From: Leisingera sp. S132
GTDB taxonomy: Bacteria; Pseudomonadota; Alphaproteobacteria; Rhodobacterales; Rhodobacteraceae
Length of the DNA: 64,000 nt
NCBI RefSeq assembly: GCF_025144465.1
Contig: NZ_CP083553.1
Location: forward strand, 144,501 to 208,500
Direction: 5' to 3'
The notes under the pieces are model-generated. The model searched no databases. It saw nothing but the letters and a program-made list of their open reading frames with translations, and had not been told where the DNA came from. Position numbers and translations under genes: made by a program. Each line of letters starts with the position of its first letter. Positions within the stretch are counted from its first letter, which is position 1. Positions 1 to 64,000 of the stretch are shown piece after piece.

Positions 1-3000
1 CCGCGGCCAGCGGCGAGCAGCTGCTGAAGGACGTGGAACTGACCCATTACGTCCGCGACCGGTCACCGCAGGTCCGCTTCCCGGGCCGCGCCTATGTGCT
101 GCCCGCGGGCGGTCAGGCTGCGCTGCCGGTGGAGACGGTGAATGTCACAGACCTGGACCTGCGCCTGCGCCGGGTCAGCAGCCGCAATGTGCTGCGCACC
201 CTGCAGGAGGGCTATTTCGCCAAGCCGCTCTCGCAATGGGAAGATGAGCATTTCGCCGCGAGTATTGCCGAGGAAATCTGGACCGGCAGCGCCGAAGTGG
301 ACACCGCCATCAACCAGGTGATGACCAGCCTCCTGCCGCTGGACGATGCGCTGAGCGGGCAGAAGAAGCCGGGGCTTTACGCCCTCACCGCCCGGGTGCC
401 GGGCGCTGATCCCTATGACGATGCCGGCGCCACCCAGTGGTTCGTGCTGACCGGCCTTGGCCTCAGCACCATGTCCGGCAGCGATGGCCTGCATGTTCAG
501 GTGCAGGGGCTGCGCGATTCCAAACCGCAGGCGGATGCCGAGGTCAGCCTGATCTCTGCCGCCAACGAGGTTCTGGCGACCGCCAGCAGCGACGCCAGCG
601 GATACGTGCATTTTGCCCCCGGCCTCACCCGCGGCACCGGCGGTGCGGCGCCGGCGCTGATCACCGCGCGGGCGGGGAAGGGCGACTTCACCTTCCTGCC
701 CCTCAATGATGCCGCCTTTGATCTGTCGGACCGCGGCGTTTCGGGCCGCCCCGCATCGGGACCAGTGGATGTGTTCCTGGCCACCACCCGCGGCGCCTTC
801 CGCGCCGGTGAAACCGTGCATGTGACCGCGCTGGCCCGTGACAGCAACGCGCAAGCCATCGGCGGCCTGCCGCTGACCGCGATCCTGCTGCGCCCGGACG
901 GGGTGGAATACACCCGCAAGACCTCCGCCGCAGGCCATCAGGGCGGCCATGTCTTTGCCCTTGCCACCGGCCCCGCCGCCCCGCGCGGCACCTGGCGGAT
1001 CGAGATCAAAAGCGACCTCAAGGCCCCGGCGCTGGCCAGCCGCCAGATCCTGGTTGAGGATTTCCTGCCCGAGCGCATCGACTTCGAGCAAGAGGTTACG
1101 AATGCCGGCAGCCTCCAGCCCGGCGCCGCTGCCCAGATCAGCCTGCAGGCCGACTACTTGTTCGGCGCCCCCGGCGCGGGCCTGAAGGTAGAGGGCAGCC
1201 TCCGCCTCACCGCCGCCAATACTCTCGAACAGTGGCCCGGCTTCCGTTTCGGCCGCTATGATGAACCTTCCTCGGCCCAGACCGAGTATTTCGGCGGCGA
1301 GGAAACCGGCACAGACGGCAGCGCTGTGATTGCTGCCAGCCTCCCCGCTGCTGCTCCGGCTGAGGGTAAACCGCTGCTGGCCACCCTCACCACCCGCGTG
1401 GCTGACGGGTCTGCCCGCCCGGTGGAGCGCACGATGGAATTGCCGGTCCGGCCGTCCGGTCCGGTCCTGGGCATCAAACCCATGTTTGATGAGGTGGCGG
1501 CAGAGGGCTCCGAGGCTGGTTTCGAACTCATTGCCCTGGCCCCGGACCTGACGCCGATGCCGATGCGGGTCAAATGGACCCTGAACCGGGTCGAGACGCG
1601 CTACCAGTGGTATCAGCTTTACGGCAACTGGAACTGGGAGCCGATCACCCGCCGCACCCGCATCGCCACCGGCGAGGCGCAGCTGGGCAGCGATCCGCTG
1701 CCGCTGATGCAGCCCGTCGATTGGGGCCGCTATGAGCTGGTGGTGGAGCGCCTCGACGGCGCCTATGCCTCTGCCGCTATTGACTTCTACGCCGGCTGGT
1801 ATGCGCCCGAAGGCAGCACCGAAACCCCGGCCAAGCTGGAGCTGTCGCTTGACCGCGATAGCTATGCCCCCGGCGGCACCGCCCGCCTGCGCATCGTGCC
1901 GCAAGCAGCGGGCACCGCGCTGGTCTCGGTGGTCTCCAACCATCTGATCCACCGCATGGCAGTGGAAGTGCCCGCAGGCGAAACCGTGATCCCGCTGGAG
2001 GTGACGCAGGACTGGGGCAGCGGCGCCTATGTGACGGCAACCGTGATCCAGCCCGTGGCAGGCGGCCGCGGCCGCACCCCGCTGCGCGCCCTGGGCCTGG
2101 CCCACGCCAGCGTCACCCAGCCCGGCCAGCAGCTGCAGGTCGCCATTGACGTCCCCGAAGTCGCCCGCCCGCGCGGCACCCAAGTGGCCAAACTCCGCGT
2201 GGACGGCGCGGCGGAGGGCGAGGAGGTCTGGCTGACGGTGGCCGCCGTCGATCTCGGCATCCTCAACCTCACTGGCTTCACCAGCCCCGATCCCAGCGCG
2301 CATTACTACGGCCAGCGCCGTTTAGGCGTGGAGCTGCGCGATGTTTATGGCCGCCTCATCGACCCCGGCAACGGCGCGATGGGCCGCATCCGCTCCGGCG
2401 GCGACGCCGACAGCGGCATGAAGATGCAATCGCCGCCGCCCACGCAGGATCTGGTGGCGCTGTTCTCCGGCCCGCTGAAAGCAGATGCCAATGGCGAGGC
2501 GGAGTTCCCCCTGACGCTCCCCGCCTTCAACGGTACCGTGCGGATGATGGCGGTCGCCTGGACGGGCAAGGCCGTGGGCCAGGCAGAGGCCGACATGCTG
2601 GTGCGCGACCCGGTTGTGGTCACCGCCTCCCTGCCGCGCTTTCTGGCGCCGGGCGATCAAAGCCGCGCCCGGATTGAAATCGTCCACGCTGATGGCCCGG
2701 CTGGGGAGATGGCGCTGAGCGCCGGAACCGCAGGCGGCCTGACGCTTGGCAGCCTGCCGGCTTCTGTCACTTTAGCGGAGCAGGGCAAAACGGTGCTGGA
2801 ACTGCCAATCACAGCCCAAACCGTGGGCGACCACAACCTGATCCTCACCGTTACCACGCCGGACGGGCAGGAGCTGCGGCAGGACCTGCGGATGCCGGTC
2901 CGCGCCAATGACCCGGTGACGTCCAACACCCGCCGTTTCACTTTGGCAGGTGGCGACACTTTCCTGTTCAGCAAGGACGTCTTCACCGGCCTGCGCCCCG

Positions 3001-4415
3001 GCACTGCGCGGGCCACAATCTCCTCCGGCCCGCTGGCGAAATTCGACGTGCCGGGCCTTCTGGCGGAGCTGGATCAGTACCCCTATGGCTGCACGGAGCA
3101 GGTGACTTCCAAGGCGCTGCCGCTCCTTTACCTCAGCAGCGTGGCGCAGGCGGCGGGGCTGGGCAACGGCCCGGCGGTGGACGCGCGTATCAATGCCGCC
3201 GTCCGCCAGGTGCTGACCCGCCAGGCCCCCTCCGGCGCCTTCGGCCTCTGGCGGGCAGACAGCGGCGAGTTCTGGCTGGATGCCTATGCCAGCGACTTCC
3301 TCAGCCGCGCCCGCGCCCAAGGGTATGAGGTGCCGCAGCAGGCCTTTGCGCAGGCGATGGACAACCTGCGCAACCGCATCAACTATGCCCCCGACTTCGA
3401 CATCGGCGGCGAGGAGATTGCCTATGCCCTGCTGGTTCTGGCGCGTGAAGGCGCAGCCCAGATGGGGGACCTGCGCTACTATGCGGATGTGAAGGGCGAG
3501 GGGTTTGCCACGCCCCTTGCTGCCGCCCAACTGGGCGCTGCTCTTGCGGCCTATGGCGACCAGCGCCGCGCTGACCGGATGTTTGCCCGCGCCGCGCAGA
3601 TGATCGGCAGCGAAGGGCAAAATGAGGCCCGCCTCTGGCGCGCCGATTTCGGCACCCGGCTGCGTGACACCGCGGGCGTTCTGGCGCTTGCGGCAGAGGC
3701 CGGATCAGAGGCCGTGGACCGCGCCAGCCTGTCGGCGCGGATTTCTAACGCCAGCGGTTACCGCTCCACCCAGGAGTCCGCCTGGACCCTGATGGCGGCC
3801 CATGCGCTGACCCAAAATCCCGAGGACTCCGGCCTGCTGGTCAACGGCCAGCCCGTCCAAGGCCCGTTTGTTCAGGCCGCAGATGGTCAGGATATCCCGG
3901 AACTGGCTCTCACCGCCGCCAGCGGACGCACTGCGGAAATCACCCTTACAACGCTTGGCGTGCCAGAGGTTCCGCCGGCCGCGGGCGGCTTCGGCTACAC
4001 CATCGAGCGCAGCTACTACACGCTGGAAGGCCAGCCGCTGGACGTGCAGTCCGTTGCTGCTGGCGCGCGGTTTGTGGCTGTCCTGCGGGTGAAACCGCAT
4101 GAGAAGACCGGTGCGCGGCTGATGGTGAACGACCCGCTGCCCGCCGGGTTTGAGATCGACAACCCGAACCTCCTGCGTTCCGGCGACCTGCGCGATCTCG
4201 ACTGGCTGAACCCGGCAGAGGCTGAATATGCCGAGTTCCGCAGCGACCGTTTCCTGGCGGCGGTGAATTTGCGCGACGCCTCACAGGTGACGCTGGCCTA
4301 TGTGGTCCGCGCGGTGACACCCGGCGTGTTCCACCACCCGGCGGCTTCGGTTGAGGACATGTACCGCCCCGCCTACCGCGCCCGCACCGGCACGGGGCGT
4401 GTGGTTGTTAAGTGA
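1..4415 (+). CDS. alpha-2-macroglobulin family protein, 5' end outside window
   Basis: Large periplasmic alpha-2-macroglobulin of the bacterial YfhM type, thought to trap attacking proteases covalently. The reading frame is open from base 3, so the start lies upstream of the window; the GTG at 33 is internal. MG-type beta-sandwich domains fill the first two thirds. The thioester motif Cys-Thr-Glu-Gln is encoded at 3090-3101 inside the context YPYGCTEQ, so this is a thioester-bearing form. A complement-like helical domain follows, then a C-terminal receptor-binding-like domain ending at a TGA that overlaps the next start (GTGA). The direct partner is pbpC, the classic pairing for this family: PBP1C is proposed to repair peptidoglycan where the envelope has been breached while A2M neutralises proteases. 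The family is certain; the N-terminal signal or lipobox cannot be seen. Confidence 0.95.
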   Translation, partial: AASGEQLLKDVELTHYVRDRSPQVRFPGRAYVLPAGGQAALPVETVNVTDLDLRLRRVSSRNVLRTLQEGYFAKPLSQWEDEHFAASIAEEIWTGSAEVDTAINQVMTSLLPLDDALSGQKKPGLYALTARVPGADPYDDAGATQWFVLTGLGLSTMSGSDGLHVQVQGLRDSKPQADAEVSLISAANEVLATASSDASGYVHFAPGLTRGTGGAAPALITARAGKGDFTFLPLNDAAFDLSDRGVSGRPASGPVDVFLATTRGAFRAGETVHVTALARDSNAQAIGGLPLTAILLRPDGVEYTRKTSAAGHQGGHVFALATGPAAPRGTWRIEIKSDLKAPALASRQILVEDFLPERIDFEQEVTNAGSLQPGAAAQISLQADYLFGAPGAGLKVEGSLRLTAANTLEQWPGFRFGRYDEPSSAQTEYFGGEETGTDGSAVIAASLPAAAPAEGKPLLATLTTRVADGSARPVERTMELPVRPSGPVLGIKPMFDEVAAEGSEAGFELIALAPDLTPMPMRVKWTLNRVETRYQWYQLYGNWNWEPITRRTRIATGEAQLGSDPLPLMQPVDWGRYELVVERLDGAYASAAIDFYAGWYAPEGSTETPAKLELSLDRDSYAPGGTARLRIVPQAAGTALVSVVSNHLIHRMAVEVPAGETVIPLEVTQDWGSGAYVTATVIQPVAGGRGRTPLRALGLAHASVTQPGQQLQVAIDVPEVARPRGTQVAKLRVDGAAEGEEVWLTVAAVDLGILNLTGFTSPDPSAHYYGQRRLGVELRDVYGRLIDPGNGAMGRIRSGGDADSGMKMQSPPPTQDLVALFSGPLKADANGEAEFPLTLPAFNGTVRMMAVAWTGKAVGQAEADMLVRDPVVVTASLPRFLAPGDQSRARIEIVHADGPAGEMALSAGTAGGLTLGSLPASVTLAEQGKTVLELPITAQTVGDHNLILTVTTPDGQELRQDLRMPVRANDPVTSNTRRFTLAGGDTFLFSKDVFTGLRPGTARATISSGPLAKFDVPGLLAELDQYPYGCTEQVTSKALPLLYLSSVAQAAGLGNGPAVDARINAAVRQVLTRQAPSGAFGLWRADSGEFWLDAYASDFLSRARAQGYEVPQQAFAQAMDNLRNRINYAPDFDIGGEEIAYALLVLAREGAAQMGDLRYYADVKGEGFATPLAAAQLGAALAAYGDQRRADRMFARAAQMIGSEGQNEARLWRADFGTRLRDTAGVLALAAEAGSEAVDRASLSARISNASGYRSTQESAWTLMAAHALTQNPEDSGLLVNGQPVQGPFVQAADGQDIPELALTAASGRTAEITLTTLGVPEVPPAAGGFGYTIERSYYTLEGQPLDVQSVAAGARFVAVLRVKPHEKTGARLMVNDPLPAGFEIDNPNLLRSGDLRDLDWLNPAEAEYAEFRSDRFLAAVNLRDASQVTLAYVVRAVTPGVFHHPAASVEDMYRPAYRARTGTGRVVVK

Positions 4416-6559
4416 AGCGCTGGCGGACCAAAGCTAAGGGAATTGCCCGTCCGCGGGTGGGCGAGTATCGCCCGCCCGGGGGGGCGGACGGGCGATGCCC
4501 GGCCTATCGGCCAGGCAAGTGGCAAAAATGGAGCGCCTTGGTCCTGGCAGTCCTGATTGCGGTGACGTTCACCGCCTATCGCGCCTTCGACACTTGGATC
4601 GACCGCACAGACCTCCCGCTCACCCTGTCGGAGACCTCCACCGAAGTCCTCGACCGCAATGGCAAGCTCTTGCGCGCCTACCCCGTCGGCGACGGCCTCT
4701 GGCGCCTTGCCGTCCAGCCCGCCGACGTCGACCCGCGCTTCCTTGACATGCTCCTGCGTTACGAGGACAAGCGCTTCCGCTCCCACAACGGCGTCGACCC
4801 CGTTGCCCTGCTGCGCGCCGCAGACCAGGCGTTGTGGAACGGCAGAACAGTCTCCGGCGGGTCCACCCTCACTATGCAAGTGGCGCGCCTCTTGGAGGAT
4901 GGCACCACTGGCCGCTGGTCCGGCAAGCTGCGCCAGATGCGGGTGGCGCTGGCGCTGGAGCGCCGCCTCAGCAAGGACGAGATCCTCACCCTCTACCTGA
5001 CCCACGCCCCCTATGGTGGCGCGGCTGAGGGCATTCGGGCGGCTACCTACAGCTGGTTCGGCAAGGAGCCGAAGCGCCTGACCCCGGCTGAGGCCGCGCT
5101 GCTGGTTGCTCTGCCGCAGAGCCCCGAGCGCCGCCGCCCCGACCGTTTCCCGCAAGCGGCCAATGATGCCCGCAACCGGGTTCTGGAGCGCATGGAACGC
5201 CAAGGTATCCTCAGCGCAGAACAGGCGCAGGCCGCCCGCCGCACACCGCTGCCGCATCAAATGGCTGCCTTCCCGCGCCTCGCCCCGCATCTGGCAGACC
5301 GGGTGGCGGCACAGCACCCCGGCCAGCGCCAGCTGCGCCTGACCCTCGATGGCGCGGTGCAAGCGCGGTTGGAAACCCTGCTGGCAGAAGCCGCCCGCCG
5401 CACAGGCCCGTATCTCTCCGCCGCCCTCATCGCCGCCGACCATCAGACCGGTGACGTCCTGGCGCTGGTGGGCTCCCCCGGTTACTCCGACGCCACCCGC
5501 CGCGGCTTTGTCGACATGACCCAGGCCATCCGCTCCCCCGGTTCCACCCTGAAACCGCTGATCTACGGCCTTGCCTTCGACCAGGGGCTGGCGCATCCCG
5601 AAACCCTGATACACGACGGCCCGGTCAACTTCGCAGGCTACGCTCCGCAGAATTTCGACGGCGCATTCCGCGGCGACATAACCGTACGCGAGGCGCTGCA
5701 CCTGTCGCTCAACATCCCCGTGGTGAAACTCACGCAGGAGCTTGGCCCGGCCCGGGTGATGGCGTCTTTGCGCGCCAGCGGCGCCAATCCGGAACTGCCC
5801 GGCGGCGCCCCGGGCCTGGCGCTGTCGCTTGGCGGCCTGGGCATCAGCCTGCAGGACATGGTGCAGCTTTTTGCCGGGCTGGCGGCAGGCGGGCAGGGGC
5901 CGCACTTGCGGGTAATGCAAGGCGAGGCACCCCAGCCCGCGGGCCGCCTGACCTCGCCGGAGGCCGCCTGGCAGGTGGCAGACATCCTGCGCGGCCTGCC
6001 AGTGCCCGCGGGCGCGCGGGCCGGAACCATCGCCTATAAGACCGGCACCTCCTACGGCCACCGCGATGCCTGGGCAATCGGCTGGGACGGGCGCCATGTG
6101 ATCGGTGTCTGGATGGGCCGCGCGGACGGCACGCCCGTTCCCGGCATTTTCGGCGGCGATCTGGCCGCGCCGGTGCTGTTTGAGGCTTTCGGGCGGCTGA
6201 AACCCGCGTTTGACCCGCTGCCGCCGCCGCCGCCCGCCACGCTGATCGTCAGCGCCGCAGACCTGCCGCCGCCCTTGCAGCGCTTCCGCCCCCGCGACGC
6301 GGCCTTCTCAGAGCCCGCGGACGCGCCCGAACTGATCTTCCCGCTCGAAGGCGCCCGGCTGATGCTGGAGGGCGCGGACCTCACGCTGAAACTCCGCGGC
6401 GGCACCGCGCCTTTCCTGGTGATGGCTAACGGACAGCCGGTGCTCTCCGGCCAGCGCAGCCGCGAGTTCTCCCTGCCCAGCCCCGGCCCCGGCTTTTCAT
6501 CCCTGGTGATTGTCGATGGCACGGGGCGCTCTGACCGGGTTAACCTGAGGATCGACTGA
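4412..6559 (+). CDS. pbpC: penicillin-binding protein 1C (glycosyltransferase/transpeptidase)
   Basis: Bifunctional class A penicillin-binding protein that polymerises glycan strands and crosslinks peptides in the periplasm. One N-terminal membrane segment (about residues 42-60) is followed by a GT51 domain with the catalytic Glu118 in YEDKRF and the GGSTLTMQ motif. The transpeptidase domain has SxxK at Ser378-Lys381, an SLN motif and KTGTS starting at Lys543. A C-terminal PBP1C-specific domain follows. The GTG start overlaps the TGA of the A2M gene, indicating translational coupling. The first 40 residues are a non-conserved basic leader encoded across a strong DNA hairpin (4445-4493); a TTG at 4538 preceded by GGAG is a possible alternative start that would remove it. 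Length of 715 aa fits the family. Confidence 0.95.
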   Translation: MKRWRTKAKGIARPRVGEYRPPGGADGRCPAYRPGKWQKWSALVLAVLIAVTFTAYRAFDTWIDRTDLPLTLSETSTEVLDRNGKLLRAYPVGDGLWRLAVQPADVDPRFLDMLLRYEDKRFRSHNGVDPVALLRAADQALWNGRTVSGGSTLTMQVARLLEDGTTGRWSGKLRQMRVALALERRLSKDEILTLYLTHAPYGGAAEGIRAATYSWFGKEPKRLTPAEAALLVALPQSPERRRPDRFPQAANDARNRVLERMERQGILSAEQAQAARRTPLPHQMAAFPRLAPHLADRVAAQHPGQRQLRLTLDGAVQARLETLLAEAARRTGPYLSAALIAADHQTGDVLALVGSPGYSDATRRGFVDMTQAIRSPGSTLKPLIYGLAFDQGLAHPETLIHDGPVNFAGYAPQNFDGAFRGDITVREALHLSLNIPVVKLTQELGPARVMASLRASGANPELPGGAPGLALSLGGLGISLQDMVQLFAGLAAGGQGPHLRVMQGEAPQPAGRLTSPEAAWQVADILRGLPVPAGARAGTIAYKTGTSYGHRDAWAIGWDGRHVIGVWMGRADGTPVPGIFGGDLAAPVLFEAFGRLKPAFDPLPPPPPATLIVSAADLPPPLQRFRPRDAAFSEPADAPELIFPLEGARLMLEGADLTLKLRGGTAPFLVMANGQPVLSGQRSREFSLPSPGPGFSSLVIVDGTGRSDRVNLRID
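4445..4493. repeat. long GC-rich hairpin inside the 5' end of pbpC
   Basis: Perfect 9-bp outer arms GCCCGTCCG (4445-4453) and CGGACGGGC (4485-4493) enclose a second inverted repeat, GGGTGGGCGA (4455-4464) and TCGCCCGCCC (4468-4477), which pairs over 10 bp with one G-U. The element lies about 35 bases inside the pbpC frame and encodes only its non-conserved basic leader. It could lower PBP1C yield relative to the upstream A2M, or be an in-frame remnant of an intergenic repeat. Confidence 0.8.
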
Positions 6560-6585
6560 TCCCCGTCTTGATCGAGGCCCTTTCC

Positions 6586-7434
6586 ATGCTGAAACCCCTC
6601 CTTGCCGCCTGCTCCCTCGCCTTCACGGCCCCCGCCGCCTTGGCCGCTTGCGCCACAGATGCGGAAATCGCCGCCTTCGTCGAAAGCTACCTGGCCAAGA
6701 CCCCGGCGCAGGCGCTGTCACCCGGCGGCAGCATCGAGGATGCGCTCTGCTCCCAATCCAAACTCGCCGCCGCGCTGGAACCGCATATGGGGCCGTTCAT
6801 CGGCTACAAAGCGGGCCTCACCAGCAAACCTGCGCAGGAGCGTTTCGGCGCCACCGAGCCGGTGCGGGGCCTGCTGTATCGAAACATGATGCTGGAGAAC
6901 GGCGCCAAACTGGACGCGCCCTGGGGTGCTATCCCGATGGTCGAGGCCGACCTGGTGCTGGTGGTCGCGGACGAAGCGATCAACACCGCCGCCACGCCGG
7001 AGGAGGCGCTGGCCCATATCTCCGCCATCCGCCCCTTCATTGAGCTGCCGGACCTGACGCTGGCAAAGGGCCAGCCCTTCACTGCGGAAACCATCACCGC
7101 AATGGGGGTTGGCACCCGTCTCGGCGTCCTCGGCGCGCCGGTGGCGGTGGAGGACCCGGCAGCAATGGCCCGGATGCTGGAGGAGATGTCCGTCACGATG
7201 CGCGATGCGGCGGGCGGCGTTCTGGTGCAGGCGCCGGGCCGGGCGGTGCTGGGCAACCCGGTCAATGCCGCCTTGTGGCTGCGCTCCAAAGGGGTGGTAT
7301 TTAAACCGGGCGACCTGATTTCGGTGGGGTCTTTCGGTCCGCTGTTCCCGCCGCGCGCAGGCAAGGGCGGGGTCAGCGTCACCTATGAAGGGCTGCCGGG
7401 CAACCCGGTGGTAGAGGTGTTTTTCCCGGAATAA
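6586..7434 (+). CDS. exported 2-keto-4-pentenoate hydratase-like protein
   Basis: Member of the fumarylacetoacetase/MhpD-type hydratase fold. The body (IGYKAGLTS, then VEADLVLVV, then IELPDLTL) matches the hydratase branch that acts on 2-hydroxypenta-2,4-dienoates or related enols. Unusually for this fold, the protein begins with a clear signal peptide, about residues 1-20 ending in ALA-AC, so it should be periplasmic. I chose ATG 6586 because the signal peptide begins there; the frame is open to a TTG at 6568. It follows pbpC by 26 bases and may be cotranscribed. The substrate is unknown, and a non-catalytic role is possible because export of a central-metabolism hydratase is odd. Confidence 0.75.
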   Translation: MLKPLLAACSLAFTAPAALAACATDAEIAAFVESYLAKTPAQALSPGGSIEDALCSQSKLAAALEPHMGPFIGYKAGLTSKPAQERFGATEPVRGLLYRNMMLENGAKLDAPWGAIPMVEADLVLVVADEAINTAATPEEALAHISAIRPFIELPDLTLAKGQPFTAETITAMGVGTRLGVLGAPVAVEDPAAMARMLEEMSVTMRDAAGGVLVQAPGRAVLGNPVNAALWLRSKGVVFKPGDLISVGSFGPLFPPRAGKGGVSVTYEGLPGNPVVEVFFPE

Positions 7435-7460
7435 TCCGCCGCCTCAGGGGGAGGTGTTTC

Positions 7461-7481
7461 GCTTCGGGCTGTGCCCGAAGC
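7461..7481. terminator. hairpin between convergent genes
   Basis: Perfect 9-bp stem GCTTCGGGC / GCCCGAAGC with a 3-base loop, between the plus-strand hydratase-like gene and the minus-strand operon that ends at 7580. No T-run follows, so a terminator role rests on stem strength and position. Confidence 0.5.
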
Positions 7482-7485
7482 GACC

Positions 7486-7559
7486 CGCGCCGCGCCTTCG
7501 GCGCGGCGCTTGGCCCAACCAGAACGGATTCCGGCAGGAAGCCGGATAGGGGCGGGAGC
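7486..7559 (-). repeat. dispersed repeat R1, copy 1
   Basis: Read on the minus strand: CTCCCGCCC, a hairpin built on CCGGC/GCCGG, the linker GTTGGGC (complement at 7513-7519), then a GC hairpin with arms GCGCCGCGCC and GGCGCGGCGC. It shares the fixed linkers with six other copies in the window while both stems differ in sequence. It sits between convergent genes. Confidence 0.75.
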
Positions 7560-7579
7560 GCCCCGTCTGCAGGAGCCCC

Positions 7580-9622
7580 CTACCGCCGCCCCTCGCGCAG
7601 CCAGCCTGCAAGGATGAAGAAGGACGCCAGCAGCAGGGCCAGCCAGCCCGGCAGCAGCGGGCCTTGGCTGACCGAAAGCGTCTCATAGGCCTCCCGCGGG
7701 GTCAGGCCGATCCAGCCGCGCCCCGATGCGGGCCGCCCGGGCCGCACGCTGCGCAAGGACGGCATCCCGTCCTCCAGCCGCAAGACACCGCCGCGCAATG
7801 GCTCCAGCACCGGCGCCAGCACAGATCCTGTGGCAATGGTTTCCTCGAACTCCCGGGGCGACGCAGGCCCAAGCCCGACGACCGTGCTCTCCTCGCCTTC
7901 TTCCAGCCGGTACAGACCCGGCTCCGGCCCCTCATAGCGGGTTTCCCACTGGCCCGGCGCGGTTTGGCGCAGCTCCAGCGCCACGGCGGAGCCATCGGGC
8001 GCGGTCACCGTCACCGGCCCGACCCGGCCCGCCAGCGTGCGGCGCAGGATGCGCATCCGCTGGCCGCTCACCTCGGCCCACAGCGCCTCTTCCTCCAGCT
8101 CCGGCTCCTTCATCATCCAATGCGCAAGGCGGCGCAGCAGTTCCAGCTGCGGGCCGCCGCCCTCATAGCCGCGGCTCCACAGCCAGGCGTGATCCGATGC
8201 CAGCAAGGCCACCCGGCCCTCGCCCACCCGGTTCAGCACCAGCAAAGGCCGTTCGCCTGCGCCGCTCATCAGCACATGGCCCTCCGGCGCCAGCAGCTCG
8301 ATCTGGCGCAGCCAGCGGCCCCAGTCCGCCGCGCCCTCAAGGCCCGATGTGACAGGGTGCTGCTTGCCCAGACCGGTGACTTCCGGGCGGTAGGCCTCCT
8401 CCAGCACCCGGGCCGACGGTTCTGCCGGCAGGATCAGCGACAAGGGTGAGCGGTAGATGCTGTCGGCGCTGGCGAAATCGGGGCCGGCCGCCACCAGCAC
8501 CGCGCCGCCGTTCATCGCGTAGTTGGCGACATTGTCCAGATAGACGGCCGGCAGGATGCCGCGCCGCTTGTAGCGGTCAAAGATGATCAGGTCGAAATCC
8601 TCGATCTTTTCCAGGAACAGCTCGCGGGTCGGGAAGGCGATCAGCGACAGCTCCTCCACCGGCACCCCGTCCTGTTTCTCCGGCGGGCGCAGGATGGTGA
8701 AATGCACCAGATCCACCGCGCTGTCGGACTTCAGCAGATTGCGCCAGGTGCGCCCGCCCGCGTGCGGCTCGCCGGAAACCAGCAAGACCCGCAGCCGGTC
8801 GCGCACCCCGTTGATCTGCACCAGCGCGGCGTTGTTGCGCGCGGTCAGTTCGCCCGGCTCTTCCGGCACCGAGAATTGGATCACGTTGCGCCCGCCATGC
8901 TTCAGCACCATCGGCAGCTCGAAATCCACGCCCACGGGCAGGGCAAAGCGCTGCGGCGGCCCGCCCGCAACCGAGACATCTATGTCGGCAAAGCCGCCGC
9001 GCACCGGCACCGCGCCCTGATCCTCGATCCTGATCGTCAGCTTCACCGGCTCGCCGATGATGGCAAAGCCGGGGGCATTCTTCACGATCAGGCGCCGGTC
9101 CCAGTCATCCGCGCGCCCGGTCAGCAGCAGATGCATCGGTGCGGGCAGGTTCACCGGCTGCTCCGCGTCATGCACCTGGCCGTCACTCAGCGCGATGATC
9201 CCCGCCACCCGCGCCCGCGGCTCATCCGCCAGCGCCTGGGCGATGGCCGCCATCAGCCGCGTGCCCGCGTCGCCGTCGCCGTCCGGCACGGTGACCCAGC
9301 GCACATCGGTGCCGGGCCGGTCCGCCAGCGCCGCCTTCAGCTGGCTGCGCGCCCGCGCCAGCTGCTCCGGGCGGTCCCGCAGCTGCTGGCTGGCGGTCTG
9401 GTCCTCTGCCACGATGACGATGTCGCTCAGCGGTACGCGGTCCTCGCTCTGATGCACCGGGCCTGACAACGCAGCCAGCAGCACCAGCGCCGCCAGCGCC
9501 CGCAAGGCCCAGCCCGCGAGCCCCTTCCACACCCCAAGCAGCAGGGCGGCCAGAGTGACAGCCCCCGCGGCCCAGATCACCGGCCAGGGCACCAGCGGGT
9601 CGAACAGGATCGTCTGTGTCAT
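7580..9622 (-). CDS. membrane protein with glutamine-amidotransferase-like fold, MoxR-operon type
   Basis: Last gene of the MoxR-DUF58-DUF4159 operon. The frame can be extended upstream, but ATG 9622 (MTQTILFDPL) directly precedes two predicted membrane segments (about residues 10-55), as in related proteins. The central part (about residues 280-500) resembles a class I glutamine-amidotransferase-like Rossmann domain (RLRVLLVSGEP, DLIIFDRY, GGAVLVAAGP), with no obvious complete catalytic triad. A C-terminal membrane helix follows (about residues 650-675). It begins 10 bases after the DUF4159 gene stops. The likely role is a large membrane component working with the AAA+ ATPase MoxR, perhaps in envelope maturation or stress; function is not established. 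Confidence 0.85.
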   Translation of the reverse strand: MTQTILFDPLVPWPVIWAAGAVTLAALLLGVWKGLAGWALRALAALVLLAALSGPVHQSEDRVPLSDIVIVAEDQTASQQLRDRPEQLARARSQLKAALADRPGTDVRWVTVPDGDGDAGTRLMAAIAQALADEPRARVAGIIALSDGQVHDAEQPVNLPAPMHLLLTGRADDWDRRLIVKNAPGFAIIGEPVKLTIRIEDQGAVPVRGGFADIDVSVAGGPPQRFALPVGVDFELPMVLKHGGRNVIQFSVPEEPGELTARNNAALVQINGVRDRLRVLLVSGEPHAGGRTWRNLLKSDSAVDLVHFTILRPPEKQDGVPVEELSLIAFPTRELFLEKIEDFDLIIFDRYKRRGILPAVYLDNVANYAMNGGAVLVAAGPDFASADSIYRSPLSLILPAEPSARVLEEAYRPEVTGLGKQHPVTSGLEGAADWGRWLRQIELLAPEGHVLMSGAGERPLLVLNRVGEGRVALLASDHAWLWSRGYEGGGPQLELLRRLAHWMMKEPELEEEALWAEVSGQRMRILRRTLAGRVGPVTVTAPDGSAVALELRQTAPGQWETRYEGPEPGLYRLEEGEESTVVGLGPASPREFEETIATGSVLAPVLEPLRGGVLRLEDGMPSLRSVRPGRPASGRGWIGLTPREAYETLSVSQGPLLPGWLALLLASFFILAGWLREGRR

Positions 9623-9632
9623 CGCAGCACTC

Positions 9633-12434
9633 CTATTGCCCCAGCCGGTCCAGCAGGGCCGGCACATGCACCTGGTCGGATTTGTAGTTGCCGGTCAGCA
9701 CATGCATCACCAGGTTGACGCCGAACCGGAACGCCAGCTCCCGCTGCCGTTCGCCGGCATAGCCGCGCCCGACCGGCAGCAAGGGCCGCCCATTGTCATC
9801 CACCGCCCAGGCCGCGGCCCAGTCGTTGCCGCCGATCACCACCGGCGTCACCCCGTCATTCAGATTGCGGAAGGGGATGCCTTCGGCCTGTTCCGCATCC
9901 GGCGGCGCCGCCTCGACCCAGACCGGGCCGCGCCCGTGGCGGCCGGGAAAGGCCTGCAGCAGGTAGAAGGCACGGGTCAGCACATGGTCCTCCGGCACCA
10001 CCTCCAGCGGCGGAATGTCCAGCGGCAGCGCAATCTGCTGCAGCCGCCGCGCTGCCGGGCTGGTCGCGCCCGAGGCCGCCAGATCCGCATCGCGGGTGTC
10101 AAACAGGATCATTCCGCCCGACCGCAGATAGGTGTTGAGTTTGGCATAGGCCTCAGACGAGGGCAGCGGCTGGCCGCGGGTGATGGGCCAGTAGAGCAGC
10201 GGATAAAACGCCAGTTCATCGCGCTCCAGATCGACAGCTGCCGGCGCGGCGGGTTCGACCGAGGTGCGGAAGAACAGCGTGTCCGTCAGCCCGCGCAGCC
10301 CCGCCGCTGCGACCCGGTCCACCTGCGCGTCGCCGGTCAGCACATGCGCCAGCACCAGTTCCGAGGCAATGGCCGCCGCCCGCAAATCCTCCTGCGTCTG
10401 TGCTTGCGAGGGCGCGGCGGTGTCCTGCGCCCTCAGCTCCTGCGCCGGAACCAGCGCCGCCAGACCCACCGCTGCCGCCAGTGCCGCGGTGCGGGCGCGG
10501 CCCAGCAGGCCGGAGACCGCCAGCGTGCCCAGCACATCCAGCGCCAGCAGCCCCAGCGCCAGCGTCAGCAGCGTGCCGCCCAGCGGCAGCTCCTGCGGCG
10601 CGCCATAGCCGCTGACCGCAACCGAGGGCGGCCAGCGCGCGGCCATCAGCTCATCGCCCGGGCGCAGCACATTGCGTGCCAGCATCCGCGGCCCGCCGTC
10701 ATAGACGCCGGGCCGCAGCTCTGGCCCTGCGGGTGCCGTCACCAGATCCGGGCCGGACACTCCGGGCAGCGTCTCCGCCGCCTCCAGGCGGCCGAAACCG
10801 TCCAGCACCTCCACCGGCGTCCAGGTGGTGCCCTCCAGATCCTCCGCTTTGGGCTGTGCGGCGGAGGAGGAGACCGCCAGCCGCTCCAGCATCGACACGA
10901 ACAGGCCCGACAGCGGCAAGCTGCTCCACTCCGCATTGGCGGTCACGTGAAACAGCACCACCTGGCCCTGGCCCAGCGTCTTGCGTGTGACCAGGGGGGT
11001 GCCGTCCGCCAGCTCTGCAATCACCCGCTCTGCCAGCTCGGGGTCCGGCTGCGCCACAACTTGGGAACTGATTGAGACCTCGCCCGGCACCTCCAGCCCG
11101 TAGAAAGGCGAGGCCTCGCCAAAGGGAGCCAGCGTCTTCGGCTCGCCCCAGCTCATGGCGCCGCCGATGCTGCGGCCGCCAATGCGCAGGCGCACCGGCA
11201 TCAGCGGTTCTTCACTGCTGCGCGCGGTATCGCTGGCCGCCAGCCGCGGTCCGGCAAAGCGCAGGAGCAGGCCGCCGTTTTCCACCCATTCGATCACAGC
11301 CTCTTCCTGCGCCGGTGCCAGCCGCGCCACGTCGGCCAGCACGATCACATCCGGATTGGCAGGCAGCAGATCCCGCAGCGCGCCTTCCAGCAGTTCGGCT
11401 GAGGGCGCCAGCGCCTGGCGCAGGTAATGCAGCGGCGACAAGAGGGCGAGGCCCTCATCGGCGCTTTGCGAGGAGACCAGCGCCACCTCCCGCCGCCGCA
11501 GGCTGTCGTCCGTCAGCGCCACCGCACCCGCCGATGTCACGCCGCTGATTTCAAACCGCGACAGCCGCGCGCGCAACTCCGCAGGCAGCGACAGTTCGGC
11601 AGTGGCTTCCCGCGCCCCATCGGCAAACCGCAGCGGCAGCGAGGCCAGGCTGCGCTCGGTGCCGCCCGGATCCTTGCCCTGCGCCACCACGGAGACCTCC
11701 TGCGCAGGCCCGGCGCGGCTGCGCTGCACTGTCAGCTCAATCGCGCTGCCGGTATAGGTTGCGGGCATCAGGCCCAGCACTGGCAAGGGCTGCTCAAAAA
11801 CTTCAATCTCGCCGCGCTGCCCCAGCGCCTCGATCAGCCCGTCGCGGCCCGGATAATCCAGCCCGTCGCTGAACCACACGGTGTCAAACCCGCCCTCGGC
11901 GGCGCCAATCGCCTGCAAGGCCTGCGCCAGCTGCTCCGGCCCCGGCTGCCAGGGCAGCGGCGCCAGCCCGGCCAGTTGCCGCTGCCAGTCGCTGGCGGCG
12001 CGGAACTGCAACGCGTCCGGTGCGCTCAGGCGCAAGACTGCCACCGGACGCCCGGCACGCCCGGCCTCGTCCAGCTGCACCGCGGCCCGGACGCTGGTCT
12101 GTTTCCAGCCCGCCGCGCCGCCCCAGCTGGCGTCCATCACAATCAGCAGCGGCCCGTTGCCGCCCGCATCCTCGGTTGCGGGGTTCAGCACCGGCCCCGC
12201 CAGCCCGATGATCGCCGCCGCCACCGCCAGCAGCCGCAGCAGCAGCAGCCACCACGGCGTGCGGTCCGACAGGCTCTCGTCATCCTTCAGCCCCAACAGC
12301 AGCGTCACCGCCGGGAACGGCTGGCGTTTCGGCGCGGGCGGGATGGCGCGCAGCAAGAGCCACAGCACCGGCAGGGCCAGCAGGCCCAGCAGCAGCCAGG
12401 GCGCGGTAAAGCCGATGCCTGCAATCATGGTCAT
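9633..12434 (-). CDS. DUF4159 domain membrane protein with BatA-like N-terminus
   Basis: 933-aa membrane protein. The N-terminal 90 residues contain two hydrophobic helices and the BatA/aerotolerance-type segment (PWLLLGLLALPVLWLL, then FPAVTLLLGL). A von Willebrand A-like region follows (LLIVMDAS), then a membrane segment near residue 640, and the C-terminal DUF4159 domain (about 715-930, including GGMILFDTRD). The start is ATG 12434, whose ATGA overlaps the TGA of the upstream DUF58 gene; longer in-frame starts lie inside that gene and are rejected. MoxR, DUF58 and BatA-like proteins typically form a chaperone-like module acting on VWA proteins. The biochemical role of DUF4159 is unknown. 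Confidence 0.9.
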   Translation of the reverse strand: MTMIAGIGFTAPWLLLGLLALPVLWLLLRAIPPAPKRQPFPAVTLLLGLKDDESLSDRTPWWLLLLRLLAVAAAIIGLAGPVLNPATEDAGGNGPLLIVMDASWGGAAGWKQTSVRAAVQLDEAGRAGRPVAVLRLSAPDALQFRAASDWQRQLAGLAPLPWQPGPEQLAQALQAIGAAEGGFDTVWFSDGLDYPGRDGLIEALGQRGEIEVFEQPLPVLGLMPATYTGSAIELTVQRSRAGPAQEVSVVAQGKDPGGTERSLASLPLRFADGAREATAELSLPAELRARLSRFEISGVTSAGAVALTDDSLRRREVALVSSQSADEGLALLSPLHYLRQALAPSAELLEGALRDLLPANPDVIVLADVARLAPAQEEAVIEWVENGGLLLRFAGPRLAASDTARSSEEPLMPVRLRIGGRSIGGAMSWGEPKTLAPFGEASPFYGLEVPGEVSISSQVVAQPDPELAERVIAELADGTPLVTRKTLGQGQVVLFHVTANAEWSSLPLSGLFVSMLERLAVSSSAAQPKAEDLEGTTWTPVEVLDGFGRLEAAETLPGVSGPDLVTAPAGPELRPGVYDGGPRMLARNVLRPGDELMAARWPPSVAVSGYGAPQELPLGGTLLTLALGLLALDVLGTLAVSGLLGRARTAALAAAVGLAALVPAQELRAQDTAAPSQAQTQEDLRAAAIASELVLAHVLTGDAQVDRVAAAGLRGLTDTLFFRTSVEPAAPAAVDLERDELAFYPLLYWPITRGQPLPSSEAYAKLNTYLRSGGMILFDTRDADLAASGATSPAARRLQQIALPLDIPPLEVVPEDHVLTRAFYLLQAFPGRHGRGPVWVEAAPPDAEQAEGIPFRNLNDGVTPVVIGGNDWAAAWAVDDNGRPLLPVGRGYAGERQRELAFRFGVNLVMHVLTGNYKSDQVHVPALLDRLGQ

Positions 12435-13320
12435 GGTGCGGTCCGCTCCAGTGCGTGGTAAAGCCACATCAGCGCCGCCTGCGCCGCGTCGCCCGTGTGA
12501 TGCTGCCCGAACCGCCAGCCGGCCTCGCGGCACAGCCGCTCCAAGGCGTCCCGCCGCTCCGCCAGCCGGTCCAGATAGCGCTCCTGCAGGGCAGAGGCTT
12601 TCAGTGTTTCATGTGTGACACCGCCCGCGATGCTCTGAAACAGCGTGCGGCCGGAGAAAGGAAAAGCCTCCTCCGCCGGGTCCAGCACCTGCAAGAGCAC
12701 GCCACGCACCCCGCGCGCGGCGGCTTTGGACAGGGCCTGTTCGACCGGTTCATAAGGCCCCAGGAAATCCGAGATGAACAAGGCGCGCGCATGCGGTATA
12801 AGCGCCCGGTGGCCGGGCGGGGCGTAATCTTCAGCGTCATCCGCCGACAGCGCTTCCGCCAGCCGCAGGATCTGCACATTACCGCGCCGCGGCGGCAGGG
12901 TGCCGCCCGTCAGGCCCACGCGTTCGCCGCCCTGCACCATCAGCACTGCAGCGGCGAGGCCCAAGAGCCGCGCGCGCTCTGTCTTCTGCGGCAGCTTGGG
13001 CGCGGAGGCAAAGCGCATCGAGGCGCCGGTATCCACCCACAGATGCACCGTCTGGGCAATCTGCCACTCCCGCTCGCGCACGTACTGCACATCGCCCATG
13101 GCGGAACGGCGGTGATCGATCATCCGGCGGCTGTCGCCGGCCTGCGCCGGGCGGTACTGCCAGAAATCATCCCCCGTGCCGGCCCGGCGGCGGCCATGCT
13201 CGCCCATCAGGACAGAGCCTGCCAGATGCCGTGCCTGCACCAGGAGCGGCGGCAGGGCGCTGGCCTCGGCCTCCGCCCGGTGCCGCAATCCGGTTGCAGC
13301 GTCAGAGGCCGCAGGCCTGG

Positions 13321-13324
<4 letters not shown>
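12431..13324 (-). CDS. DUF58 domain-containing protein
   Basis: 297-aa cytoplasmic DUF58 protein. The family signature near the N-terminus is visible (GEHGRRRAGTGDDFWQYRP, followed by DSRRMIDHRRSA), and a VWA-like core follows (VHLWVDTGASM, ALFISDFLGP). The GTG start overlaps the TGA of moxR (GTGA), and its own TGA overlaps the next ATG, so the three genes are translationally coupled. DUF58 proteins almost always travel with MoxR ATPases and are proposed to be their clients or adaptors. Confidence 0.93.
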
Positions 13325-14328
<1,004 letters not shown>

Positions 14329-14392
14329 GACATTCCTCGTTTCCCGGATATATGCTGTTACTCTATCGTGCTGACAGGAAATGGCAAAAGCA

Positions 14393-14977
14393 ATGAGCGG
14401 ACAAAAACCCGTGACCCCCGATGCCGAGGGCCTCGCCGCGGCGGCAAAAGCAGCCGGCAAAGGCAAGGGGTTGCCGCCCGTCCACCTGTGGAACCCGCCG
14501 TTCTGCGGCGATCTGGACATCCGCATTGCCCGCGACGGTGCTTGGTACTACCTCGGCACGCCGTTTACCCGGTTCGAACTGGTCAAGCTGTTTGCCTCCA
14601 TCCTCAAGCTGGAGGACGGCAAGTATTACCTTGTGACTCCAGTCGAAAAGGTCGGCATCACGGTTGAGGACGCGCCCTTTGTGGCGGTGGATTTCGATGT
14701 GGCCGGGCAGGGGCGCGATCAGGTCATTACCTTCACCACCAGCATCGGCGACAGTGCCGCGGCCGGGCCGGAGCATATGATCCGGGCAGAACGCGACCCG
14801 GAAAGCGGCGAACCATCCCCTTATGTCATGATCCGCGCGGGCCTTGAGGCGCTGATCGACCGCAAGAGCTTCTACCGGCTGGCGGACCTGGGCGCGCACC
14901 ATGACGGCTGGTTCGGCGTCTGGTCCGGCGGCACGTTCTTCCGGCTGATTCCCTCCGCTGAGCTGGGTGGGGACTGA
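14393..14977 (+). CDS. DUF1285 domain-containing protein
   Basis: About 194 aa, with a DUF1285 core (LWNPPFCGDLDIRIARDGAW, then GTPFTRFELVKLFASIL, then YLVTPVEKVGI). Such proteins are widespread in proteobacteria, structurally known but functionally unassigned. Two starts are possible: ATG 14381, which directly abuts AGGAA, and ATG 14393, which has AGGAA about 12 bases upstream and is preferred. It is transcribed divergently from moxR, a neighbourhood often seen in Rhodobacterales. Confidence 0.88.
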   Translation: MSGQKPVTPDAEGLAAAAKAAGKGKGLPPVHLWNPPFCGDLDIRIARDGAWYYLGTPFTRFELVKLFASILKLEDGKYYLVTPVEKVGITVEDAPFVAVDFDVAGQGRDQVITFTTSIGDSAAAGPEHMIRAERDPESGEPSPYVMIRAGLEALIDRKSFYRLADLGAHHDGWFGVWSGGTFFRLIPSAELGGD

Positions 14978-14980
14978 ACC

Positions 14981-15295
14981 CTAGGTGGAGGGAGCTTTCT
15001 CCAAAAGCTCAGTTTCGACAAAGGCACAGGCAAAGTCATTGCCGTTGATTACGTCGTGTTCGACTCCGGCCTGACGGAAGTAGGGCACCCCGTGCTGCAT
15101 CACCGCTTCAGTACGCGACCCGTCGGGATGCGCAATCTCCAGAATGCCGTCAAACAGAGGCACCACGACATAGTCGAACTCGTGCCGGTGCCAGCCGGTA
15201 TTGTCGCCTCGCTTGGCAAAACGCCACTCGGTCACGCGGACCCGGCTATTGTCAATTCTGCTGACCGGCTTGGCGGTTCCCTTCGCATCGCACAT
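14981..15295 (-). CDS. small cupin domain protein
   Basis: 104-aa single-domain cupin. The first metal-binding motif is visible as GWHRHEFDYVVVPLFDG and the second region as HGVPYFRQAGVEHDVING. Small cupins of this kind bind a metal and act as lyases, isomerases or ligand sensors. It converges on the DUF1285 gene with only 3 bases between the stops. The substrate cannot be inferred. Confidence 0.85.
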   Translation of the reverse strand: MCDAKGTAKPVSRIDNSRVRVTEWRFAKRGDNTGWHRHEFDYVVVPLFDGILEIAHPDGSRTEAVMQHGVPYFRQAGVEHDVINGNDFACAFVETELLEKAPST

Positions 15296-15416
15296 GGTGG
15301 CCTCCTCTGATGCGGCCAGCCTAGGGCAGCTTCAGGCCAAGGCGTTATCTCCAGTTGCCCGCGCCGATGCTGCCAGTTTCCAGCAGCCGGACGGCAATAA
15401 AACAGCCCGCCTCAGG

Positions 15417-15432
15417 TTAACGAAAGTTTAAC
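15417..15432 (+). promoter_or_regulatory. candidate CtrA binding site
   Basis: TTAA, 7 bases, TTAAC: a perfect match to the alphaproteobacterial CtrA full site, which is uncommon in DNA this GC-rich. It lies 77 bases before hydroxypyruvate isomerase and about 120 bases before the divergent cupin. Neither target is a classic CtrA gene, so the call rests on sequence match alone. Confidence 0.35.
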
Positions 15433-15508
15433 ATGAAAATTCTGCTCTTTTGACGCCTTGGCTGCCCCGCCGCGCAGCGCTAGACCATCAGGCAACAAGG
15501 AGAATCCT

Positions 15509-16261
15509 ATGCCCCGCTTCGCGGCCAATATCTCGCTGCTGTTTGCTGAGCTGCCCTATCTCGACCGCTTCCAGGCCGCCGCCGCGGCAGGGTTTGAGGC
15601 GGTGGAGATCCTGTTTCCCTATGAAATCGCCGCCAAGGAAACCCAGCGCGCGCTGATGGCCAACGGGCTGCGGCTTTTGCTGATCAATGCGCCGCCGCCC
15701 AATTACACCGGCGGCATGCCCGGCTATGCGGCGGTGCCCGAAGGCACCGACCGCTTCCAGCGCGACATCCGCCGGGTGCTGCGCTACGCCGAGGCGCTGA
15801 AGGCGGGCAAGATCCATGTGATGGCGGGCTATGCCAAGGGCGATGCGGCGCAGCAGACATTCATCGAAAACCTGCAATGGGCCGCCGACCGCGCGCCGGA
15901 GCAGCAGTTCACCATCGAACCGCTGAACAGCGGCGACCAGCCCGGCTATTTCCTCGACGACTACAATCTCGCGGTGGAGGTTCTGGATGCGGTGGACCGC
16001 CCCAACGTCGGCCTGCAATACGACGCCTACCATGCGCAGATGATCCACGGCGACGCGCTCAAAGTGTGGGAGACCTTCGGCCCCCGCGCCGTGCATGTGC
16101 AGATCGGCGCCGCCCCGGGCCGCTGCGAGCCGGGCACCGGCCCGGTGGATTTCCAGGAGCTGTTCGAAGCCATCGACGAAAGCGGCTACGGCGGCTGGGT
16201 CAGCGCCGAATACACCCCCACGACCCGGCGCACCGAGGACAGCCTGGGCTGGATGCGCTGA
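15509..16261 (+). CDS. hyi: hydroxypyruvate isomerase family protein
   Basis: 250-aa TIM-barrel enzyme of the Hyi family, interconverting hydroxypyruvate and tartronate semialdehyde in glyoxylate/allantoin-type metabolism. Expected metal ligands are all present: Glu137 (TIEPLN), Asp172 (LQYDAYHAQ), Gln198 (VQIG) and Glu234 (SAEYTP), each six residues earlier than in the E. coli enzyme. ATG 15509 is preceded by AGGAG. The gene stands alone, without gcl or glxR beside it, so the exact substrate could be another ketose or OtnI-type sugar. Confidence 0.88.
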   Translation: MPRFAANISLLFAELPYLDRFQAAAAAGFEAVEILFPYEIAAKETQRALMANGLRLLLINAPPPNYTGGMPGYAAVPEGTDRFQRDIRRVLRYAEALKAGKIHVMAGYAKGDAAQQTFIENLQWAADRAPEQQFTIEPLNSGDQPGYFLDDYNLAVEVLDAVDRPNVGLQYDAYHAQMIHGDALKVWETFGPRAVHVQIGAAPGRCEPGTGPVDFQELFEAIDESGYGGWVSAEYTPTTRRTEDSLGWMR

Positions 16262-16374
16262 CCGCCCTTCCAGCCCGCCCGCGCAGATATCTGTGCAGCG
16301 GCGCAGATTGTCCCGCAGTCAAGGCTCCGCATATCCGAGGCAGCACCCCATGCCCTGCCGTCACGGAGACCGCC

Positions 16375-16611
16375 ATGATCCCCGCCCGCTATGCCCCGCT
16401 TCTGTCCGGTTTCCTGATGTCGCTGATGATGTCCTCAATCGTATCCGGCATCTCGGCCTTGCGGGTTGCCGGCGCGGATCAGGGTTTTGCCGCCGCCTGG
16501 CTGGCCGCCTGGGCCTTCAGCTGGCCGGTGGCCTTCCCGGTTGTGCTGGTGGTGGCACCGCTGGTGCGCCGCATCGTGGCTATCGCCATCCGCCCGCCGG
16601 ATGCGGCATGA
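16375..16611 (+). CDS. DUF2798 small membrane protein (first of a tandem pair)
   Basis: 78-aa protein with two hydrophobic helices (about residues 8-32 and 42-68) and the DUF2798 pattern PARYAPLLSGFLMSLMMS, then a second helix rich in WPVAFPV, then LVRRIV. The ATG at 16375 follows GGAG. It is a paralogue of the next gene, of identical length and topology. Function unknown; inner-membrane location inferred. Confidence 0.85.
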   Translation: MIPARYAPLLSGFLMSLMMSSIVSGISALRVAGADQGFAAAWLAAWAFSWPVAFPVVLVVAPLVRRIVAIAIRPPDAA

Positions 16612-16701
16612 TGGCTCCGGCAGGCCGGAATACATATTCGTGAATTGAAATGTGTGATCCGCAACGGCATAAGCTGCCGTAACAGTAAAAGGACCCCGCC
16701 C

Positions 16702-16938
16702 ATGCTCCCCGCCCGTTTTGCCCCGGTTCTGTTCAGCCTGATCCTGTCTGGTCTGATGTCCTGCATCGTGACCTGTGTGGCGACCTGGAAGGCGCTGAGT
16801 TTCTCCGCAGGTTTCGGCGGGGCCTGGATGCAAGCCTGGATGGTCAGCTGGCCGATCGCCTTCGCCGTCGCCTTCACTGCCGCGCCCATGGTGCGCAGGC
16901 TGGTGGCGAAACTGGTCAAGCAGCCTGCGGGCAGCTGA
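16702..16938 (+). CDS. DUF2798 small membrane protein (second of a tandem pair)
   Basis: 78-aa paralogue of the gene ending at 16611, with matching architecture: PARFAPVLFSLILSGLMS, then WPIAFAV, then PMVRRLV. The start was set at ATG 16702 because alignment with the upstream copy begins exactly there and AAAGGA lies upstream; the frame extends to 16645 without homology. The pair probably arose by local duplication and may form a hetero-oligomer. It is followed by the R1-R2-R1 repeat block. Confidence 0.85.
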   Translation: MLPARFAPVLFSLILSGLMSCIVTCVATWKALSFSAGFGGAWMQAWMVSWPIAFAVAFTAAPMVRRLVAKLVKQPAGS

Positions 16939-16964
16939 AACCGGGCGGTCAAAGGGCAGGGGCT

Positions 16965-17033
16965 CTCCCGCCCGCTGCAAGCTGCATCAAAGATGCAGGA
17001 GCAGCCGTTGGGCGTGGCGCCGCTGGCGCGGCG
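16965..17033 (+). repeat. dispersed repeat R1, copy 2
   Basis: CTCCCGCCCGC (16965-16975), hairpin CTGCATC-aaa-GATGCAG (16982-16998), linker GTTGGGC (17007-17013), then a GC hairpin with arms GCGCCGC and GCGGCGC. It forms the left arm of an R1-R2-R1 composite between the convergent DUF2798 and polA genes. Confidence 0.75.
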
Positions 17034-17060
17034 CGGATTGTGCCGCACACTCGCCTCACC

Positions 17061-17161
17061 GGGTCAAGGGAGGCGCAGCCTCCGCGCGTCCCGCGCGGCT
17101 TGCCCTTGACGCGGCCGGCCCTGAAAACAATCGCAAACGCCCCTCAAGGGCAGACCTGCCC
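17061..17161 (-). repeat. dispersed repeat R2, copy 1
   Basis: About 101 bases, on the minus strand. It starts with palindromic GGGCAGGTCTGCCC, continues with a TTTGCGATTGT block, then TCAAGG...CCTTGACCC outer arms enclosing the stem CCGCGC/GCGCGG (17082-17098). The order matches the copies at 47755 and 52789. It is enclosed by two inverted R1 copies. Confidence 0.75.
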
Positions 17162-17189
17162 TTAGGGGCTTCTCAGCAAAAATCCTTTC

Positions 17190-17251
17190 GCGCCGCGCCA
17201 GCGGCGCCATGCCCAACGGGATGAGATCATCAGATCGAGGCCGGGCGGGAG
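17190..17251 (-). repeat. dispersed repeat R1, copy 3
   Basis: Inverted relative to copy 2. Minus-strand order is CTCCCGCCC (17243-17251), a weak GATC/GATGA-type stem, linker GTTGGGC (17211-17217) and a GC hairpin nearly identical to that of copy 2. It lies 28 bases from the polA stop. Confidence 0.75.
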
Positions 17252-17278
17252 TGCCCCGCCGGCTTCTCGGGTCGGCTC

Positions 17279-20086
17279 TTAGTGCGCTTCGGCCCAGTTC
17301 GAGCCGCGGCCTGCGTCCACCACCAGCTTCACGTCCAGATGCACAGCCGGATCGGCGGCGTTTTCCATTACCTGGCGCGCAGTCTCGATGGTCTCCTCCA
17401 CCGCCGCTTCCGGCACCTCAAACAGCAGTTCGTCGTGCACCTGCAGCAGCATCCGCGCAGGCAGATGAGCAATCGCCTCCGGCATCCGGATCATTGCCCG
17501 GCGGATCACGTCTGCTGCGGTGCCCTGGATCGGCGCATTGATCGCCGCGCGTTTGGCAAAACCCGCCTTCGGCCCCTTGGCGTTGATCTCCGCGGTGTGG
17601 ATCTTGCGCCCGAACAGGGTCTGGACGTAGCCATGCTCCTTGGCGAATTCCACCGTCGAGTCCATGTATTTGCGGATGCCTGGGAAGCGGTCGAAATAGC
17701 GGTCGATGAACCCCTGCGCATCCTTGCGCGGAATGCGCAGGTTCCGCGCCAGGCCAAAGCCCGAGATGCCGTAGATCACACCAAAGTTGATCGCCTTGGC
17801 CTGACGGCGGATTTCCGGCGTCATCTCCTCCAGCGGCACCTCGAACATCTCGGAGGCGGTCATCGCGTGAATATCAACCCCTTCCGCAAAAGCCTGTTTC
17901 AGCGCGTCAATACCCGCCATATGCGCCAGAATCCGCAACTCGATCTGGCTGTAGTCGAGCGACAGGAGCACATTGCCCTCTTCCGCCACAAACGCCTCGC
18001 GGATGCGGCGGCCTTCTTCGGTGCGCACCGGGATGTTCTGCAGGTTCGGATCGGTGGAGGCCATGCGCCCGGTGCTGGCCCCGGTCTGGGCATAGGATGT
18101 ATGCACCCGGCCTGTGTCGGGATTGATGTGGTCCTGCAGCGCGTCCGTATAGGTCGATTTCAGCTTCGACAGCTGGCGCCAGTCCAGCACCCGCCTAGCT
18201 AGATCGTGCTCGGTTGCCAGATCTTCCAGAATGTCGGCGCCGGTGGAGTATTTCCCGTTTTTACCGCGCTTGCCGCCTTCCAATCCCATCTTGTCGAACA
18301 GGATCTCGCCCAGCTGAGCAGGCGAGCCGACGTTGAATGTCTCCCCTGCCAGCTCGTGAATCTCCGCCTCCAGCCCTGCCATCTTCTGGGCAAAGGCGTT
18401 GGACATGCGCGAGAGCGTGTCGCGGTCCACCTTGATGCCGTTGCGCTCCATGTCCGCCAGTACCGGCACCAGCGGGCGTTCCAGCGTTTCATAGACCGTG
18501 GTCACGCGCTCCTGATGCAGCTGCGGTTTGAAAGTCTGCCACAGGCGCAGGGTGATGTCGGCGTCCTCCGCTGCATAAGGCACCGCATCCTCGATCGGCA
18601 CCCGGTCAAAGGTGATCGCCGATTTGCCAGAGCCCAACAGCGGCTTGATTGGGATCGGCGTGTGATCCAGATAGCGTTCGGACAGCGCGTCCATGCCATG
18701 CCCGTGCATGCCTGCATGCAGCGCATAGGACATCAGCATGGTGTCATCAATCGGCGCCACATCCACCCCGTAGCGGTGCAGGATCTTGGCGTCATATTTC
18801 ATGTTCTGGCCGATCTTGAGGATCGCCGGGTCTTCCAGAACCGGTTTCAGCATCGCCACCGCCTCTTCCAGCGGCATCTGCCCTTCGGACAGCCCTTCGC
18901 CGCCGAACAGATCATCACTCCCAGCCTTATGCGCCAAGGGGATGTAGCAGGCCTCGCCGGCCTCCACACACAGCGAGATGCCGACCAGATCCACCACCAT
19001 CTCATCCAGGCCGGTGGTCTCGGTATCTACCGCCACCCAGCCGCGCTCGCGGATGCGGCCGATCCAGGCCTGAAGCGCCGCGGCATCGCGGACGCATTCG
19101 TATTTTTCCTTGTCGAACGGCACCGCTTCCGGCGCCGCCGCACTGGACGCTGCCGCTGCGGCGGGGGCTTCCGGAATGGCCGGCGCCTCCATGCCCAGCT
19201 GATCCGCCATGCGTTTCGACAGCGTGCGGAACTCCATCTCAGACAGGAACGTTAGCAGGGTTTCCGCATCCGGCTCCTTCACCTCCAGATCGTCCAGGGT
19301 GAAATCCAGCTCCATATTGCAGTCCAGCTGCACCAGCTTCTTGCTGAGCTCGATCTGGTCCCGCTTCTCGATCAGGGTCTGGCGGCGCTTGGGCTGCTTG
19401 ATCTCCTCCGCCCGGTCCAAGAGCTCCTCCAGCGAGCCGAATTCGTTGATCAGCAGCGCCGCAGTCTTGATGCCGATGCCCGGCGCGCCCGGCACGTTGT
19501 CGACGCTGTCGCCGGCCAGCGCCTGCACATCCACCACCCGATCAGGACCAACGCCGAACTTCTCCACCACGCCGTCGCTATCGATGCGCTTGTTCTTCAT
19601 CGCGTCCAGCATCTCGACACCGCCGCCGACCAGCTGCATCAGGTCCTTGTCCGAGGAGATGATGGTCACCCGCCCGCCCGCATCACGGGCCTGATGTGCC
19701 AGCGTTGCGATGATGTCGTCGGCCTCGAAGCCCTCGATCTCCTTGCAGGCGATGTTGAAGGCGCGGGTCGCCTCACGGGTCAGCGGGAACTGCGGCACCA
19801 GATCCTCCGGCGCAGGCGGACGGTTGGCCTTGTACAAATCGTACATCTCATTGCGGAACGACTTGCCGGAATAGTCGAAAATCACCGCCACATGGGTCGG
19901 CGCATCCGGGCCCTTGTTGTCCTCCACCTGCTTGAACAGCATGTTGCAGAACCCCGCCACGGCTCCAATCGGCAGCCCATCGGACTTGCGCGTCAAGGGC
20001 GGCAGCGCGTGATAGGCGCGGAAGATGAAGGCCGAGCCGTCGATCAGATGCAGATGGCAGCCCTTGCCGAAGTGTGTTCCGCTCAT
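17279..20086 (-). CDS. polA: DNA polymerase I
   Basis: 935-aa DNA polymerase I used in Okazaki-fragment processing and excision repair. All three domains are present: 5' nuclease (about residues 1-290, starting LHLIDGSAFIFRAYHALPP), an intact 3'-5' exonuclease (about 330-510, with DTETTGLDEM carrying the Asp-Glu pair), and the polymerase (motif A DYSQIELRILAHMAGI, motif B region RRQAKAINFGVIYG, motif C HDELLFEVP). Length is typical. It is transcribed alone on the minus strand, 220 bases after the flavodoxin-like gene, and ends against the R1-R2-R1 repeat block. Confidence 0.98.
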   Translation of the reverse strand: MSGTHFGKGCHLHLIDGSAFIFRAYHALPPLTRKSDGLPIGAVAGFCNMLFKQVEDNKGPDAPTHVAVIFDYSGKSFRNEMYDLYKANRPPAPEDLVPQFPLTREATRAFNIACKEIEGFEADDIIATLAHQARDAGGRVTIISSDKDLMQLVGGGVEMLDAMKNKRIDSDGVVEKFGVGPDRVVDVQALAGDSVDNVPGAPGIGIKTAALLINEFGSLEELLDRAEEIKQPKRRQTLIEKRDQIELSKKLVQLDCNMELDFTLDDLEVKEPDAETLLTFLSEMEFRTLSKRMADQLGMEAPAIPEAPAAAAASSAAAPEAVPFDKEKYECVRDAAALQAWIGRIRERGWVAVDTETTGLDEMVVDLVGISLCVEAGEACYIPLAHKAGSDDLFGGEGLSEGQMPLEEAVAMLKPVLEDPAILKIGQNMKYDAKILHRYGVDVAPIDDTMLMSYALHAGMHGHGMDALSERYLDHTPIPIKPLLGSGKSAITFDRVPIEDAVPYAAEDADITLRLWQTFKPQLHQERVTTVYETLERPLVPVLADMERNGIKVDRDTLSRMSNAFAQKMAGLEAEIHELAGETFNVGSPAQLGEILFDKMGLEGGKRGKNGKYSTGADILEDLATEHDLARRVLDWRQLSKLKSTYTDALQDHINPDTGRVHTSYAQTGASTGRMASTDPNLQNIPVRTEEGRRIREAFVAEEGNVLLSLDYSQIELRILAHMAGIDALKQAFAEGVDIHAMTASEMFEVPLEEMTPEIRRQAKAINFGVIYGISGFGLARNLRIPRKDAQGFIDRYFDRFPGIRKYMDSTVEFAKEHGYVQTLFGRKIHTAEINAKGPKAGFAKRAAINAPIQGTAADVIRRAMIRMPEAIAHLPARMLLQVHDELLFEVPEAAVEETIETARQVMENAADPAVHLDVKLVVDAGRGSNWAEAH

Positions 20087-20305
20087 GTGCGCCGCGCTCC
20101 CTGGAAAATCCGTTCGTGTTCTGTTTCCCGGTTATCGGTGATCCGGGAGGGAAGGGCAATTGGTGTTTGGGGCGGACGCGGGTCCATGCCGGCTGGCACG
20201 GGTTGCAAGCCCGGGCCGCGCCCGGCGGACGGTAATTTTATGGAAAGGGCGGTGCCGCCGGGCGGTACAATTTTTCGAGCAATGCGTGCAGGGGCGCGCT
20301 ACAAC

Positions 20306-20791
20306 TCAAAACACCCCCATCGCCAGCCCCGCGCCCAGTGCCAGCCCCAGCTCGCGGCAGGCCTCCAGCTGTTCCTCCGGGATCACCTTCTCGGCCAGAA
20401 TGGCCTCGGGTGTCTGAGCATGCGTGCAGATAATCAGCGGCTTCTGTACCTCTTTCAGACGCCAGCCGGTGGCAATCCGCGCGCATTGCCGGGCCGCGTT
20501 CTCCCCGTCGGAGCCGGCGCAGACCATCTGCGCATAAGGCCGCCCCTCTATTTGGCCCAGCACCGGATAATAGCAGCGGTCAAAGAATTCCTTCATCTGG
20601 CCGGACAGTGCCGCCAGGTTCTCCGGCGCGCAGAAGAGGTAGCCATCCGCCGCCAGCAGATCCTGCGGCATGGTGTCTTCGGCCCGCTTCAGAACCGTCC
20701 GGGTCTCACCGCGCGCAGCTTCCGCCGCCGCCTCCGCCATCCGGCGGCTGCCGCCGGTCCGTGAGTGATAAACGATCAGGAGCTTTGTCAT
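20306..20791 (-). CDS. flavodoxin family protein / NAD(P)H-dependent FMN oxidoreductase
   Basis: 161-aa flavodoxin-like protein. The N-terminal FMN phosphate-binding loop is clear (LLIVYHSRTGGSRRMAEA), and a second flavin-contacting region reads YLFCAPENLAALSGQMKEFF. Such proteins reduce quinones or other acceptors with NAD(P)H. The gene lies upstream of polA on the same strand, but the 219-base gap suggests separate transcription. The partner and substrate are unknown. Confidence 0.82.
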   Translation of the reverse strand: MTKLLIVYHSRTGGSRRMAEAAAEAARGETRTVLKRAEDTMPQDLLAADGYLFCAPENLAALSGQMKEFFDRCYYPVLGQIEGRPYAQMVCAGSDGENAARQCARIATGWRLKEVQKPLIICTHAQTPEAILAEKVIPEEQLEACRELGLALGAGLAMGVF

Positions 20792-20834
20792 AGGCAGCAG
20801 CCTAAGCGGTCAACGAGCAGGCAGGAAGCCCGGA

Positions 20835-21017
20835 TCACTCCGCCGCCTTGGCCGCGTCCTCATAGACGTATTTGCAGTCGCAATAGGGGCATTCGACCCA
20901 GCCCTGCTCCTCCGGGATCTGCAGATAGACCCGCGGATGCCCCAGCGCGCCCTCGCTGCCGTCGCAGGCCACCTTGCGGCTGTTCACGATCCTGGTTTCC
21001 GGCGCTTCGGTGCTCAT
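20835..21017 (-). CDS. zinc-finger domain protein, NDUFS6-like (zf-CHCC)
   Basis: 60-aa protein with one CHCC zinc site: Cys18, His27, Cys43, Cys46 ([19 protein letters not shown], then [10 protein letters not shown]). It is homologous to the mitochondrial complex I subunit NDUFS6, which in alphaproteobacteria is an accessory subunit or assembly factor of NADH dehydrogenase. ATG 21017 has AGGA upstream. It lies back-to-back with the ABC ATPase gene, sharing a 71-base promoter region. Confidence 0.9.
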
Positions 21018-21088
21018 GGCTGGCAGTCCTTTCACTTTTCGGCTAGGCGCTTTTATGAGCCAAGGAAAAACCGGGGGCAAGTGCGGCG

Positions 21089-22018
21089 ATGAGTGCGGAC
21101 GCAATCCAGATCAAAGCTTTGCGGAAAATCTACAAGGGCCACAAAGGCCAGCCGGAGAAACACGCGCTCAAGGGCGTTGACCTGACGGTGCCGCGCGGTT
21201 CTGTGTTCGGCCTGCTCGGCCCCAACGGCGCGGGCAAATCCACCCTGATCAACATCCTCGCAGGCCTGGTGCGCAAGACCTCCGGCTCGGTTTCGATCTG
21301 GGGCTTTGACCAGGACGCAAACCCGCGCCAGGCCCGTGCCGCCATCGGGGTGATGCCGCAGGAACTGAACCTGGATCCGTTCTTCACCCCGCGCGGCGCG
21401 CTGGAGGTGCAGGCTGGTCTTTACGGCGTGCCCAAGCACGAGCGCCACAGCGACGAGATTCTGAGGATGATCGGGCTGGAGGACAAGGCAGAGGCCTATG
21501 CCCGGACCCTGAGCGGCGGCATGCGGCGGCGGCTTTTGCTGGGCAAGGCGCTGGTCCACCGTCCCAGCGTGCTGGTGCTGGACGAACCCACCGCGGGCGT
21601 CGACATCGAACTGCGCCAGATGCTGTGGGAGAACATCCGCAGACTGAACGCCCAAGGCATGACCATCATCCTCACCACCCATTATCTGGAGGAAGCCGAG
21701 GAGATGTGCGACGAGATCGCCATCATCAACCAGGGCGAGGTGGTGGCGCGCGACAGCAAGTCCAGCCTCCTGGGACGGCTCGACGCCAAGACCATGGTGG
21801 TGCAGCCCGCGGTGCCGGTTACGGTGCTGCCGCAGGGCGACGGCATCGAGGCCGAACTGCGCGAAGACGGCGCCGTCTGCTTGCGTTACCGCAGCCAGGC
21901 CACCAGCGCCGAGGACGTGCTGGCCGCGGTCCACGCCGCCGGCATTTCGATCCGCGACGTCAAGACTGAGGAAGCCGATCTGGAAGATGTGTTCCTGTCG
22001 CTGACCAAGGCGGGGTGA
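21089..22018 (+). CDS. ABC transporter ATP-binding protein (ABC-2 exporter type)
   Basis: 309-aa ATPase of the YadG/CcmA-like ABC-2 family. Walker A is [12 protein letters not shown], the Q-loop lies in VMPQELNLD, the signature is [15 protein letters not shown], Walker B is [12 protein letters not shown] and the switch His is in [14 protein letters not shown]-terminal extension of about 90 residues is typical for this family. No permease follows: the next genes are a tiny membrane protein on the other strand and an XRE regulator. The cognate ABC-2 permease must be elsewhere. Confidence 0.93.
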
Positions 22019-22054
22019 GGGGCGGGCCGCCCCTTCTTAGCCTCATCCACAGAT

Positions 22055-22213
22055 TTAAGCAAAGGCCAGCGCCACATAGAGGAGTGCAGAAAGCCCCGCG
22101 ATCCAGCGCGGTGGAAAATCAAGCATTGCCAGCACGCAGATCAGCGCAAAGGCCAGGTTCAGGTTTTGCGCGGTGAAACACCACGCAAGGAAGGGTTGCA
22201 GTTGCCACAACAT
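22055..22213 (-). CDS. small 52-aa putative membrane protein
   Basis: Short frame from ATG 22213 to TAA 22055 with a good GGAGA site 8 bases upstream of the start. The peptide is strongly hydrophobic, with two possible helices separated by the DFPPRW turn, so it may be an inner-membrane hairpin. I recognise no family. It diverges from the XRE-TPR gene at 22332, and the shared 118-base region holds an inverted repeat. The good ribosome site and the membrane-like composition favour a real gene; size alone keeps confidence moderate. Confidence 0.5.
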   Translation of the reverse strand: MLWQLQPFLAWCFTAQNLNLAFALICVLAMLDFPPRWIAGLSALLYVALAFA

Positions 22214-22268
22214 AGGGTAATCTCCATTAAGTTGCGGCGGGCCCGCCTTGGTTAAGACGTTGTCGACA

Positions 22269-22304
22269 CTGAAAATATCGTGGATTTTGACTTCTGTTTC
22301 AGTC
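22269..22304. promoter_or_regulatory. inverted repeat in divergent promoter region
   Basis: ACTGAAA (22269-22275) and TTTCAGT (22298-22304) are perfect 7-base arms with centres about 29 bases apart, in the region between the small membrane protein and the XRE-TPR gene. The spacing of nearly three helical turns would suit a dimeric HTH protein, and self-binding by the adjacent regulator is the simplest guess. Confidence 0.35.
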
Positions 22305-22331
22305 ACACAGAGTTTCCGTTGATAGCGAAGA

Positions 22332-23978
22332 GTGGCCCCCGGTTTCCTGAAGTTGCCCAAAGTTTCCCCCGATGATCTCAAAGCCTTTGGCCTGGCCGTC
22401 AAAAGGCACCGGACCCTGCGTGGCTGGACGCTGGACCAGCTGGGCGCAGAGTTTGATCCGCCTGTCGGCAAATCTTTCATCTCCAAGGTTGAAAAGGGAA
22501 AGAAGGAGGCCCTGAGCGCGCGCACAGTGGGCCGGTTCATCAACGCGCTGGGCTTGGATGCCGATTGGATTGACCGCTTCCTTGATGTGGAGGACAGCGC
22601 GGACAGCGATGAAACCGAAACGGAGCAGGAAGCCGACCGGCTGATGAAAGCGGTCGCGCACGATCCCTCGATTCCGCAGGGCAGTGAAGACCTGCTGATC
22701 TTGCTCGCCAACCAGCATGCACAGGGGAGTTACACCGACCGGATCACCGCTTTTGTCGGCCTGCGCGAAGCCTTGCGGGCTGCGGAACGGATCCGTGAGC
22801 GGGGTGAAATGCCTGCGGGCAATGCGGACTCACAGTTCAACGCCGTCATGAAAGAGGTGGCGCAGCTCAACGCCCATGGCGAAGTTGATGCCGCCGACGC
22901 GCTGCTTGAAGCCGAAGAAAAGCGCATGCTTCAGCTCCACAAGGCAGAACGCGACCGCATGGAGCAGCAGGCGCAGCTGCTGCTGGAGCGGCGCCTGGAC
23001 CAGGACCGGCTTCGGGATGATCCGGCTGCTGCGGCGGACAGGTTGATCCGTGATCTGCACCGGCGCGCGCCTGCCGGGGGAATAGTCAAGTCGACCGATG
23101 ACACGTTGCACGAATGGTGTAGGAACGGAGAGCGCCAGGGCGATCCGTTTGATCTGAGGGTCGCATTGGTTCTTGCAAATCGGAATTTCAAACGCGCAAA
23201 AGGCTGGCAAAAGGGCATAGCACTAAATTCTCTTGGAATCTGTAGAGAATCAATTGGGCGCCGCCGAGCCGGTTTGGAGATGTTGCAGTCTGCGGAGCAA
23301 GCTTATCGTGCTGCTTTGAAATTCATGGACAAGAAGCGTGACCGAGGAAACTGGTCTGCGACACTTGGCAATCTAGGCAGTGTACTGGCAGTTATTGGAA
23401 GGCGTAGAGAGGATCCTGTTACACACCGGGAAGCAATTGCCTGTCACCTCAAAGTCCTTGATATGAGCTCAAAGGATAACAAAGTCGAAGACTGGGCAAC
23501 CGCACAAAGGAATCTTGGTAGCGCGCTTTCTGGTCTCGGGGCGTTGGAGCAGGACGCGGACGGATGCTGGGCAGCAATGGAGGCTTATCAGGCTGCATTG
23601 CCGGTATTCACTTCGAAGATGACGCTAGAACAGCGGGCGCGAATAACTGTAAGCATTGCCATTTGCTACCGGCATCTGGCTCGAATTTTGGGAGATCATG
23701 TGTTTTTTGATCAAGCTGAGGATGCCTATGGCAAGGCGCTACAGATCCTCAAACCTGACACGGCTCCCTATGACTGGGCCAACACAGTGGGCGGTCTTGG
23801 CGAACTTGCCCTGGACCGGTTTGCAGTCGATCCTGACCCAAACCTGCTGGATGAAGCTGAAGCGCGTCTGATGGAGGCAAAATCAATCATGTCCAAGTCA
23901 GATGAAGTTCTGAATGACCGGATTGACGACCTGCTCTCCAAGATCGCCGGAGCCCGCTGCGGGCTTGGCGGCACCTAA
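22332..23978 (+). CDS. XRE-family HTH regulator with C-terminal TPR repeats
   Basis: About 548 aa. Residues 14-75 form an XRE-type helix-turn-helix (LAVKRHRTLRGWTLDQLGAE, then FISKVEKGKKEALS). An acidic linker and an Ala/Glu/Arg-rich helical section follow (about 90-240). The last 250 residues hold TPR-like repeats with the W-A-x-T-x-x-N-L-G-x-A-L pattern (WSATLGNLGSVL, WATAQRNLGSALSGL). Such repeats occur in signalling and conflict-related proteins, but no enzymatic domain is visible. The start is uncertain: GTG 22332 or TTG 22353, with no ATG until about residue 104. The second half (about 23200-23900) is visibly richer in A/T than the neighbours, suggesting acquisition or relaxed selection. 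Confidence 0.75.
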   Translation: MAPGFLKLPKVSPDDLKAFGLAVKRHRTLRGWTLDQLGAEFDPPVGKSFISKVEKGKKEALSARTVGRFINALGLDADWIDRFLDVEDSADSDETETEQEADRLMKAVAHDPSIPQGSEDLLILLANQHAQGSYTDRITAFVGLREALRAAERIRERGEMPAGNADSQFNAVMKEVAQLNAHGEVDAADALLEAEEKRMLQLHKAERDRMEQQAQLLLERRLDQDRLRDDPAAAADRLIRDLHRRAPAGGIVKSTDDTLHEWCRNGERQGDPFDLRVALVLANRNFKRAKGWQKGIALNSLGICRESIGRRRAGLEMLQSAEQAYRAALKFMDKKRDRGNWSATLGNLGSVLAVIGRRREDPVTHREAIACHLKVLDMSSKDNKVEDWATAQRNLGSALSGLGALEQDADGCWAAMEAYQAALPVFTSKMTLEQRARITVSIAICYRHLARILGDHVFFDQAEDAYGKALQILKPDTAPYDWANTVGGLGELALDRFAVDPDPNLLDEAEARLMEAKSIMSKSDEVLNDRIDDLLSKIAGARCGLGGT

Positions 23979-24034
23979 GCTTTTGAATGGGGCTGGGGCG
24001 GAGCGCTTCAGTTTTTCACGCCCGCCCCCAGCCC

Positions 24035-24499
24035 TCACCCCCGGTCGATCCGCGCCTGATAGCAGTTGTTGCGCGACGACCGGATGTGGATGTAGTCCAC
24101 CCGTTCATCGGCAAAAATCGCCTCCGCCCGTGCCATCATCTCCGCCTGCGGAATGACAATGCCGGTGCCGTAAACGATGCGGTGCCCGGTGCTGTAGCCC
24201 TTGATCAGATAGTCCGGCGCGTTCTCCAGCACCTCCGGCACCTCTGTCCCTTCATGGCGTTCGCAAGGGTCCGCGCACAGGAATATGGGTCCGGTCTCGG
24301 CATAGGGCTGCGCCTCGGGGAAGGGGCGGTGGGCGAGGATCAGCATCTCCTGGCCTTCGGGGATGTATTGCAGGCAGTGGCGGCAGGGGTTGCCGCCGCC
24401 GTCCGACACCGTGCGCTCCGGCATCTGGCCATGGGCGTCGGGACCGCCATTCTGCAGGGCGCGGACGGTGTCAGTGGGCAGGGCGGTGATCTTGGTCAT
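24035..24499 (-). CDS. DUF1203 domain-containing protein
   Basis: 154-aa soluble protein with DUF1203 features: CRHCLQYIPEGQEMLILAHR near residue 40, PYAETGPIFLC, and a C-terminal YIHIRSSRNNCYQARID. Conserved Cys and His suggest a metal- or ligand-binding role, but none is established. ATG 24499 has a GGAGAAA ribosome site; the frame extends 68 codons upstream without conservation. It diverges from dnaE2. Confidence 0.85.
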   Translation of the reverse strand: MTKITALPTDTVRALQNGGPDAHGQMPERTVSDGGGNPCRHCLQYIPEGQEMLILAHRPFPEAQPYAETGPIFLCADPCERHEGTEVPEVLENAPDYLIKGYSTGHRIVYGTGIVIPQAEMMARAEAIFADERVDYIHIRSSRNNCYQARIDRG

Positions 24500-24604
24500 G
24501 GGGTTTCTCCTTTGCTGCCAGCACCCTGCCCGAACCATGCGGCGGCAATCGACCCGGATCCTGCGCATCCCGCAGCCGGGCCATGCGGCGCCTGAAGCAA
24601 GGCT

Positions 24605-24678
24605 CTCCCGCCCGCCGTGCAGGCATTGAAATGCCCTGCGGCGGTTGGGCGCGGCGCCGCGCTGGCGCGCGGCGCGGC
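24605..24678 (+). repeat. dispersed repeat R1, copy 4
   Basis: CTCCCGCCCGC (24605-24615), hairpin GCAGGCATT / AATGCCcTGC (24619-24640, one bulge), linker GTTGGGC (24644-24650), then a GC hairpin with arms GCGCCGCGC and GCGCGGCGC. It lies in the divergent DUF1203-dnaE2 promoter region, unlike several copies between convergent genes. Confidence 0.75.
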
Positions 24679-24705
24679 ACCGCAGTCCAGCAGGACTCCA
24701 CATGA

Positions 24706-24720
24706 GAACAAAACGGGAAT
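24706..24720 (+). promoter_or_regulatory. LexA-type box before dnaE2, one mismatch
   Basis: GAAC AAAACGG GAAT matches the GAAC-N7-GAAC alphaproteobacterial SOS box except for the last base. It ends 3 bases before ATG 24724, overlapping the ribosome-binding region, where bound LexA would block transcription or early elongation. dnaE2 is a classic LexA target, which supports the call. Confidence 0.6.
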
Positions 24721-24723
24721 ATC

Positions 24724-27660
24724 ATGTGGATCATGTTTGCCGAATTCGCCTGTCTCTCGAACTTCACCTTCCTCACCGGGGCCTCCCACCCGGAGGAGTA
24801 TGCGGCGCGCGCGCTGACGCTGGGCTTGGGTGCCTTTGCCATTGCGGACGAAAACTCGGTGGCGGGCATCGTGCGCGCCCATGCGGAGTGCCGCGATATC
24901 GCCCGCCGGGTGGCAGAGCGGCAGGCCTGGGACCGGCAGAACACCCCGATCGGCCCGCCGCGGCCCGCGGGTATTGCGCAGCCCGCCTCCTTCCCGGTTT
25001 ATGAAACCGTGCGGCTGATCCCGGCCGCAAAGCTGATCTTCACCGATGCGCCGGACGTCATTGCCCTGCCGGTGACCCGCGCGGGCTGGGGCAGCCTGAC
25101 CCGGCTGCTCTCAACCGGGCGGCTCAGGGCGGAAAAGGGCAGCTGCACCCTGCATCTCTCGGACCTCCTGGACTTTGCGGAGGGCCTGCACCTGCTCCTG
25201 CTGCCGCAGGCGCAGCATCTGCCCGGCGGCGCGGATGGATGGGTGCCGCATATGGATGGGCTGACGCGCCGCTTTGGCTCCCGCATGCACCTGATGATGG
25301 CGCCTGCTTATGACGGCGGCGACCGGGCGCGCTTTGCCCGGCTGGCGGACCTCGCCGCCCGTCTGAACCTGCTGCCCCTGGCCAGCGCCGCCCCCAGAAT
25401 GCACCACGGCAGCCGCCGCCGCCTGGGCGACGTGCTGAGTGCCATCCGGCTGCGCTGCAAGGTGGAGGAGCTGGGCCGCGCCGCCATGGCCAACGCGGAG
25501 CAGCGCCTGCGGTCAGAGGCCGAGATGCGCCGCCTGTTCCGGGGGCATGAGGCCGCGGTGGACAATGCCGCCCTTCTGGCAGCGCAGCTGACCTTCTCGC
25601 TGGATGAGCTGCGTTATGATTACCCGGACGAGGGCCGCGAAAGCGAAACCCCGCCCCAGCGCCTGCGGCGGCTGGCGGAGGAGGGGCTCCGCTGGCGCTA
25701 CCCGGGCGGCGCGCCGGACAAGGTGCGCGGCCTGCTGGAGCATGAACTCGCCCTGATCGCCAAGCTGAAATACGACCCCTATTTCCTCACCGTGCGCGAC
25801 ATCGTCGCCTTTGCCCGCTCCCGCGGGATCCTCTGCCAGGGGCGCGGCTCGGCGGCGAATTCGGTGGTCTGCTACTGTCTGGGCGTCACCTCCGTCAGCC
25901 CGGAACTGGGCACCATGGTGTTCGAGCGTTTCGTCTCCGAGGCCCGCGACGAGCCGCCCGACATCGACGTCGATTTCGAACACGAGCGGCGCGAGGAGGT
26001 GATCCAGTGGATCTATGAACGCTACGGCCGTGAGCGCGCAGGGCTCTGCGCCACGGTGATCCACTACCGCGGCAAACGCGCCATCCGCGAGGTGGGCCGC
26101 GCCATGGGACTGACCGAGGATACCATCTCTGCCATGTCCTCGCAGCTCTGGGGGTTCTTCAGCAGCAAGGGGGTAGAGGCCGAGCGGATGCGCGAGATCG
26201 GGCTGGACCCCGCGAGCCGCCGCCTGCAGCTGACCCTGCAGCTGGTGGAGCAGATCATCGGCTTCCCGCGCCACCTCAGCCAGCATGTGGGCGGCTTCAT
26301 CATCACCCAGGGGCGCTTGGACGAACTGGTGCCCATTGAAAACGCCACCATGGAGGGGCGCACGGTCATCTGCTGGGACAAGGACGACATCGACACGCTG
26401 GGCATCCTCAAGGTCGATGTGCTGTCGCTGGGCATGCTCACTTGCATCCGCAAGGCGTTTGATCTGATGCGCCAGCACCACCAGCTGGACTACAGCCTGG
26501 CCACCCTGCCGCCCGAGGACCCGGCGGTCTACAACATGCTGTGCCGCGCCGACAGCATCGGGGTGTTTCAGGTCGAAAGCCGGGCGCAGATGAACTTTCT
26601 GCCCCGGATGCGGCCGCGCCATTTCTATGATCTGGTGATCGAGGTCGCCATCGTCCGCCCCGGCCCGATCCAGGGCGACATGGTGCACCCCTATATCCGC
26701 CGCAGGAACAAGGAGGAGCCGGTGCATTTCCCATCGGATGCGCTGGGCGAGGTCTTGGGCAAGACCCTCGGCGTGCCGCTGTTTCAGGAGCAGGCGATGC
26801 AGATCGCCATCGTCGGCGCCGGCTTCACCCCGGAGCAGGCCGACCGGCTGCGGCGGTCTTTGGCGACCTTCAAGAAGCATGGCAATGTCAGCGAATTCCG
26901 CAGCCTGTTCCTGCGCGGCATGGCCAGGAACGGCTATGATCAGGAGTTCTCCGAACGCTGCTTTTCCCAGATCGAGGGCTTCGGCTCCTACGGGTTTCCG
27001 GAAAGCCATGCGGCGAGTTTCGCGCTGCTGGTCTATGCCTCGGCCTGGATCAAGTGCCACCATCCGGGCATCTTTGCCTGCGCGCTGCTGAACTCCCAGC
27101 CGATGGGATTTTACGCGCCCGCACAGATCGTCCGCGACGCCCGCGAGCACGGAGTCGATGTGCGCCCGGTCTGCATCAACAACTCCTACTGGGACAACGT
27201 GATGGAGCCGGACGGCCACGGCGGGCTGGCGCTGCGGCTGGGGTTCCGGCAGGTGAAGGGCCTGCGCGATGAGGACGCCGCTTGGCTCACGGCCGCCCGT
27301 GGCAACGGCTACCATGAGGTCGAGGACATCTGGCGCAAGGCCGGTATCGCGCCGCCGGTGATCGAGCGGCTGGCCGAGGCGGATGCCTTTGCCGCCCTTG
27401 GCCTGAACCGGCGCGAGGCCTTGTGGGCCGCCAAGGCGATCACCGCCCGCAAACCGCTGCCGCTGTTTGCCCGCGAGCTGGAGGGCGAGGGGATCTATGA
27501 GCCGGACGCCGACCTGCCGAAGATGGGCTTGGGCGAGGAGGTGGTGGAGGATTATGTCGCTATGCGCCTGTCCCTGCGGGCGCATCCGGTAGCGCTGATC
27601 CGGCATTTGCTGACGCCGCAGGACAGGGGCGGCGGCGCGCAGGGCGGGCCGGGCGATTGA
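24724..27660 (+). CDS. dnaE2: error-prone DNA polymerase DnaE2 (ImuC), short C-terminus
   Basis: Damage-inducible C-family polymerase that performs translesion synthesis with ImuB. The N-terminal PHP domain begins AEFACLSNFTFLTGASHPEEY. The polymerase acidic triad is Asp413, Asp415 and Asp417 in PPDIDVDFEHERR, and the region GSAANSVVCYCLGVTSVSP is typical. At 978 aa it is shorter than usual for the family (about 1050 or more). It ends just after the conserved LSLRAHPVAL segment, where the C-terminal OB-fold domain normally begins; that domain is not found in any frame downstream. Start ATG 24724, with an alternative at 24733. A LexA-like box precedes it. Neither imuA nor imuB is adjacent; imuB is at 55345. 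Confidence 0.93.
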   Translation: MWIMFAEFACLSNFTFLTGASHPEEYAARALTLGLGAFAIADENSVAGIVRAHAECRDIARRVAERQAWDRQNTPIGPPRPAGIAQPASFPVYETVRLIPAAKLIFTDAPDVIALPVTRAGWGSLTRLLSTGRLRAEKGSCTLHLSDLLDFAEGLHLLLLPQAQHLPGGADGWVPHMDGLTRRFGSRMHLMMAPAYDGGDRARFARLADLAARLNLLPLASAAPRMHHGSRRRLGDVLSAIRLRCKVEELGRAAMANAEQRLRSEAEMRRLFRGHEAAVDNAALLAAQLTFSLDELRYDYPDEGRESETPPQRLRRLAEEGLRWRYPGGAPDKVRGLLEHELALIAKLKYDPYFLTVRDIVAFARSRGILCQGRGSAANSVVCYCLGVTSVSPELGTMVFERFVSEARDEPPDIDVDFEHERREEVIQWIYERYGRERAGLCATVIHYRGKRAIREVGRAMGLTEDTISAMSSQLWGFFSSKGVEAERMREIGLDPASRRLQLTLQLVEQIIGFPRHLSQHVGGFIITQGRLDELVPIENATMEGRTVICWDKDDIDTLGILKVDVLSLGMLTCIRKAFDLMRQHHQLDYSLATLPPEDPAVYNMLCRADSIGVFQVESRAQMNFLPRMRPRHFYDLVIEVAIVRPGPIQGDMVHPYIRRRNKEEPVHFPSDALGEVLGKTLGVPLFQEQAMQIAIVGAGFTPEQADRLRRSLATFKKHGNVSEFRSLFLRGMARNGYDQEFSERCFSQIEGFGSYGFPESHAASFALLVYASAWIKCHHPGIFACALLNSQPMGFYAPAQIVRDAREHGVDVRPVCINNSYWDNVMEPDGHGGLALRLGFRQVKGLRDEDAAWLTAARGNGYHEVEDIWRKAGIAPPVIERLAEADAFAALGLNRREALWAAKAITARKPLPLFARELEGEGIYEPDADLPKMGLGEEVVEDYVAMRLSLRAHPVALIRHLLTPQDRGGGAQGGPGD

Positions 27661-27680
27661 GTATTTCGGGAAAGATGAAG
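27659..27680 (+). repeat. short dispersed motif GAGTATTT...AAAGATGAAG, copy 1
   Basis: A 22-base motif beginning GAGTATTT and ending AAAGATGAAG. It overlaps the dnaE2 stop codon. The same motif is found inverted at 39876-39897 with 19 of 22 positions matching, and a diverged form at 32104. Its role is unknown. Confidence 0.5.
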
Positions 27681-27807
27681 CGGCATTGCCCGGGTGCCGC
27701 GCCGTGATAACGCCAACTGTGGCAGGAAAGCCGGTTCACCCCGGCGCGGCAAGGCGCTAGAAGGCTTGCGAACATTGCCCAACCTTGCCCTGCCCCGGAG
27801 CTGACCC

Positions 27808-29325
27808 ATGACCGCACCCAAACCCGTTGTCCTGTGCATTCTTGATGGCTGGGGCAGCGGCGAGCCCGGCAAGGCGAATGCGCCGTATCTGGCGCAGACC
27901 CCAACTTTTGATGCGATCATGGCCAAGGGGCCGAGCGCCCGGCTGATCACCCACGGGCCGGATGTGGGGCTGCCGACCGGGCAGATGGGCAACTCCGAGG
28001 TGGGCCACACCAACATCGGCGCGGGCCGGGTGGTGGCGATGGACCTGGGCCAGATCGACCTGGCGATCGAGGATGGCAGCTTCTTTGAAAACGAAGCGCT
28101 GCAGGCGTTTATTGCGCAGCTGAAGGAAAGCGGCGGTGCGGCGCATCTGATGGGGCTGGTCTCTGACGGCGGCGTGCACGGCCATATCAACCACATCCTG
28201 GCGGCGGTGAAGGCCATTCATGAGGCCGGCGTGCCGGTCTGGCTGCATGCGATCACTGACGGGCGCGACGTGGCGCCGAAATCGGCCTTCCGCCACTTCC
28301 GGCGGCTGGAGGAGAAACTGCCCGAAGGCGTGCGGATTGCCACTGTCACCGGGCGCTATTTCGCAATGGACCGCGACAACCGCTGGGGCCGCGTGGCTGA
28401 GGCCTATGATGCGATGATCCACGCCAAGGGGCGGCCGGGGCTGAATGCCCATGGCGCCGTGGACCATGCCTACAACCAGTCAGAAACCGATGAGTTCATC
28501 GCCGCCACCGTGCTGCAGGGCTTTGAGGGGGTGAAGGACGGCGACGGGTTCTTCTGTCTCAACTTCCGCGCCGACCGGGCGCGGGAGATCCTGCGCGCCA
28601 TTGGTGAGCCGGGTTTTGAAGAATTCGACACCGGCGTGCGGCCCAGGCTGGCGGGCCTTCTGGGCATGGTGGAGTACTCCGATGCCCACAATGATTATAT
28701 GTCTACCGCCTACCCGAAGGCGGCGATTGTCAACACGCTGGGCGCCTGGGTCGCCAAGCACGGCAAGACCCAGTTCCGCCTGGCCGAAACCGAGAAATAC
28801 CCGCATGTGACCTTCTTCCTCAACGGCGGCAAGGAAGAGCCGGAGGAGGGCGAGGACCGCTTTATGCCGAAGTCGCCGAATGTGGCGACCTATGATTTGC
28901 AGCCGGAGATGTCGGCGCCGGAGGTGACGGAGAAATTCGTCGAGGCGATCGAGGCGGGCTATGATCTCATCGTGACCAACTACGCCAATCCCGACATGGT
29001 CGGCCACACCGGCGATCTGAAGGCGGCGATCCGCGCCTGCGAGGCGGTGGACCAGGGGCTGGCCAAGGTGGTTCAGGCGCTGGAGAAGGCGGGCGGCGCG
29101 ATGATCGTCACCGCCGACCACGGCAACTGCGAGATGATGGTGGACCCGGAAACCGGCGGCGCGCACACCGCCCATACGCTCAATCTGGTGCCGGTGGCGC
29201 TGGTCGGCGGGCCCGAAGGCGCGCGCCTGCGCGATGGCCGCCTGGCCGATCTAGCGCCGACCATTCTGGAGCTGATGGGGCTGGAGAAGCCGGCGGAGAT
29301 GACCGGGGAGAGCCTGCTGTCATGA
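27808..29325 (+). CDS. gpmI: 2,3-bisphosphoglycerate-independent phosphoglycerate mutase
   Basis: 505-aa cofactor-independent enzyme that interconverts 3- and 2-phosphoglycerate in glycolysis and gluconeogenesis. Metal-binding Asp13 lies in CILDGWG and the phosphoserine nucleophile Ser63 in GNSEVGHTNIGAG. Later metal motifs are visible (NYANPDMVGHTGD, TADHGNCE, GGAHTAHTLN). Length is typical. Its TGA overlaps the ATG of the EnvC-like gene, and ctpA follows, a gene order common in alphaproteobacteria. Confidence 0.97.
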   Translation: MTAPKPVVLCILDGWGSGEPGKANAPYLAQTPTFDAIMAKGPSARLITHGPDVGLPTGQMGNSEVGHTNIGAGRVVAMDLGQIDLAIEDGSFFENEALQAFIAQLKESGGAAHLMGLVSDGGVHGHINHILAAVKAIHEAGVPVWLHAITDGRDVAPKSAFRHFRRLEEKLPEGVRIATVTGRYFAMDRDNRWGRVAEAYDAMIHAKGRPGLNAHGAVDHAYNQSETDEFIAATVLQGFEGVKDGDGFFCLNFRADRAREILRAIGEPGFEEFDTGVRPRLAGLLGMVEYSDAHNDYMSTAYPKAAIVNTLGAWVAKHGKTQFRLAETEKYPHVTFFLNGGKEEPEEGEDRFMPKSPNVATYDLQPEMSAPEVTEKFVEAIEAGYDLIVTNYANPDMVGHTGDLKAAIRACEAVDQGLAKVVQALEKAGGAMIVTADHGNCEMMVDPETGGAHTAHTLNLVPVALVGGPEGARLRDGRLADLAPTILELMGLEKPAEMTGESLLS

Positions 29326-30455
29326 TCCGGCGTGCGGGCCTGATGCTGCTGGCCCTGCTGGCCGCGCCGCTGCAGACCGCAGCGGACCCGGCGGATGCTG
29401 CGCGGGATGCGGCGCAGCAGCTGGAAGCGGCCTCGGTTCAGCTGCAGGATGCCGGCAGTTCCCGCGACCGGGTGAAGGCGCTGACCTCTACCGTGCAGGC
29501 CTATGAGGCGGGGCTGGCGGCGATGCGCGAGGGCCTGCGCCGGGTGGCGCGGCGCGAAGGGCAGCTGAGCGCCCAGCTGGCAGCGCGGCAGGAGGAGGTC
29601 TCGGGTCTGCTGGGGATCATCCAGACCATTGAGACCTCGCCGCCGCCGGTGCTGATGGTGCATCCGTCCGGGCCGCTGGGCGCGGCGCGCTCGGCGATGA
29701 TGCTGGCAGAGGTGACGCCGGCGCTGCAGGCGCGGGCTGAGATGCTGAAGGCGGATCTGGACGAGGTGCAGTCCTTGCGCCTGCTGCAGCAGAACGCCGC
29801 CAGGACGCTGGAGGAGGGGCTGGCGGGCGTGCAAAGCGCGCGGGTGCAGCTGTCCACTGCCATCGCCGACCGCACCACTTTGCCGAAACGCTTCACCGAG
29901 GACCCGGTGCGCACCGCCATCCTGATCTCCTCGACCGAGACACTGTCGGGCTTTGCCGACGGGCTGGCCGAGATTGCCGGCGGGGAAATCTCCGCCAGCG
30001 AGGGGGACATCAGCGGTTTGCGCGGCGCGCTGCCGCTGCCGGTCGAAGGGCTGCTGCTGCGCGGTTACGGCGAGCGCGATGCCGCGGGCATTGCCCGGCC
30101 CGGCTGGCTGATTGCCGCCCGCCCGCGGGCGCTGGTGACATCGCCCACCGCGGCCACCATCCGTTACCGCGGGCCGCTCTTGGACCTGGGCAACGTGGTG
30201 ATTCTGGAGCCGCAGCCGGAAACGCTGTTTGTGCTGTCGGGCCTGGCTGAGGTCTTTGGCGAGGCGGGGCAGGTGATCCCCGAGGGCACGCCGGTCGGAT
30301 TGATGAGCGGAGAAAACCCGAAACCGGACGCAATTCTGTCAACAAGCGGTGAAGGGGGTGGAACTGACCGGACAGAAACGCTCTATATAGAAGTGAGAAT
30401 GGACAACAGCCCGGTGGACCCCGAAACGTGGTTCCGCACTGGAAAAGGTGGATGA
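29322..30455 (+). CDS. EnvC-like murein hydrolase activator (degenerate M23)
   Basis: 377-aa exported protein with a signal peptide (about residues 1-22), a long coiled-coil region (about 28-180) and a C-terminal LytM/M23 fold (about 225-375, including VTSPTAATIRYRGPLLDLGNVVILE). The zinc ligands of active M23 peptidases are absent: the usual HxH position reads YIEVR and the HxxxD region lacks His. It should therefore activate amidases at the division septum, like E. coli EnvC, and not cut murein itself. Its ATGA start overlaps the gpmI stop, and ctpA follows within 7 bases. Confidence 0.88.
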   Translation: MIRRAGLMLLALLAAPLQTAADPADAARDAAQQLEAASVQLQDAGSSRDRVKALTSTVQAYEAGLAAMREGLRRVARREGQLSAQLAARQEEVSGLLGIIQTIETSPPPVLMVHPSGPLGAARSAMMLAEVTPALQARAEMLKADLDEVQSLRLLQQNAARTLEEGLAGVQSARVQLSTAIADRTTLPKRFTEDPVRTAILISSTETLSGFADGLAEIAGGEISASEGDISGLRGALPLPVEGLLLRGYGERDAAGIARPGWLIAARPRALVTSPTAATIRYRGPLLDLGNVVILEPQPETLFVLSGLAEVFGEAGQVIPEGTPVGLMSGENPKPDAILSTSGEGGGTDRTETLYIEVRMDNSPVDPETWFRTGKGG

Positions 30456-30462
30456 AGGCTTG

Positions 30463-31797
30463 ATGAAGAAATTTGCGATGGCCGCCGTTGGCGGCACGCT
30501 GGCAGGGATCGTGGCGACAACCTATGTGGCGGGCCCCTTGCTGGCGCAGGAAGGCGTGCGCGAGGCAAACGTCTATGAGCAGCTGGACCTGTTCGGCGAC
30601 ATCTTCGAGCGCATCCGTGCGCAATATGTCGAGGAGGTCGACGAGAAGGAGCTGATCGAGGCGGCGATCAGCGGCATGCTGGCCTCGCTGGATCCGCATT
30701 CCAGCTATCTGTCGCCGGATGACGCGGCCAGCATGCGGGTGCAGACCCGCGGCGAGTTCGGCGGCCTGGGGATCGAGGTCACCCAGGAAGAGGGCTTTGT
30801 CAAAGTTGTCTCCCCGATCGACGGCACCCCGGCGGATGAGGCCGGGATGGAAGCCGGCGATTTCATCACCCATGTGGACGGCGAAAGCGTTCTGGGCCTG
30901 TCGCTGGACGACGCGGTGGAGCTGATGCGCGGGCCGGTCGGCTCGGAAATCGTGATCACCGTGGTGCGCGAGGGCGAGGCGGAGCCGTTTGATGTCTCGA
31001 TCATCCGCGACACCATCAAGCTGACCGCGGTGCGTGCCCGCACCGAGGGCGACACCGTGGTGATGCGGATCACCACATTCAACGACCAGACCACGCCGAA
31101 CCTTGAGGAAAACCTCAAGAAGCAGATCGAGGAAGCCGGCGGCATCGACAACGTCAACGGCATCGTGCTGGACCTGCGCAACAACCCGGGCGGCCTCTTG
31201 ACCCAGGCGATCAAGGTGGCCGACAGCTTCCTGGAATCCGGTGAGATCGTCTCTACCCGCGGCCGCGACCCGGAAGACGGCGAGCGGTTCAACGCCACCC
31301 CCGGCGACCTGGCAGAGGGCAAGCCGATTGTGGTGCTGATCAACGGCGGTTCGGCCTCGGCCTCGGAAATCGTTGCGGGCGCACTGCAGGATCACCGCCG
31401 CGCCATCGTGGTGGGCACCAAGTCGTTCGGCAAGGGGTCGGTCCAGACCGTGATGCCGCTGAAGGGCGAGGGTGCGATGCGCCTGACCACCGCGCGCTAT
31501 TACACGCCGTCGGGCCGCTCGATCCAGGCGCTGGGCGTGTCGCCCGACATCATGGTAGCGCAGCCTCGCCGGACCGCGGAAGCCGAGGAAGATAATGACT
31601 CGCCTGCCCGCCGGTCGCGTTCAGAGGCCGACCTGCGCGGCAGCCTGAACAACGACAGCCTGTCCGAGGATGAAATCCGCCAGATCGAGGAAGAGCGCGA
31701 GAAGGCCGAGAAAGCCGCGGAACTGCGCGAGCAGGATTACCAGCTGGCCTATGCCATCGACATCCTGAAGGGGATGGTGGCGCTGGGGCCGAAGTAA
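30463..31797 (+). CDS. ctpA: carboxyl-terminal processing peptidase (S41)
   Basis: 444-aa periplasmic serine protease. An N-terminal membrane or signal segment (residues 1-32) is followed by a PDZ domain (about 85-170, including GLGIEVTQEEGFVKVVSPI) and the S41 catalytic domain with the Ser-Lys dyad at Ser299 (GGSASASEIV) and Lys324 (SFGKGSVQ). It processes or degrades envelope proteins, often including murein hydrolases, which suits its position after the EnvC-like gene. ATG 30463 was chosen over the in-frame GTG 30448 because the signal sequence starts there. A charged C-terminal tail follows the catalytic core. Confidence 0.96.
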   Translation: MKKFAMAAVGGTLAGIVATTYVAGPLLAQEGVREANVYEQLDLFGDIFERIRAQYVEEVDEKELIEAAISGMLASLDPHSSYLSPDDAASMRVQTRGEFGGLGIEVTQEEGFVKVVSPIDGTPADEAGMEAGDFITHVDGESVLGLSLDDAVELMRGPVGSEIVITVVREGEAEPFDVSIIRDTIKLTAVRARTEGDTVVMRITTFNDQTTPNLEENLKKQIEEAGGIDNVNGIVLDLRNNPGGLLTQAIKVADSFLESGEIVSTRGRDPEDGERFNATPGDLAEGKPIVVLINGGSASASEIVAGALQDHRRAIVVGTKSFGKGSVQTVMPLKGEGAMRLTTARYYTPSGRSIQALGVSPDIMVAQPRRTAEAEEDNDSPARRSRSEADLRGSLNNDSLSEDEIRQIEEEREKAEKAAELREQDYQLAYAIDILKGMVALGPK

Positions 31798-31824
31798 GCC
31801 CGAAGCAGACACGCATCAGGAAGG

Positions 31825-31850
31825 GGCCGTCCGGTTGGGCGGCCTTTTTC
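31825..31850 (+). terminator. rho-independent terminator after ctpA
   Basis: Stem GGCCGTCC / GGGCGGCC with a GGTT loop, followed directly by TTTTTC. It is 27 bases past the ctpA stop and ends the gpmI-envC-ctpA unit. Confidence 0.8.
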
Positions 31851-32424
31851 ATTTTTGCTGTGCCGCCGGGTTGGGCGGGGGTGGTTGCTGTGCCGTTCAT
31901 GCGCTGTGTCCCAGTTAAGGGGGCGGCGCCGCCGGGGGGAGGTGGACAGACCCCACGGGGGGCCTGCTCGGACAGGATATCCTGGACGACCCCCTTTTTA
32001 TCAGGGCCGGTCTCCGGGGTGTCGCGCAGGCAGCTCCACAGATACCTGCGCCTCGTATCATGGCCCATGCGCGGAGCCATGGCGGGGGATCGCGATCTTT
32101 TGGGAGTATTGCGGAGGGAAATGAGGATCACGTGAAGAGGGCGTACGGTGGGTACGCAACACCCTGGCGGAAGTGAGCTATCCCGCCCGGAACAAGGCGC
32201 GCAGCGCCGCCGGGCGAGCGCCGGCCCGCCCGCACGGGCTGTCGCTTTGGCGGACGTGGTGTTCCATTGAAAACTCGTACGGACGCGGCTGGGATAAACT
32301 GCCCAGCACCAGTGTTGCAGCGCCCCCCCGCGGGCAGGCGCCCGCCCGGCTGGATCGCAATGTTTTGAAAATCAACGCCCGATATCCGGCGTACTGGCGC
32401 GGCGGGCTGGGCTATGGTCGGCGC
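31851..32424. other. non-coding gap of about 570 bases before ada
   Basis: No convincing gene: frames here lack ribosome sites and recognisable protein signals. It holds a diverged copy of the GAGTATT motif (from 32104), an inverted repeat GCGTAC / GTACGC (about 32139-32155), and GC-rich palindromic runs near 32200-32360 that loosely recall R1 but lack its GTTGGGC linker. The ada promoter should lie in the last 150 bases. Confidence 0.6.
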
Positions 32425-33489
32425 ATGATGTTTGACCTGCCTGATTCCCGCACGCTCTACCAGGCGCTGCTTGACCGCGACGCTGCCTATGAAGGGCGCG
32501 CCTATGTCGGTGTGACCTCCACCGGCATCTTCTGCCGGCTGACCTGCCCGGCGCGCAAGCCGAAGTTTGAGAACTGCCGGTTTTTTGCCACGCCGGGCGC
32601 GTGCATCGAGGCGGGCTTCCGCGCCTGCAAGCGCTGCAGGCCGCTGGCTGCCGCCGCGGGCGATGATCCGATGGTGCAGGACCTGCTGGCGCGGCTGGAG
32701 GCGCGGCCTGCCTACCGCTGGGGCGAGGATGATCTGCTGCGGCTGGGGCTGGATGCCTCGACCGTGCGGCGCGCCTTCAAGCGGCATTTCGGCATGACCT
32801 TTCTGGAGATGGCACGCCAGCGGCGGTTGCGCGAGGGGTTCACGGCGCTGAAGGCCGGGGAGCCGGTGATTGCGGCGCAGATTGATGCCGGTTTCGAAAG
32901 CGCCAGCGCCTTCCGTGCGGCCTTTGCCAAGCTGGTTGGGATTGCGCCGGGCGTGTTCCGCAAGGATGCGCTTCTGCTGGCGGATTGGATCGACACGCCG
33001 CTGGGCGCGATGATTGCGATCAGCTGTGCCCATCAGCTGCATCTCCTGGAGTTTGCCGACCGCAAGGCGCTGCCCCGCGAGGTGGCCAAGCTGCAGCAAC
33101 GCCAGCCCGGCGGCCTGGGGTTTGGCCGCCCGGCGCCGACGGAGCAGATTGCGGAGGAGCTGCGCCGGTTCTTTGCAGGCGAAGGCGCGGAGTTCCGGAC
33201 CCCGCTGGCGCTGCATGGCACCGGGTTCGAGCGCGAGGTCTGGCGCTATCTGCTGACCATCCCGGCAGGCGAGACGCGCAGTTACTCGCAGATCGCGCGC
33301 GAACTGGGCCGCGCCTCGGCCACACGCGCAGTTGCACGCGCAAACGGCGCAAATCAGCTGGCGCTGGTGGTGCCTTGCCATAGGGTGATTGCAGCTGACG
33401 GCGCGCTGACCGGCTATGGCGGCGGGTTGTGGCGCAAGCAGCGGCTTATTGAGATTGAAACAGGCTACAGACAGAGGATTTCAGCATGA
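32425..33489 (+). CDS. ada: bifunctional methylated-DNA repair protein and activator Ada
   Basis: 354-aa adaptive-response protein. The N-terminal zinc domain has the four cysteines Cys37, Cys41, Cys68 and Cys71 (FCRLTCP, RACKRCRP), Cys37 being the methylphosphotriester acceptor. An AraC-type HTH follows (about 95-180), then an O6-methylguanine methyltransferase domain with acceptor Cys318 in the motif PCHRV. All three parts are intact and the spacing follows E. coli Ada. Two adjacent ATG codons (32425, 32428) are possible starts; the frame runs far upstream without homology. Its stop overlaps the start of the next gene, so the two are coupled. Confidence 0.95.
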   Translation: MMFDLPDSRTLYQALLDRDAAYEGRAYVGVTSTGIFCRLTCPARKPKFENCRFFATPGACIEAGFRACKRCRPLAAAAGDDPMVQDLLARLEARPAYRWGEDDLLRLGLDASTVRRAFKRHFGMTFLEMARQRRLREGFTALKAGEPVIAAQIDAGFESASAFRAAFAKLVGIAPGVFRKDALLLADWIDTPLGAMIAISCAHQLHLLEFADRKALPREVAKLQQRQPGGLGFGRPAPTEQIAEELRRFFAGEGAEFRTPLALHGTGFEREVWRYLLTIPAGETRSYSQIARELGRASATRAVARANGANQLALVVPCHRVIAADGALTGYGGGLWRKQRLIEIETGYRQRISA

Positions 33490-34229
33490 CATTTTCCGAC
33501 CGCGCCAAGGCATTTGCGGCGCTGCACCAGCCGGGCAACCCGATGGTTTTGTACAACATCTGGGATGCAGGCAGTGCCAGGGCGATTGCCGGGGCGGGCG
33601 CCAAGGCCCTGGCGACCGGCAGCTTCCCGGTGGCAGCAGCGCAGGGGTTTGCGGATGGCGAACAGGTGCCGCTGGAGTTTGTGCTGGGCAATGCAGAGCG
33701 CATCGTGGCCGCCACGGAGCTGCCGGTGACCATCGATTTCGAGGGCGGATACGCCCGCGAACCGGAGCAGCTGACCGCCAATGTGAAACGGCTGGCAGAG
33801 ACCGGCGCGGTTGGCCTCAACTTTGAGGATCAGGTGGTCGGCGGCGAGGGCTTTTACAGCATCGAGGAGCAGGCGCGGCGGGTGGCCGCGGTGCGGGCAG
33901 CCGATGCGGATATCTTTGTGAATGCGCGCACCGATCTGTTTCTGAAGGAAAAAGACGCCGGAAAACACGCCGGGCTGGTCGGCGAAGCGCTGGAGCGCGC
34001 GGCGGCCTATGCGGAGGCCGGCGGCAACGGGTTGTTTGTGCCGGGGCTGAGTGATCCTGATCTGATTGCACAGGTCTGCGAGGGCTGCCCCCTGCCGGTC
34101 AACACGATGATGCGCGGCATCACGCTGGAGACCGCGCGGCAGGCGGGTGTGGCACGCTGCAGCTATGGCCCGATCCCGCATGCGAAACTGATGCAGGTGC
34201 TGGCCGCGCATTTTCAGGCGCTGGAATAA
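33486..34229 (+). CDS. isocitrate lyase/PEP mutase family protein
   Basis: 247-aa TIM-barrel protein of the PEP phosphonomutase/isocitrate lyase superfamily. It has LYNIWDAGSARAIAGAGAKA near the N-terminus, the metal region TIDFEGGY, NFEDQV and NARTDLFL. The hallmark lyase Cys motif (KKCGH) is absent, placing it with carboxyvinyl/oxaloacetate-type or uncharacterised members. Its ATGA start overlaps the ada stop, so it is translationally coupled to a DNA-repair gene. The reaction is not assignable from sequence alone. Confidence 0.85.
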   Translation: MTFSDRAKAFAALHQPGNPMVLYNIWDAGSARAIAGAGAKALATGSFPVAAAQGFADGEQVPLEFVLGNAERIVAATELPVTIDFEGGYAREPEQLTANVKRLAETGAVGLNFEDQVVGGEGFYSIEEQARRVAAVRAADADIFVNARTDLFLKEKDAGKHAGLVGEALERAAAYAEAGGNGLFVPGLSDPDLIAQVCEGCPLPVNTMMRGITLETARQAGVARCSYGPIPHAKLMQVLAAHFQALE

Positions 34230-34247
34230 GCCCTGAGGGCCAGGACC

Positions 34248-34625
34248 TTACATCGTTTCCAGGCAGTGGCGGCGGAAGGCGCGTTTCAGCATGTCGAGCT
34301 CGGCACGCAGCAGCTCCACCTCGGCGCGCAGGTCGTCCGCCACTGCCTCGCCCGCGATCAGGGTGAAATCGCCCAGCCGGGTGCTGTCTGCGGCATCGAA
34401 GATCACGAAGGTCTGCACGCCGTCGGCTACGGCCTCCGCCGGCACCGGCACGGCCACCAGCCAGTCGCCGTCTTTCTGGCCCTCGGTCAGGATCACGTCC
34501 CGGACCGGCTGATCCTGGAACATCACGGTGATTTCGGGCCGCGCGCCGGTGGCGGGGGCGTTGCCGATCTTGCCCTCCCAAATGCCGTTGCGGAAGCGGA
34601 TCTTGGTCAGTGTCAGGCGGCTCAT
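34248..34625 (-). CDS. conserved hypothetical protein
   Basis: 125-aa acidic soluble protein, not assigned to a family. The N-terminal 85 residues look beta-rich (LTLTKIRFRNGIWEGKIG), and the C-terminal 35 form a charged amphipathic helix (DDLRAEVELLRAELDMLKR) likely to coil with a partner. It lies 27 bases after the DUF6478-like gene on the same strand, so the two are probably cotranscribed. Confidence 0.7.
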   Translation of the reverse strand: MSRLTLTKIRFRNGIWEGKIGNAPATGARPEITVMFQDQPVRDVILTEGQKDGDWLVAVPVPAEAVADGVQTFVIFDAADSTRLGDFTLIAGEAVADDLRAEVELLRAELDMLKRAFRRHCLETM

Positions 34626-34652
34626 GTCAGGTCACTCATGGGGCAGGGTTCC

Positions 34653-35414
34653 TCAGATCGCCGCGCGGCGGTGGCGCGAGAAGGTCAGGTCGCGCAGGAC
34701 CACCTGGTTCAGGTCGGGGGCTTCAAAGATCAAGTCGAGCCAGATCTTCTCGATCCGTTTTTCGTTCAGCTTGGAATAGGCGAGGTCGAATTCGACCACG
34801 ATGTTCTTGTCGTCCTGGGGCAATTCGCGCACCAGCTGTTCGGTGTTGGGGCCGTGCTGGATGTTGAGGCGGGCGAAGATCTCGATCGGTTTTTCGGATT
34901 CGATGATGCTGTCGATCCGCAGCAGGTGCTGACGGGTGATGCCCTGCACCGCCTCGGGCGGCAGGTCGATCACCAGCGACAGGAAGGAACCGTCGAATTT
35001 GAACACATCCATGCGCAGGCCGAAGGGGGCAAGATCCTCCTCGCGGGTGTTACGGAGCTGGCGCAGGGTCAGTTCGGAAACGCTGCAGTCGTGGAACAGC
35101 TGCACCTCATCGCCCAGGCGGGCCTTGGGCGGGACTTCGGCAAGACCGCGCTCCGGCAAGGGGCCGCGCCACATCTGGGGCCGCCAGGACCAGTCGGTGC
35201 CATGCGGGCGCGGAAAAAAAGATGAGCCGATCTGCGGCAGCGCCAGGCGGCCGTCGGCAGTGTGGATGAGCCGGTCCAGATGGGTGCGCAGCTGGCGCGC
35301 CTGGTTGCGCTGGCGGCGCAGTTCGGCAAGCGGCGCGCGCGAGGAGTCCTCAGCCGCGGCGCGCCAGCGGCGCAGGCTGCGCAGGTGAAACAACCGGTCC
35401 ATGATCCTGCCCAT
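34653..35414 (-). CDS. DUF6478-like family protein
   Basis: 253-aa soluble protein that I associate, from memory and without a search, with the DUF6478 family of Rhodobacterales. An Arg-rich helical N-terminus (RLFHLRSLRRWRAAAED) is followed by a WSWRPQMWRGP segment and a long beta-rich domain (about 95-250) with FGLRMDVFKFDGSFLSLVID. ATG 35414 is one possible start and ATG 35402 another. No catalytic motif is visible. It probably forms a two-gene unit with the next, smaller gene. Confidence 0.7.
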   Translation of the reverse strand: MGRIMDRLFHLRSLRRWRAAAEDSSRAPLAELRRQRNQARQLRTHLDRLIHTADGRLALPQIGSSFFPRPHGTDWSWRPQMWRGPLPERGLAEVPPKARLGDEVQLFHDCSVSELTLRQLRNTREEDLAPFGLRMDVFKFDGSFLSLVIDLPPEAVQGITRQHLLRIDSIIESEKPIEIFARLNIQHGPNTEQLVRELPQDDKNIVVEFDLAYSKLNEKRIEKIWLDLIFEAPDLNQVVLRDLTFSRHRRAAI

Positions 35415-35496
35415 AGTGCTCTCTCTTGCCTGTTAAAAGGTCTTGTGTGCCTGTCCGGTCCCGCTGCGGGGCTGGCGGCAGTGTAACCGGTCGGGG

Positions 35497-36336
35497 CTAT
35501 TGAAATAAACCGGCAATCCGCTGGCGCAGCCCGCGTTTTTTGCCTGTCTCTTCTGTGCTGTTTGCTGCCAGTGCCTGCAGTTCAGCCGGGCGCGGCTGCG
35601 GGCGCAGGCCAGGTGCGGGCGCCGGGAGGGCGGAGGCAGAGGCGCTGCGCGGCGGGGCCGCCGCGGTTTCCAGCGATGGCAGGGTGGAGGCCTCCAGCGT
35701 GCGGTGGGTCATCTCGTTCAGGAGGGCGGCGCCGTGGCCGCCAAGCGCCCGGCTGCCCTCTGGCGCATAAAGCGCCAGCGCGACAAGGTGGCGGTCGAGC
35801 ACGAAGGCGCCGCGCCAGTGCACCGGGCTGGCGCTGTCGGCGACGGCGCCGGGGAACTCCAGCTTGACCAGCGGCAGGAGCTGGTCCTCGCGGGTTTCCA
35901 GCACCGTGGCGCCCGGGAACATGGCGGCGATGTCAGCGGCCTGCGGGGCGGCGGCGGCGGGTTTGGCCGGGCCGATCGAGGCGGTGAGCACCGCCGACTT
36001 ACGGGCGCCGAACCAGTTTTGACGGCCCATCCGGCTGCAATGGGCCAGAAGGGCAAAGCCGCCGTCCTTGTCGGTCTGGCTGCTGCGCCGGTCGAAGCAA
36101 TAGGCGCCGGGTGCGGCCAGAAGCACATTGCCGCCGCCAAAGGACATCACCTGGACCCCGGCCTGCGGCGTCTGGCTGGCGGTGCGGGAGGCAAAGGGCA
36201 TCCCCTGGGGCGCGGGGCTGCATCCCGCCGCTGCGAGGGCTGCGAGCACAATCGCCGCCGCTGCGCCGCGCCGCTTGGGCGCCTTTCCGCCGGGCGCGGC
36301 AAAAGGCACGGGTTTCCCGTTGCTTGTTCTGATCAC
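35497..36336 (-). CDS. putative lipoprotein, Ala/Pro-rich
   Basis: About 279 aa. From GTG 36336, which has AGGA 6 bases upstream, the N-terminus is basic and then hydrophobic (AAAAIVLAALAAAGC), a plausible lipobox with the lipidated Cys followed by SPAP. The mature part contains a predicted globular region (about 75-215, with GAYCFDRRSS and FVLDRHLVALALY), then a Pro/Ala-rich C-terminus ending in basic residues. No family is recognised. Longer forms starting near 36447 would bury the signal and are rejected. Confidence 0.65.
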   Translation of the reverse strand: MIRTSNGKPVPFAAPGGKAPKRRGAAAAIVLAALAAAGCSPAPQGMPFASRTASQTPQAGVQVMSFGGGNVLLAAPGAYCFDRRSSQTDKDGGFALLAHCSRMGRQNWFGARKSAVLTASIGPAKPAAAAPQAADIAAMFPGATVLETREDQLLPLVKLEFPGAVADSASPVHWRGAFVLDRHLVALALYAPEGSRALGGHGAALLNEMTHRTLEASTLPSLETAAAPPRSASASALPAPAPGLRPQPRPAELQALAANSTEETGKKRGLRQRIAGLFQ

Positions 36337-36499
36337 TGCTGGTCCTGCCGGTCTTGTTTTTTTACGGGAATCATTACGGAGCGGGGGGCGGGGCGGCAAG
36401 CCAGAACCGCCGGCAGGCGGGCCTGACTTGCCTTGGCGTTGCAGCAATGCATAACGTGGGCCGGATTGCCGCCTGATCCTGATGCGGCGCGGAGGACCA

Positions 36500-37390
36500 A
36501 TGCACGACAGGCACAGCTACAGGGCGCATGAGGCGCTGGTGCGCTATGCCCGGCATCAGCCGGCGCTGTGGCGCCTGATGCTGGGGCTGGTGATGGTGGC
36601 TTCGGTCAGCTTTGCCCTGACGGCGGCGCTGCAGGTGGCGGTGGCGGGGATGTTCCCGGGCGACTGGCTGCTGGGACTGGCCGATGGCAGCACGCCGGGC
36701 GCGATGCTGGTGCTGCTGGGCAGCTTTGCCTTTCTGTCGCTGGGGGTGGCAATGGCGGCGCGGCTGTTCCACCAGCGCGGCTTTGCCACCGTGACCGGCC
36801 ATCTGCGTCCGCTGGTGCATCAGTTCGGGCGGGTCAGCCTGTATCTTCTGGGGCTCAGCCTGCTGCTGATGGCCCTGCCGCCCTATGACATGGGGCCGCC
36901 GATGACCCGGAACCTGCCGTTCTGGACCTGGCTCGGCCTGCTGCCGCTGTCCATTGCCGCGGTGCTGGTGCAGACCGGATCGGAGGAGATCCTGTTCCGG
37001 GGCTATATCCAGCAGGCGCTGGCGGCCCGGTTCCGCCATCCGGCTGTCTGGCTGCTGGTGCCCTCGGCGCTGTTTGCGCTGGGCCATTACCTGCCGGCCG
37101 AGGCCGGGGACAACGCGCTGGTGATCACCGCCTGGGCCGGGCTGTTCGGGGTGCTGATGGCGGACCTGACCGCGCGGGCCGGCACCCTTGGCCCGGCAAT
37201 GGCGGTGCATTTCTTCAACAACGTCACGGCGCTGCTCTTGTTCGGCTCTCCCACCAGCCTCAATGGGCTTGCGCTCTATCTGATCCCCTTTGATCTGGCG
37301 GACGTGCAGGCGCTGCGGCCGTGGATGGCGGTGGATTTCCTTCTGATGGGGGTCAGCTGGCTTTGCGCGCGGCTTGCCATACGCCGCTGA
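36500..37390 (+). CDS. CPBP family intramembrane metalloprotease
   Basis: 296-aa membrane protein with about seven hydrophobic helices. The CPBP/Abi motifs are present: EE in GSEEILFRGY, His in FALGHYLP and the final HFFNN. These proteins are intramembrane proteases related to CAAX-processing enzymes and bacteriocin self-immunity proteins. ATG 36500 was chosen because GGAGG lies 4 bases upstream; an upstream ATG at 36482 lacks a site. It is followed closely by accD but is not obviously linked in function. Confidence 0.9.
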   Translation: MHDRHSYRAHEALVRYARHQPALWRLMLGLVMVASVSFALTAALQVAVAGMFPGDWLLGLADGSTPGAMLVLLGSFAFLSLGVAMAARLFHQRGFATVTGHLRPLVHQFGRVSLYLLGLSLLLMALPPYDMGPPMTRNLPFWTWLGLLPLSIAAVLVQTGSEEILFRGYIQQALAARFRHPAVWLLVPSALFALGHYLPAEAGDNALVITAWAGLFGVLMADLTARAGTLGPAMAVHFFNNVTALLLFGSPTSLNGLALYLIPFDLADVQALRPWMAVDFLLMGVSWLCARLAIRR

Positions 37391-37453
37391 TTGCAATTGC
37401 GGCAAATGCGCCTTATCTGGGGGGCAAACCGCGCCCCCGGAGAGGCAAGCAAT

Positions 37454-38404
37454 ATGAACTGGATCACCAACTACGTCCGGCCCAAGATCAACTCGATCTT
37501 TTCGCGCCGCGAAGTGCCCGAGAACCTTTGGCAGAAATGCGATGAATGCGGCACCATGCTGTTTCACCGCGAGCTGAGCGACAACCAGAACGTCTGCACC
37601 AGCTGCGGCCATCACATGAACATCACCCCGCGGGACCGCTTCACAGCGCTGTTTGACGGCGGTGTCTTCACCGAGATCGCGGTGCCGGAGCCGCTGGCCG
37701 ATCCCTTGAAGTTCAAGGATCAGAAGAAATACCCCGAGCGGATCAAGGCGGCGCAGAAGAAGACCGGCGAGAAAGACGCGATGCTGGTGGCCGCGGGCGA
37801 GATCGGCCGCACGCCCATTATCGCCGCCGCGCAGGACTTCTCCTATATGGGCGGGTCCATGGGCATGTATGTGGGCAACGCCATCATCGCCGCGGCTGAG
37901 GAAGCGGTGAAGCTGGGCCGCCCGCTGGTCTTGTTCTCGGCTGCCGGCGGCGCGCGGATGCAGGAAGGCATCCTGTCGCTGATGCAGATGCCGCGCACCA
38001 CCGTTGCGGTGGAGATGCTGAAAGAGGCGGGGCTGCCCTATATCGTGGTGCTGACCCATCCGACCACCGGCGGGGTGACCGCGTCTTATGCGATGCTGGG
38101 CGATGTGCATATCGCCGAGCCCAATGCGCTGATCTGCTTTGCAGGCCCCCGGGTGATCGAGCAGACCATCCGCGAGAAGCTGCCCGAGGGCTTCCAGCGC
38201 GCTGAATACCTGCTGGACCACGGCATGCTGGACCGGGTGACCCCGCGCACCGAGATGCGCGAAGAGCTGATCACCATCATCCGCATGCTGCTGGGGCTGC
38301 CGCCGCAAGTGGCGGGTGATCTGCCCGCGCCGGAGGCGGAAGCCGCCGCCAAGGCCGCAAACGCGCCGGCGGATGGCGCAGTCAGCGAAGAAGCTGCCGA
38401 GTAA
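37454..38404 (+). CDS. accD: acetyl-CoA carboxylase carboxyltransferase subunit beta
   Basis: 316-aa beta subunit of the carboxyltransferase that makes malonyl-CoA, the first step of fatty-acid synthesis. The zinc ribbon has Cys29, Cys32, Cys48 and Cys51 (CDECGT, CTSCGH). The crotonase-fold core shows [19 protein letters not shown] and the oxyanion-type [12 protein letters not shown] 37454 is set by homology. A short Ala/Glu-rich tail is lineage-specific. It is followed by a terminator-like hairpin and folC, the same order as in E. coli. Confidence 0.97.
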
Positions 38405-38443
38405 ACCGGTTTAGATAGATACGCATGGCCGAGAAGGCCGGTC

Positions 38444-38478
38444 AGCGCCCGTCCCTTCCAGGGCGGGCGCTGTTCTTT
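38444..38478 (+). terminator. hairpin between accD and folC
   Basis: Stem AGCGCCCG (38444-38451) / CGGGCGCT (38464-38471) followed by GTTCTTT. Weak T-run; probably a partial terminator or RNA-processing signal between accD and folC. Confidence 0.6.
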
Positions 38479-38516
38479 GCCACACACGACTTTCCGACCT
38501 GACAGGACCCAGGCTG

Positions 38517-39785
38517 ATGACCCAGACCTCCGACGCGATCCTCGCCCGCATGATGGCGCTGCACCCCAAGATCATCGACCTGACGCTGGACCGGGTCTGG
38601 CGGCTCTTGGCGGCGCTGGACAACCCGCAGGACAAGCTGCCGCCGGTGATCCACCTGGCCGGCACCAACGGCAAGGGCTCGACCCAGGCGATGATCCGGG
38701 CAGGGCTTGAGGGGATGGGCAAGAGCGTGCACGCCTATACCTCGCCGCATCTGGCGCGGTTCCATGAGCGGATCCGGCTGGCGGGGGAGCTGATCAGCGA
38801 GGCGCATCTCACCGAGGTGCTGGACGAGTGCTATGCCAGGAACGGCGGCGAAAACATCACCTATTTCGAGATCACCACGGTGGCCGGCCTCCTGGCGTTT
38901 TCGCGCACGCCGGCGGATTACACCCTGCTGGAGGTTGGCCTGGGCGGGCGCCTGGATGCGACCAATGTGATCACGCCCAAGGTGTCGGTGATCACCCCCA
39001 TCTCCATCGATCATGAGCAGTTCCTGGGCAACACGCTGGCCAAGATCGCAGGCGAGAAGGCCGGCATCATCAAGCGCGGCGTGCCGGTTGTGGTTGGCCC
39101 GCAGCCCGAGGAGGCGATGGAGGTGATCGAAGCCACTGCCGCCCGCCTTGGCGCGCCGCTGATTGCATACGGCCAGCACTGGCATGTCTGGGAGGAGCGC
39201 GGCCGGCTGGTGTTCCAGGATGAAAACGGCCTGCTGGACCTGCCGCTGCCGGCGCTCTTGGGTGCGCATCAGATTCAGAACGCCGGTGCGGCGCTGGCGG
39301 CACTGCGCCATCTGGGCGCGGATGAGGCGGCTTGCGAGGCGGCAATGGCGAACGCCGAATGGCCCGCCCGGATGCAGAAGCTGAAAACCGGCCCGCTGAT
39401 CGGGGCGGCACCCGAGGCCGAACTGTGGCTGGACGGCGGCCACAACGCCGCGGCGGGCATTGCGCTGGCGGATGTGCTGGCGAAACTGCCGGCACGCCCC
39501 ACCCATCTGATCTGCGGCATGCTGAACACCAAGGACGTGAGCGGCTACATGGCCCCGCTGGCGCCGCATGTTGCAAGCCTGACTGCGATTTCGATCCCGG
39601 ATGAGATCAACACGCTGAGCGCCGAAGAGACCGAGGCCGCGGCCAAATCCGTGGGCATCGCGGCCGGCACGGCGGAGAGCACGATGGCGGCGCTGCAGGC
39701 GATCACCGCCAAGGACCCGCAGGCGCGGGTGCTGATCTGCGGCTCGCTCTATCTGGCGGGCCATATCCTGCGCGAAAACGGCTGA
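38517..39785 (+). CDS. folC: bifunctional folylpolyglutamate synthase/dihydrofolate synthase
   Basis: 422-aa Mur-ligase-family enzyme that adds glutamate to dihydropteroate and to reduced folates. The P-loop is HLAGTNGKGST, the domain-linking metal site TYFEITTVAGLLAF, and the second signature EVGLGGRLDATNV. The C-terminal domain has the conserved LWLDGGHNAAA. ATG 38517 follows a GACAGGA-type site. A strong terminator sits about 135 bases past the stop. Confidence 0.96.
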   Translation: MTQTSDAILARMMALHPKIIDLTLDRVWRLLAALDNPQDKLPPVIHLAGTNGKGSTQAMIRAGLEGMGKSVHAYTSPHLARFHERIRLAGELISEAHLTEVLDECYARNGGENITYFEITTVAGLLAFSRTPADYTLLEVGLGGRLDATNVITPKVSVITPISIDHEQFLGNTLAKIAGEKAGIIKRGVPVVVGPQPEEAMEVIEATAARLGAPLIAYGQHWHVWEERGRLVFQDENGLLDLPLPALLGAHQIQNAGAALAALRHLGADEAACEAAMANAEWPARMQKLKTGPLIGAAPEAELWLDGGHNAAAGIALADVLAKLPARPTHLICGMLNTKDVSGYMAPLAPHVASLTAISIPDEINTLSAEETEAAAKSVGIAAGTAESTMAALQAITAKDPQARVLICGSLYLAGHILRENG

Positions 39786-39811
39786 GGCTTACGGCTGCGG
39801 CGGGGAAAGTT

Positions 39812-39870
39812 CTCCCGCCCGGCTTCGACCTGCCGGTCTCACCCCGCCCAGCCCGGCGCCGCTGGCGCGG
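39812..39870 (+). repeat. dispersed repeat R1, copy 5 (degenerate)
   Basis: CTCCCGCCC at 39812-39820 and the GC hairpin GGCGCCGCTGGCGCGG (39855-39870) match R1, but the GTTGGGC linker is replaced by CCGCCCAGCCC and the first stem is weak. It lies between convergent folC and the bestrophin gene, directly followed by an inverted GAGTATTT motif. Confidence 0.5.
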
Positions 39871-39875
39871 CTATT

Positions 39876-39897
39876 CTTCATCTTTCTGCAAATACTC
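39876..39897 (-). repeat. short dispersed motif GAGTATTT...AAAGATGAAG, copy 2
   Basis: Minus-strand copy of the motif at 27659, matching 19 of 22 positions. Here it is abutted by R1 copy 5. Confidence 0.5.
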
Positions 39898-39921
39898 CGG
39901 GGGGGAGGCCGTAAGGCCGAG

Positions 39922-39940
39922 GGGGCAGCGCCCCTTTTTT
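39922..39940 (+). terminator. rho-independent terminator after folC
   Basis: GGGGC-AGC-GCCCC followed by six T (39935-39940). It faces folC and lies just before the convergent bestrophin stop. Confidence 0.8.
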
Positions 39941-39950
39941 CCCTCCGCTC

Positions 39951-40856
39951 CTAGTCCAGTACGTAATCCACCGGCTCCAGCCTGGGCGGCGCCTCGCGCC
40001 CCAGCGCATTGCAAACCGAGATTTCCATCACCCGGCACAGGGCGCTGAGCGGCACTGAGTTGGCCTGTTTGCGGAACGGGTGCTCCAGCTCATGGGTGAC
40101 CTCGGCGAGGCCGAAGAACACATAGGCCACCACCGCCGCCACCAGCGGCTCGAACCAGCCGGCGCTGTCCAGGAGCGCAAAGGGCAAGAGCAGGCAGTAG
40201 AGATAGGTCGTGCGCCAGACCAGCAGCGAATAGACGAAGGGCAAGGGCGTGGTCAGCAGCCGCTCGTTCCCGGCCTGGGCGGCGGGGAAGGCGGCCAGCC
40301 GTTCGGCCAGGGCGCGCTGGCCAAAGCCGTCGATGCGTCCCTCCTCTGCCATTTCGCGCAGGCGGGCGGCGATGTCGCGCAGGGCGGCGTTGGGGCTGTT
40401 CTCCGCCTGCATCAGCGGCTCTGCGGCTTCCGGCCCAACCCAATGCTCCACCGTCTCCCGCACTTCGTCACCGCGCAGCTGGGCGCGGTGCAGGTGGTGG
40501 AAGGCAAGGATGCGGGTCAGGATGAAGTCCTCGTCCGGGCCGTGGCCTGCAAAGATCCTGAGCTCCTGCGCCAGGCTGCGCACATCCGATACCATGCGGC
40601 CCCAGATCCGCCGCGCCTCCCACCAGCGGTCATAGGCGGCGTTGTTGCGGAAGCTGAGGAACAGCGACAGCGACAGGCCGAACACGCCCATCGCGGCGAT
40701 GGAAATCTGCGGCATCGCAATGACATAGCGGTCGAGCACCAGTACGAGGAGCGCCCAGAGCGCGGCGCCGATGATGTTGGGCAGGATACGCGGCACAACC
40801 GATCCGTTCAGGATCAGGAAAATCTCCCGCCGCCGGGGCGTCTCACGCACGATCAT
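39951..40856 (-). CDS. bestrophin family ion channel
   Basis: 301-aa membrane protein of the bacterial bestrophin/UPF0187 family, predicted to form pentameric anion or cation channels. N-terminal helices read IIGAALWALLVLVLDRYV, followed by the family hallmark FRNNAAYDRWWEARRIWG. The C-terminal half carries VFFGLAEVTHELEHPF, the acidic cluster that contributes the cytosolic lock. Its ATG overlaps the zapE stop (ATGA), so the two are cotranscribed. The physiological ion is unknown. Confidence 0.92.
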   Translation of the reverse strand: MIVRETPRRREIFLILNGSVVPRILPNIIGAALWALLVLVLDRYVIAMPQISIAAMGVFGLSLSLFLSFRNNAAYDRWWEARRIWGRMVSDVRSLAQELRIFAGHGPDEDFILTRILAFHHLHRAQLRGDEVRETVEHWVGPEAAEPLMQAENSPNAALRDIAARLREMAEEGRIDGFGQRALAERLAAFPAAQAGNERLLTTPLPFVYSLLVWRTTYLYCLLLPFALLDSAGWFEPLVAAVVAYVFFGLAEVTHELEHPFRKQANSVPLSALCRVMEISVCNALGREAPPRLEPVDYVLD

Positions 40857-41929
40857 GGGGTTTCGCTGCCCCAGTCCTTGTCCTGCATCTCACGCAGGCG
40901 GGAGGCGGTGCGTTCGAACTCAAAGGTGCCCTCGCCCTCGACATAGAGCATCTCGGGCTGTGCCGCAGCGGAGCAGATCAGCCGCACCTTGGCCTCATAC
41001 AAAGCGTCGATCAGGGTCACAAACCGCTTGGCCTCGTTGAAGTTGTTGCGGGACAGGCGCGGGATGTCCTCCAGAACCAGAACCTTCACCTCCTCGGCGA
41101 TGGCAAGGTAGTCGCCCGGTCCCAGCATCTTGCCGCAGAGGTCATAGAAGGTGGCGCGCGCCACCCCGTTGCGGAAGGCGGGCAGGGTGACTTCGCGGCC
41201 CTTCACCTCCAGCGTCAGCGGCTGCGCCGCGCCGCCGCCCGACAGATCCTGCCAGATCGCCCGGATCTGCGCCCGGGCCTCGCCGTCCACAGGCGCGAAA
41301 TAGACCTGGGCGCCGGTCAGCCGGTCCTGCCGGTAGTCGGTGGCGCTGACCATCTCATGCACCGCCATATGCTCCTTGATCAGACCGATGAAGGGCAGGA
41401 ACAGCTGCCGGTTGAGGCCGTTTTTATAAAGGTCGTCCGGCACCCGGTTGGAAGTGGTGATCACCGTAACGCCAGCGGCAAACAGCGCCTCGAACAGACG
41501 GCCGACGATCATCGCATCGGTGATGTCGGTGATCTGCATCTCGTCAAAGGCCAAGAGCCGCACCGACTGCGCCACCTCTGCCGCTGCCGGGGCCAGCGCG
41601 TCCTCGACACCGTCCTGGCGTGCCTGGTGCATCCTGGCGTGGATTTCCTGCATGAAGGCATGGAAATGCACCCGCCGCGCGGGGATGCCGTCCAGACTGT
41701 CGACAAACAGATCCATCAGCATCGACTTGCCGCGCCCGACCCCGCCCCAGAGGTAGAGCCCCTGCACCGGTTCAAACTCCGCCTTGCGGAAGAAGCCGCG
41801 TTTCACCGGCGGTGCCATCAGCCCTGCGGCGATGCGGTCGAAATGGGGCAGCACGGCCTCCTGGGCCGGGTCGGGCTTCAATTCGCCCGCGTCGATCTTC
41901 CGCCGGCAGAGCGTGGTCAGATGGGTCAT
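40853..41929 (-). CDS. zapE: cell division protein ZapE (AFG1-like ATPase)
   Basis: 358-aa AFG1/ZapE P-loop ATPase that associates with the FtsZ ring under stress or low oxygen in E. coli. Walker A spans residues 62-69 (GGVGRGKS), Walker B is LLAFDEMQITDI, and VITTSNRVPDDLYKNGLNR matches the family sensor region. The start ATG 41929 is conserved in length. It is coupled to bestrophin by a 4-base overlap. Downstream genes usual in Rhodobacterales (malate dehydrogenase, succinyl-CoA ligase) are not seen here. Confidence 0.95.
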   Translation of the reverse strand: MTHLTTLCRRKIDAGELKPDPAQEAVLPHFDRIAAGLMAPPVKRGFFRKAEFEPVQGLYLWGGVGRGKSMLMDLFVDSLDGIPARRVHFHAFMQEIHARMHQARQDGVEDALAPAAAEVAQSVRLLAFDEMQITDITDAMIVGRLFEALFAAGVTVITTSNRVPDDLYKNGLNRQLFLPFIGLIKEHMAVHEMVSATDYRQDRLTGAQVYFAPVDGEARAQIRAIWQDLSGGGAAQPLTLEVKGREVTLPAFRNGVARATFYDLCGKMLGPGDYLAIAEEVKVLVLEDIPRLSRNNFNEAKRFVTLIDALYEAKVRLICSAAAQPEMLYVEGEGTFEFERTASRLREMQDKDWGSETP

Positions 41930-42088
41930 GGCACAGGGATAGCGCGGGGCGCGGGGGATGGAAAGATAGGGCTTTGACTATGCCGCGCCAAAGCTGGTTG
42001 ATAGATCTTGTTCGGCTTTATTGGCTTGCATCGATTTTGAAGATCAATTGGCCGATTGAAAATTGCTTAGCGCTGGAGCTGGTACCTT

Positions 42089-42655
42089 ATGGGAAGACGG
42101 CACATTTTTCAGAAGAAAACAGTTGTGGCCTCATTGACGGCGGCAGTGCTGCTCTTGCCGCAAATAGTCATTGCTTCGGAGGGGCGGATTTCGGGGCTGG
42201 CGGCCTCTCCCTTGTTGCAGCGCATGGCGGAAAAAGGGGAATGGGAGGCTCGTGTTTCATCTGAAGCTATCCACTACACCTGTCTGACTTGTGTGGGCCG
42301 AGTGAAGGCGAGATTGGAGGTTTTGGCACCCTATGGCACTGGCTCGCATGCATCAGTCTGGCAAAGGTATCTTGCGGAGCGAAAGCAGTTCTGCGCTGAT
42401 TTGGCTGCTTCACGAGAAGGACGCTGCGTGTCGACTGAGGCAAAGAAGTTGCGTGGCGGCGCATTGACGGGCTTCAGATCAGTACATGAAACGGACGCGT
42501 ATCGTGTGATCTCAATTGGCCTGTTCTATCATGAGTATGGGTCTGGTCCCGAACTCATCCATACAACGATCCAGATGGACAGAGGAGTTGAGCTGGAACA
42601 CGATCCTAGCTCTATGTTTCTGCATCACATGGCTCGGCCGACGATTTGGTATTGA
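42089..42655 (+). CDS. exported hypothetical protein, lower GC
   Basis: 188-aa protein with a signal peptide (about residues 1-29, hydrophobic TAAVLLLPQIVIAS). The mature part has four Cys, including a CLTC pair near residue 66, so disulphides or a metal site are possible. No family is recognised. Base composition in about 41975-42770 is clearly more A/T-rich than both neighbours, and codon choice differs, suggesting transfer into the spot between zapE and the MFS gene. A promoter-like A/T-rich stretch precedes it. Confidence 0.65.
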   Translation: MGRRHIFQKKTVVASLTAAVLLLPQIVIASEGRISGLAASPLLQRMAEKGEWEARVSSEAIHYTCLTCVGRVKARLEVLAPYGTGSHASVWQRYLAERKQFCADLAASREGRCVSTEAKKLRGGALTGFRSVHETDAYRVISIGLFYHEYGSGPELIHTTIQMDRGVELEHDPSSMFLHHMARPTIWY

Positions 42656-42776
42656 AGGCGCAAAGGCAAGAGCAGCCGCTCTCACATCAAAATTTCTTAA
42701 TGATGCTCGCAAAATTCCTGATTTGACCGGGTGGCAGATTTCCCTGACAGTTCACCGGCTTGTCAGGAGAGAGCCC

Positions 42777-44030
42777 ATGGACCGTTCCGCGCCGCTGTTT
42801 ACCCCCGTTCTGATCGTGGGCTGCATCATTATCATGGCAAGCTTTGCCGTGCGGGCCTCCTTTGGCGTCTTTCAGATCCCGATTGCGGAGGAGTTCGGCT
42901 GGCTCAGGTCGGAGTTCTCCCTGGCGATTGCAATCCAGAACCTGGCCTGGGGCATCGGGCAGCCGATCTTCGGCGCCATTGCCGAGAAGATCGGCGACCG
43001 CAAGGCGATCATCATGGGGGCGATTGTCTATGCCGCGGGCCTGGTGCTGAGCGCCTGGTCAACGACGCCGTTTGAGATGCAATCCTATGAATGGCTGGTG
43101 GGCTTCGGCATTGCGGGCACCGGGTTCGGCGTGGTGCTGGCGGTGGTCGGGCGGGCGAGCTCGGACGAGAACCGTTCGATGTCGCTGGCGATTGTCACCG
43201 CGGCCGGGTCCGCCGGGCAGATTTTCGGCGCGCCGACGGCGGAGTGGCTGCTGGGCTTTCTGCCCTGGCAAACGATTTTTCTGCTGTTTGCAGGTGTGGT
43301 GCTGGCGCTGATTGCGCTGTTGCCCTTGATGCGGGCGCCGGAGGCCGCCAGCAAGGCGGAACTGGAAGAGAGCATGGGGGCGATCCTGAAGAAGGCGTTC
43401 AAGGATCCGTCTTACACGCTGATCTTCCTGGGCTTTTTCAGCTGCGGTTACCAGCTGGCCTTTGTCACCGCGCATTTTCCGGCCTTTGTCACTGAGATGT
43501 GCGGGCCGATCCTGCCGGGCGGGGCGCTGCATTCCATTGGCATCACCACCACCTCGGCGCTGGGCGCGGCGGCGATTTCACTGATCGGGGCGGCCAATGT
43601 GGGCGGCACCCTGCTGGCGGGCTATCTGGGCAAGCGCTATTCCAAAAAATACCTGCTGGCGGCGATCTATACCGGGCGCACGATTGCGGCGGCGGCCTTC
43701 ATCCTGTTCCCGATCACGCCGCTGAGCGTCATCATCTTCTCCGTTGCGATGGGGTCGCTGTGGCTGGCGACGGTGCCGCTGACCTCAGGGCTGGTCGCGC
43801 ATATCTATGGCCTGCGTTACATGGGGACGCTCTATGGCATCGTGTTCTTCAGCCACCAGCTGGGCAGTTTCCTGGGCGTTTGGCTGGGCGGGCGGATGTA
43901 TGATGCCTATGGCGACTACACCCTGGTCTGGTGGATTGGCGTTGGTGTCGGCGCGTTCAGCGCGATTGTGCATCTGCCGGTGAAGGAGCGTCCGCTGGGT
44001 CAGCCGGCTGCAGCCCCGGTGGCGGCGTAA
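42777..44030 (+). CDS. MFS transporter
   Basis: 417-aa major facilitator with 12 predicted helices. The first-loop motif A is recognisable (GAIAEKIGDRKAI) after IQNLAWGIGQPIFG, and the second half repeats the pattern (AGYLGKRYSKKY). The fold resembles monocarboxylate or oxalate/formate-type permeases, but the substrate cannot be told. ATG 42777 has AGGAG; the frame extends to 42516 across the hypothetical gene, which is rejected. Confidence 0.92.
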   Translation: MDRSAPLFTPVLIVGCIIIMASFAVRASFGVFQIPIAEEFGWLRSEFSLAIAIQNLAWGIGQPIFGAIAEKIGDRKAIIMGAIVYAAGLVLSAWSTTPFEMQSYEWLVGFGIAGTGFGVVLAVVGRASSDENRSMSLAIVTAAGSAGQIFGAPTAEWLLGFLPWQTIFLLFAGVVLALIALLPLMRAPEAASKAELEESMGAILKKAFKDPSYTLIFLGFFSCGYQLAFVTAHFPAFVTEMCGPILPGGALHSIGITTTSALGAAAISLIGAANVGGTLLAGYLGKRYSKKYLLAAIYTGRTIAAAAFILFPITPLSVIIFSVAMGSLWLATVPLTSGLVAHIYGLRYMGTLYGIVFFSHQLGSFLGVWLGGRMYDAYGDYTLVWWIGVGVGAFSAIVHLPVKERPLGQPAAAPVAA

Positions 44031-44037
44031 CGCGGCT

Positions 44038-44057
44038 GGCCTGCCGGGAGGCAGGCC
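44038..44057 (+). terminator. hairpin after MFS gene
   Basis: Perfect 8-bp stem GGCCTGCC-ggga-GGCAGGCC, 8 bases past the MFS stop and between convergent genes. No T-run follows. Confidence 0.5.
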
Positions 44058-44114
44058 GTGCGTTGCGGGTATTATTGACCAGAAAGAAGCAGCAACCGCG
44101 CCCAGCCGCTGCTT

Positions 44115-45044
44115 TCAGAGCAACCCGCGGCGGTGGTTTGCCGCGATGATCTCCAGCACTTGGTCGGTGTGGGTATAGGGCAGGCCGTGGCCGGCGCCGG
44201 GGACCTCCTCCTGGCGGACGGAGCGGGCGCGCTCTGTCAGGCGGCCGGCTGAAGTGGGCGGGATCACTGCGTCGTCCTGTCCCCAGATCGCCAGTGCGGG
44301 CACGCCTTTCTGGTGAAGGCCGCGCAATTCGGCAGTGAAATCCTCGTTCAGGATGCCGCGCAGCGAGGCGAGTACCGCGGGGATGAAGCCGCGGTACCGC
44401 AATTCCTGCTGCTGCAGCTCGGTGATGCCGGGCACCGAGGAGGGGAGAGTGCGCTCTGCCTCGGTGCCGCGGATGTGCAGGGACGGGTAGATTGCGTGCA
44501 TCAGCCAGCTGCCGATCAGCGGAACATGGCGGATGATCTGCGTCACCCGGTCCGGGCTGCGCCCGAAGCCAGCAGGCGCCAGCAGGATCACCTCGCGCAG
44601 GCGTTCGGGATGGGCGGCGGCAAAGGCAGTGGCGATGGCGCCGCCCATGGAATAGCCGATCAGGGTGATATCATCGCCGGCCTCCTGATCCACCAGCAGC
44701 TCTTCCAGCTGGCTGAGGAAAAAGGCGCGGTCCTGCAGGCCGGAGGGCCGGTCAGAGTAGCCGCGCCCGTAAAGGTCGTAGGTCAGCACCCGGTAGCCCA
44801 TGGCGCCCAGCCCCTTGGCGATGCCGTTCCAGACGAAGGACGGCGTGGTGAGCCCGTGCACGCAGACCGCAACCGGGCCGCGGTGGGGGCCGGTCCAACG
44901 GTAGTGGGTGCAGCCGCCGGGCAGCTGCGCCAGCGCGCCGGGGGCGGTCTGGCGGGCCCGGGCATCCATCGGCTTGCGCAAATGTTCGCGCAGGAAGGGG
45001 GCGAGGCCGATGGCAAGGACGGCCAGAAGCAGCAGCCAGATCAT
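44115..45044 (-). CDS. alpha/beta fold hydrolase
   Basis: 309-aa hydrolase with an N-terminal membrane anchor (MIWLLLLAVLAIGLAPFL). The nucleophile Ser lies in IGYSMGGAIA, the acid is likely Asp of WGQDDAV, and the base His lies in GAGHGLPY. HGLTTPSFVWNG forms the oxyanion region. ATG 45044 overlaps the stop of the cyclodeaminase gene (ATGA), so the two are coupled; the GTG at 45059 is less likely. The substrate is unknown. Confidence 0.9.
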   Translation of the reverse strand: MIWLLLLAVLAIGLAPFLREHLRKPMDARARQTAPGALAQLPGGCTHYRWTGPHRGPVAVCVHGLTTPSFVWNGIAKGLGAMGYRVLTYDLYGRGYSDRPSGLQDRAFFLSQLEELLVDQEAGDDITLIGYSMGGAIATAFAAAHPERLREVILLAPAGFGRSPDRVTQIIRHVPLIGSWLMHAIYPSLHIRGTEAERTLPSSVPGITELQQQELRYRGFIPAVLASLRGILNEDFTAELRGLHQKGVPALAIWGQDDAVIPPTSAGRLTERARSVRQEEVPGAGHGLPYTHTDQVLEIIAANHRRGLL

Positions 45045-45976
45045 GTGCGGGCCTTCCACTTTTGCAGGATGTGGTGGCTGGCCATCAGGTCCAGATGGGC
45101 ACCGCCGCCGTTCTTGAACAGGGTGATTTGCCCGGGGTCATAGGCGGGGAACCGGCTGAGGCTGTAGAAATCCGCCAGCACATCGCTGCGCTGGATGGTG
45201 CCTGCGGCCAGCGGTGTCATGAATTCGCCGATGTGGTCCAGGGTGGTGCCGAAGCTGTCGCAATAGATTTGCGCACGTGTAAGGGCTTCGTCATCGGCCT
45301 CACGCATGTCGGGGCGGTAGGCGCCGATCAAGTTGAGGTGCTGGCCGGGGCGGAGCCATGCGCCCTTGATCACCGGGACCGGGGACATGGTGCAGGTGAC
45401 AATGATATCCGCTGCCCTGACGGCGGGTTCCAGATCGGGGGCGTGTTTAGTGCCGGGGTACTGGGCGCAGAGCTCCTGCGCCTTGGACGCGGTGCGGTTC
45501 CAGACCCGGATCTGCGCCTGCGGGAAACCGGCGGAGAAGGCCTCGATCAGGGAGCCGCCGACGGTGCCGGCGCCGACGATCAGCACTTCTTGCGCATCGG
45601 GGTTGGCGAGCCGCAGCGCGCCGAGCAGGCTGTCGCCAGCGGTCTTCCACTTGGTGACCAGATGGAAATCCACGAGGGCCTCAAGGGTGCCGTCCGCATC
45701 GGAGTAGAGGCACACCGAGCCGTTGATCATCGGCTTGCCCGCATCGGGGTTGCCGGGGAAGACATTGGCGGTCTTCACCGCCAGGCCCATGCCATCGATC
45801 CAGGCAGAGCGGCTGAGCAGCGTGTCAGACCCGCGGTAGAGGAAGGTATCGCCGATCTCTGCCTTGGGCAGATCGTGGCTGGCGGCCAGCGCGTCCGTGA
45901 AGGTGATCCAGTCGAGCAGCGCCTCGCCCTCGTCAAAGCTGATGAACGGGATGGTCATGGGCATGTTGTCCTTCAT
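45041..45976 (-). CDS. ornithine cyclodeaminase/mu-crystallin family protein
   Basis: About 311 aa. An NAD(P)-binding Rossmann segment (VLIVGAGTVGGSLIEAF) and the family's N-terminal substrate region (GMGLAVKTANVFPGN) are present, with GAYRPDMREAD further on. Members include ornithine cyclodeaminase, delta1-pyrroline-2-carboxylate and ketimine reductases, so the exact reaction is open. Three in-frame ATG codons (45976, 45964, 45958) are possible starts; AAGGA precedes the last two. It leads into the hydrolase gene through a 4-base overlap. Confidence 0.88.
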   Translation of the reverse strand: MKDNMPMTIPFISFDEGEALLDWITFTDALAASHDLPKAEIGDTFLYRGSDTLLSRSAWIDGMGLAVKTANVFPGNPDAGKPMINGSVCLYSDADGTLEALVDFHLVTKWKTAGDSLLGALRLANPDAQEVLIVGAGTVGGSLIEAFSAGFPQAQIRVWNRTASKAQELCAQYPGTKHAPDLEPAVRAADIIVTCTMSPVPVIKGAWLRPGQHLNLIGAYRPDMREADDEALTRAQIYCDSFGTTLDHIGEFMTPLAAGTIQRSDVLADFYSLSRFPAYDPGQITLFKNGGGAHLDLMASHHILQKWKART

Positions 45977-45989
45977 CCTGCGGGCCGTC

Positions 45990-46610
45990 TCAGGCGGCGT
46001 CCTGCTCTGTCAGCAGCCCCGCCTGCACCAGCAGCGCCGCAAACGGCGCGGGGGCGGTGAACAGGTGGGTCTGCCAGCCGCGTGCAGCGGCGGCCTCGAT
46101 GTTTTCCGGGCGGTCGTCGGTGAACAGCAGCCTGCCCGGCGCCACCCCGGTTTCGCGTTCGAGAATGGCATAGATTTCCGGCTCCGGCTTGATGCATTTC
46201 AGATGCGCGGAGACAAATGTGCGGTCAAAGCCACGCAAGGCGGGGTAGGTGTTGCAGGCGAGCTCAAAGGTCTCGGCGCCGAAGTTGCTGAGAGCAAAGA
46301 CCGGTATGCCTTTGGCCTGCAGTGCCTGCATCAGGCGGACGGAATGGGGGATGCCGCGCGGGACCATCTGCAGCCAGCAGTCGTGCCACCAGCGGATTTC
46401 CTCAGACCATTCGGGGTGCTGCTCTGCCAGCGCATAGACGCTGCCGCGGAAGGGGTGGCCGCGGTCGACGTTCAGGTTCATTTCCTCCAGCGGCACCTCG
46501 TCGAACAGCTGCTTGCGGCGGGCGGCGCCGATGCGGCTGTCGTAGAAGCGTTCCGGCTCCCACTCGATCAGCACGCGGCCAATGTCGAAGACGACGGCGT
46601 CAATGGGCAT
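45990..46610 (-). CDS. HAD family hydrolase
   Basis: 206-aa haloacid dehalogenase-like phosphatase of the YihX-type branch. Motif I is VVFDIGRVLIEW (nucleophile Asp, with Gly at the +2 position where many phosphatases have Asp, as in YihX relatives), motif II ALSNF, motif III KPEPEIY and motif IV FTDDRPENIE. ATG 46610 follows AAGGAT, and the gene is 5 bases from the EamA gene. Likely a sugar-phosphate or nucleotide phosphatase; the substrate is unknown. Confidence 0.9.
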   Translation of the reverse strand: MPIDAVVFDIGRVLIEWEPERFYDSRIGAARRKQLFDEVPLEEMNLNVDRGHPFRGSVYALAEQHPEWSEEIRWWHDCWLQMVPRGIPHSVRLMQALQAKGIPVFALSNFGAETFELACNTYPALRGFDRTFVSAHLKCIKPEPEIYAILERETGVAPGRLLFTDDRPENIEAAAARGWQTHLFTAPAPFAALLVQAGLLTEQDAA

Positions 46611-46615
46611 TGGGG

Positions 46616-47578
46616 TTATCCTTCTGCGCGCGGGCGGGGCCGCGGGGCGGGGCGGTTCTTGCGGGTTTCGCGCCAGACGGAGACCAGGCCCGAGGCAATG
46701 ATCAGGGCGCTGCCGAGCCAGACCTGCAGGTCGGGCCATTCGTTGAAGATCAGCACGCCCCAGAGGACCGACATCGGCATCGCGATGTATTCAAAGGGGG
46801 CTGCCAGCGCGGCCTCGTTCATGCGGTAGGCCTGGCTGACCAGATAGCCGCCGGCGGAGCCCGCGATGCCGACACCGATCAGATAGGGCCAGTCCTCAGC
46901 CGCGGGCCAGATCCAGGCGCGTAGGATGAAGTCGAAGGCGGGGCTGTCGCCGGTGGCAAAACGCCCGTCGCCAAAGATCAGCCCGGCCAGCGCGCTGAGC
47001 AGCAGAAAGCCCAGCATCGGGTAGAAGGCGAGCGTCGCCCCGGCCTCGGACCCGCCTGCGCGGCGGGTCAGCACATGCAGGGTGGCATAGCCGCAGGCAC
47101 CCAGCAGCGGCAGGATGGCGGCGGGCTGGAACGTGTCTGCACCAGGGCGCATGATGATCAGCACGCCCAGGAACCCGGCCACCACCGCGCCCCAGCGCCA
47201 GGGGCCGGGGCGCTCGCCCAGGAACAGGGCTGACAGGGTGGTGACGATAAGGGGCGTGGCAAAGGCGATTGCCACCGCTTCGGCCAGCGGCAGCAGGGTG
47301 AGGCCGGTGAAAAAGCAGATGTTGGCAAAGAACACCACTAGGCAGCGCAATAGGTGCAGCTTGGGCTGATGGGTGCGCAACAGGTGATAGCCGCCCTCCA
47401 GCGGCATGATGATGGCGAGCATGACGGCCACCGCGATGACGGAGCGGAACAGCACCATTTCATAGAGCGGATAGTCGCCGGACAGGAACTTGAAGATCAT
47501 GTCGATGACAGAGAAGGCAATGCCGGCCCCGGCGGCGGCAAACAGGCCGGGGACGCTGATTTTGACTTCTGCGCTCAT
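46616..47578 (-). CDS. DMT superfamily (EamA) transporter
   Basis: 320-aa drug/metabolite-type permease with ten predicted helices in two EamA repeats (each with the pattern ending in GERP or NEWP: FLGERPGPWRWGA and IFNEWPDLQVWLG). ATG 47578 has GGAGG upstream; the frame extends much further without homology. It starts a minus-strand run with the HAD, cyclodeaminase and hydrolase genes, which might be one transcription unit. Confidence 0.92.
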   Translation of the reverse strand: MSAEVKISVPGLFAAAGAGIAFSVIDMIFKFLSGDYPLYEMVLFRSVIAVAVMLAIIMPLEGGYHLLRTHQPKLHLLRCLVVFFANICFFTGLTLLPLAEAVAIAFATPLIVTTLSALFLGERPGPWRWGAVVAGFLGVLIIMRPGADTFQPAAILPLLGACGYATLHVLTRRAGGSEAGATLAFYPMLGFLLLSALAGLIFGDGRFATGDSPAFDFILRAWIWPAAEDWPYLIGVGIAGSAGGYLVSQAYRMNEAALAAPFEYIAMPMSVLWGVLIFNEWPDLQVWLGSALIIASGLVSVWRETRKNRPAPRPRPRAEG

Positions 47579-47647
47579 GCGGTTGCCCTCCCGTCTGCTG
47601 TCCTTGATCAGTGGCGGATTTGATCTGGCCGGGCAATGGGCGGAGGC

Positions 47648-47689
47648 GGAAAAATGCAATTTTCCGGGCAAAATTCCGGGCGGAATTTT
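47648..47689. repeat. tandem A/T-rich palindromes
   Basis: GGAAAA / TTTTCC arms (47648-47665), then AAAATTCCG-gg-CGGAATTTT (47670-47689), a perfect 9-bp stem. A similar pair lies at 58281-58327. Here it sits upstream of the EamA gene. Confidence 0.55.
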
Positions 47690-47754
47690 AGGCCGCGGAA
47701 CATGGCAGTTTGGGGTAGGGGAAAGGCTGGACTTTCTGCTGAGAAGCGGTTCAG

Positions 47755-47859
47755 GGGCAGGTCTGCCCTGAACGCGCCTGCCCGAGTGTGGGGCGGCCTG
47801 ATCCCGCGTCAAGGCCAAGCCGTGCTAAAGCACGGTCCGCTGGCGCGGAGCCTTGACCC
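47755..47859 (+). repeat. dispersed repeat R2, copy 2
   Basis: About 105 bases: palindromic GGGCAGGTCTGCCC, then GCGCCTGCCCGAGTGTG, then TCAAGG...CCTTGACCC enclosing the stem CCGTGC-taaa-GCACGG (47820-47835). The stem differs from the other two copies by a compensated pair (T-A in place of C-G). There is no flanking R1 here. Confidence 0.75.
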
Positions 47860-47977
47860 GGGAGCTGGCCTGCGGGCGCGTGTATTTGCGTTTGCGAACA
47901 GAGGGATCACGCAAAGTCATTGGGCACGGCGGGCAGCGGCGCTTAGGTTTGGCTGCAAACCAGCACATGAGGCGGCC

Positions 47978-48316
47978 ATGATCACCTGTTACATCACTTA
48001 CGAAATTCACCCGGACAAGGTTGAGGCCTTTGAGGTCTACGCCAAGGCGTGGATCCCGCTGGTAGAGCGCTTCGGCGGCACCCATCATGGCTATTTCCTG
48101 CCGCATGAAAGCGCCAATGATCTCGCGGTGGCGCTGTTTTCCTTCCCGTCGCTGGCGGCTTATGAAGACTACCGCGCAAAGAGTTTTGAGGATGAGGACT
48201 GCCTGGCGGCATTCCGGTTCGCCAGAGAAAACGGCATTGTCCGGCGCTATGACCGGACCTTCCTGCGCCCTGTTCTGGAGGGGGATCTGGCGCCGCTTAA
48301 GGCCGCGATGTCCTAG
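47978..48316 (+). CDS. NIPSNAP family protein
   Basis: 112-aa dimeric alpha-beta barrel (ferredoxin-like) protein. The NIPSNAP pattern is visible: [18 protein letters not shown], then [12 protein letters not shown] and [11 protein letters not shown]. Function of bacterial members is unknown. ATG 47978 has GAGG upstream. Its stop overlaps the stop of the convergent YaiI gene. Confidence 0.88.
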
Positions 48317-48771
48317 CGGCCCGCCTTGGCGGCGCGCAGTTCGCGCTCCAGCGCATCCAGGAAGCGGGAGCGGTCGGCCTTGGTGAAGCCCTTGCCGCCG
48401 CCCTGCATGCCCAGGGGGTTGGCGGCGCGCAGGTCGGCCATCAGGTCGCGCATCGCCAGCTGCTGGCCGATGTTGGCTTCGGTGAACCGCTCGCCGTTGT
48501 GGCGCAGCACGCGGGCGCCGGCCGCGATGCATTTGGCGGCCAAGGGGATATCCCCCGTCACCACCACGTCGCCGGGGCCGCAGCGGTCTGCGATCCACAT
48601 GTCGGCCACATCGGCGCCCTCAGACACGATCACATTCTCCACCAGCGGATTCTGCGAGGGGCGCAACCCGCCGTTGGAGACCACGAACATGCGCAGCCCG
48701 TGGCGGGTGGCGATCCGCTCGGCCTCCTGCTTGACCGGGCAGGCGTCGGCGTCGATGTAAAGCGCGGTCAC
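48313..48771 (-). CDS. YaiI/YqxD family protein (UPF0178)
   Basis: 152-aa DUF188/UPF0178 protein with a PIN-like fold. The N-terminus [19 protein letters not shown] and the segment [17 protein letters not shown] are diagnostic. Nuclease activity is suspected for the family but unproven. The GTG start overlaps the stop of sthA, so it is translationally coupled to that gene. Confidence 0.92.
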
Positions 48772-50264
48772 TCTGCCGCCTTCTTCTCGGCCGCGGGGGC
48801 TTTCTCCGCCTTGGCCTCGGGTTTGGCTTTGGTCTTGCGGGCGGGTTTCCTGACCTTGAACTCTTCCGGGATCGGCATCCGGTTGAAGGCGTCGAGGCCG
48901 GCGATTTTATAGGCCTCGGCCAGGGTCGGGTAGTTGAAGGTGTTCTGCACGAAGTAGTCCACCGTGCCCTTGAGGTTCAGCACCGCCTGGGCGATGTGGA
49001 TCAGTTCCGTCGCGCCTTCGCCGACGATCTGCACGCCCAGCACCCGGCGGGTCTTCAGCGAGAACAGCATCTTGAGCATGCCGTGCTCCAGCCCCATGAT
49101 GTGGCCGCGGGAGGTTTCGCGGAAGCGGGCGACGCCGACCTCGTAAGGGATGCCGCGCTCCTTCAGCTCCTCCTCGGACATGCCGCAGGTGGACATTTCC
49201 GGCACCGAGTAGATGCCGTAGGGGTACCAGGGGCTTTCCGGCAGGGTCGGGGTTTCCAGCGCGTGGCAGGCGGCAACGCGGCCCTGCTGCAGCGAAGTGG
49301 AGGCCAGCGACGGGTGGCCGATCACATCACCCGCCGCATAGATATGCGGCACCGCGGTCTGGTAGGTCTTGCGGTCCACGCTGAGGCGGCCGCGGTGGTC
49401 GGTCTTGAGGCCGACGGCCTCAAGGTTCAGGGCGGAGGTGGCGCCCATCCGGCCGGCTGCAAACAGCAGCATCTCGGCGCGCACGTGGCGGCCGTTGTCG
49501 AGGGTGACTTCGATATGCTCGCCTGCGTCCTCGATGCTTTCGACGGCGGAGCCGAGCCGCAGGTCAACGCCGTTTTCGCGTATCTGGTGGGTGAAGTCCT
49601 GGATCAGGGTCTTGTCGATGAAGTCGAGGAAGGTCTCGCGCGGCTCGATCAGGGTGACGCGCACGTCGAGAGCGGAGAACATGGTGGCGTATTCCACCCC
49701 GATCACCCCGGCGCCGATCACCACTAGCGAGCGCGGGATTTCTGCCATCTCCAGGAACTCGTCACCGTCCACCACGGTCCTGCCGTTGAAGGGCACGTAG
49801 TCCGGGCGGTAGGTCTTGGTGCCGGTGGAGATCAGGAATTTCTCTGCCGTCAGGCGGGTGGTTTCGCCGGCCTCGGTCGCCACCTCGACCTCATTCGGGC
49901 CGATGAATTTCGCCAGCCCCAGCAGGGTGTCCACGTGATTGCGGTTGAACTGGTGCTCCAGCACGTCGACCTCGTAATCGAGGGTCATGTGCAGGCGCGC
50001 CTTCAGGTCGTTGGCCTCGATCTGGTCCTTCACCCGGTAGGAGCGGCCGTAGAACGACCGCTCGCGCCAGCCGGAGAGGTTCAGCACGGTTTCGCGCAGG
50101 GTCTTTGACGGGATGGTGCCGGTGTGCACCGACACGCCCCCCAGCCGGTCCTTGCGGTCGATCACCAGCACCCGGCGGTGCAGTTTGCCCGCCTGGATGG
50201 CGGCGGCGCGGCCCGAGGGGCCGGAGCCGATGATGATCAGGTCATAATCAAAGTCTTCACTCAT
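48768..50264 (-). CDS. sthA: soluble pyridine nucleotide transhydrogenase
   Basis: 498-aa Si-specific FAD-dependent NAD(P)+ transhydrogenase that balances NADPH and NADH. The FAD site is [17 protein letters not shown], the NAD site [16 protein letters not shown], and the second FAD motif IYAAGDVIG. The redox-active Cys pair of related disulphide reductases is absent: the position reads [15 protein letters not shown], as expected for Sth, although E. coli retains one Cys there. A Lys/Ala-rich C-terminal tail of about 30 residues is unusual and may be lineage-specific. Confidence 0.95.
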
Positions 50265-50282
50265 GGCCGCGTCCTTCGTTTC

Positions 50283-51116
50283 TTAGTTCTGGTACAGCGC
50301 GTCGGCGTGGAAGGAGACGTGCTCCTCCATGAAGGTCGACACGAAGAAATAGCTGTGGTCATAGCCTGGCTGCATCCGCAGGGTGGCCTGCTGGCGGCGT
50401 TCGGCGGCCGCGTGGGCCAGCGCCTCGGGCTTCAGCAGATCGATGAACTGGTCGGCGGTTCCGGTGTCGATCAGGACCGGGCCGTCAAACCCTTTCTCGC
50501 GCATCAGGAGGGTGGCGTCATGCTTGGCCCAGGCGGCTTCATCGTCGCCCAGATAGGCGCTCAGCTGCTTGCGGCCCCAGTCCGATGCGGTCGGGTTGGA
50601 AATCGGCGCGAAAGCAGAGACCGACTTGTAGCGGCCAGGCAGGTTCATCGCCAGGGTCAGCGCGCCGTGGCCGCCCATGGAGTGGCCGGTGATCGCCTGG
50701 CGGTCCAGGTCGATGGCGAAGGTCTCGCCCAGGAGTGCAGGCAGTTCCTCGGCGACGTAGTCCCACATGCGGAAATGCGGCGCCCAGGGGTCCTGCGTGG
50801 CGTTCACGTAGAAGCCTGCGCCCTGGCCCAGGTCATAGGCGTCATCGTCGGCCACGCCTTCACCGCGGGGGGAGGTGTCGGGGAAGACGATGGCGATGCC
50901 CTGCTCGGCGCACCAGGCCTGGGCGCCCGCCTTGGTCATCGCGTTTTCATGGGTGCAGGTGAGGCCCGACAGATACCACAGCACCGGCACCGGGCCGTCC
51001 TTGGCTTCCTCTGGCAGGAACAGGCCAAAGGTCATGTCGCCGCCGGTGGCGCTGCTGGCGTGTTTGTAGACGCCCTGGGTGCCGCCAAAGGCGCGGTTCT
51101 CGGAAACGGTTTCCAT
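50283..51116 (-). CDS. fghA: S-formylglutathione hydrolase
   Basis: 277-aa esterase-D type alpha/beta hydrolase that releases formate from S-formylglutathione in glutathione-dependent formaldehyde oxidation. Nucleophile Ser146 lies in GHSMGGHGAL and the base His in GYDHSYFF; the acid Asp is in DTGTADQF. The characteristic VLWYLSGLTCTHEN is present. The usual partner, glutathione-dependent formaldehyde dehydrogenase, is not in the window. Confidence 0.96.
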   Translation of the reverse strand: METVSENRAFGGTQGVYKHASSATGGDMTFGLFLPEEAKDGPVPVLWYLSGLTCTHENAMTKAGAQAWCAEQGIAIVFPDTSPRGEGVADDDAYDLGQGAGFYVNATQDPWAPHFRMWDYVAEELPALLGETFAIDLDRQAITGHSMGGHGALTLAMNLPGRYKSVSAFAPISNPTASDWGRKQLSAYLGDDEAAWAKHDATLLMREKGFDGPVLIDTGTADQFIDLLKPEALAHAAAERRQQATLRMQPGYDHSYFFVSTFMEEHVSFHADALYQN

Positions 51117-51344
51117 GGGTGAGGCTCCTCAAAATCTGTTAGCCCTACCGCTACCTGCTGAAGGCCTCAGGGTCCAGCGGATGGGCGGCAGCAATGCCGG
51201 TTTTTGCGGCACAAGGATTGCGAATTCGCAAATAACCGGGGCTTTGGCCGCCAGGAGGATGCCGCATTTGCGCAAGGGAGTGCTGGACAGCCGGTGCGAA
51301 AACCGGGACAGTCCGCCGCCAAGGCAAGAGGGAGGCACAGCGCC

Positions 51345-51686
51345 ATGAGCGATTTTCTGAGACTGACACCGGAGGCCGCGGAGGCGGAGGTGGAGCGCCC
51401 GGCAGCGGAGAAGGTGCTGGCAGGCGATCCGGTCTTCACCACCTGGAACGCCGAGGAACGCGACGGGCTGTACTGCGGCATCTGGCAGTCGACACCGGGC
51501 AAGTGGCGGATTTCCTATGACGAGTGGGAATACTGCCGGATCCTGCAGGGGCGCTCGGTGATCACCAGCGACGACGGCACTGAATACCCGCTGGCGGCGG
51601 GCGACAGCTTTATCCTGCGGCCGGGTTTCAGCGGCACCTGGGAGGTGATCGAAACCACCCGCAAGGATTACGTGATCCGGCTTTAA
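51345..51686 (+). CDS. cupin domain-containing protein
   Basis: 113-aa cupin resembling the DUF861/ureidoglycine-type single domain (GIWQSTPGKWRISYDEWEYC, then GDSFILRPGFSGTWEV). ATG 51345 follows GGAGG. Its stop codon overlaps that of the convergent AEC permease gene. The ligand is unknown. Confidence 0.88.
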   Translation: MSDFLRLTPEAAEAEVERPAAEKVLAGDPVFTTWNAEERDGLYCGIWQSTPGKWRISYDEWEYCRILQGRSVITSDDGTEYPLAAGDSFILRPGFSGTWEVIETTRKDYVIRL

Positions 51687-52612
51687 GGGCCGGAGACCCA
51701 GGCGATCACCGCCGGCACGGTGACGATCGACAGAATGGTGGAGATGAAGATGGCGGCTGAGGCCCGGTGCGGGGCCACGCCATAGTGCTGCGCCAGCATA
51801 TAGACATTGCCCGCCACCGGCAGCGATGCAGCAGCGATGGCAACGGCGGCTGAGAACGGCGCCGCCGGGATCAGCCACAGCACCGCGAGGGCGACACAGG
51901 CCGGGTGCAGCACCAGCTTGGCAAAGCTGAGCCAGCCTGCGACCTGCACCCGTTCCGCCGATTTCGAGGCGAGCGAGGCGCCAATGGCAAACAGCGCGCC
52001 GGGCGTTGCGGCGCCGCCGAGGATGGTGAGGAAATCGTTTGCCGGGCCCGGGATCGGCAGGGCGGAGGCCGACCAGGCAAGGCCCGCGACAATGGACAGG
52101 ATCATCGGGTTTTTCATGAGGCCCAGACCGACCAGTTTCAGGGTCGCCGGACCAAGCCCCTGGCCGCGGCCCGCGTTGATCAGGATCACGATCAGCGAGG
52201 AGAACACCACCAGATCAACGCTCAGCACCACCATCATCGGCGCCACCGAGGCCGGGCCGAACAGGATCGCCATCATCGGCAGGCCCAGAAAACCCACATT
52301 GCCGATTGCCGCGCATTGCGCCTCAACCGCTGCGGTGGGCACGTCCAGGCCGCGGGCCATGGCGACGGCTGTCACCAGCAAATAGACCGCGAGGGTGCCC
52401 GCCAGATAGCCAAGGATCAGAGTGGGGTCGAAGACCTCGGCAAAGGTGAGGTTGGCGGCAAAGCCGAAGATCATCGCCGACAGCGGGAAGTAGAACACAA
52501 AACGGGTGAGATAGGCGGTGGCGTCCTCGGTGAAGAAGCGGCTGCGCCCGGCCCAGTAGCCAAGGCCGATGATTGCGAAGAAGGGCAGGGTGCGGAAGAA
52601 GATCTCAGCCAT
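51683..52612 (-). CDS. AEC family transporter
   Basis: 309-aa auxin-efflux-carrier type permease with ten predicted helices, arranged as two inverted five-helix halves. Typical segments are FAIIGLGYWAGR at the N-terminus, the discontinuous-helix region AAIGNVGFLGLPMM, and ASLPVAGNVYMLAQHYG. Bacterial members export malate, malonate or related acids. ATG 52612 has a poor ribosome site; the TTG at 52645 is the only longer start. Confidence 0.9.
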   Translation of the reverse strand: MAEIFFRTLPFFAIIGLGYWAGRSRFFTEDATAYLTRFVFYFPLSAMIFGFAANLTFAEVFDPTLILGYLAGTLAVYLLVTAVAMARGLDVPTAAVEAQCAAIGNVGFLGLPMMAILFGPASVAPMMVVLSVDLVVFSSLIVILINAGRGQGLGPATLKLVGLGLMKNPMILSIVAGLAWSASALPIPGPANDFLTILGGAATPGALFAIGASLASKSAERVQVAGWLSFAKLVLHPACVALAVLWLIPAAPFSAAVAIAAASLPVAGNVYMLAQHYGVAPHRASAAIFISTILSIVTVPAVIAWVSGP

Positions 52613-52685
52613 GGGGATTGGTAACAAGAGCTGACCAATTGGCAAAGGCTGTTTTTGGGGCAGGTTATGAACGGGCAGGGGTGTT

Positions 52686-52757
52686 CTCCCGCCTGCTCAT
52701 GGGCAGTCCAGAGACTGCCCTTCACAGTTGGGCGCGGCCCTGTGCTGCGCACAGGGC
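52686..52757 (+). repeat. dispersed repeat R1, copy 6
   Basis: CTCCCGCCTGC (52686-52696), hairpin GGGCAGTC-caga-GACTGCCC (52701-52720), linker GTTGGGC (52727-52733), hairpin CCCTGTGC-tgc-GCACAGGG (52738-52757). Both stems are completely unlike those of copies 2 and 4 yet perfectly paired. Left arm of the second R1-R2-R1 composite. Confidence 0.8.
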
Positions 52758-52788
52758 TGGGAGGGGTCACTGCTGAGACGCGTTCTAT

Positions 52789-52890
52789 GGGCAGGTGTGC
52801 CCTAAGAGCGCTTGGCCGATTGTGATATCGTTCAAGGCATCCTCAAGGGTAAACCGCGCTGGCGCGCGGCGGCTGTGCCGCCCTTGACCC
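52789..52890 (+). repeat. dispersed repeat R2, copy 3
   Basis: About 102 bases: GGGCAGGTGTGCCC, then GCGCTTGGCCGATTGTG, then TCAAGG...CCTTGACCC enclosing CCGCGC-tggc-GCGCGG (52854-52869). It is enclosed by inverted R1 copies 6 and 7. Confidence 0.8.
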
Positions 52891-52915
52891 TGCCTTGGCC
52901 AAGCGGAGCAACCCG

Positions 52916-52983
52916 CAGCGCGTCAGCGCTGCAGGGCCCAACCGGGGAGGGGCAGCCTTTGGCTGCTCCGGCGCGGGCGGGAG
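52916..52983 (-). repeat. dispersed repeat R1, copy 7
   Basis: Minus-strand order: CTCCCGCCC (52975-52983), hairpin from GGAGCAGCC / GGCTGCCCC (52950-52970), linker GTTGGGC (52936-52942), hairpin GCAGCGC / GCGCTGC (52916-52932). Right arm of the second composite, 18 bases from the mbfA stop. Confidence 0.8.
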
Positions 52984-53000
52984 GGCTTGCGCTGTTTAGG

Positions 53001-53975
53001 TCAGCCGCTGCCGATCAGCATGCCGGCACCCAGCACCAGCGCGCCGCCCAGCACCACCTGCATGGTGGCGCGCCAGAAAGGGGTTTCCATGAATTTGTTC
53101 TGGATCCAGGCGATCGCCCAGAGCTCCACAAACACGATCAGCAGCGCCAGCGTGGTGGCGGTCCAGAATTCCGGGATCAGATAGGGCAGGGCGTGGCCAA
53201 GGCCGCCCACGGTGGTCATGATGCCGGAGGCGAGGCCGCGTTTCAGAGGTGAGCCGCGGCCGGACAGCTGGCCGTCGTCGGAGGCGGCTTCGGTGAAGCC
53301 CATCGAGATGCCCGCCCCGACCGAGGCCGCCATGCCGACCAGGAAGGTGGTCCAGGTGTCCTGGGTGGCAAAGGCGGTGGCAAAGATCGGCGCCAGGGTG
53401 GAGACCGAGCCGTCCATCAGCCCGGCCAGCCCCGGCTGCACCCAGGTCAGCACGAACTGGCGGTGGGCGGCGCGGTCCTCGTCTGCGCGGGTGCCGGAGT
53501 CCAGGTGCGCCTCCTGCAGCTCACCGGCGCGGGCCTGGTGGCCAGCCTCGGCAGCGGCCAGATCACCCAGCAATTTACGGGTGGCGGCATCCTGGGTGCG
53601 GGCGGCGGCGGAAGTGTAGAAACGCTCGGCGTCGCGTTCCATCGCGCGGGCCTCGTCGCGGATGCGGTCGAGGCTCAGGTTCTCCATCAGCCAGATGGGG
53701 CGGCGGGCATAGTAGCCTGCCACATGCTCACGCCGGATCAGCGGGATCGCCGGGCCGAACCGCGCCTCGTGCAGGGCAATGAGCTGGGCGCGGTGCCCGT
53801 CCTCCTCTGCCGCCATGCCGTCGAACATCGCGGCAGAGGCCGGGTATTCGGCGCGCAGCCGTTCGCCATAGCCGCGGTAGATGCGCGCATCGTCCTCCTC
53901 GGAGGAGATCGCAAGGGCGAGGACTTCCTGTTCCGATAGCTCCGCAAAATGCTTGCGCTGAGTGAAAAAACGCAT
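53001..53975 (-). CDS. mbfA: membrane-bound ferritin MbfA (ferritin-like + VIT1/CCC1 domain)
   Basis: 324-aa fusion. The N-terminal 150 residues are a ferritin/rubrerythrin-like four-helix domain with di-iron Glu/His residues (ISSEEDDARIY, AAEEDGHRAQLI, AAEAGHQARAGE). The C-terminal part is a VIT1/CCC1-type iron/manganese membrane domain (QPGLAGLMDGSVSTLAPIFA, then GMAASVGAGISMGFTEAASD). This architecture is MbfA, an iron exporter or detoxifier in rhizobia, repressed by Irr. A perfect ICE box 15 bases upstream of the start confirms the assignment and predicts repression when iron is scarce. Confidence 0.95.
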   Translation of the reverse strand: MRFFTQRKHFAELSEQEVLALAISSEEDDARIYRGYGERLRAEYPASAAMFDGMAAEEDGHRAQLIALHEARFGPAIPLIRREHVAGYYARRPIWLMENLSLDRIRDEARAMERDAERFYTSAAARTQDAATRKLLGDLAAAEAGHQARAGELQEAHLDSGTRADEDRAAHRQFVLTWVQPGLAGLMDGSVSTLAPIFATAFATQDTWTTFLVGMAASVGAGISMGFTEAASDDGQLSGRGSPLKRGLASGIMTTVGGLGHALPYLIPEFWTATTLALLIVFVELWAIAWIQNKFMETPFWRATMQVVLGGALVLGAGMLIGSG

Positions 53976-53989
53976 CTGCCGCCCCTCAA

Positions 53990-54006
53990 TTTAGAATAGT
54001 TCTAAA
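53990..54006. promoter_or_regulatory. Irr iron control element (ICE box)
   Basis: TTTAGAA-tag-TTCTAAA is a perfect 7+3+7 palindrome matching the alphaproteobacterial Irr/ICE consensus. It lies 15 bases before the mbfA start on the minus strand; the divergent TetR gene begins 104 bases away on the other side. Confidence 0.9.
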
Positions 54007-54109
54007 TATAACGGTTCCGCGAGGGAGCGCAAGATGATGCGGGTTCTGCTGTTGCATTGGAGCGGCGCAGGCTACATTAGGGGTACCCTACGCAGCCAAC
54101 GGAGCCCGC

Positions 54110-54727
54110 ATGAACCAGCAAGCCAGCGTCCTGCGCACCGGCCGCAAATTCGATCAGGTCCTGGACGGCGCGCGCGAGGTGTTCTTGGCGGACGGGTTCG
54201 AGGGCGCCAGCGTCGATAAGATCGCCAAGGCGGCGGGGGTCTCCAAGGCGACGCTCTACAGCTATTTCCCCGACAAGCGGGTCTTGTTCATGGAGGTGGT
54301 GCGCTCTGCCTGCGTGCAGCAGGCGGATGCCTCGCTGGATCTGGCGCCCGGCAGCTGCGGGCCGCGGGATGTGCTGCGGGCGGCGGCGGAGCGGGTGCAC
54401 GGGGTGCTGCTGGGCGGTTTCAGCCTGCAGCTGTTCCGCATTTTCGTGGCGGAGGCCGACCGGTTCCCGGAGCTGGGGCCGATGTTCTATGAAAGCGGGC
54501 CGATGGTGCTGCACGGCGAGATTCGCGATTATATCGAGGCTGCGGCCGCGCGGGGGGAGCTGAAGATCGAAGACGCTGACCTGGCCGCCGCGCAGTTCAT
54601 CGAGCTGTGCAAGGCCGATGTGTTCCTGCGCTTTCTGTTCAAGATCGACACCGCGTTCACCGAGGCTGAGCGCGAGCGGGTGATCAGCGGCGCGATTGAC
54701 ACTTTCATGGCGCGGTTCGGGGCTTGA
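54110..54727 (+). CDS. TetR family transcriptional regulator
   Basis: 205-aa TetR/AcrR repressor. The N-terminal HTH (about residues 15-60) reads ILDGAREVFLADGF-type sequence, then ASVDKIAKAAGVSKATLYSYF. The C-terminal ligand domain resembles the AefR-like group. ATG 54110 is preceded by GGAG. The palindrome GGGTACCC at 54081-54088 lies upstream and could be its operator. It diverges from mbfA, but the ICE box sits close to mbfA, so shared control is uncertain. Confidence 0.92.
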   Translation: MNQQASVLRTGRKFDQVLDGAREVFLADGFEGASVDKIAKAAGVSKATLYSYFPDKRVLFMEVVRSACVQQADASLDLAPGSCGPRDVLRAAAERVHGVLLGGFSLQLFRIFVAEADRFPELGPMFYESGPMVLHGEIRDYIEAAAARGELKIEDADLAAAQFIELCKADVFLRFLFKIDTAFTEAERERVISGAIDTFMARFGA

Positions 54728-54742
54728 TCCGGTCTGTCCCGG

Positions 54743-55219
54743 TCAATGCGTGGTAAAGCTGTTGGGGGTCCTGCGGTAGGTCTCGTGGCAGCTGAGGCAG
54801 CCCTGCATCAGCCCGGGCAGAGTGCGGCGCAGGGCGGGCAGGGAGCGGGTGCTGAGGGCTCTGGCCGCAATTTCGGCTGATTTGGCCCGGGCTTCGAAAT
54901 CATCCCAGGATGTCCAAATCTGTGGTCGGGCGTGGCTGCGCGGGTCCATCCGGTGTTTGCGGAACTGCTTGCGGATGCCGCTGGTGGATTTGATCAGCTG
55001 CCGCCGGGCGGCACGCGCCTTGCCCTGATCGAAGACGGCGCGCCCGGCCATCATGGCAGTGAGCACATCCATGGCGGCCTTTTGCGTGGTCATCAGGGTG
55101 ATGCGGCGGGTCACATGCTTGCTGACACCGTCACCGGCAGTGACCGGGGCAGAAGGCCCGGCGGCAAGGGCCGCGAGGAGCGCAAGGCAGGCGAGCGGTT
55201 TCCATAGGCGCAGGGTCAT
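54743..55219 (-). CDS. cytochrome c' type protein
   Basis: 158-aa exported haem protein. A signal peptide covers about residues 1-28 (LACLALLAALAAGPSAPVTA). The single haem-binding motif C-L-S-C-H lies near the C-terminus (MQGCLSCHETYRR), as in class II cytochromes c'. These four-helix proteins bind NO or act in electron transfer. ATG 55219 was chosen at the signal peptide; the frame extends to 55309. The start lies 40 bases from the perfect LexA box shared with divergent imuB. Confidence 0.88.
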   Translation of the reverse strand: MTLRLWKPLACLALLAALAAGPSAPVTAGDGVSKHVTRRITLMTTQKAAMDVLTAMMAGRAVFDQGKARAARRQLIKSTSGIRKQFRKHRMDPRSHARPQIWTSWDDFEARAKSAEIAARALSTRSLPALRRTLPGLMQGCLSCHETYRRTPNSFTTH

Positions 55220-55258
55220 GGTGCGGTGCCGGGCCGGATTGACCGAATCGAAGGATTG

Positions 55259-55273
55259 GAACAAAATAAGAAC
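55259..55273. promoter_or_regulatory. perfect LexA (SOS) box
   Basis: GAAC AAAATAA GAAC is an exact GAAC-N7-GAAC box of the Rhodobacter type. It lies 71 bases before imuB and 40 bases before the divergent cytochrome c' gene. The first four spacer bases are the same as in the dnaE2 box (AAAA). Confidence 0.88.
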
Positions 55274-55344
55274 ATCTGCACTGAAACTCCTGTAACCTGC
55301 CGTCTGCACCTGCCGTCTGCCGGCCCCTGCCGCGTGATCTGCCC

Positions 55345-57018
55345 ATGCCCCATCGCCGCATCCTGTCGCTGTGGTTTCCGCGCCTTGGCGCCGAACGCAT
55401 TCTGCGGGCGGAGCGCGGCGGCATTGCCGGGCCGCTGGCCGTTGCCGAGGAAGTGTCCAACACCCAGGTTATTTCCGCGTTAAATCTTGCCGCCTCGGCA
55501 GAGGGGCTGCAGGCCGGCCAGCCCTTGCGCGATGCCCATGCGATGTGCGCGGGCCTGGTGGTGCGGCCGCGCAACCGCGCGGCGGAGGCGGCGTTTCTGG
55601 CTGCACTCAGGCGCTGGGCGGGCAAGTTCAGCCCCTGGGTGGCGGAGGCCGGGGAGGACGGGTTGACCATCGACCTCACCGGCTGCGCGCATCTGTTCGG
55701 CAGCGAGGCGGCGCTGATGGAGACAGCGGGGCAGGACTGCGCGGAGATGGGCCTCAGTGTGCGGATGGGGCTGGCGGACACCCTGGGCGCGGCCTGGGCG
55801 CTGGCGCGCTATGCCGGCGAGGAGGCGGCGCCGGAGCGGTCGGGTGACGCCATCGACCAGGAGGCGCGCGCGACCCGGGCGCGGGCGCAGAGGCGCCAGA
55901 GCGTCAAGCGGCGTCATTGGACCCGGGGCGGGGCGGCGCCGCAGCTGCAGGCGGCGGCGCCGCAGCTGGGAAGGATTGCTGAAGCCGGCCAGGCCTATGG
56001 CGCGCTGGCACCGCTGCCGGTGGCGGCGTTGCGGCTGGACGGCGCCACGGTGGCGCAGCTGAACCGGCTGGGGCTGCGGCGGATCGGCGACCTGCTGGGC
56101 CAGCCGCGGGCCAGCCTGGCGCGCCGCTTCGGCCAGGGGCTGGTCTTGCGGCTGGACCAGGCGATGGGCAGCGCGCCGGAGCCGGTCTCGCCCGCGCGCA
56201 GCCCGGATCATTTTGCGGTGCGGCTGACCCTGCCGGAGCCGATCGGGCTGATGGAGGATCTGCTGGCAGGCATCGACCGGATGCTGCCGCGGCTGTGCGC
56301 CCGGCTGGAGGCGCGCGGCAAGGGGGCGCGGGTTTTGCGGCTGGAGGCGCACCGCTGTGATCAGGAAATGGAGGCCGTGACCCTGGGCCTGGCCCGTGCC
56401 AGCCGCGATCCCGCCCGCATCCGGCCGCTCTTGGAGATGAAGCTGGAGCAGATCGACGCGGGCTACGGCATCGACATGCTGCGGCTGGAGGTTCTGCAGG
56501 CCGAAGCCATTCACGCCCGCACCCCGGCGGGCCATCTGCAGGCAAGTGCCGCGGCGCGGGCGCGGCAGGAGGACGGCACGGCGCTGGAGGATCTGATCGG
56601 CCGGCTGGGCGCGCGGCTGGGGATGGAGGCCATCACCCGCTGTCACCCGGCGGAGAGCCATATCCCGGAGAAAACCTTCACCGTGCAGGCGGCGGCCTGG
56701 TCGGAGCCTGCCGCCGGGGACTGGCCGCAGCCGCCGCGTCCGCGGCCGCTGCGGCTGTGGCGGCCCGAGCTGGTCCATGCGCCGGATGTGCCGCAGGTGC
56801 CGGAGTTGTTCCGCTGGCGGGGCCGGGACTGGGCGCTGGCAGAGGCGGAGGGGCCGGAGCGGATTGCGCCCGAGTGGTGGCTGGAAGACCCCGAGTGGCG
56901 CAGCGGGGTGCGCGATTACTGGGTGGTGGTGACGGGCTGCGGGGCGCGGCTGTGGCTGTTCTTTGCCCATGGTGGCGCGCTGTCGCCGGGCTGGTTCTGC
57001 CATGGGTCGTTTGCGTGA
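55345..57018 (+). CDS. imuB: SOS mutasome protein ImuB (Y-family polymerase-like)
   Basis: 557-aa Y-family polymerase homologue. The N-terminal palm begins RRILSLWFPRLGAERILRA, the helix-hairpin region includes LNRLGLRRIGDLLGQPRASLARRFG, and a long ImuB-type C-terminus (about 390-557) contains RPLRLWRPELV and a final beta-rich DYWVVVTGCGARLWLFF. Acidic catalytic residues of active Y polymerases are not evident at the expected places, as is normal for ImuB, which acts as a scaffold linking DnaE2 and the sliding clamp. imuA is absent from its usual place just upstream, which holds a cytochrome gene on the other strand. dnaE2 is 28 kb away. A perfect LexA box controls the promoter. Confidence 0.93.
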   Translation: MPHRRILSLWFPRLGAERILRAERGGIAGPLAVAEEVSNTQVISALNLAASAEGLQAGQPLRDAHAMCAGLVVRPRNRAAEAAFLAALRRWAGKFSPWVAEAGEDGLTIDLTGCAHLFGSEAALMETAGQDCAEMGLSVRMGLADTLGAAWALARYAGEEAAPERSGDAIDQEARATRARAQRRQSVKRRHWTRGGAAPQLQAAAPQLGRIAEAGQAYGALAPLPVAALRLDGATVAQLNRLGLRRIGDLLGQPRASLARRFGQGLVLRLDQAMGSAPEPVSPARSPDHFAVRLTLPEPIGLMEDLLAGIDRMLPRLCARLEARGKGARVLRLEAHRCDQEMEAVTLGLARASRDPARIRPLLEMKLEQIDAGYGIDMLRLEVLQAEAIHARTPAGHLQASAAARARQEDGTALEDLIGRLGARLGMEAITRCHPAESHIPEKTFTVQAAAWSEPAAGDWPQPPRPRPLRLWRPELVHAPDVPQVPELFRWRGRDWALAEAEGPERIAPEWWLEDPEWRSGVRDYWVVVTGCGARLWLFFAHGGALSPGWFCHGSFA

Positions 57019-57105
57019 CTGGGCCGGCGGAAACGGAGGGACAGTTCGGTGCGCGGCGAAGGGTTTTGCTTGGGTGTCCCGGCGCAAACCGCATAGGGTA
57101 GGGGC

Positions 57106-57795
57106 ATGATCACACCGCGTTTCGATATTCTGGGCCAGGCCATCAGCGACGCCAGCCGCACGCAGATGCTGTGCGAGCTGATGGAAGGGCGCGCCTATAC
57201 CAACAAGGAGCTGGCGGCGGCTGCGGGGGTGACGCCGCAGACCGCCTCGGCGCATTTGCGGCTGCTGCAGGACGCAGGGCTGGTGGTGGCGGAAAAGCGC
57301 GGGCGCTGTGTCTATCACCGGCTGGCAGGCGCAGAGGTGGCCCATGCGCTGGAGCAGCTGGCGGCAATTGCGCCAGCGGACAGCCTGCATCGCGCCCAGC
57401 AGCGCAAGGCGGGCGGGCTGGCGCAGCTGCGCAGCTGCTACGACCATCTGGCAGGCCCGCTGGCGGTGGCGATGACCCGCGCCTTTCTGGACCGCGGCAT
57501 GCTGGTAGAGGAGCAGGGCGCCTTTCGCGCAGTGCCCGCCGCGGAATGGCTGAAACTGGGGGTGGTTCTGCCGGACAAAACAGGCCGCCAGCCCTTTGCG
57601 CGGCCCTGCCTGGACTGGACAGAACGCAAGCTGCATGTGGCCGGCCCTATGGGGCGGCAGATTCTGGAGCACGCCTTGGACAGCGGCTGGGTCAAGCGGC
57701 ACCGGCACAAGCGCGGGCTGCTGCTGACCGCGCCCGGACGGATGGCGCTGGAGCAGATCCTGGGGGTGCAGTGCGGCGCGCTGGCGGCGGCCTGA
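57106..57795 (+). CDS. ArsR/SmtB family transcriptional regulator, long form
   Basis: 229-aa regulator. The winged HTH occupies about residues 5-85 (TNKELAAAAGVTPQTASAHL, then DAGLVVAEKRGRCVYHRL). The remaining 140 residues are an extended helical domain, longer than typical ArsR repressors, ending with a second winged-helix-like stretch (GWVKRHRHKRGLLLTAPGR). The metal cysteine motif ELCVCDL is absent, so the ligand is probably not arsenite. It follows imuB by 87 bases with no obvious link. Confidence 0.88.
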   Translation: MITPRFDILGQAISDASRTQMLCELMEGRAYTNKELAAAAGVTPQTASAHLRLLQDAGLVVAEKRGRCVYHRLAGAEVAHALEQLAAIAPADSLHRAQQRKAGGLAQLRSCYDHLAGPLAVAMTRAFLDRGMLVEEQGAFRAVPAAEWLKLGVVLPDKTGRQPFARPCLDWTERKLHVAGPMGRQILEHALDSGWVKRHRHKRGLLLTAPGRMALEQILGVQCGALAAA

Positions 57796-57910
57796 GCGGG
57801 GAGAAAGCCGGGCAAAACGGGGTATTTGAACCTGTGCGCATCCTGCACCATACGAAAATTCGAAGGCGATAAACCTTGATTTGCCGCAGGAATGGGGCAA
57901 CCTTTATCTT

Positions 57911-58255
57911 ATGAGCTTTGATCAGGTGCAGCCTTTTCCCGGATCTCCCATACCTCAGCAAGTCGCCTTTGACCGCCGGGAACTGTCGGTCATTATGACA
58001 TTGTACGGCCGCATGGTCGCAGCGGGAGAGTGGCGCGATTACGGGATTTCCTCCTTGCGTGATCTGGCAGTCTTCTCCGTTTTCCGGCGCACGGCAGAGC
58101 ATCCGCTCTACCGGATTGAAAAGCGCCCCAAGCTGCGGCAGCGGCAGGGGCAGTATTCGGTGGTCGGCATGGACGGGCATATCCTGAAGCGCGGGGCGGA
58201 TCTGAAGACCGTGCTGAGGGTGCTGGAGCGCAAGCTGATCCGCTCCGTGGAGTAG
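57911..58255 (+). CDS. DUF2794 domain-containing protein
   Basis: 114-aa protein with the DUF2794 core: VAFDRRELSVIMTLYGRMVAAGEWRDY-type segment, then VFSVFRRTAEHPLYRIEK. The family is restricted largely to alphaproteobacteria and has no known function. ATG 57911 is set by homology; the frame begins 10 codons earlier. It is followed by strong A/T-rich palindromes. Confidence 0.9.
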   Translation: MSFDQVQPFPGSPIPQQVAFDRRELSVIMTLYGRMVAAGEWRDYGISSLRDLAVFSVFRRTAEHPLYRIEKRPKLRQRQGQYSVVGMDGHILKRGADLKTVLRVLERKLIRSVE

Positions 58256-58280
58256 CCGCAAGGCTTGCGGCGGAGCGGGA

Positions 58281-58327
58281 CCGGAATTTTCAAAAAATTC
58301 CGGCCAAAAATCTTTGTAAGATTTTTT
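58281..58327. terminator. two tandem palindromes between convergent genes
   Basis: Stem CCGGAATTTT / AAAATTCCGG with loop caa (58281-58303), then AAAAATCTT-tgt-AAGATTTTT (from 58306) running into extra T. Flanked by convergent DUF2794 and peptidase genes, so probably a two-way terminator. Confidence 0.75.
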
Positions 58328-58352
58328 TGCGGACCGTGGCAGGCGCCGGTGC

Positions 58353-59177
58353 CTACGCCAGCCGTTTGTGTGCGGTGACCGGGCCGTCGCCCTGGGCCTT
58401 GATCCGTTCGATTGCCGCGGCGATGGGTTCAATGGCAACGGCCATATCGTGGGCGTTGGCGTGGATCAGGGTTTCGGCGTCCCGCACCATCGCAACATGG
58501 CCCTTCCAGAATAAAAGGTCACCGCGCCGGTAGTCTGCGGCGGGGGCGGGCTCGCCCAGTTCCGCCTCCTGCATATCGCTGTCGCCGGGGCAAGCTGTGC
58601 CGCAGGCCAGCAGCGCGGCCTGCACCAGACCGGAGCAGTCGATGCCAAAGCGGCTGTTGCCGCCCCAGAGGTAGGGCGTGCCGAGGAATAGTTCCGCGAC
58701 TGCTGCCGGGTCCTCCGCGTGGGCGCCCAAGGGGGACAGGTGGCAGGCCGGAATGAAGCCGAGATTGGTCTCCGCGAACCGGCCCTCACCGCCAAGAACC
58801 TGCACCCGGCTGCCATGGCTGAGCGCATGGGTTTCCGGTGATTTGAAATCATCCGCGGAATAGGCGTGGGTGGCCGGGGCGCTGATCCAATGCGTGGCCT
58901 CGAAGGGTACGGCCAGCGCGGCGCTGGGGACATAGCCCACGTAGGAATCCTTGGCCGCCTGCACAAAGGCCCAGCCGCCCTGGTCCTCGTAGACCGTGAC
59001 CGGCTCGCCATAGACCAGCTGGCGGTCGCGGGCGCCGTCCGGCGCGCGCAGGAGGTCCGCGACGGGGACGCCGATGCGGGCAGCGGTGCCGTCCACCCGC
59101 ATCAGCCCTTCGGGCGCGTCCTGCAGATGGGCAGCAGCGATCCGGTCATTTGCCGGCGTGCGGCGGCGGTCAGCCAT
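58353..59177 (-). CDS. NlpC/P60 (C40) family cysteine peptidase
   Basis: 274-aa protein. Two SH3-like segments (about residues 30-150, including GEPVTVYEDQGGWAFVQ and YVGYVPSAAL) precede the C40 domain (about 155-270) with catalytic Cys in SRFGIDCSGLVQAAL, His in WKGHVAMVRD and the third residue in LIHANAH. Such enzymes cut D-glutamyl peptide bonds in murein. No signal peptide is visible. It is 4 bases after the leucyl aminopeptidase gene, a conserved pair that suggests recycling of cell-wall peptides in the cytoplasm. Confidence 0.92.
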   Translation of the reverse strand: MADRRRTPANDRIAAAHLQDAPEGLMRVDGTAARIGVPVADLLRAPDGARDRQLVYGEPVTVYEDQGGWAFVQAAKDSYVGYVPSAALAVPFEATHWISAPATHAYSADDFKSPETHALSHGSRVQVLGGEGRFAETNLGFIPACHLSPLGAHAEDPAAVAELFLGTPYLWGGNSRFGIDCSGLVQAALLACGTACPGDSDMQEAELGEPAPAADYRRGDLLFWKGHVAMVRDAETLIHANAHDMAVAIEPIAAAIERIKAQGDGPVTAHKRLA

Positions 59178-59181
59178 GGGA

Positions 59182-60564
<1,383 letters not shown>

Positions 60565-60649
60565 GGAAAAAACTCCGGTTGCAATCACTTCTGATGCGCC
60601 AGAGTAGCCGCCGCGGCGCGGCCTGCAAGCCCTGCGGGCTGCACAAATG

Positions 60650-61009
60650 TCAGATCGTCATGTCCTGCTGGTCCCAAACCGCCGTCAGCGAGCGTTCACC
60701 CACCCGCATCAGCCGGAACAGGATGGCGGCCACGGCCGGCGCGTCCTCGGAATCAATTGCGACGGTCACGTCCTTGGCAATGTTTGCCAGCGCGGTCATG
60801 CCGATCTGTTCGGCCATGGCAATCAGCGACCGGGCGCTCTTGCGCAGGTTCATCATATCGTTCTGCCGCCACAGACGCTCGCAATGCGTCAGGCGGACCG
60901 CCATTTCCTCAATCGCGCGGCACACGACGTCCTCAGCACCGGCTTCGCCGAGCTGTTCGTAGAGTTCGGAAAGTTTGTCAGGATCCAAGCGCACGGTCTC
61001 GGAGTGCAT
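60650..61009 (-). CDS. conserved hypothetical helical protein
   Basis: About 119 aa from ATG 61009, or 162 aa from ATG 61138. It is nearly all helical. The segment NLRKSARSLIAMAEQIGMTALANIAKDV recalls a histidine-phosphotransfer helix pair, but the expected phospho-His is not there. No family recognised. The shorter start leaves a normal intergenic region toward the divergent carbonic anhydrase; its ribosome site is weak. Confidence 0.65.
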   Translation of the reverse strand: MHSETVRLDPDKLSELYEQLGEAGAEDVVCRAIEEMAVRLTHCERLWRQNDMMNLRKSARSLIAMAEQIGMTALANIAKDVTVAIDSEDAPAVAAILFRLMRVGERSLTAVWDQQDMTI

Positions 61010-61185
61010 CACTGTCAGTATATTGGCCACCACATTCACCCAATTCTTTGTACCCCCACGGCACGTCTGCCAATTTGGAAGCCATAAGTTTTCAAAAGGT
61101 TTCCGCGGGCGGATCAAATCCCTCGAATTTTGAGACAATGCAGGCTAATACGGCCGGCAACGCGAAACGAACCGAGGATTCGACA

Positions 61186-61836
61186 ATGGAATTTGCCAAG
61201 CCTCTCCCGAGCTATCTGGTGACCCGTTATCACGGCTGGAAGGCCACTTCTTACGAGGAAAACCAGGGCTGGTACCGCCGTCTGGCAACCGAAGGCCAGC
61301 GGCCGCGGGCGATGGTGATTTCCTGCTGCGACAGCCGGGTGCATGTGACGTCGATCTTCGGCGCCGACCAGGGCGAGTTCTTCATTCACCGCAATATCGC
61401 CAACCTGGTGCCGCCCTTTGCGCCCGATGGCGACCACCACGGCACCTCGGCGGCGGTGGAATATGCGGTCACCGCGCTGAAGGTCTCGCATCTGATCGTG
61501 CTGGGCCATTCGCAGTGCGGCGGCGTGCAGGGCTGCATCGACATGTGCAAGGGCAATGCGCCGCAGCTGGAGGAGAAGACCAGCTTTGTCGGGCGCTGGA
61601 TGGACATCCTGAAGCCCAAGTTCGAAGGGGTTGAGGGCATCCAGGATCCGGTTGAACAGGCACGCCAGTTCGAGCGTCAGGCGGTTGTCGCCTCGCTGGA
61701 GAACCTGATGACCTTCCCGTTCATCGAATCGGCGGTGAAAGCGGGCGAGCTGAGCCTGCACGGGCTGTGGACCGACATCGGCGAGGGCGGGCTGGAATGC
61801 TATGACCCCAAGGCGGGCACTTTCGCCCCGGTCTGA
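61186..61836 (+). CDS. beta-class carbonic anhydrase
   Basis: 216-aa zinc enzyme interconverting CO2 and bicarbonate. Zinc ligands are Cys47, His108 and Cys111 (ISCCDSRVH, LGHSQCGG), with the Asp49-Arg51 dyad. Length and motifs are typical. ATG 61186 has GAGG upstream; the long frame starting at 60757 is not real. It converges on the DUF3095 gene with 2 bases between stops. Confidence 0.96.
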   Translation: MEFAKPLPSYLVTRYHGWKATSYEENQGWYRRLATEGQRPRAMVISCCDSRVHVTSIFGADQGEFFIHRNIANLVPPFAPDGDHHGTSAAVEYAVTALKVSHLIVLGHSQCGGVQGCIDMCKGNAPQLEEKTSFVGRWMDILKPKFEGVEGIQDPVEQARQFERQAVVASLENLMTFPFIESAVKAGELSLHGLWTDIGEGGLECYDPKAGTFAPV

Positions 61837-61838
61837 AG

Positions 61839-63002
61839 TCAGGCCGTTATCCTGCCGGACCCGAATGCAGCCGCCAGATTGGCGGCTGCTTGCGTATAGC
61901 CCCCTGCGGCGCCGTCAACGAAGTGGATGTGGCCGTCCTCTACCGGCGAGGGCACGATGCAGGTGACCATGGCGGCGTCCTGTTCGTGCAGGCCGAAGCG
62001 GACAAGGCCCGCGTCCGCCGCCTGCTGCAGATGCTCGCGGATGCGGCGGCTGATCCCGGGCGTGCAGTCCAGCGTCATCTTCAGCCCGTCGTCGAATTTG
62101 CGGAAATCGGAATGCGCCCGCAGCATTGACAGGTAGTGCACGGGATCGAAGCCGCCCACCGGGCGCCGGGTCACAAAGATCAGCCCGGCCAGAGCGCTGT
62201 GAAAGAACAGGTGCAACTGCCGCAGGAGGACCGGCAGCCGCCCGTGCGAGGCCTTGGCCTCAAGCGTCAGCCCGGCGGGCGGGAACTGCAGTTTGGGGCC
62301 GGTTTCGGGAACCGGGTGGCCGTTGTCCTCCAGCTCGGCGGCCAGATCCAGCACCTCGGCGGCAAGGCGGGAAAAATCCTGCGGGCTGGCGCCGGGGGCG
62401 GGCTGTGCGACCACCGACAGGATGACGCCGTGGCGGGCGGGGGTGTTGCTCCAGCGGCAGGAGAGGCCTGCGAGGTCGGGCGGATCTGCCTGCGGGTCAG
62501 GGGCCACCGCAAAGGCGCCGGCCTTCATCTGCGCCTCCGCCCAGGCCAGGCCGCCGCCGTTGAACATGGCGAAATCGGCGTGGTCCGACACCGCGTAGCG
62601 GGCAACCTGCACCTCCAGCCCCTCGTCCCGGATTGCAGAGACCGGCAGAACCGCAGCGCGCAGGGAGATGCCGTATTCATCTTCGGTCCAGCTGCGCAAG
62701 GCGCCGAGCACGCGCTGCGCCGTGGCCTGGTGGCTGGGCGGCACCGCAAAGGAGGCGCCGTCGCCGCCGAAAACATAGGGAAAGGCCTCGCCTTCCAGCG
62801 CGTTGCGCATTGCGGCGATCACCGCGGCGCCGACCATGTTCACGGTCTTGTAGCGGCCCGCCTTCACCAGGCCGGTGGAATTCACGATATCAGTGCAGCA
62901 GAGCAGCCAGCCGCCGGGCAGCGGCGCAAAGACCGACGGGTCGGAGAGAGCATTGAAATCGCGGACCTTGGGAAGGCTGGCATAGAACGAATCCGGTGTC
63001 AT
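61839..63002 (-). CDS. DUF3095 protein with class III nucleotidyl-cyclase-like region
   Basis: 387-aa protein of the DUF3095 family. The N-terminal part looks like a class III cyclase catalytic core: LLCCTDIVNSTGLVKAG (metal Asp in DIVNST) and FPYVFGGDGASFAVP (GGDG-like metal loop). The middle and C-terminal regions contain FHSALAGLIF and a DPVHYLSMLRAHSDFRKFDD segment. It might make cAMP or bind a nucleotide; transition-state residues were not traced. ATG 63002 is set by homology. It diverges from the MFS permease. Confidence 0.85.
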   Translation of the reverse strand: MTPDSFYASLPKVRDFNALSDPSVFAPLPGGWLLCCTDIVNSTGLVKAGRYKTVNMVGAAVIAAMRNALEGEAFPYVFGGDGASFAVPPSHQATAQRVLGALRSWTEDEYGISLRAAVLPVSAIRDEGLEVQVARYAVSDHADFAMFNGGGLAWAEAQMKAGAFAVAPDPQADPPDLAGLSCRWSNTPARHGVILSVVAQPAPGASPQDFSRLAAEVLDLAAELEDNGHPVPETGPKLQFPPAGLTLEAKASHGRLPVLLRQLHLFFHSALAGLIFVTRRPVGGFDPVHYLSMLRAHSDFRKFDDGLKMTLDCTPGISRRIREHLQQAADAGLVRFGLHEQDAAMVTCIVPSPVEDGHIHFVDGAAGGYTQAAANLAAAFGSGRITA

Positions 63003-63116
63003 GTCTTTCAGCCCCCTGACGCGCTCCCGCGGCCTGCCGTCTCCTTCTAAACAAATTGTGCGGCGGCGCCAAACATGCAAGCTGTGCGTCAGTAACAAAA
63101 ATGCAGGGGGCAGAAC

Positions 63117-64000
63117 ATGCAGGCGGGATTGATCTTATTGTGCCTGGCCTATGTGCTGAGCCAGTTCTTCCGCGCCTTTCTGGCGGTATTGTCCGGGGTG
63201 CTGGGTCAGGATATCGGCGCGGCGCCGGATGATCTGGCCTTTGCCTCCAGCCTGTGGTTCCTGTCGTTTGCCGCCATGCAGCTGCCGGTGGGCTGGGCGC
63301 TGGACCATGTGGGTCCCCGCAGGACGGCGTCGCTGCTGCTGCTGTTGGGCGGCGGCGGCGGTGCAGCGCTGTTTGCGGCGGCCACGGTTCCCTGGCATGT
63401 GGGCGCGGCGATGTTCCTGATCGGGATCGGCTGCTCGCCGGTGCTGATGGCGTCCTACTACATCTTTGCCCGCCAGTATTCGCCCGCGCGCTTTGCAACG
63501 CTGGCGGCGGTGATGCTGGGGGTGGGGTCCGCGGGCAATCTGGTGGCGTCCTACCCGACGGCGCTGGCGGTGGATCTGCTCGGCTGGCGCGGCACGCTGG
63601 CCGGGCTGGCGGCGGTGTCGGTTGCGGTGGCGGCGGGGATTTTCCTGACCGTGAGCGATCCGGACAAGCCGGAAGGGGAACACAAGGGATCGGTGCTGGA
63701 CCTGCTGAAGATGCCGGTAATGTGGGCAATCTTTCCGTTGATGCTGGTGGCCTATGCGCCGTCCGGCGCGCTCAGGGGGCTGTGGATCGGGCCTTACTTA
63801 AGCGATGTTTACGGGCTCAGCACCCAGGCCGTCGGGCTGGCGACGCTGGTGATGGGGGCGGCGATGATCGCGGGCACCTTTGCCTACGGGCCGCTGGACC
63901 GGGTGCTGGGCACCCGCAAATGGCTGATCCTGGGCGGCAACCTGCTGGGCTGCGCGGCCCTGGGCGGGCTGATCCTGGCCACAGGCGGCCCTGTCTGGAT
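63117..64000 (+). CDS. MFS transporter, 3' end outside window
   Basis: Open frame from ATG 63117 to the window edge (294 codons so far, no stop), preceded by AGGGGG. It encodes a major facilitator: helix 1 LILLCLAYVLSQFFRAFLAV, motif A-like GWALDHVGPRRT between helices 2 and 3, and a second bundle starting near residue 205. The general style is a D-galactonate/nitrate-type symporter; the substrate is unknown. It shares its promoter region with DUF3095. Confidence 0.88.
   Translation, partial: MQAGLILLCLAYVLSQFFRAFLAVLSGVLGQDIGAAPDDLAFASSLWFLSFAAMQLPVGWALDHVGPRRTASLLLLLGGGGGAALFAAATVPWHVGAAMFLIGIGCSPVLMASYYIFARQYSPARFATLAAVMLGVGSAGNLVASYPTALAVDLLGWRGTLAGLAAVSVAVAAGIFLTVSDPDKPEGEHKGSVLDLLKMPVMWAIFPLMLVAYAPSGALRGLWIGPYLSDVYGLSTQAVGLATLVMGAAMIAGTFAYGPLDRVLGTRKWLILGGNLLGCAALGGLILATGGPVW

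Follow-up and report, generated by a model that had tools for sequence, protein, structure and literature searches.

The genome of Leisingera sp. S132 carries a family of about 120 half-elements, each of which is one folded unit and most of which lie behind a stop codon. The stems of these units vary from copy to copy yet stay paired, and it is thus the shape of the element that is under selection. The two linkers that recur in every unit are not spacers between hairpins; they pair with each other around a fixed mismatch and form the base of the fold.

Half-elements in the window and in the genome

The window is the whole 64,000-nt stretch of DNA that was analysed, which corresponds to bases 144501-208500 of contig 1 in a 4.69 Mb assembly of seven contigs. 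A preliminary description of the window had claimed seven copies of a repeat with fixed linkers, and we could read the element at all seven places (7/7). Both linkers are exactly as then written at five of the seven; those at 52686 and 39812 deviate. The sites are as follows.

16965..17013, plus strand (as CTCCC strand): type A half-element core (CTCCCGCCC - hairpin 1 - GTTGGGC)
17189..17251, minus strand: inverted partner half, core 17211-17251, hairpin 2 about 17189-17210
7486..7558, minus strand: single half, core 7513-7558, hairpin 2 about 7486-7512
24605..24680, plus strand: single half, core 24605-24650, then hairpin 2
39812..39873, plus strand: half with a decayed right linker (CGCCCAG), behind folC
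52686..52757, plus strand: half, core 52686-52733, plus hairpin 2
52916..52983, minus strand: half, core 52936-52983, then hairpin 2; found in 18 of 21 genomes

The 16965 half, for which the folding strand is the minus strand and hairpin 2 lies at about 17014-17035, sits 26 nt past a weakly predicted plus-strand stop, and its inverted partner at 17211 belongs to the half that lies 27 nt past the stop of the DNA polymerase I gene (17279-20086, minus strand). The hairpins 2 of this pair are 97% complementary over 31 nt; the hairpins 1 are unlike each other. At the other double site, the 52686 half is inverted relative to 52936, lies 73 nt before the start of the gene at 51683-52612 (minus strand), and has the left linker CTCCCGCCT, in which T is the ninth base; the 52916 half is 17 nt past the stop of an mbfA-type iron exporter gene (53001-53975, minus strand). 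The 7486 half is found 21 nt past the stop of the gene at 7580-9622 (minus strand). The 24605 half is located between divergent genes, upstream of the error-prone DNA polymerase gene at 24724; the gene on the other side, at 24035, encodes a protein without an NCBIfam match. The right-linker decay at 39812 belongs to this genome alone among the 19 of 21 genomes that have the element there: TTGGGC is kept in 18 of the 20 relatives, one of which has a single left-linker change, and the element is missing in the remaining two.

Several other repeats lie near these sites. A second repeated hairpin, GGGTCAAGGG..GGC.CAGCC..CGCG..CCCTTGAC, recognised by eye at 17061-17111 and about 52848-52895, occupies the space that separates the two inverted halves at each double site. 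The inverted repeat TTTGCTGAGAAGC..CCTTAAGGGCAGGTCTGCCCTTAAGG, a third kind, occurs in the window at about 17140-17187 and 52774-52800; several copies (L003, L007, L029, L059 and L075) have it past their hairpin 2. A further repeat that looks terminator-bearing, TTTCATCTTTC..CAAATACTCCGGGGG..GGGGGCAGCGCCCC followed by T's, is present at about 39870-39935 and also at L247-L259, and has been copied along with the element in Seohaeicola. Between the divergent genes, the blocks ATCGACCCGGATC.TGCGCATCC and GACTCCACAT.AGAACAAAACGGGAATATCATG flank the element at 24500-24723 and are conserved in nine genomes; the second block may be an SOS-type operator of the error-prone polymerase gene. Beyond hairpin 2 at 7486, a further palindrome, GGTCGCTTCGGGCACAGCCCGAAGCGA (about 7440-7486), is conserved in most of six genomes.

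The search of the genome yielded many further copies. The first-type pattern CTCCCGCC-N20-50-TTGGGC matches 39+43 places genome-wide, versus 2+2 for the reversed pattern, and a second type, CTCCCGCG-N20-50-CTTGGGC, matches 21+15 places versus 1+1 for its reversed-pattern control; a narrower second-type pattern matches only 3. A covariance model, of the kind that the preliminary description had proposed, returned 82 hits at E<=0.1 (150 scored of 5940 candidates). Nine of these hits are outside the first pattern and are not second-type halves; eight of the nine have one changed linker base, and the other has no recognisable left linker. Few further copies, or stems that lose their pairing, would have spoken against the family; copies are many and pairing is kept. 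The first-type (type A) set used below contains 79 copies, which are the 82 pattern rows minus one nested row and minus C1:2091254 and C1:2547749, both chance-like by eye. The type B set has 36 rows, two of which are inside predicted genes; C1:3251799 and C1:3904222 were left out. Type B halves are the inverted partner of many first-type copies. Contig 1 holds 115 of the 118 pattern rows and 3 are outside it, though 16% of the assembly is in contigs C2-C7; possibly the element avoids plasmids.

Anatomy, covariation and the folding strand

The unit is a half-element that reads CTCCCGC-N-hairpin 1-N'-TTGGGC, followed by RYGGC and then by the GC-rich hairpin 2. On the folding strand the order is 5'-hairpin 2 (GC-rich)-RYC-GCCCAA-N-hairpin 1-N'-GCGGGAG-3'. 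The linkers pair in one fixed register, in which CCC:GGG is followed by a conserved 2x2 mismatch (G6 opposite T-5 and C7 opposite T-6 on the CTCCC strand) and then by covarying pairs. Because the CCC:GGG register holds around a fixed two-base mismatch, the linkers make up the opposite sides of a single basal stem; the conserved order of fixed linkers between hairpins that had been described earlier is real, and the idea that they are mere spacers is not. On the folding strand the mismatch places AA opposite GC as a conserved 2x2 internal loop, past which the pairs either covary freely or are purine-purine mismatches (G.G and tandem G.A). Tandem G.A mismatches occur in 18 of 79 copies, a recurrence that could be explained by shared descent within one genome. 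Position 8/-7 is C:G in type A (76/79) and mostly G:C in type B (19/24). The best stem of hairpin 2 has 11 mismatches in 752 pairs across the 79 copies. The bases ahead of CTCCC are purine-rich, T accounting for 2-6 of 79 at positions -9 to -3. In 33 of the 79 copies GCCCAA comes within the next 120 nt, and many of these run on as an inverted half; in the tightest inverted pairs both halves use a common hairpin 2. The 7486 ortholog in G004 (L213) has an unrelated hairpin in place of hairpin 2 and retains GCCCAAC-hairpin 1, so the two hairpins are able to evolve separately.

Mutual information among the 79 copies, aligned by both ends, is strongest at 9/-8, followed by 10/-9, 21/-19, 12/-11, 13/-12 and 11/-10, and the linker-adjacent pairs all belong to one common register. 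For the nine outer pairs of 63 paralogs, the covariation score is 0.211 versus 0.072 (sd 0.011) for shuffles, none of 500 of which scored as high, and it is at most 0.082 in slid registers. The same register recurs in 112 cores from eight other genera, where pair 10/-9 is Watson-Crick in 103 cores (shuffle mean 50.3) and pair 13/-12 in 90 (shuffle mean 31.4), with 0/2000 shuffles as high in either case; these cores were taken from 120 listed in eight genomes after duplicates, near-duplicates and chance-like cores were omitted, and the shuffles do not correct for kinship within a genome. Compensatory changes also appear at orthologous sites. Among the 24605 orthologs of nine genomes, pair 9/-8 alternates between C:G and A:T and is C.C in one; at 39812 one pair is C:G in 11 and U:A in 8 genomes; and at 52936 there is one both-sides change. 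RNAalifold, applied to the 7486 orthologs, found the basal stem and the 2x2 loop unaided, together with seven pairs with both-sides changes, three of which are in hairpin 2 and come from the one genome with the unrelated hairpin. Covariation is weaker in these single-locus sets than among paralogs: the score at 39812 is 0.060 versus 0.034 for shuffled alignments, but it is 0.059 in the register slid by one. The claim that selection acts on structure is thus borne out by covariation above that of shuffles and slid registers and by compensatory changes at orthologous sites, and it is backed further by constraint exceeding that of fourfold sites, for linkers and hairpin 2 at all three loci followed and for the hairpin-1 arms at two of three.

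Which strand folds was read from mismatches. For each copy we took the best apical hairpin under Watson-Crick scoring only and counted its internal mismatches. On the CTCCC strand, A.C outnumbers G.T by 23:4 in the 79 copies of this genome (p=3e-4; shuffles 30:31), by 18:2 in 47 cores of G014 plus Seohaeicola, and by 38:7 in the 112 cores of eight further genera (p=3e-6). The 47 cores are 32 of 39 listed for G014 and 15 of 45 listed for Seohaeicola, near-identical and long ones having been omitted; G014 is of the same genus, and part of its cores are orthologous to the 79-copy set. Since an A.C mismatch reads as G.T on the opposite strand, the complement of the CTCCC strand is the strand with the whole stem, on which G.U is tolerated and A.C hardly is. 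These counts overturn the alternative that the CTCCC strand folds as RNA. On the complement, the conserved mismatches are A.C, A.G, G.G and tandem G.A, which have the look of an RNA-like internal loop. For the core folded by itself, the predicted probability of the CCC:GGG stem exceeds 0.5 on the folding strand in 73 of 79 copies, compared with about half of them on the CTCCC strand; with hairpin 2 added, the basal stem exceeds 0.5 in 22/79 and about 7/79, respectively. The strand bias is confined to the apical stem, as mismatches over the whole arms are unbiased (61 G.T to 52 A.C; 32 to 35). Moreover, 11 of the 23 A.C mismatches concern pair six, counted from the loop, and a single structural position may thus account for some of the strand signal. 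Folding energy also favours the complement, in 72 of 79 copies for the core and in 54 of 79 for the part inside the linkers; we set this comparison aside because the latter share is no different from the shuffled 69%. We note that the tolerance of G.U, and the strand signal with it, also fits folded single-stranded DNA equally well.

Folded single-stranded DNA brings to mind the attC sites of integrons, whose stems are free in sequence, which lie behind the cassette gene and in which the complement strand is the folded one. A relative of attC, recombined as a folded bottom strand by a tyrosine recombinase, would account for the right end of type A, where GTTGGGC fits GTTRRRY and its complement fits RYYYAAC, with orientation and folding strand in agreement; structure conserved above sequence and placement behind genes are likewise shared. 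The left end, TCCCGCC, has no AAC triplet, and the right end of type B is CTTGGGC, so that the G by the attC cleavage point is unconserved and is one side of a covarying pair. The element also differs from attC in its second hairpin and its dispersed sites. No integron integrase exceeds the cut-off in any of the 45 genomes searched (TIGR02249, 0/45), and weaker matches are found in every one of the 45, as they are in each of the 14 control genomes. In favour of such a relative, a structured DNA motif, OTH-22-1, is reported to have RYYYAAC at its 5' end without overlapping known attC sites (PMC8632094). On the left box, the unconserved G and the lack of an integrase over the cut-off we reject attC itself as largely refuted, and we hold a relationship to it to be very unlikely.

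No known RNA family accounts for the element either: Rfam gave no match for the window at gathering scores and none for 9 loci at E up to 1. Our literature search, which left supplements and most subscription papers outside its reach, found no description of this layout. Both outcomes are compatible with the earlier statement that no named element is built in this way.

Inheritance and spread

Within Leisingera, the window sites that we followed are inherited vertically. The element is present in 18, 19 and 19 of 21 genomes at 52936, 7486 and 39812, as counted with a pattern that permits previously observed linker changes; the pattern failed at 7 of 63 ortholog places, which are left out of the count, among them 7486 in G005, where left linker and stem are kept and the right linker is gone. 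At 52936 three genomes have lost the element through an apparent deletion that extends from the stop codon to within hairpin 2. The window sites recur at the same places in syntenic stretches of five further genomes of the group and in 22 kb loci from named relatives, and no extra element sites were seen in the mappable spaces of the relatives. Some halves are lost or changed, for example the polA-side half in G010 and CECT 8399. JAHVJD010000003.1 (L081) is titled Nocardioides marinus but is of Leisingera type, with 92% identity in DNA polymerase I, and is mislabelled or contaminated.

The linkers and hairpin 2 are under purifying selection. In 56 orthologs, 7 of 728 linker bases are changed (99% identical), and four of the seven changes are those of this genome at 39812. 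For orthologs with intact linkers (16-17 genomes per locus, three loci), identity is 0.85-0.94 in hairpin 2 versus about 0.71 at fourfold sites; it is 0.84, 0.81 and, at 7486, 0.56 in the hairpin-1 arms, 0.48-0.74 in the 12 bases ahead of the element, and 0.32, 0.42 and, at 7486, 0.87 in the 20 bases past hairpin 2. At 7486, therefore, the hairpin-1 arms are more variable than fourfold sites, and the 20 nt past hairpin 2 are as conserved as the element. The stems that had been called hypervariable but paired are indeed variable between loci and genera, with hairpin 1 covarying; among orthologs of the genus, two of the three loci followed have conserved hairpin-1 arms, and there the term does not hold.

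The variable arms at 7486 are what one would expect if the copies were functionless fixed remnants in which palindromes keep their pairing by converting their own arms through template switching, and the same reading would explain why stems at the same site are wholly different between genera while the linkers are unchanged. Yet the linkers, including their unpaired mismatched bases, are the most conserved part of the element, and self-correction would erase the conserved mismatches and would not yield the A.C/G.T asymmetry between strands; we regard this explanation as highly improbable. A mobility mechanism that rewrites palindromes, as first suggested, is not needed within the genus, where stems drift with compensation; the stems that differ wholly at the same site between genera are the observation that speaks for it.

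All 20 other genomes of the genus contain the element (44-128 places each, controls 4-13). In a family survey of 248 genomes from 247 genera, at least 10 copies were found in 23 genomes of 22 genera, and 165 genomes had none; counts outside the family were low and not clearly above control. Behind polA, several near genera have the element with other stems or as type B, and the site is unoccupied in Seohaeicola, EL53, G027, G035, G051 and G057, though these have 13-63 copies each. As the polA site is empty in those genomes, we claim site conservation just for Leisingera and some near genera. Of the 25 halves read in Seohaeicola saemankumensis (G025), 16 are nearly identical; their left edge, at CTCCC, is sharp, and their right part mostly takes in a second, terminator-like repeat. 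These 16 halves point to recent copying there, and the Leisingera sites that we followed are old. The best reading is that the family spread by copying in the past.

Copying of this kind raises the possibility of a REP-like mobile palindrome, in which folded single-stranded DNA would be the substrate of a transposase acting in trans, copies at the rear of genes would be the least harmful, and some would have been co-opted. The sharp-edged copies in Seohaeicola and the patchy distribution, with at least 10 copies in just 23 of 248 family genomes, are in line with it. REP and BIME elements are likewise short, many-copy intergenic palindromes with G.T pairs in their stems, single or in inverted pairs, in convergent and unidirectional spaces (PMC3733652); our element is dispersed, intergenic and often in inverted pairs, mostly between convergent genes, as described there for REPs, and CGTC-type REPs are there also without a known transposase. 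The ends of the element, however, carry neither a GTAG nor a CGTC tag: the 63 aligned cores, which were chosen by these ends, start with GCCCAAC and end with GGCGGGAG on the folding strand, and the nine model hits with changed linkers have no such tag either. CGTC does occur at positions 9-12, within the basal stem, in 18 of 79 copies. RAYT genes (Y1_Tnp, PF01797), the transposases of GTAG-type REPs, number 0 in this genome by profile check, so that the REP-associated transposase whose presence had been suggested as a check is absent here; it is present in 6 of the 21 genomes of the group, all 21 of which carry the element, and the 15 that lack the domain include one with 57 copies. We therefore reject membership in a RAYT-driven REP family. 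The pairing of the two linkers around a fixed 2x2 mismatch, the locus-specific stems and the vertical inheritance with compensation also set the element apart from REP/BIME. A REP-like origin without RAYT seems unlikely to us, given that the window sites are orthologous across the genus with no extra site in the mappable spaces of relatives, and that dead copies would not be expected to undergo compensatory changes where they stand.

Position behind genes and proposed role

Gene positions were called by a codon-score gene finder trained on the window, without annotation. None of the 79 first-type copies is inside a predicted gene, and 60 of 78 are behind a same-strand stop, at a median distance of 22.5 nt. 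Counting copies in a common space singly, 46 of 78 are between convergent genes and 2 of 78 between divergent genes, against a baseline, taken over spaces of 80 nt or more, in which 17-19% are convergent and 32-38% divergent; one of the two copies between divergent genes is conserved in nine genomes. In 62 of 79 copies (classes +>- and ->-) transcription of the adjacent gene towards hairpin 2 runs on the folding strand. Between codirectional genes, single copies are found in either orientation, 8 in +>+ versus 5 in ->-, so orientation is no proof that the folding strand is transcribed.

A U-tract intrinsic terminator is not the rule. Only 7 of 79 copies have a T-rich tract (at least 5 T in 8) after hairpin 2, and only 5 of 79 have a U-tract after GCGGGAG on the folding strand; no U-tract terminator was found at 16500-17700 (shuffles 0.9). 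Bidirectional intrinsic terminators, among them the uptake-signal terminators of Neisseria and Pasteurellaceae, resemble the element in their close complementary conserved words and in hairpins behind genes (PMC1852404). They differ from it in that only few of our copies have a U-tract, in number (1,000 or more versus about 120), and in that the conserved words of our element do not make up the strong hairpin and its variable stem covaries. Candidate structured RNAs of 3' UTRs, such as the downstream element of L17, are also structures behind genes, and for L17 it was G-U pairs that served to argue the strand (PMC2864571); the L17 motif belongs to one gene, and the present element is dispersed behind unrelated genes.

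We infer, tentatively and just short of what we would call probable, that the half-element is a structured transcript-end element that acts in RNA and ends or trims transcripts between neighbours. A transcript leaving the gene on the hairpin-2 side would fold hairpin 2 and then hairpin 1 just before it reaches the neighbouring gene, and the element would end such transcripts, or define them by trimming, which would keep convergent and tandem neighbours apart. A protein, or RNA polymerase, could dock at the invariant internal loop (AA/GC). In the eight single codirectional copies in which the folding strand is antisense to both genes, the element might be a boundary against antisense transcription; because codirectional copies occur in both orientations, our hypothesis covers these only by this added role. 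In other bacteria, clustered hairpins that lack a U-tract are reported to serve as termination units (PMC8355165).

The same observations allow for a different role in RNA, in which the element is a 3' UTR binding site for one RNA-binding protein, as a hub of stability or localisation, or the source of a 3' UTR-derived small RNA. An invariant purine internal loop amid free helices is the usual look of a protein-recognised RNA, and the position behind stop codons and the strand-specific fold would fit as well. In 60 of 78 copies, however, it is the non-folding orientation that lies on the strand of the nearest upstream gene, and we consider such a site distinctly unlikely.

A bolder version of the transcript-end reading, which we think doubtful, is that these half-elements constitute a new and widespread class of Rhodobacteraceae boundary elements, with a strand-specific fold and an invariant purine internal loop to which a dedicated factor would bind, that block transcription into genes from behind. 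If this is true, the element divides the genome into transcription units. To the best of our knowledge, it is unusual for a repeat family that reaches a hundred copies in a genome to covary strongly. Descriptions of extragenic palindromes mostly treat them as families of sequences, and structured RNAs mostly go with one gene each; this element unites both, being a repeat family with the covariation of a structured RNA. With about 120 natural variants of one shape in this genome, and 22 genera with at least 10 copies, its shape, loop and strand are testable by simple reporters. If the element forms transcript ends, it would help to explain U-tract-free termination and the separation of convergent genes in high-GC bacteria of the Roseobacter type.
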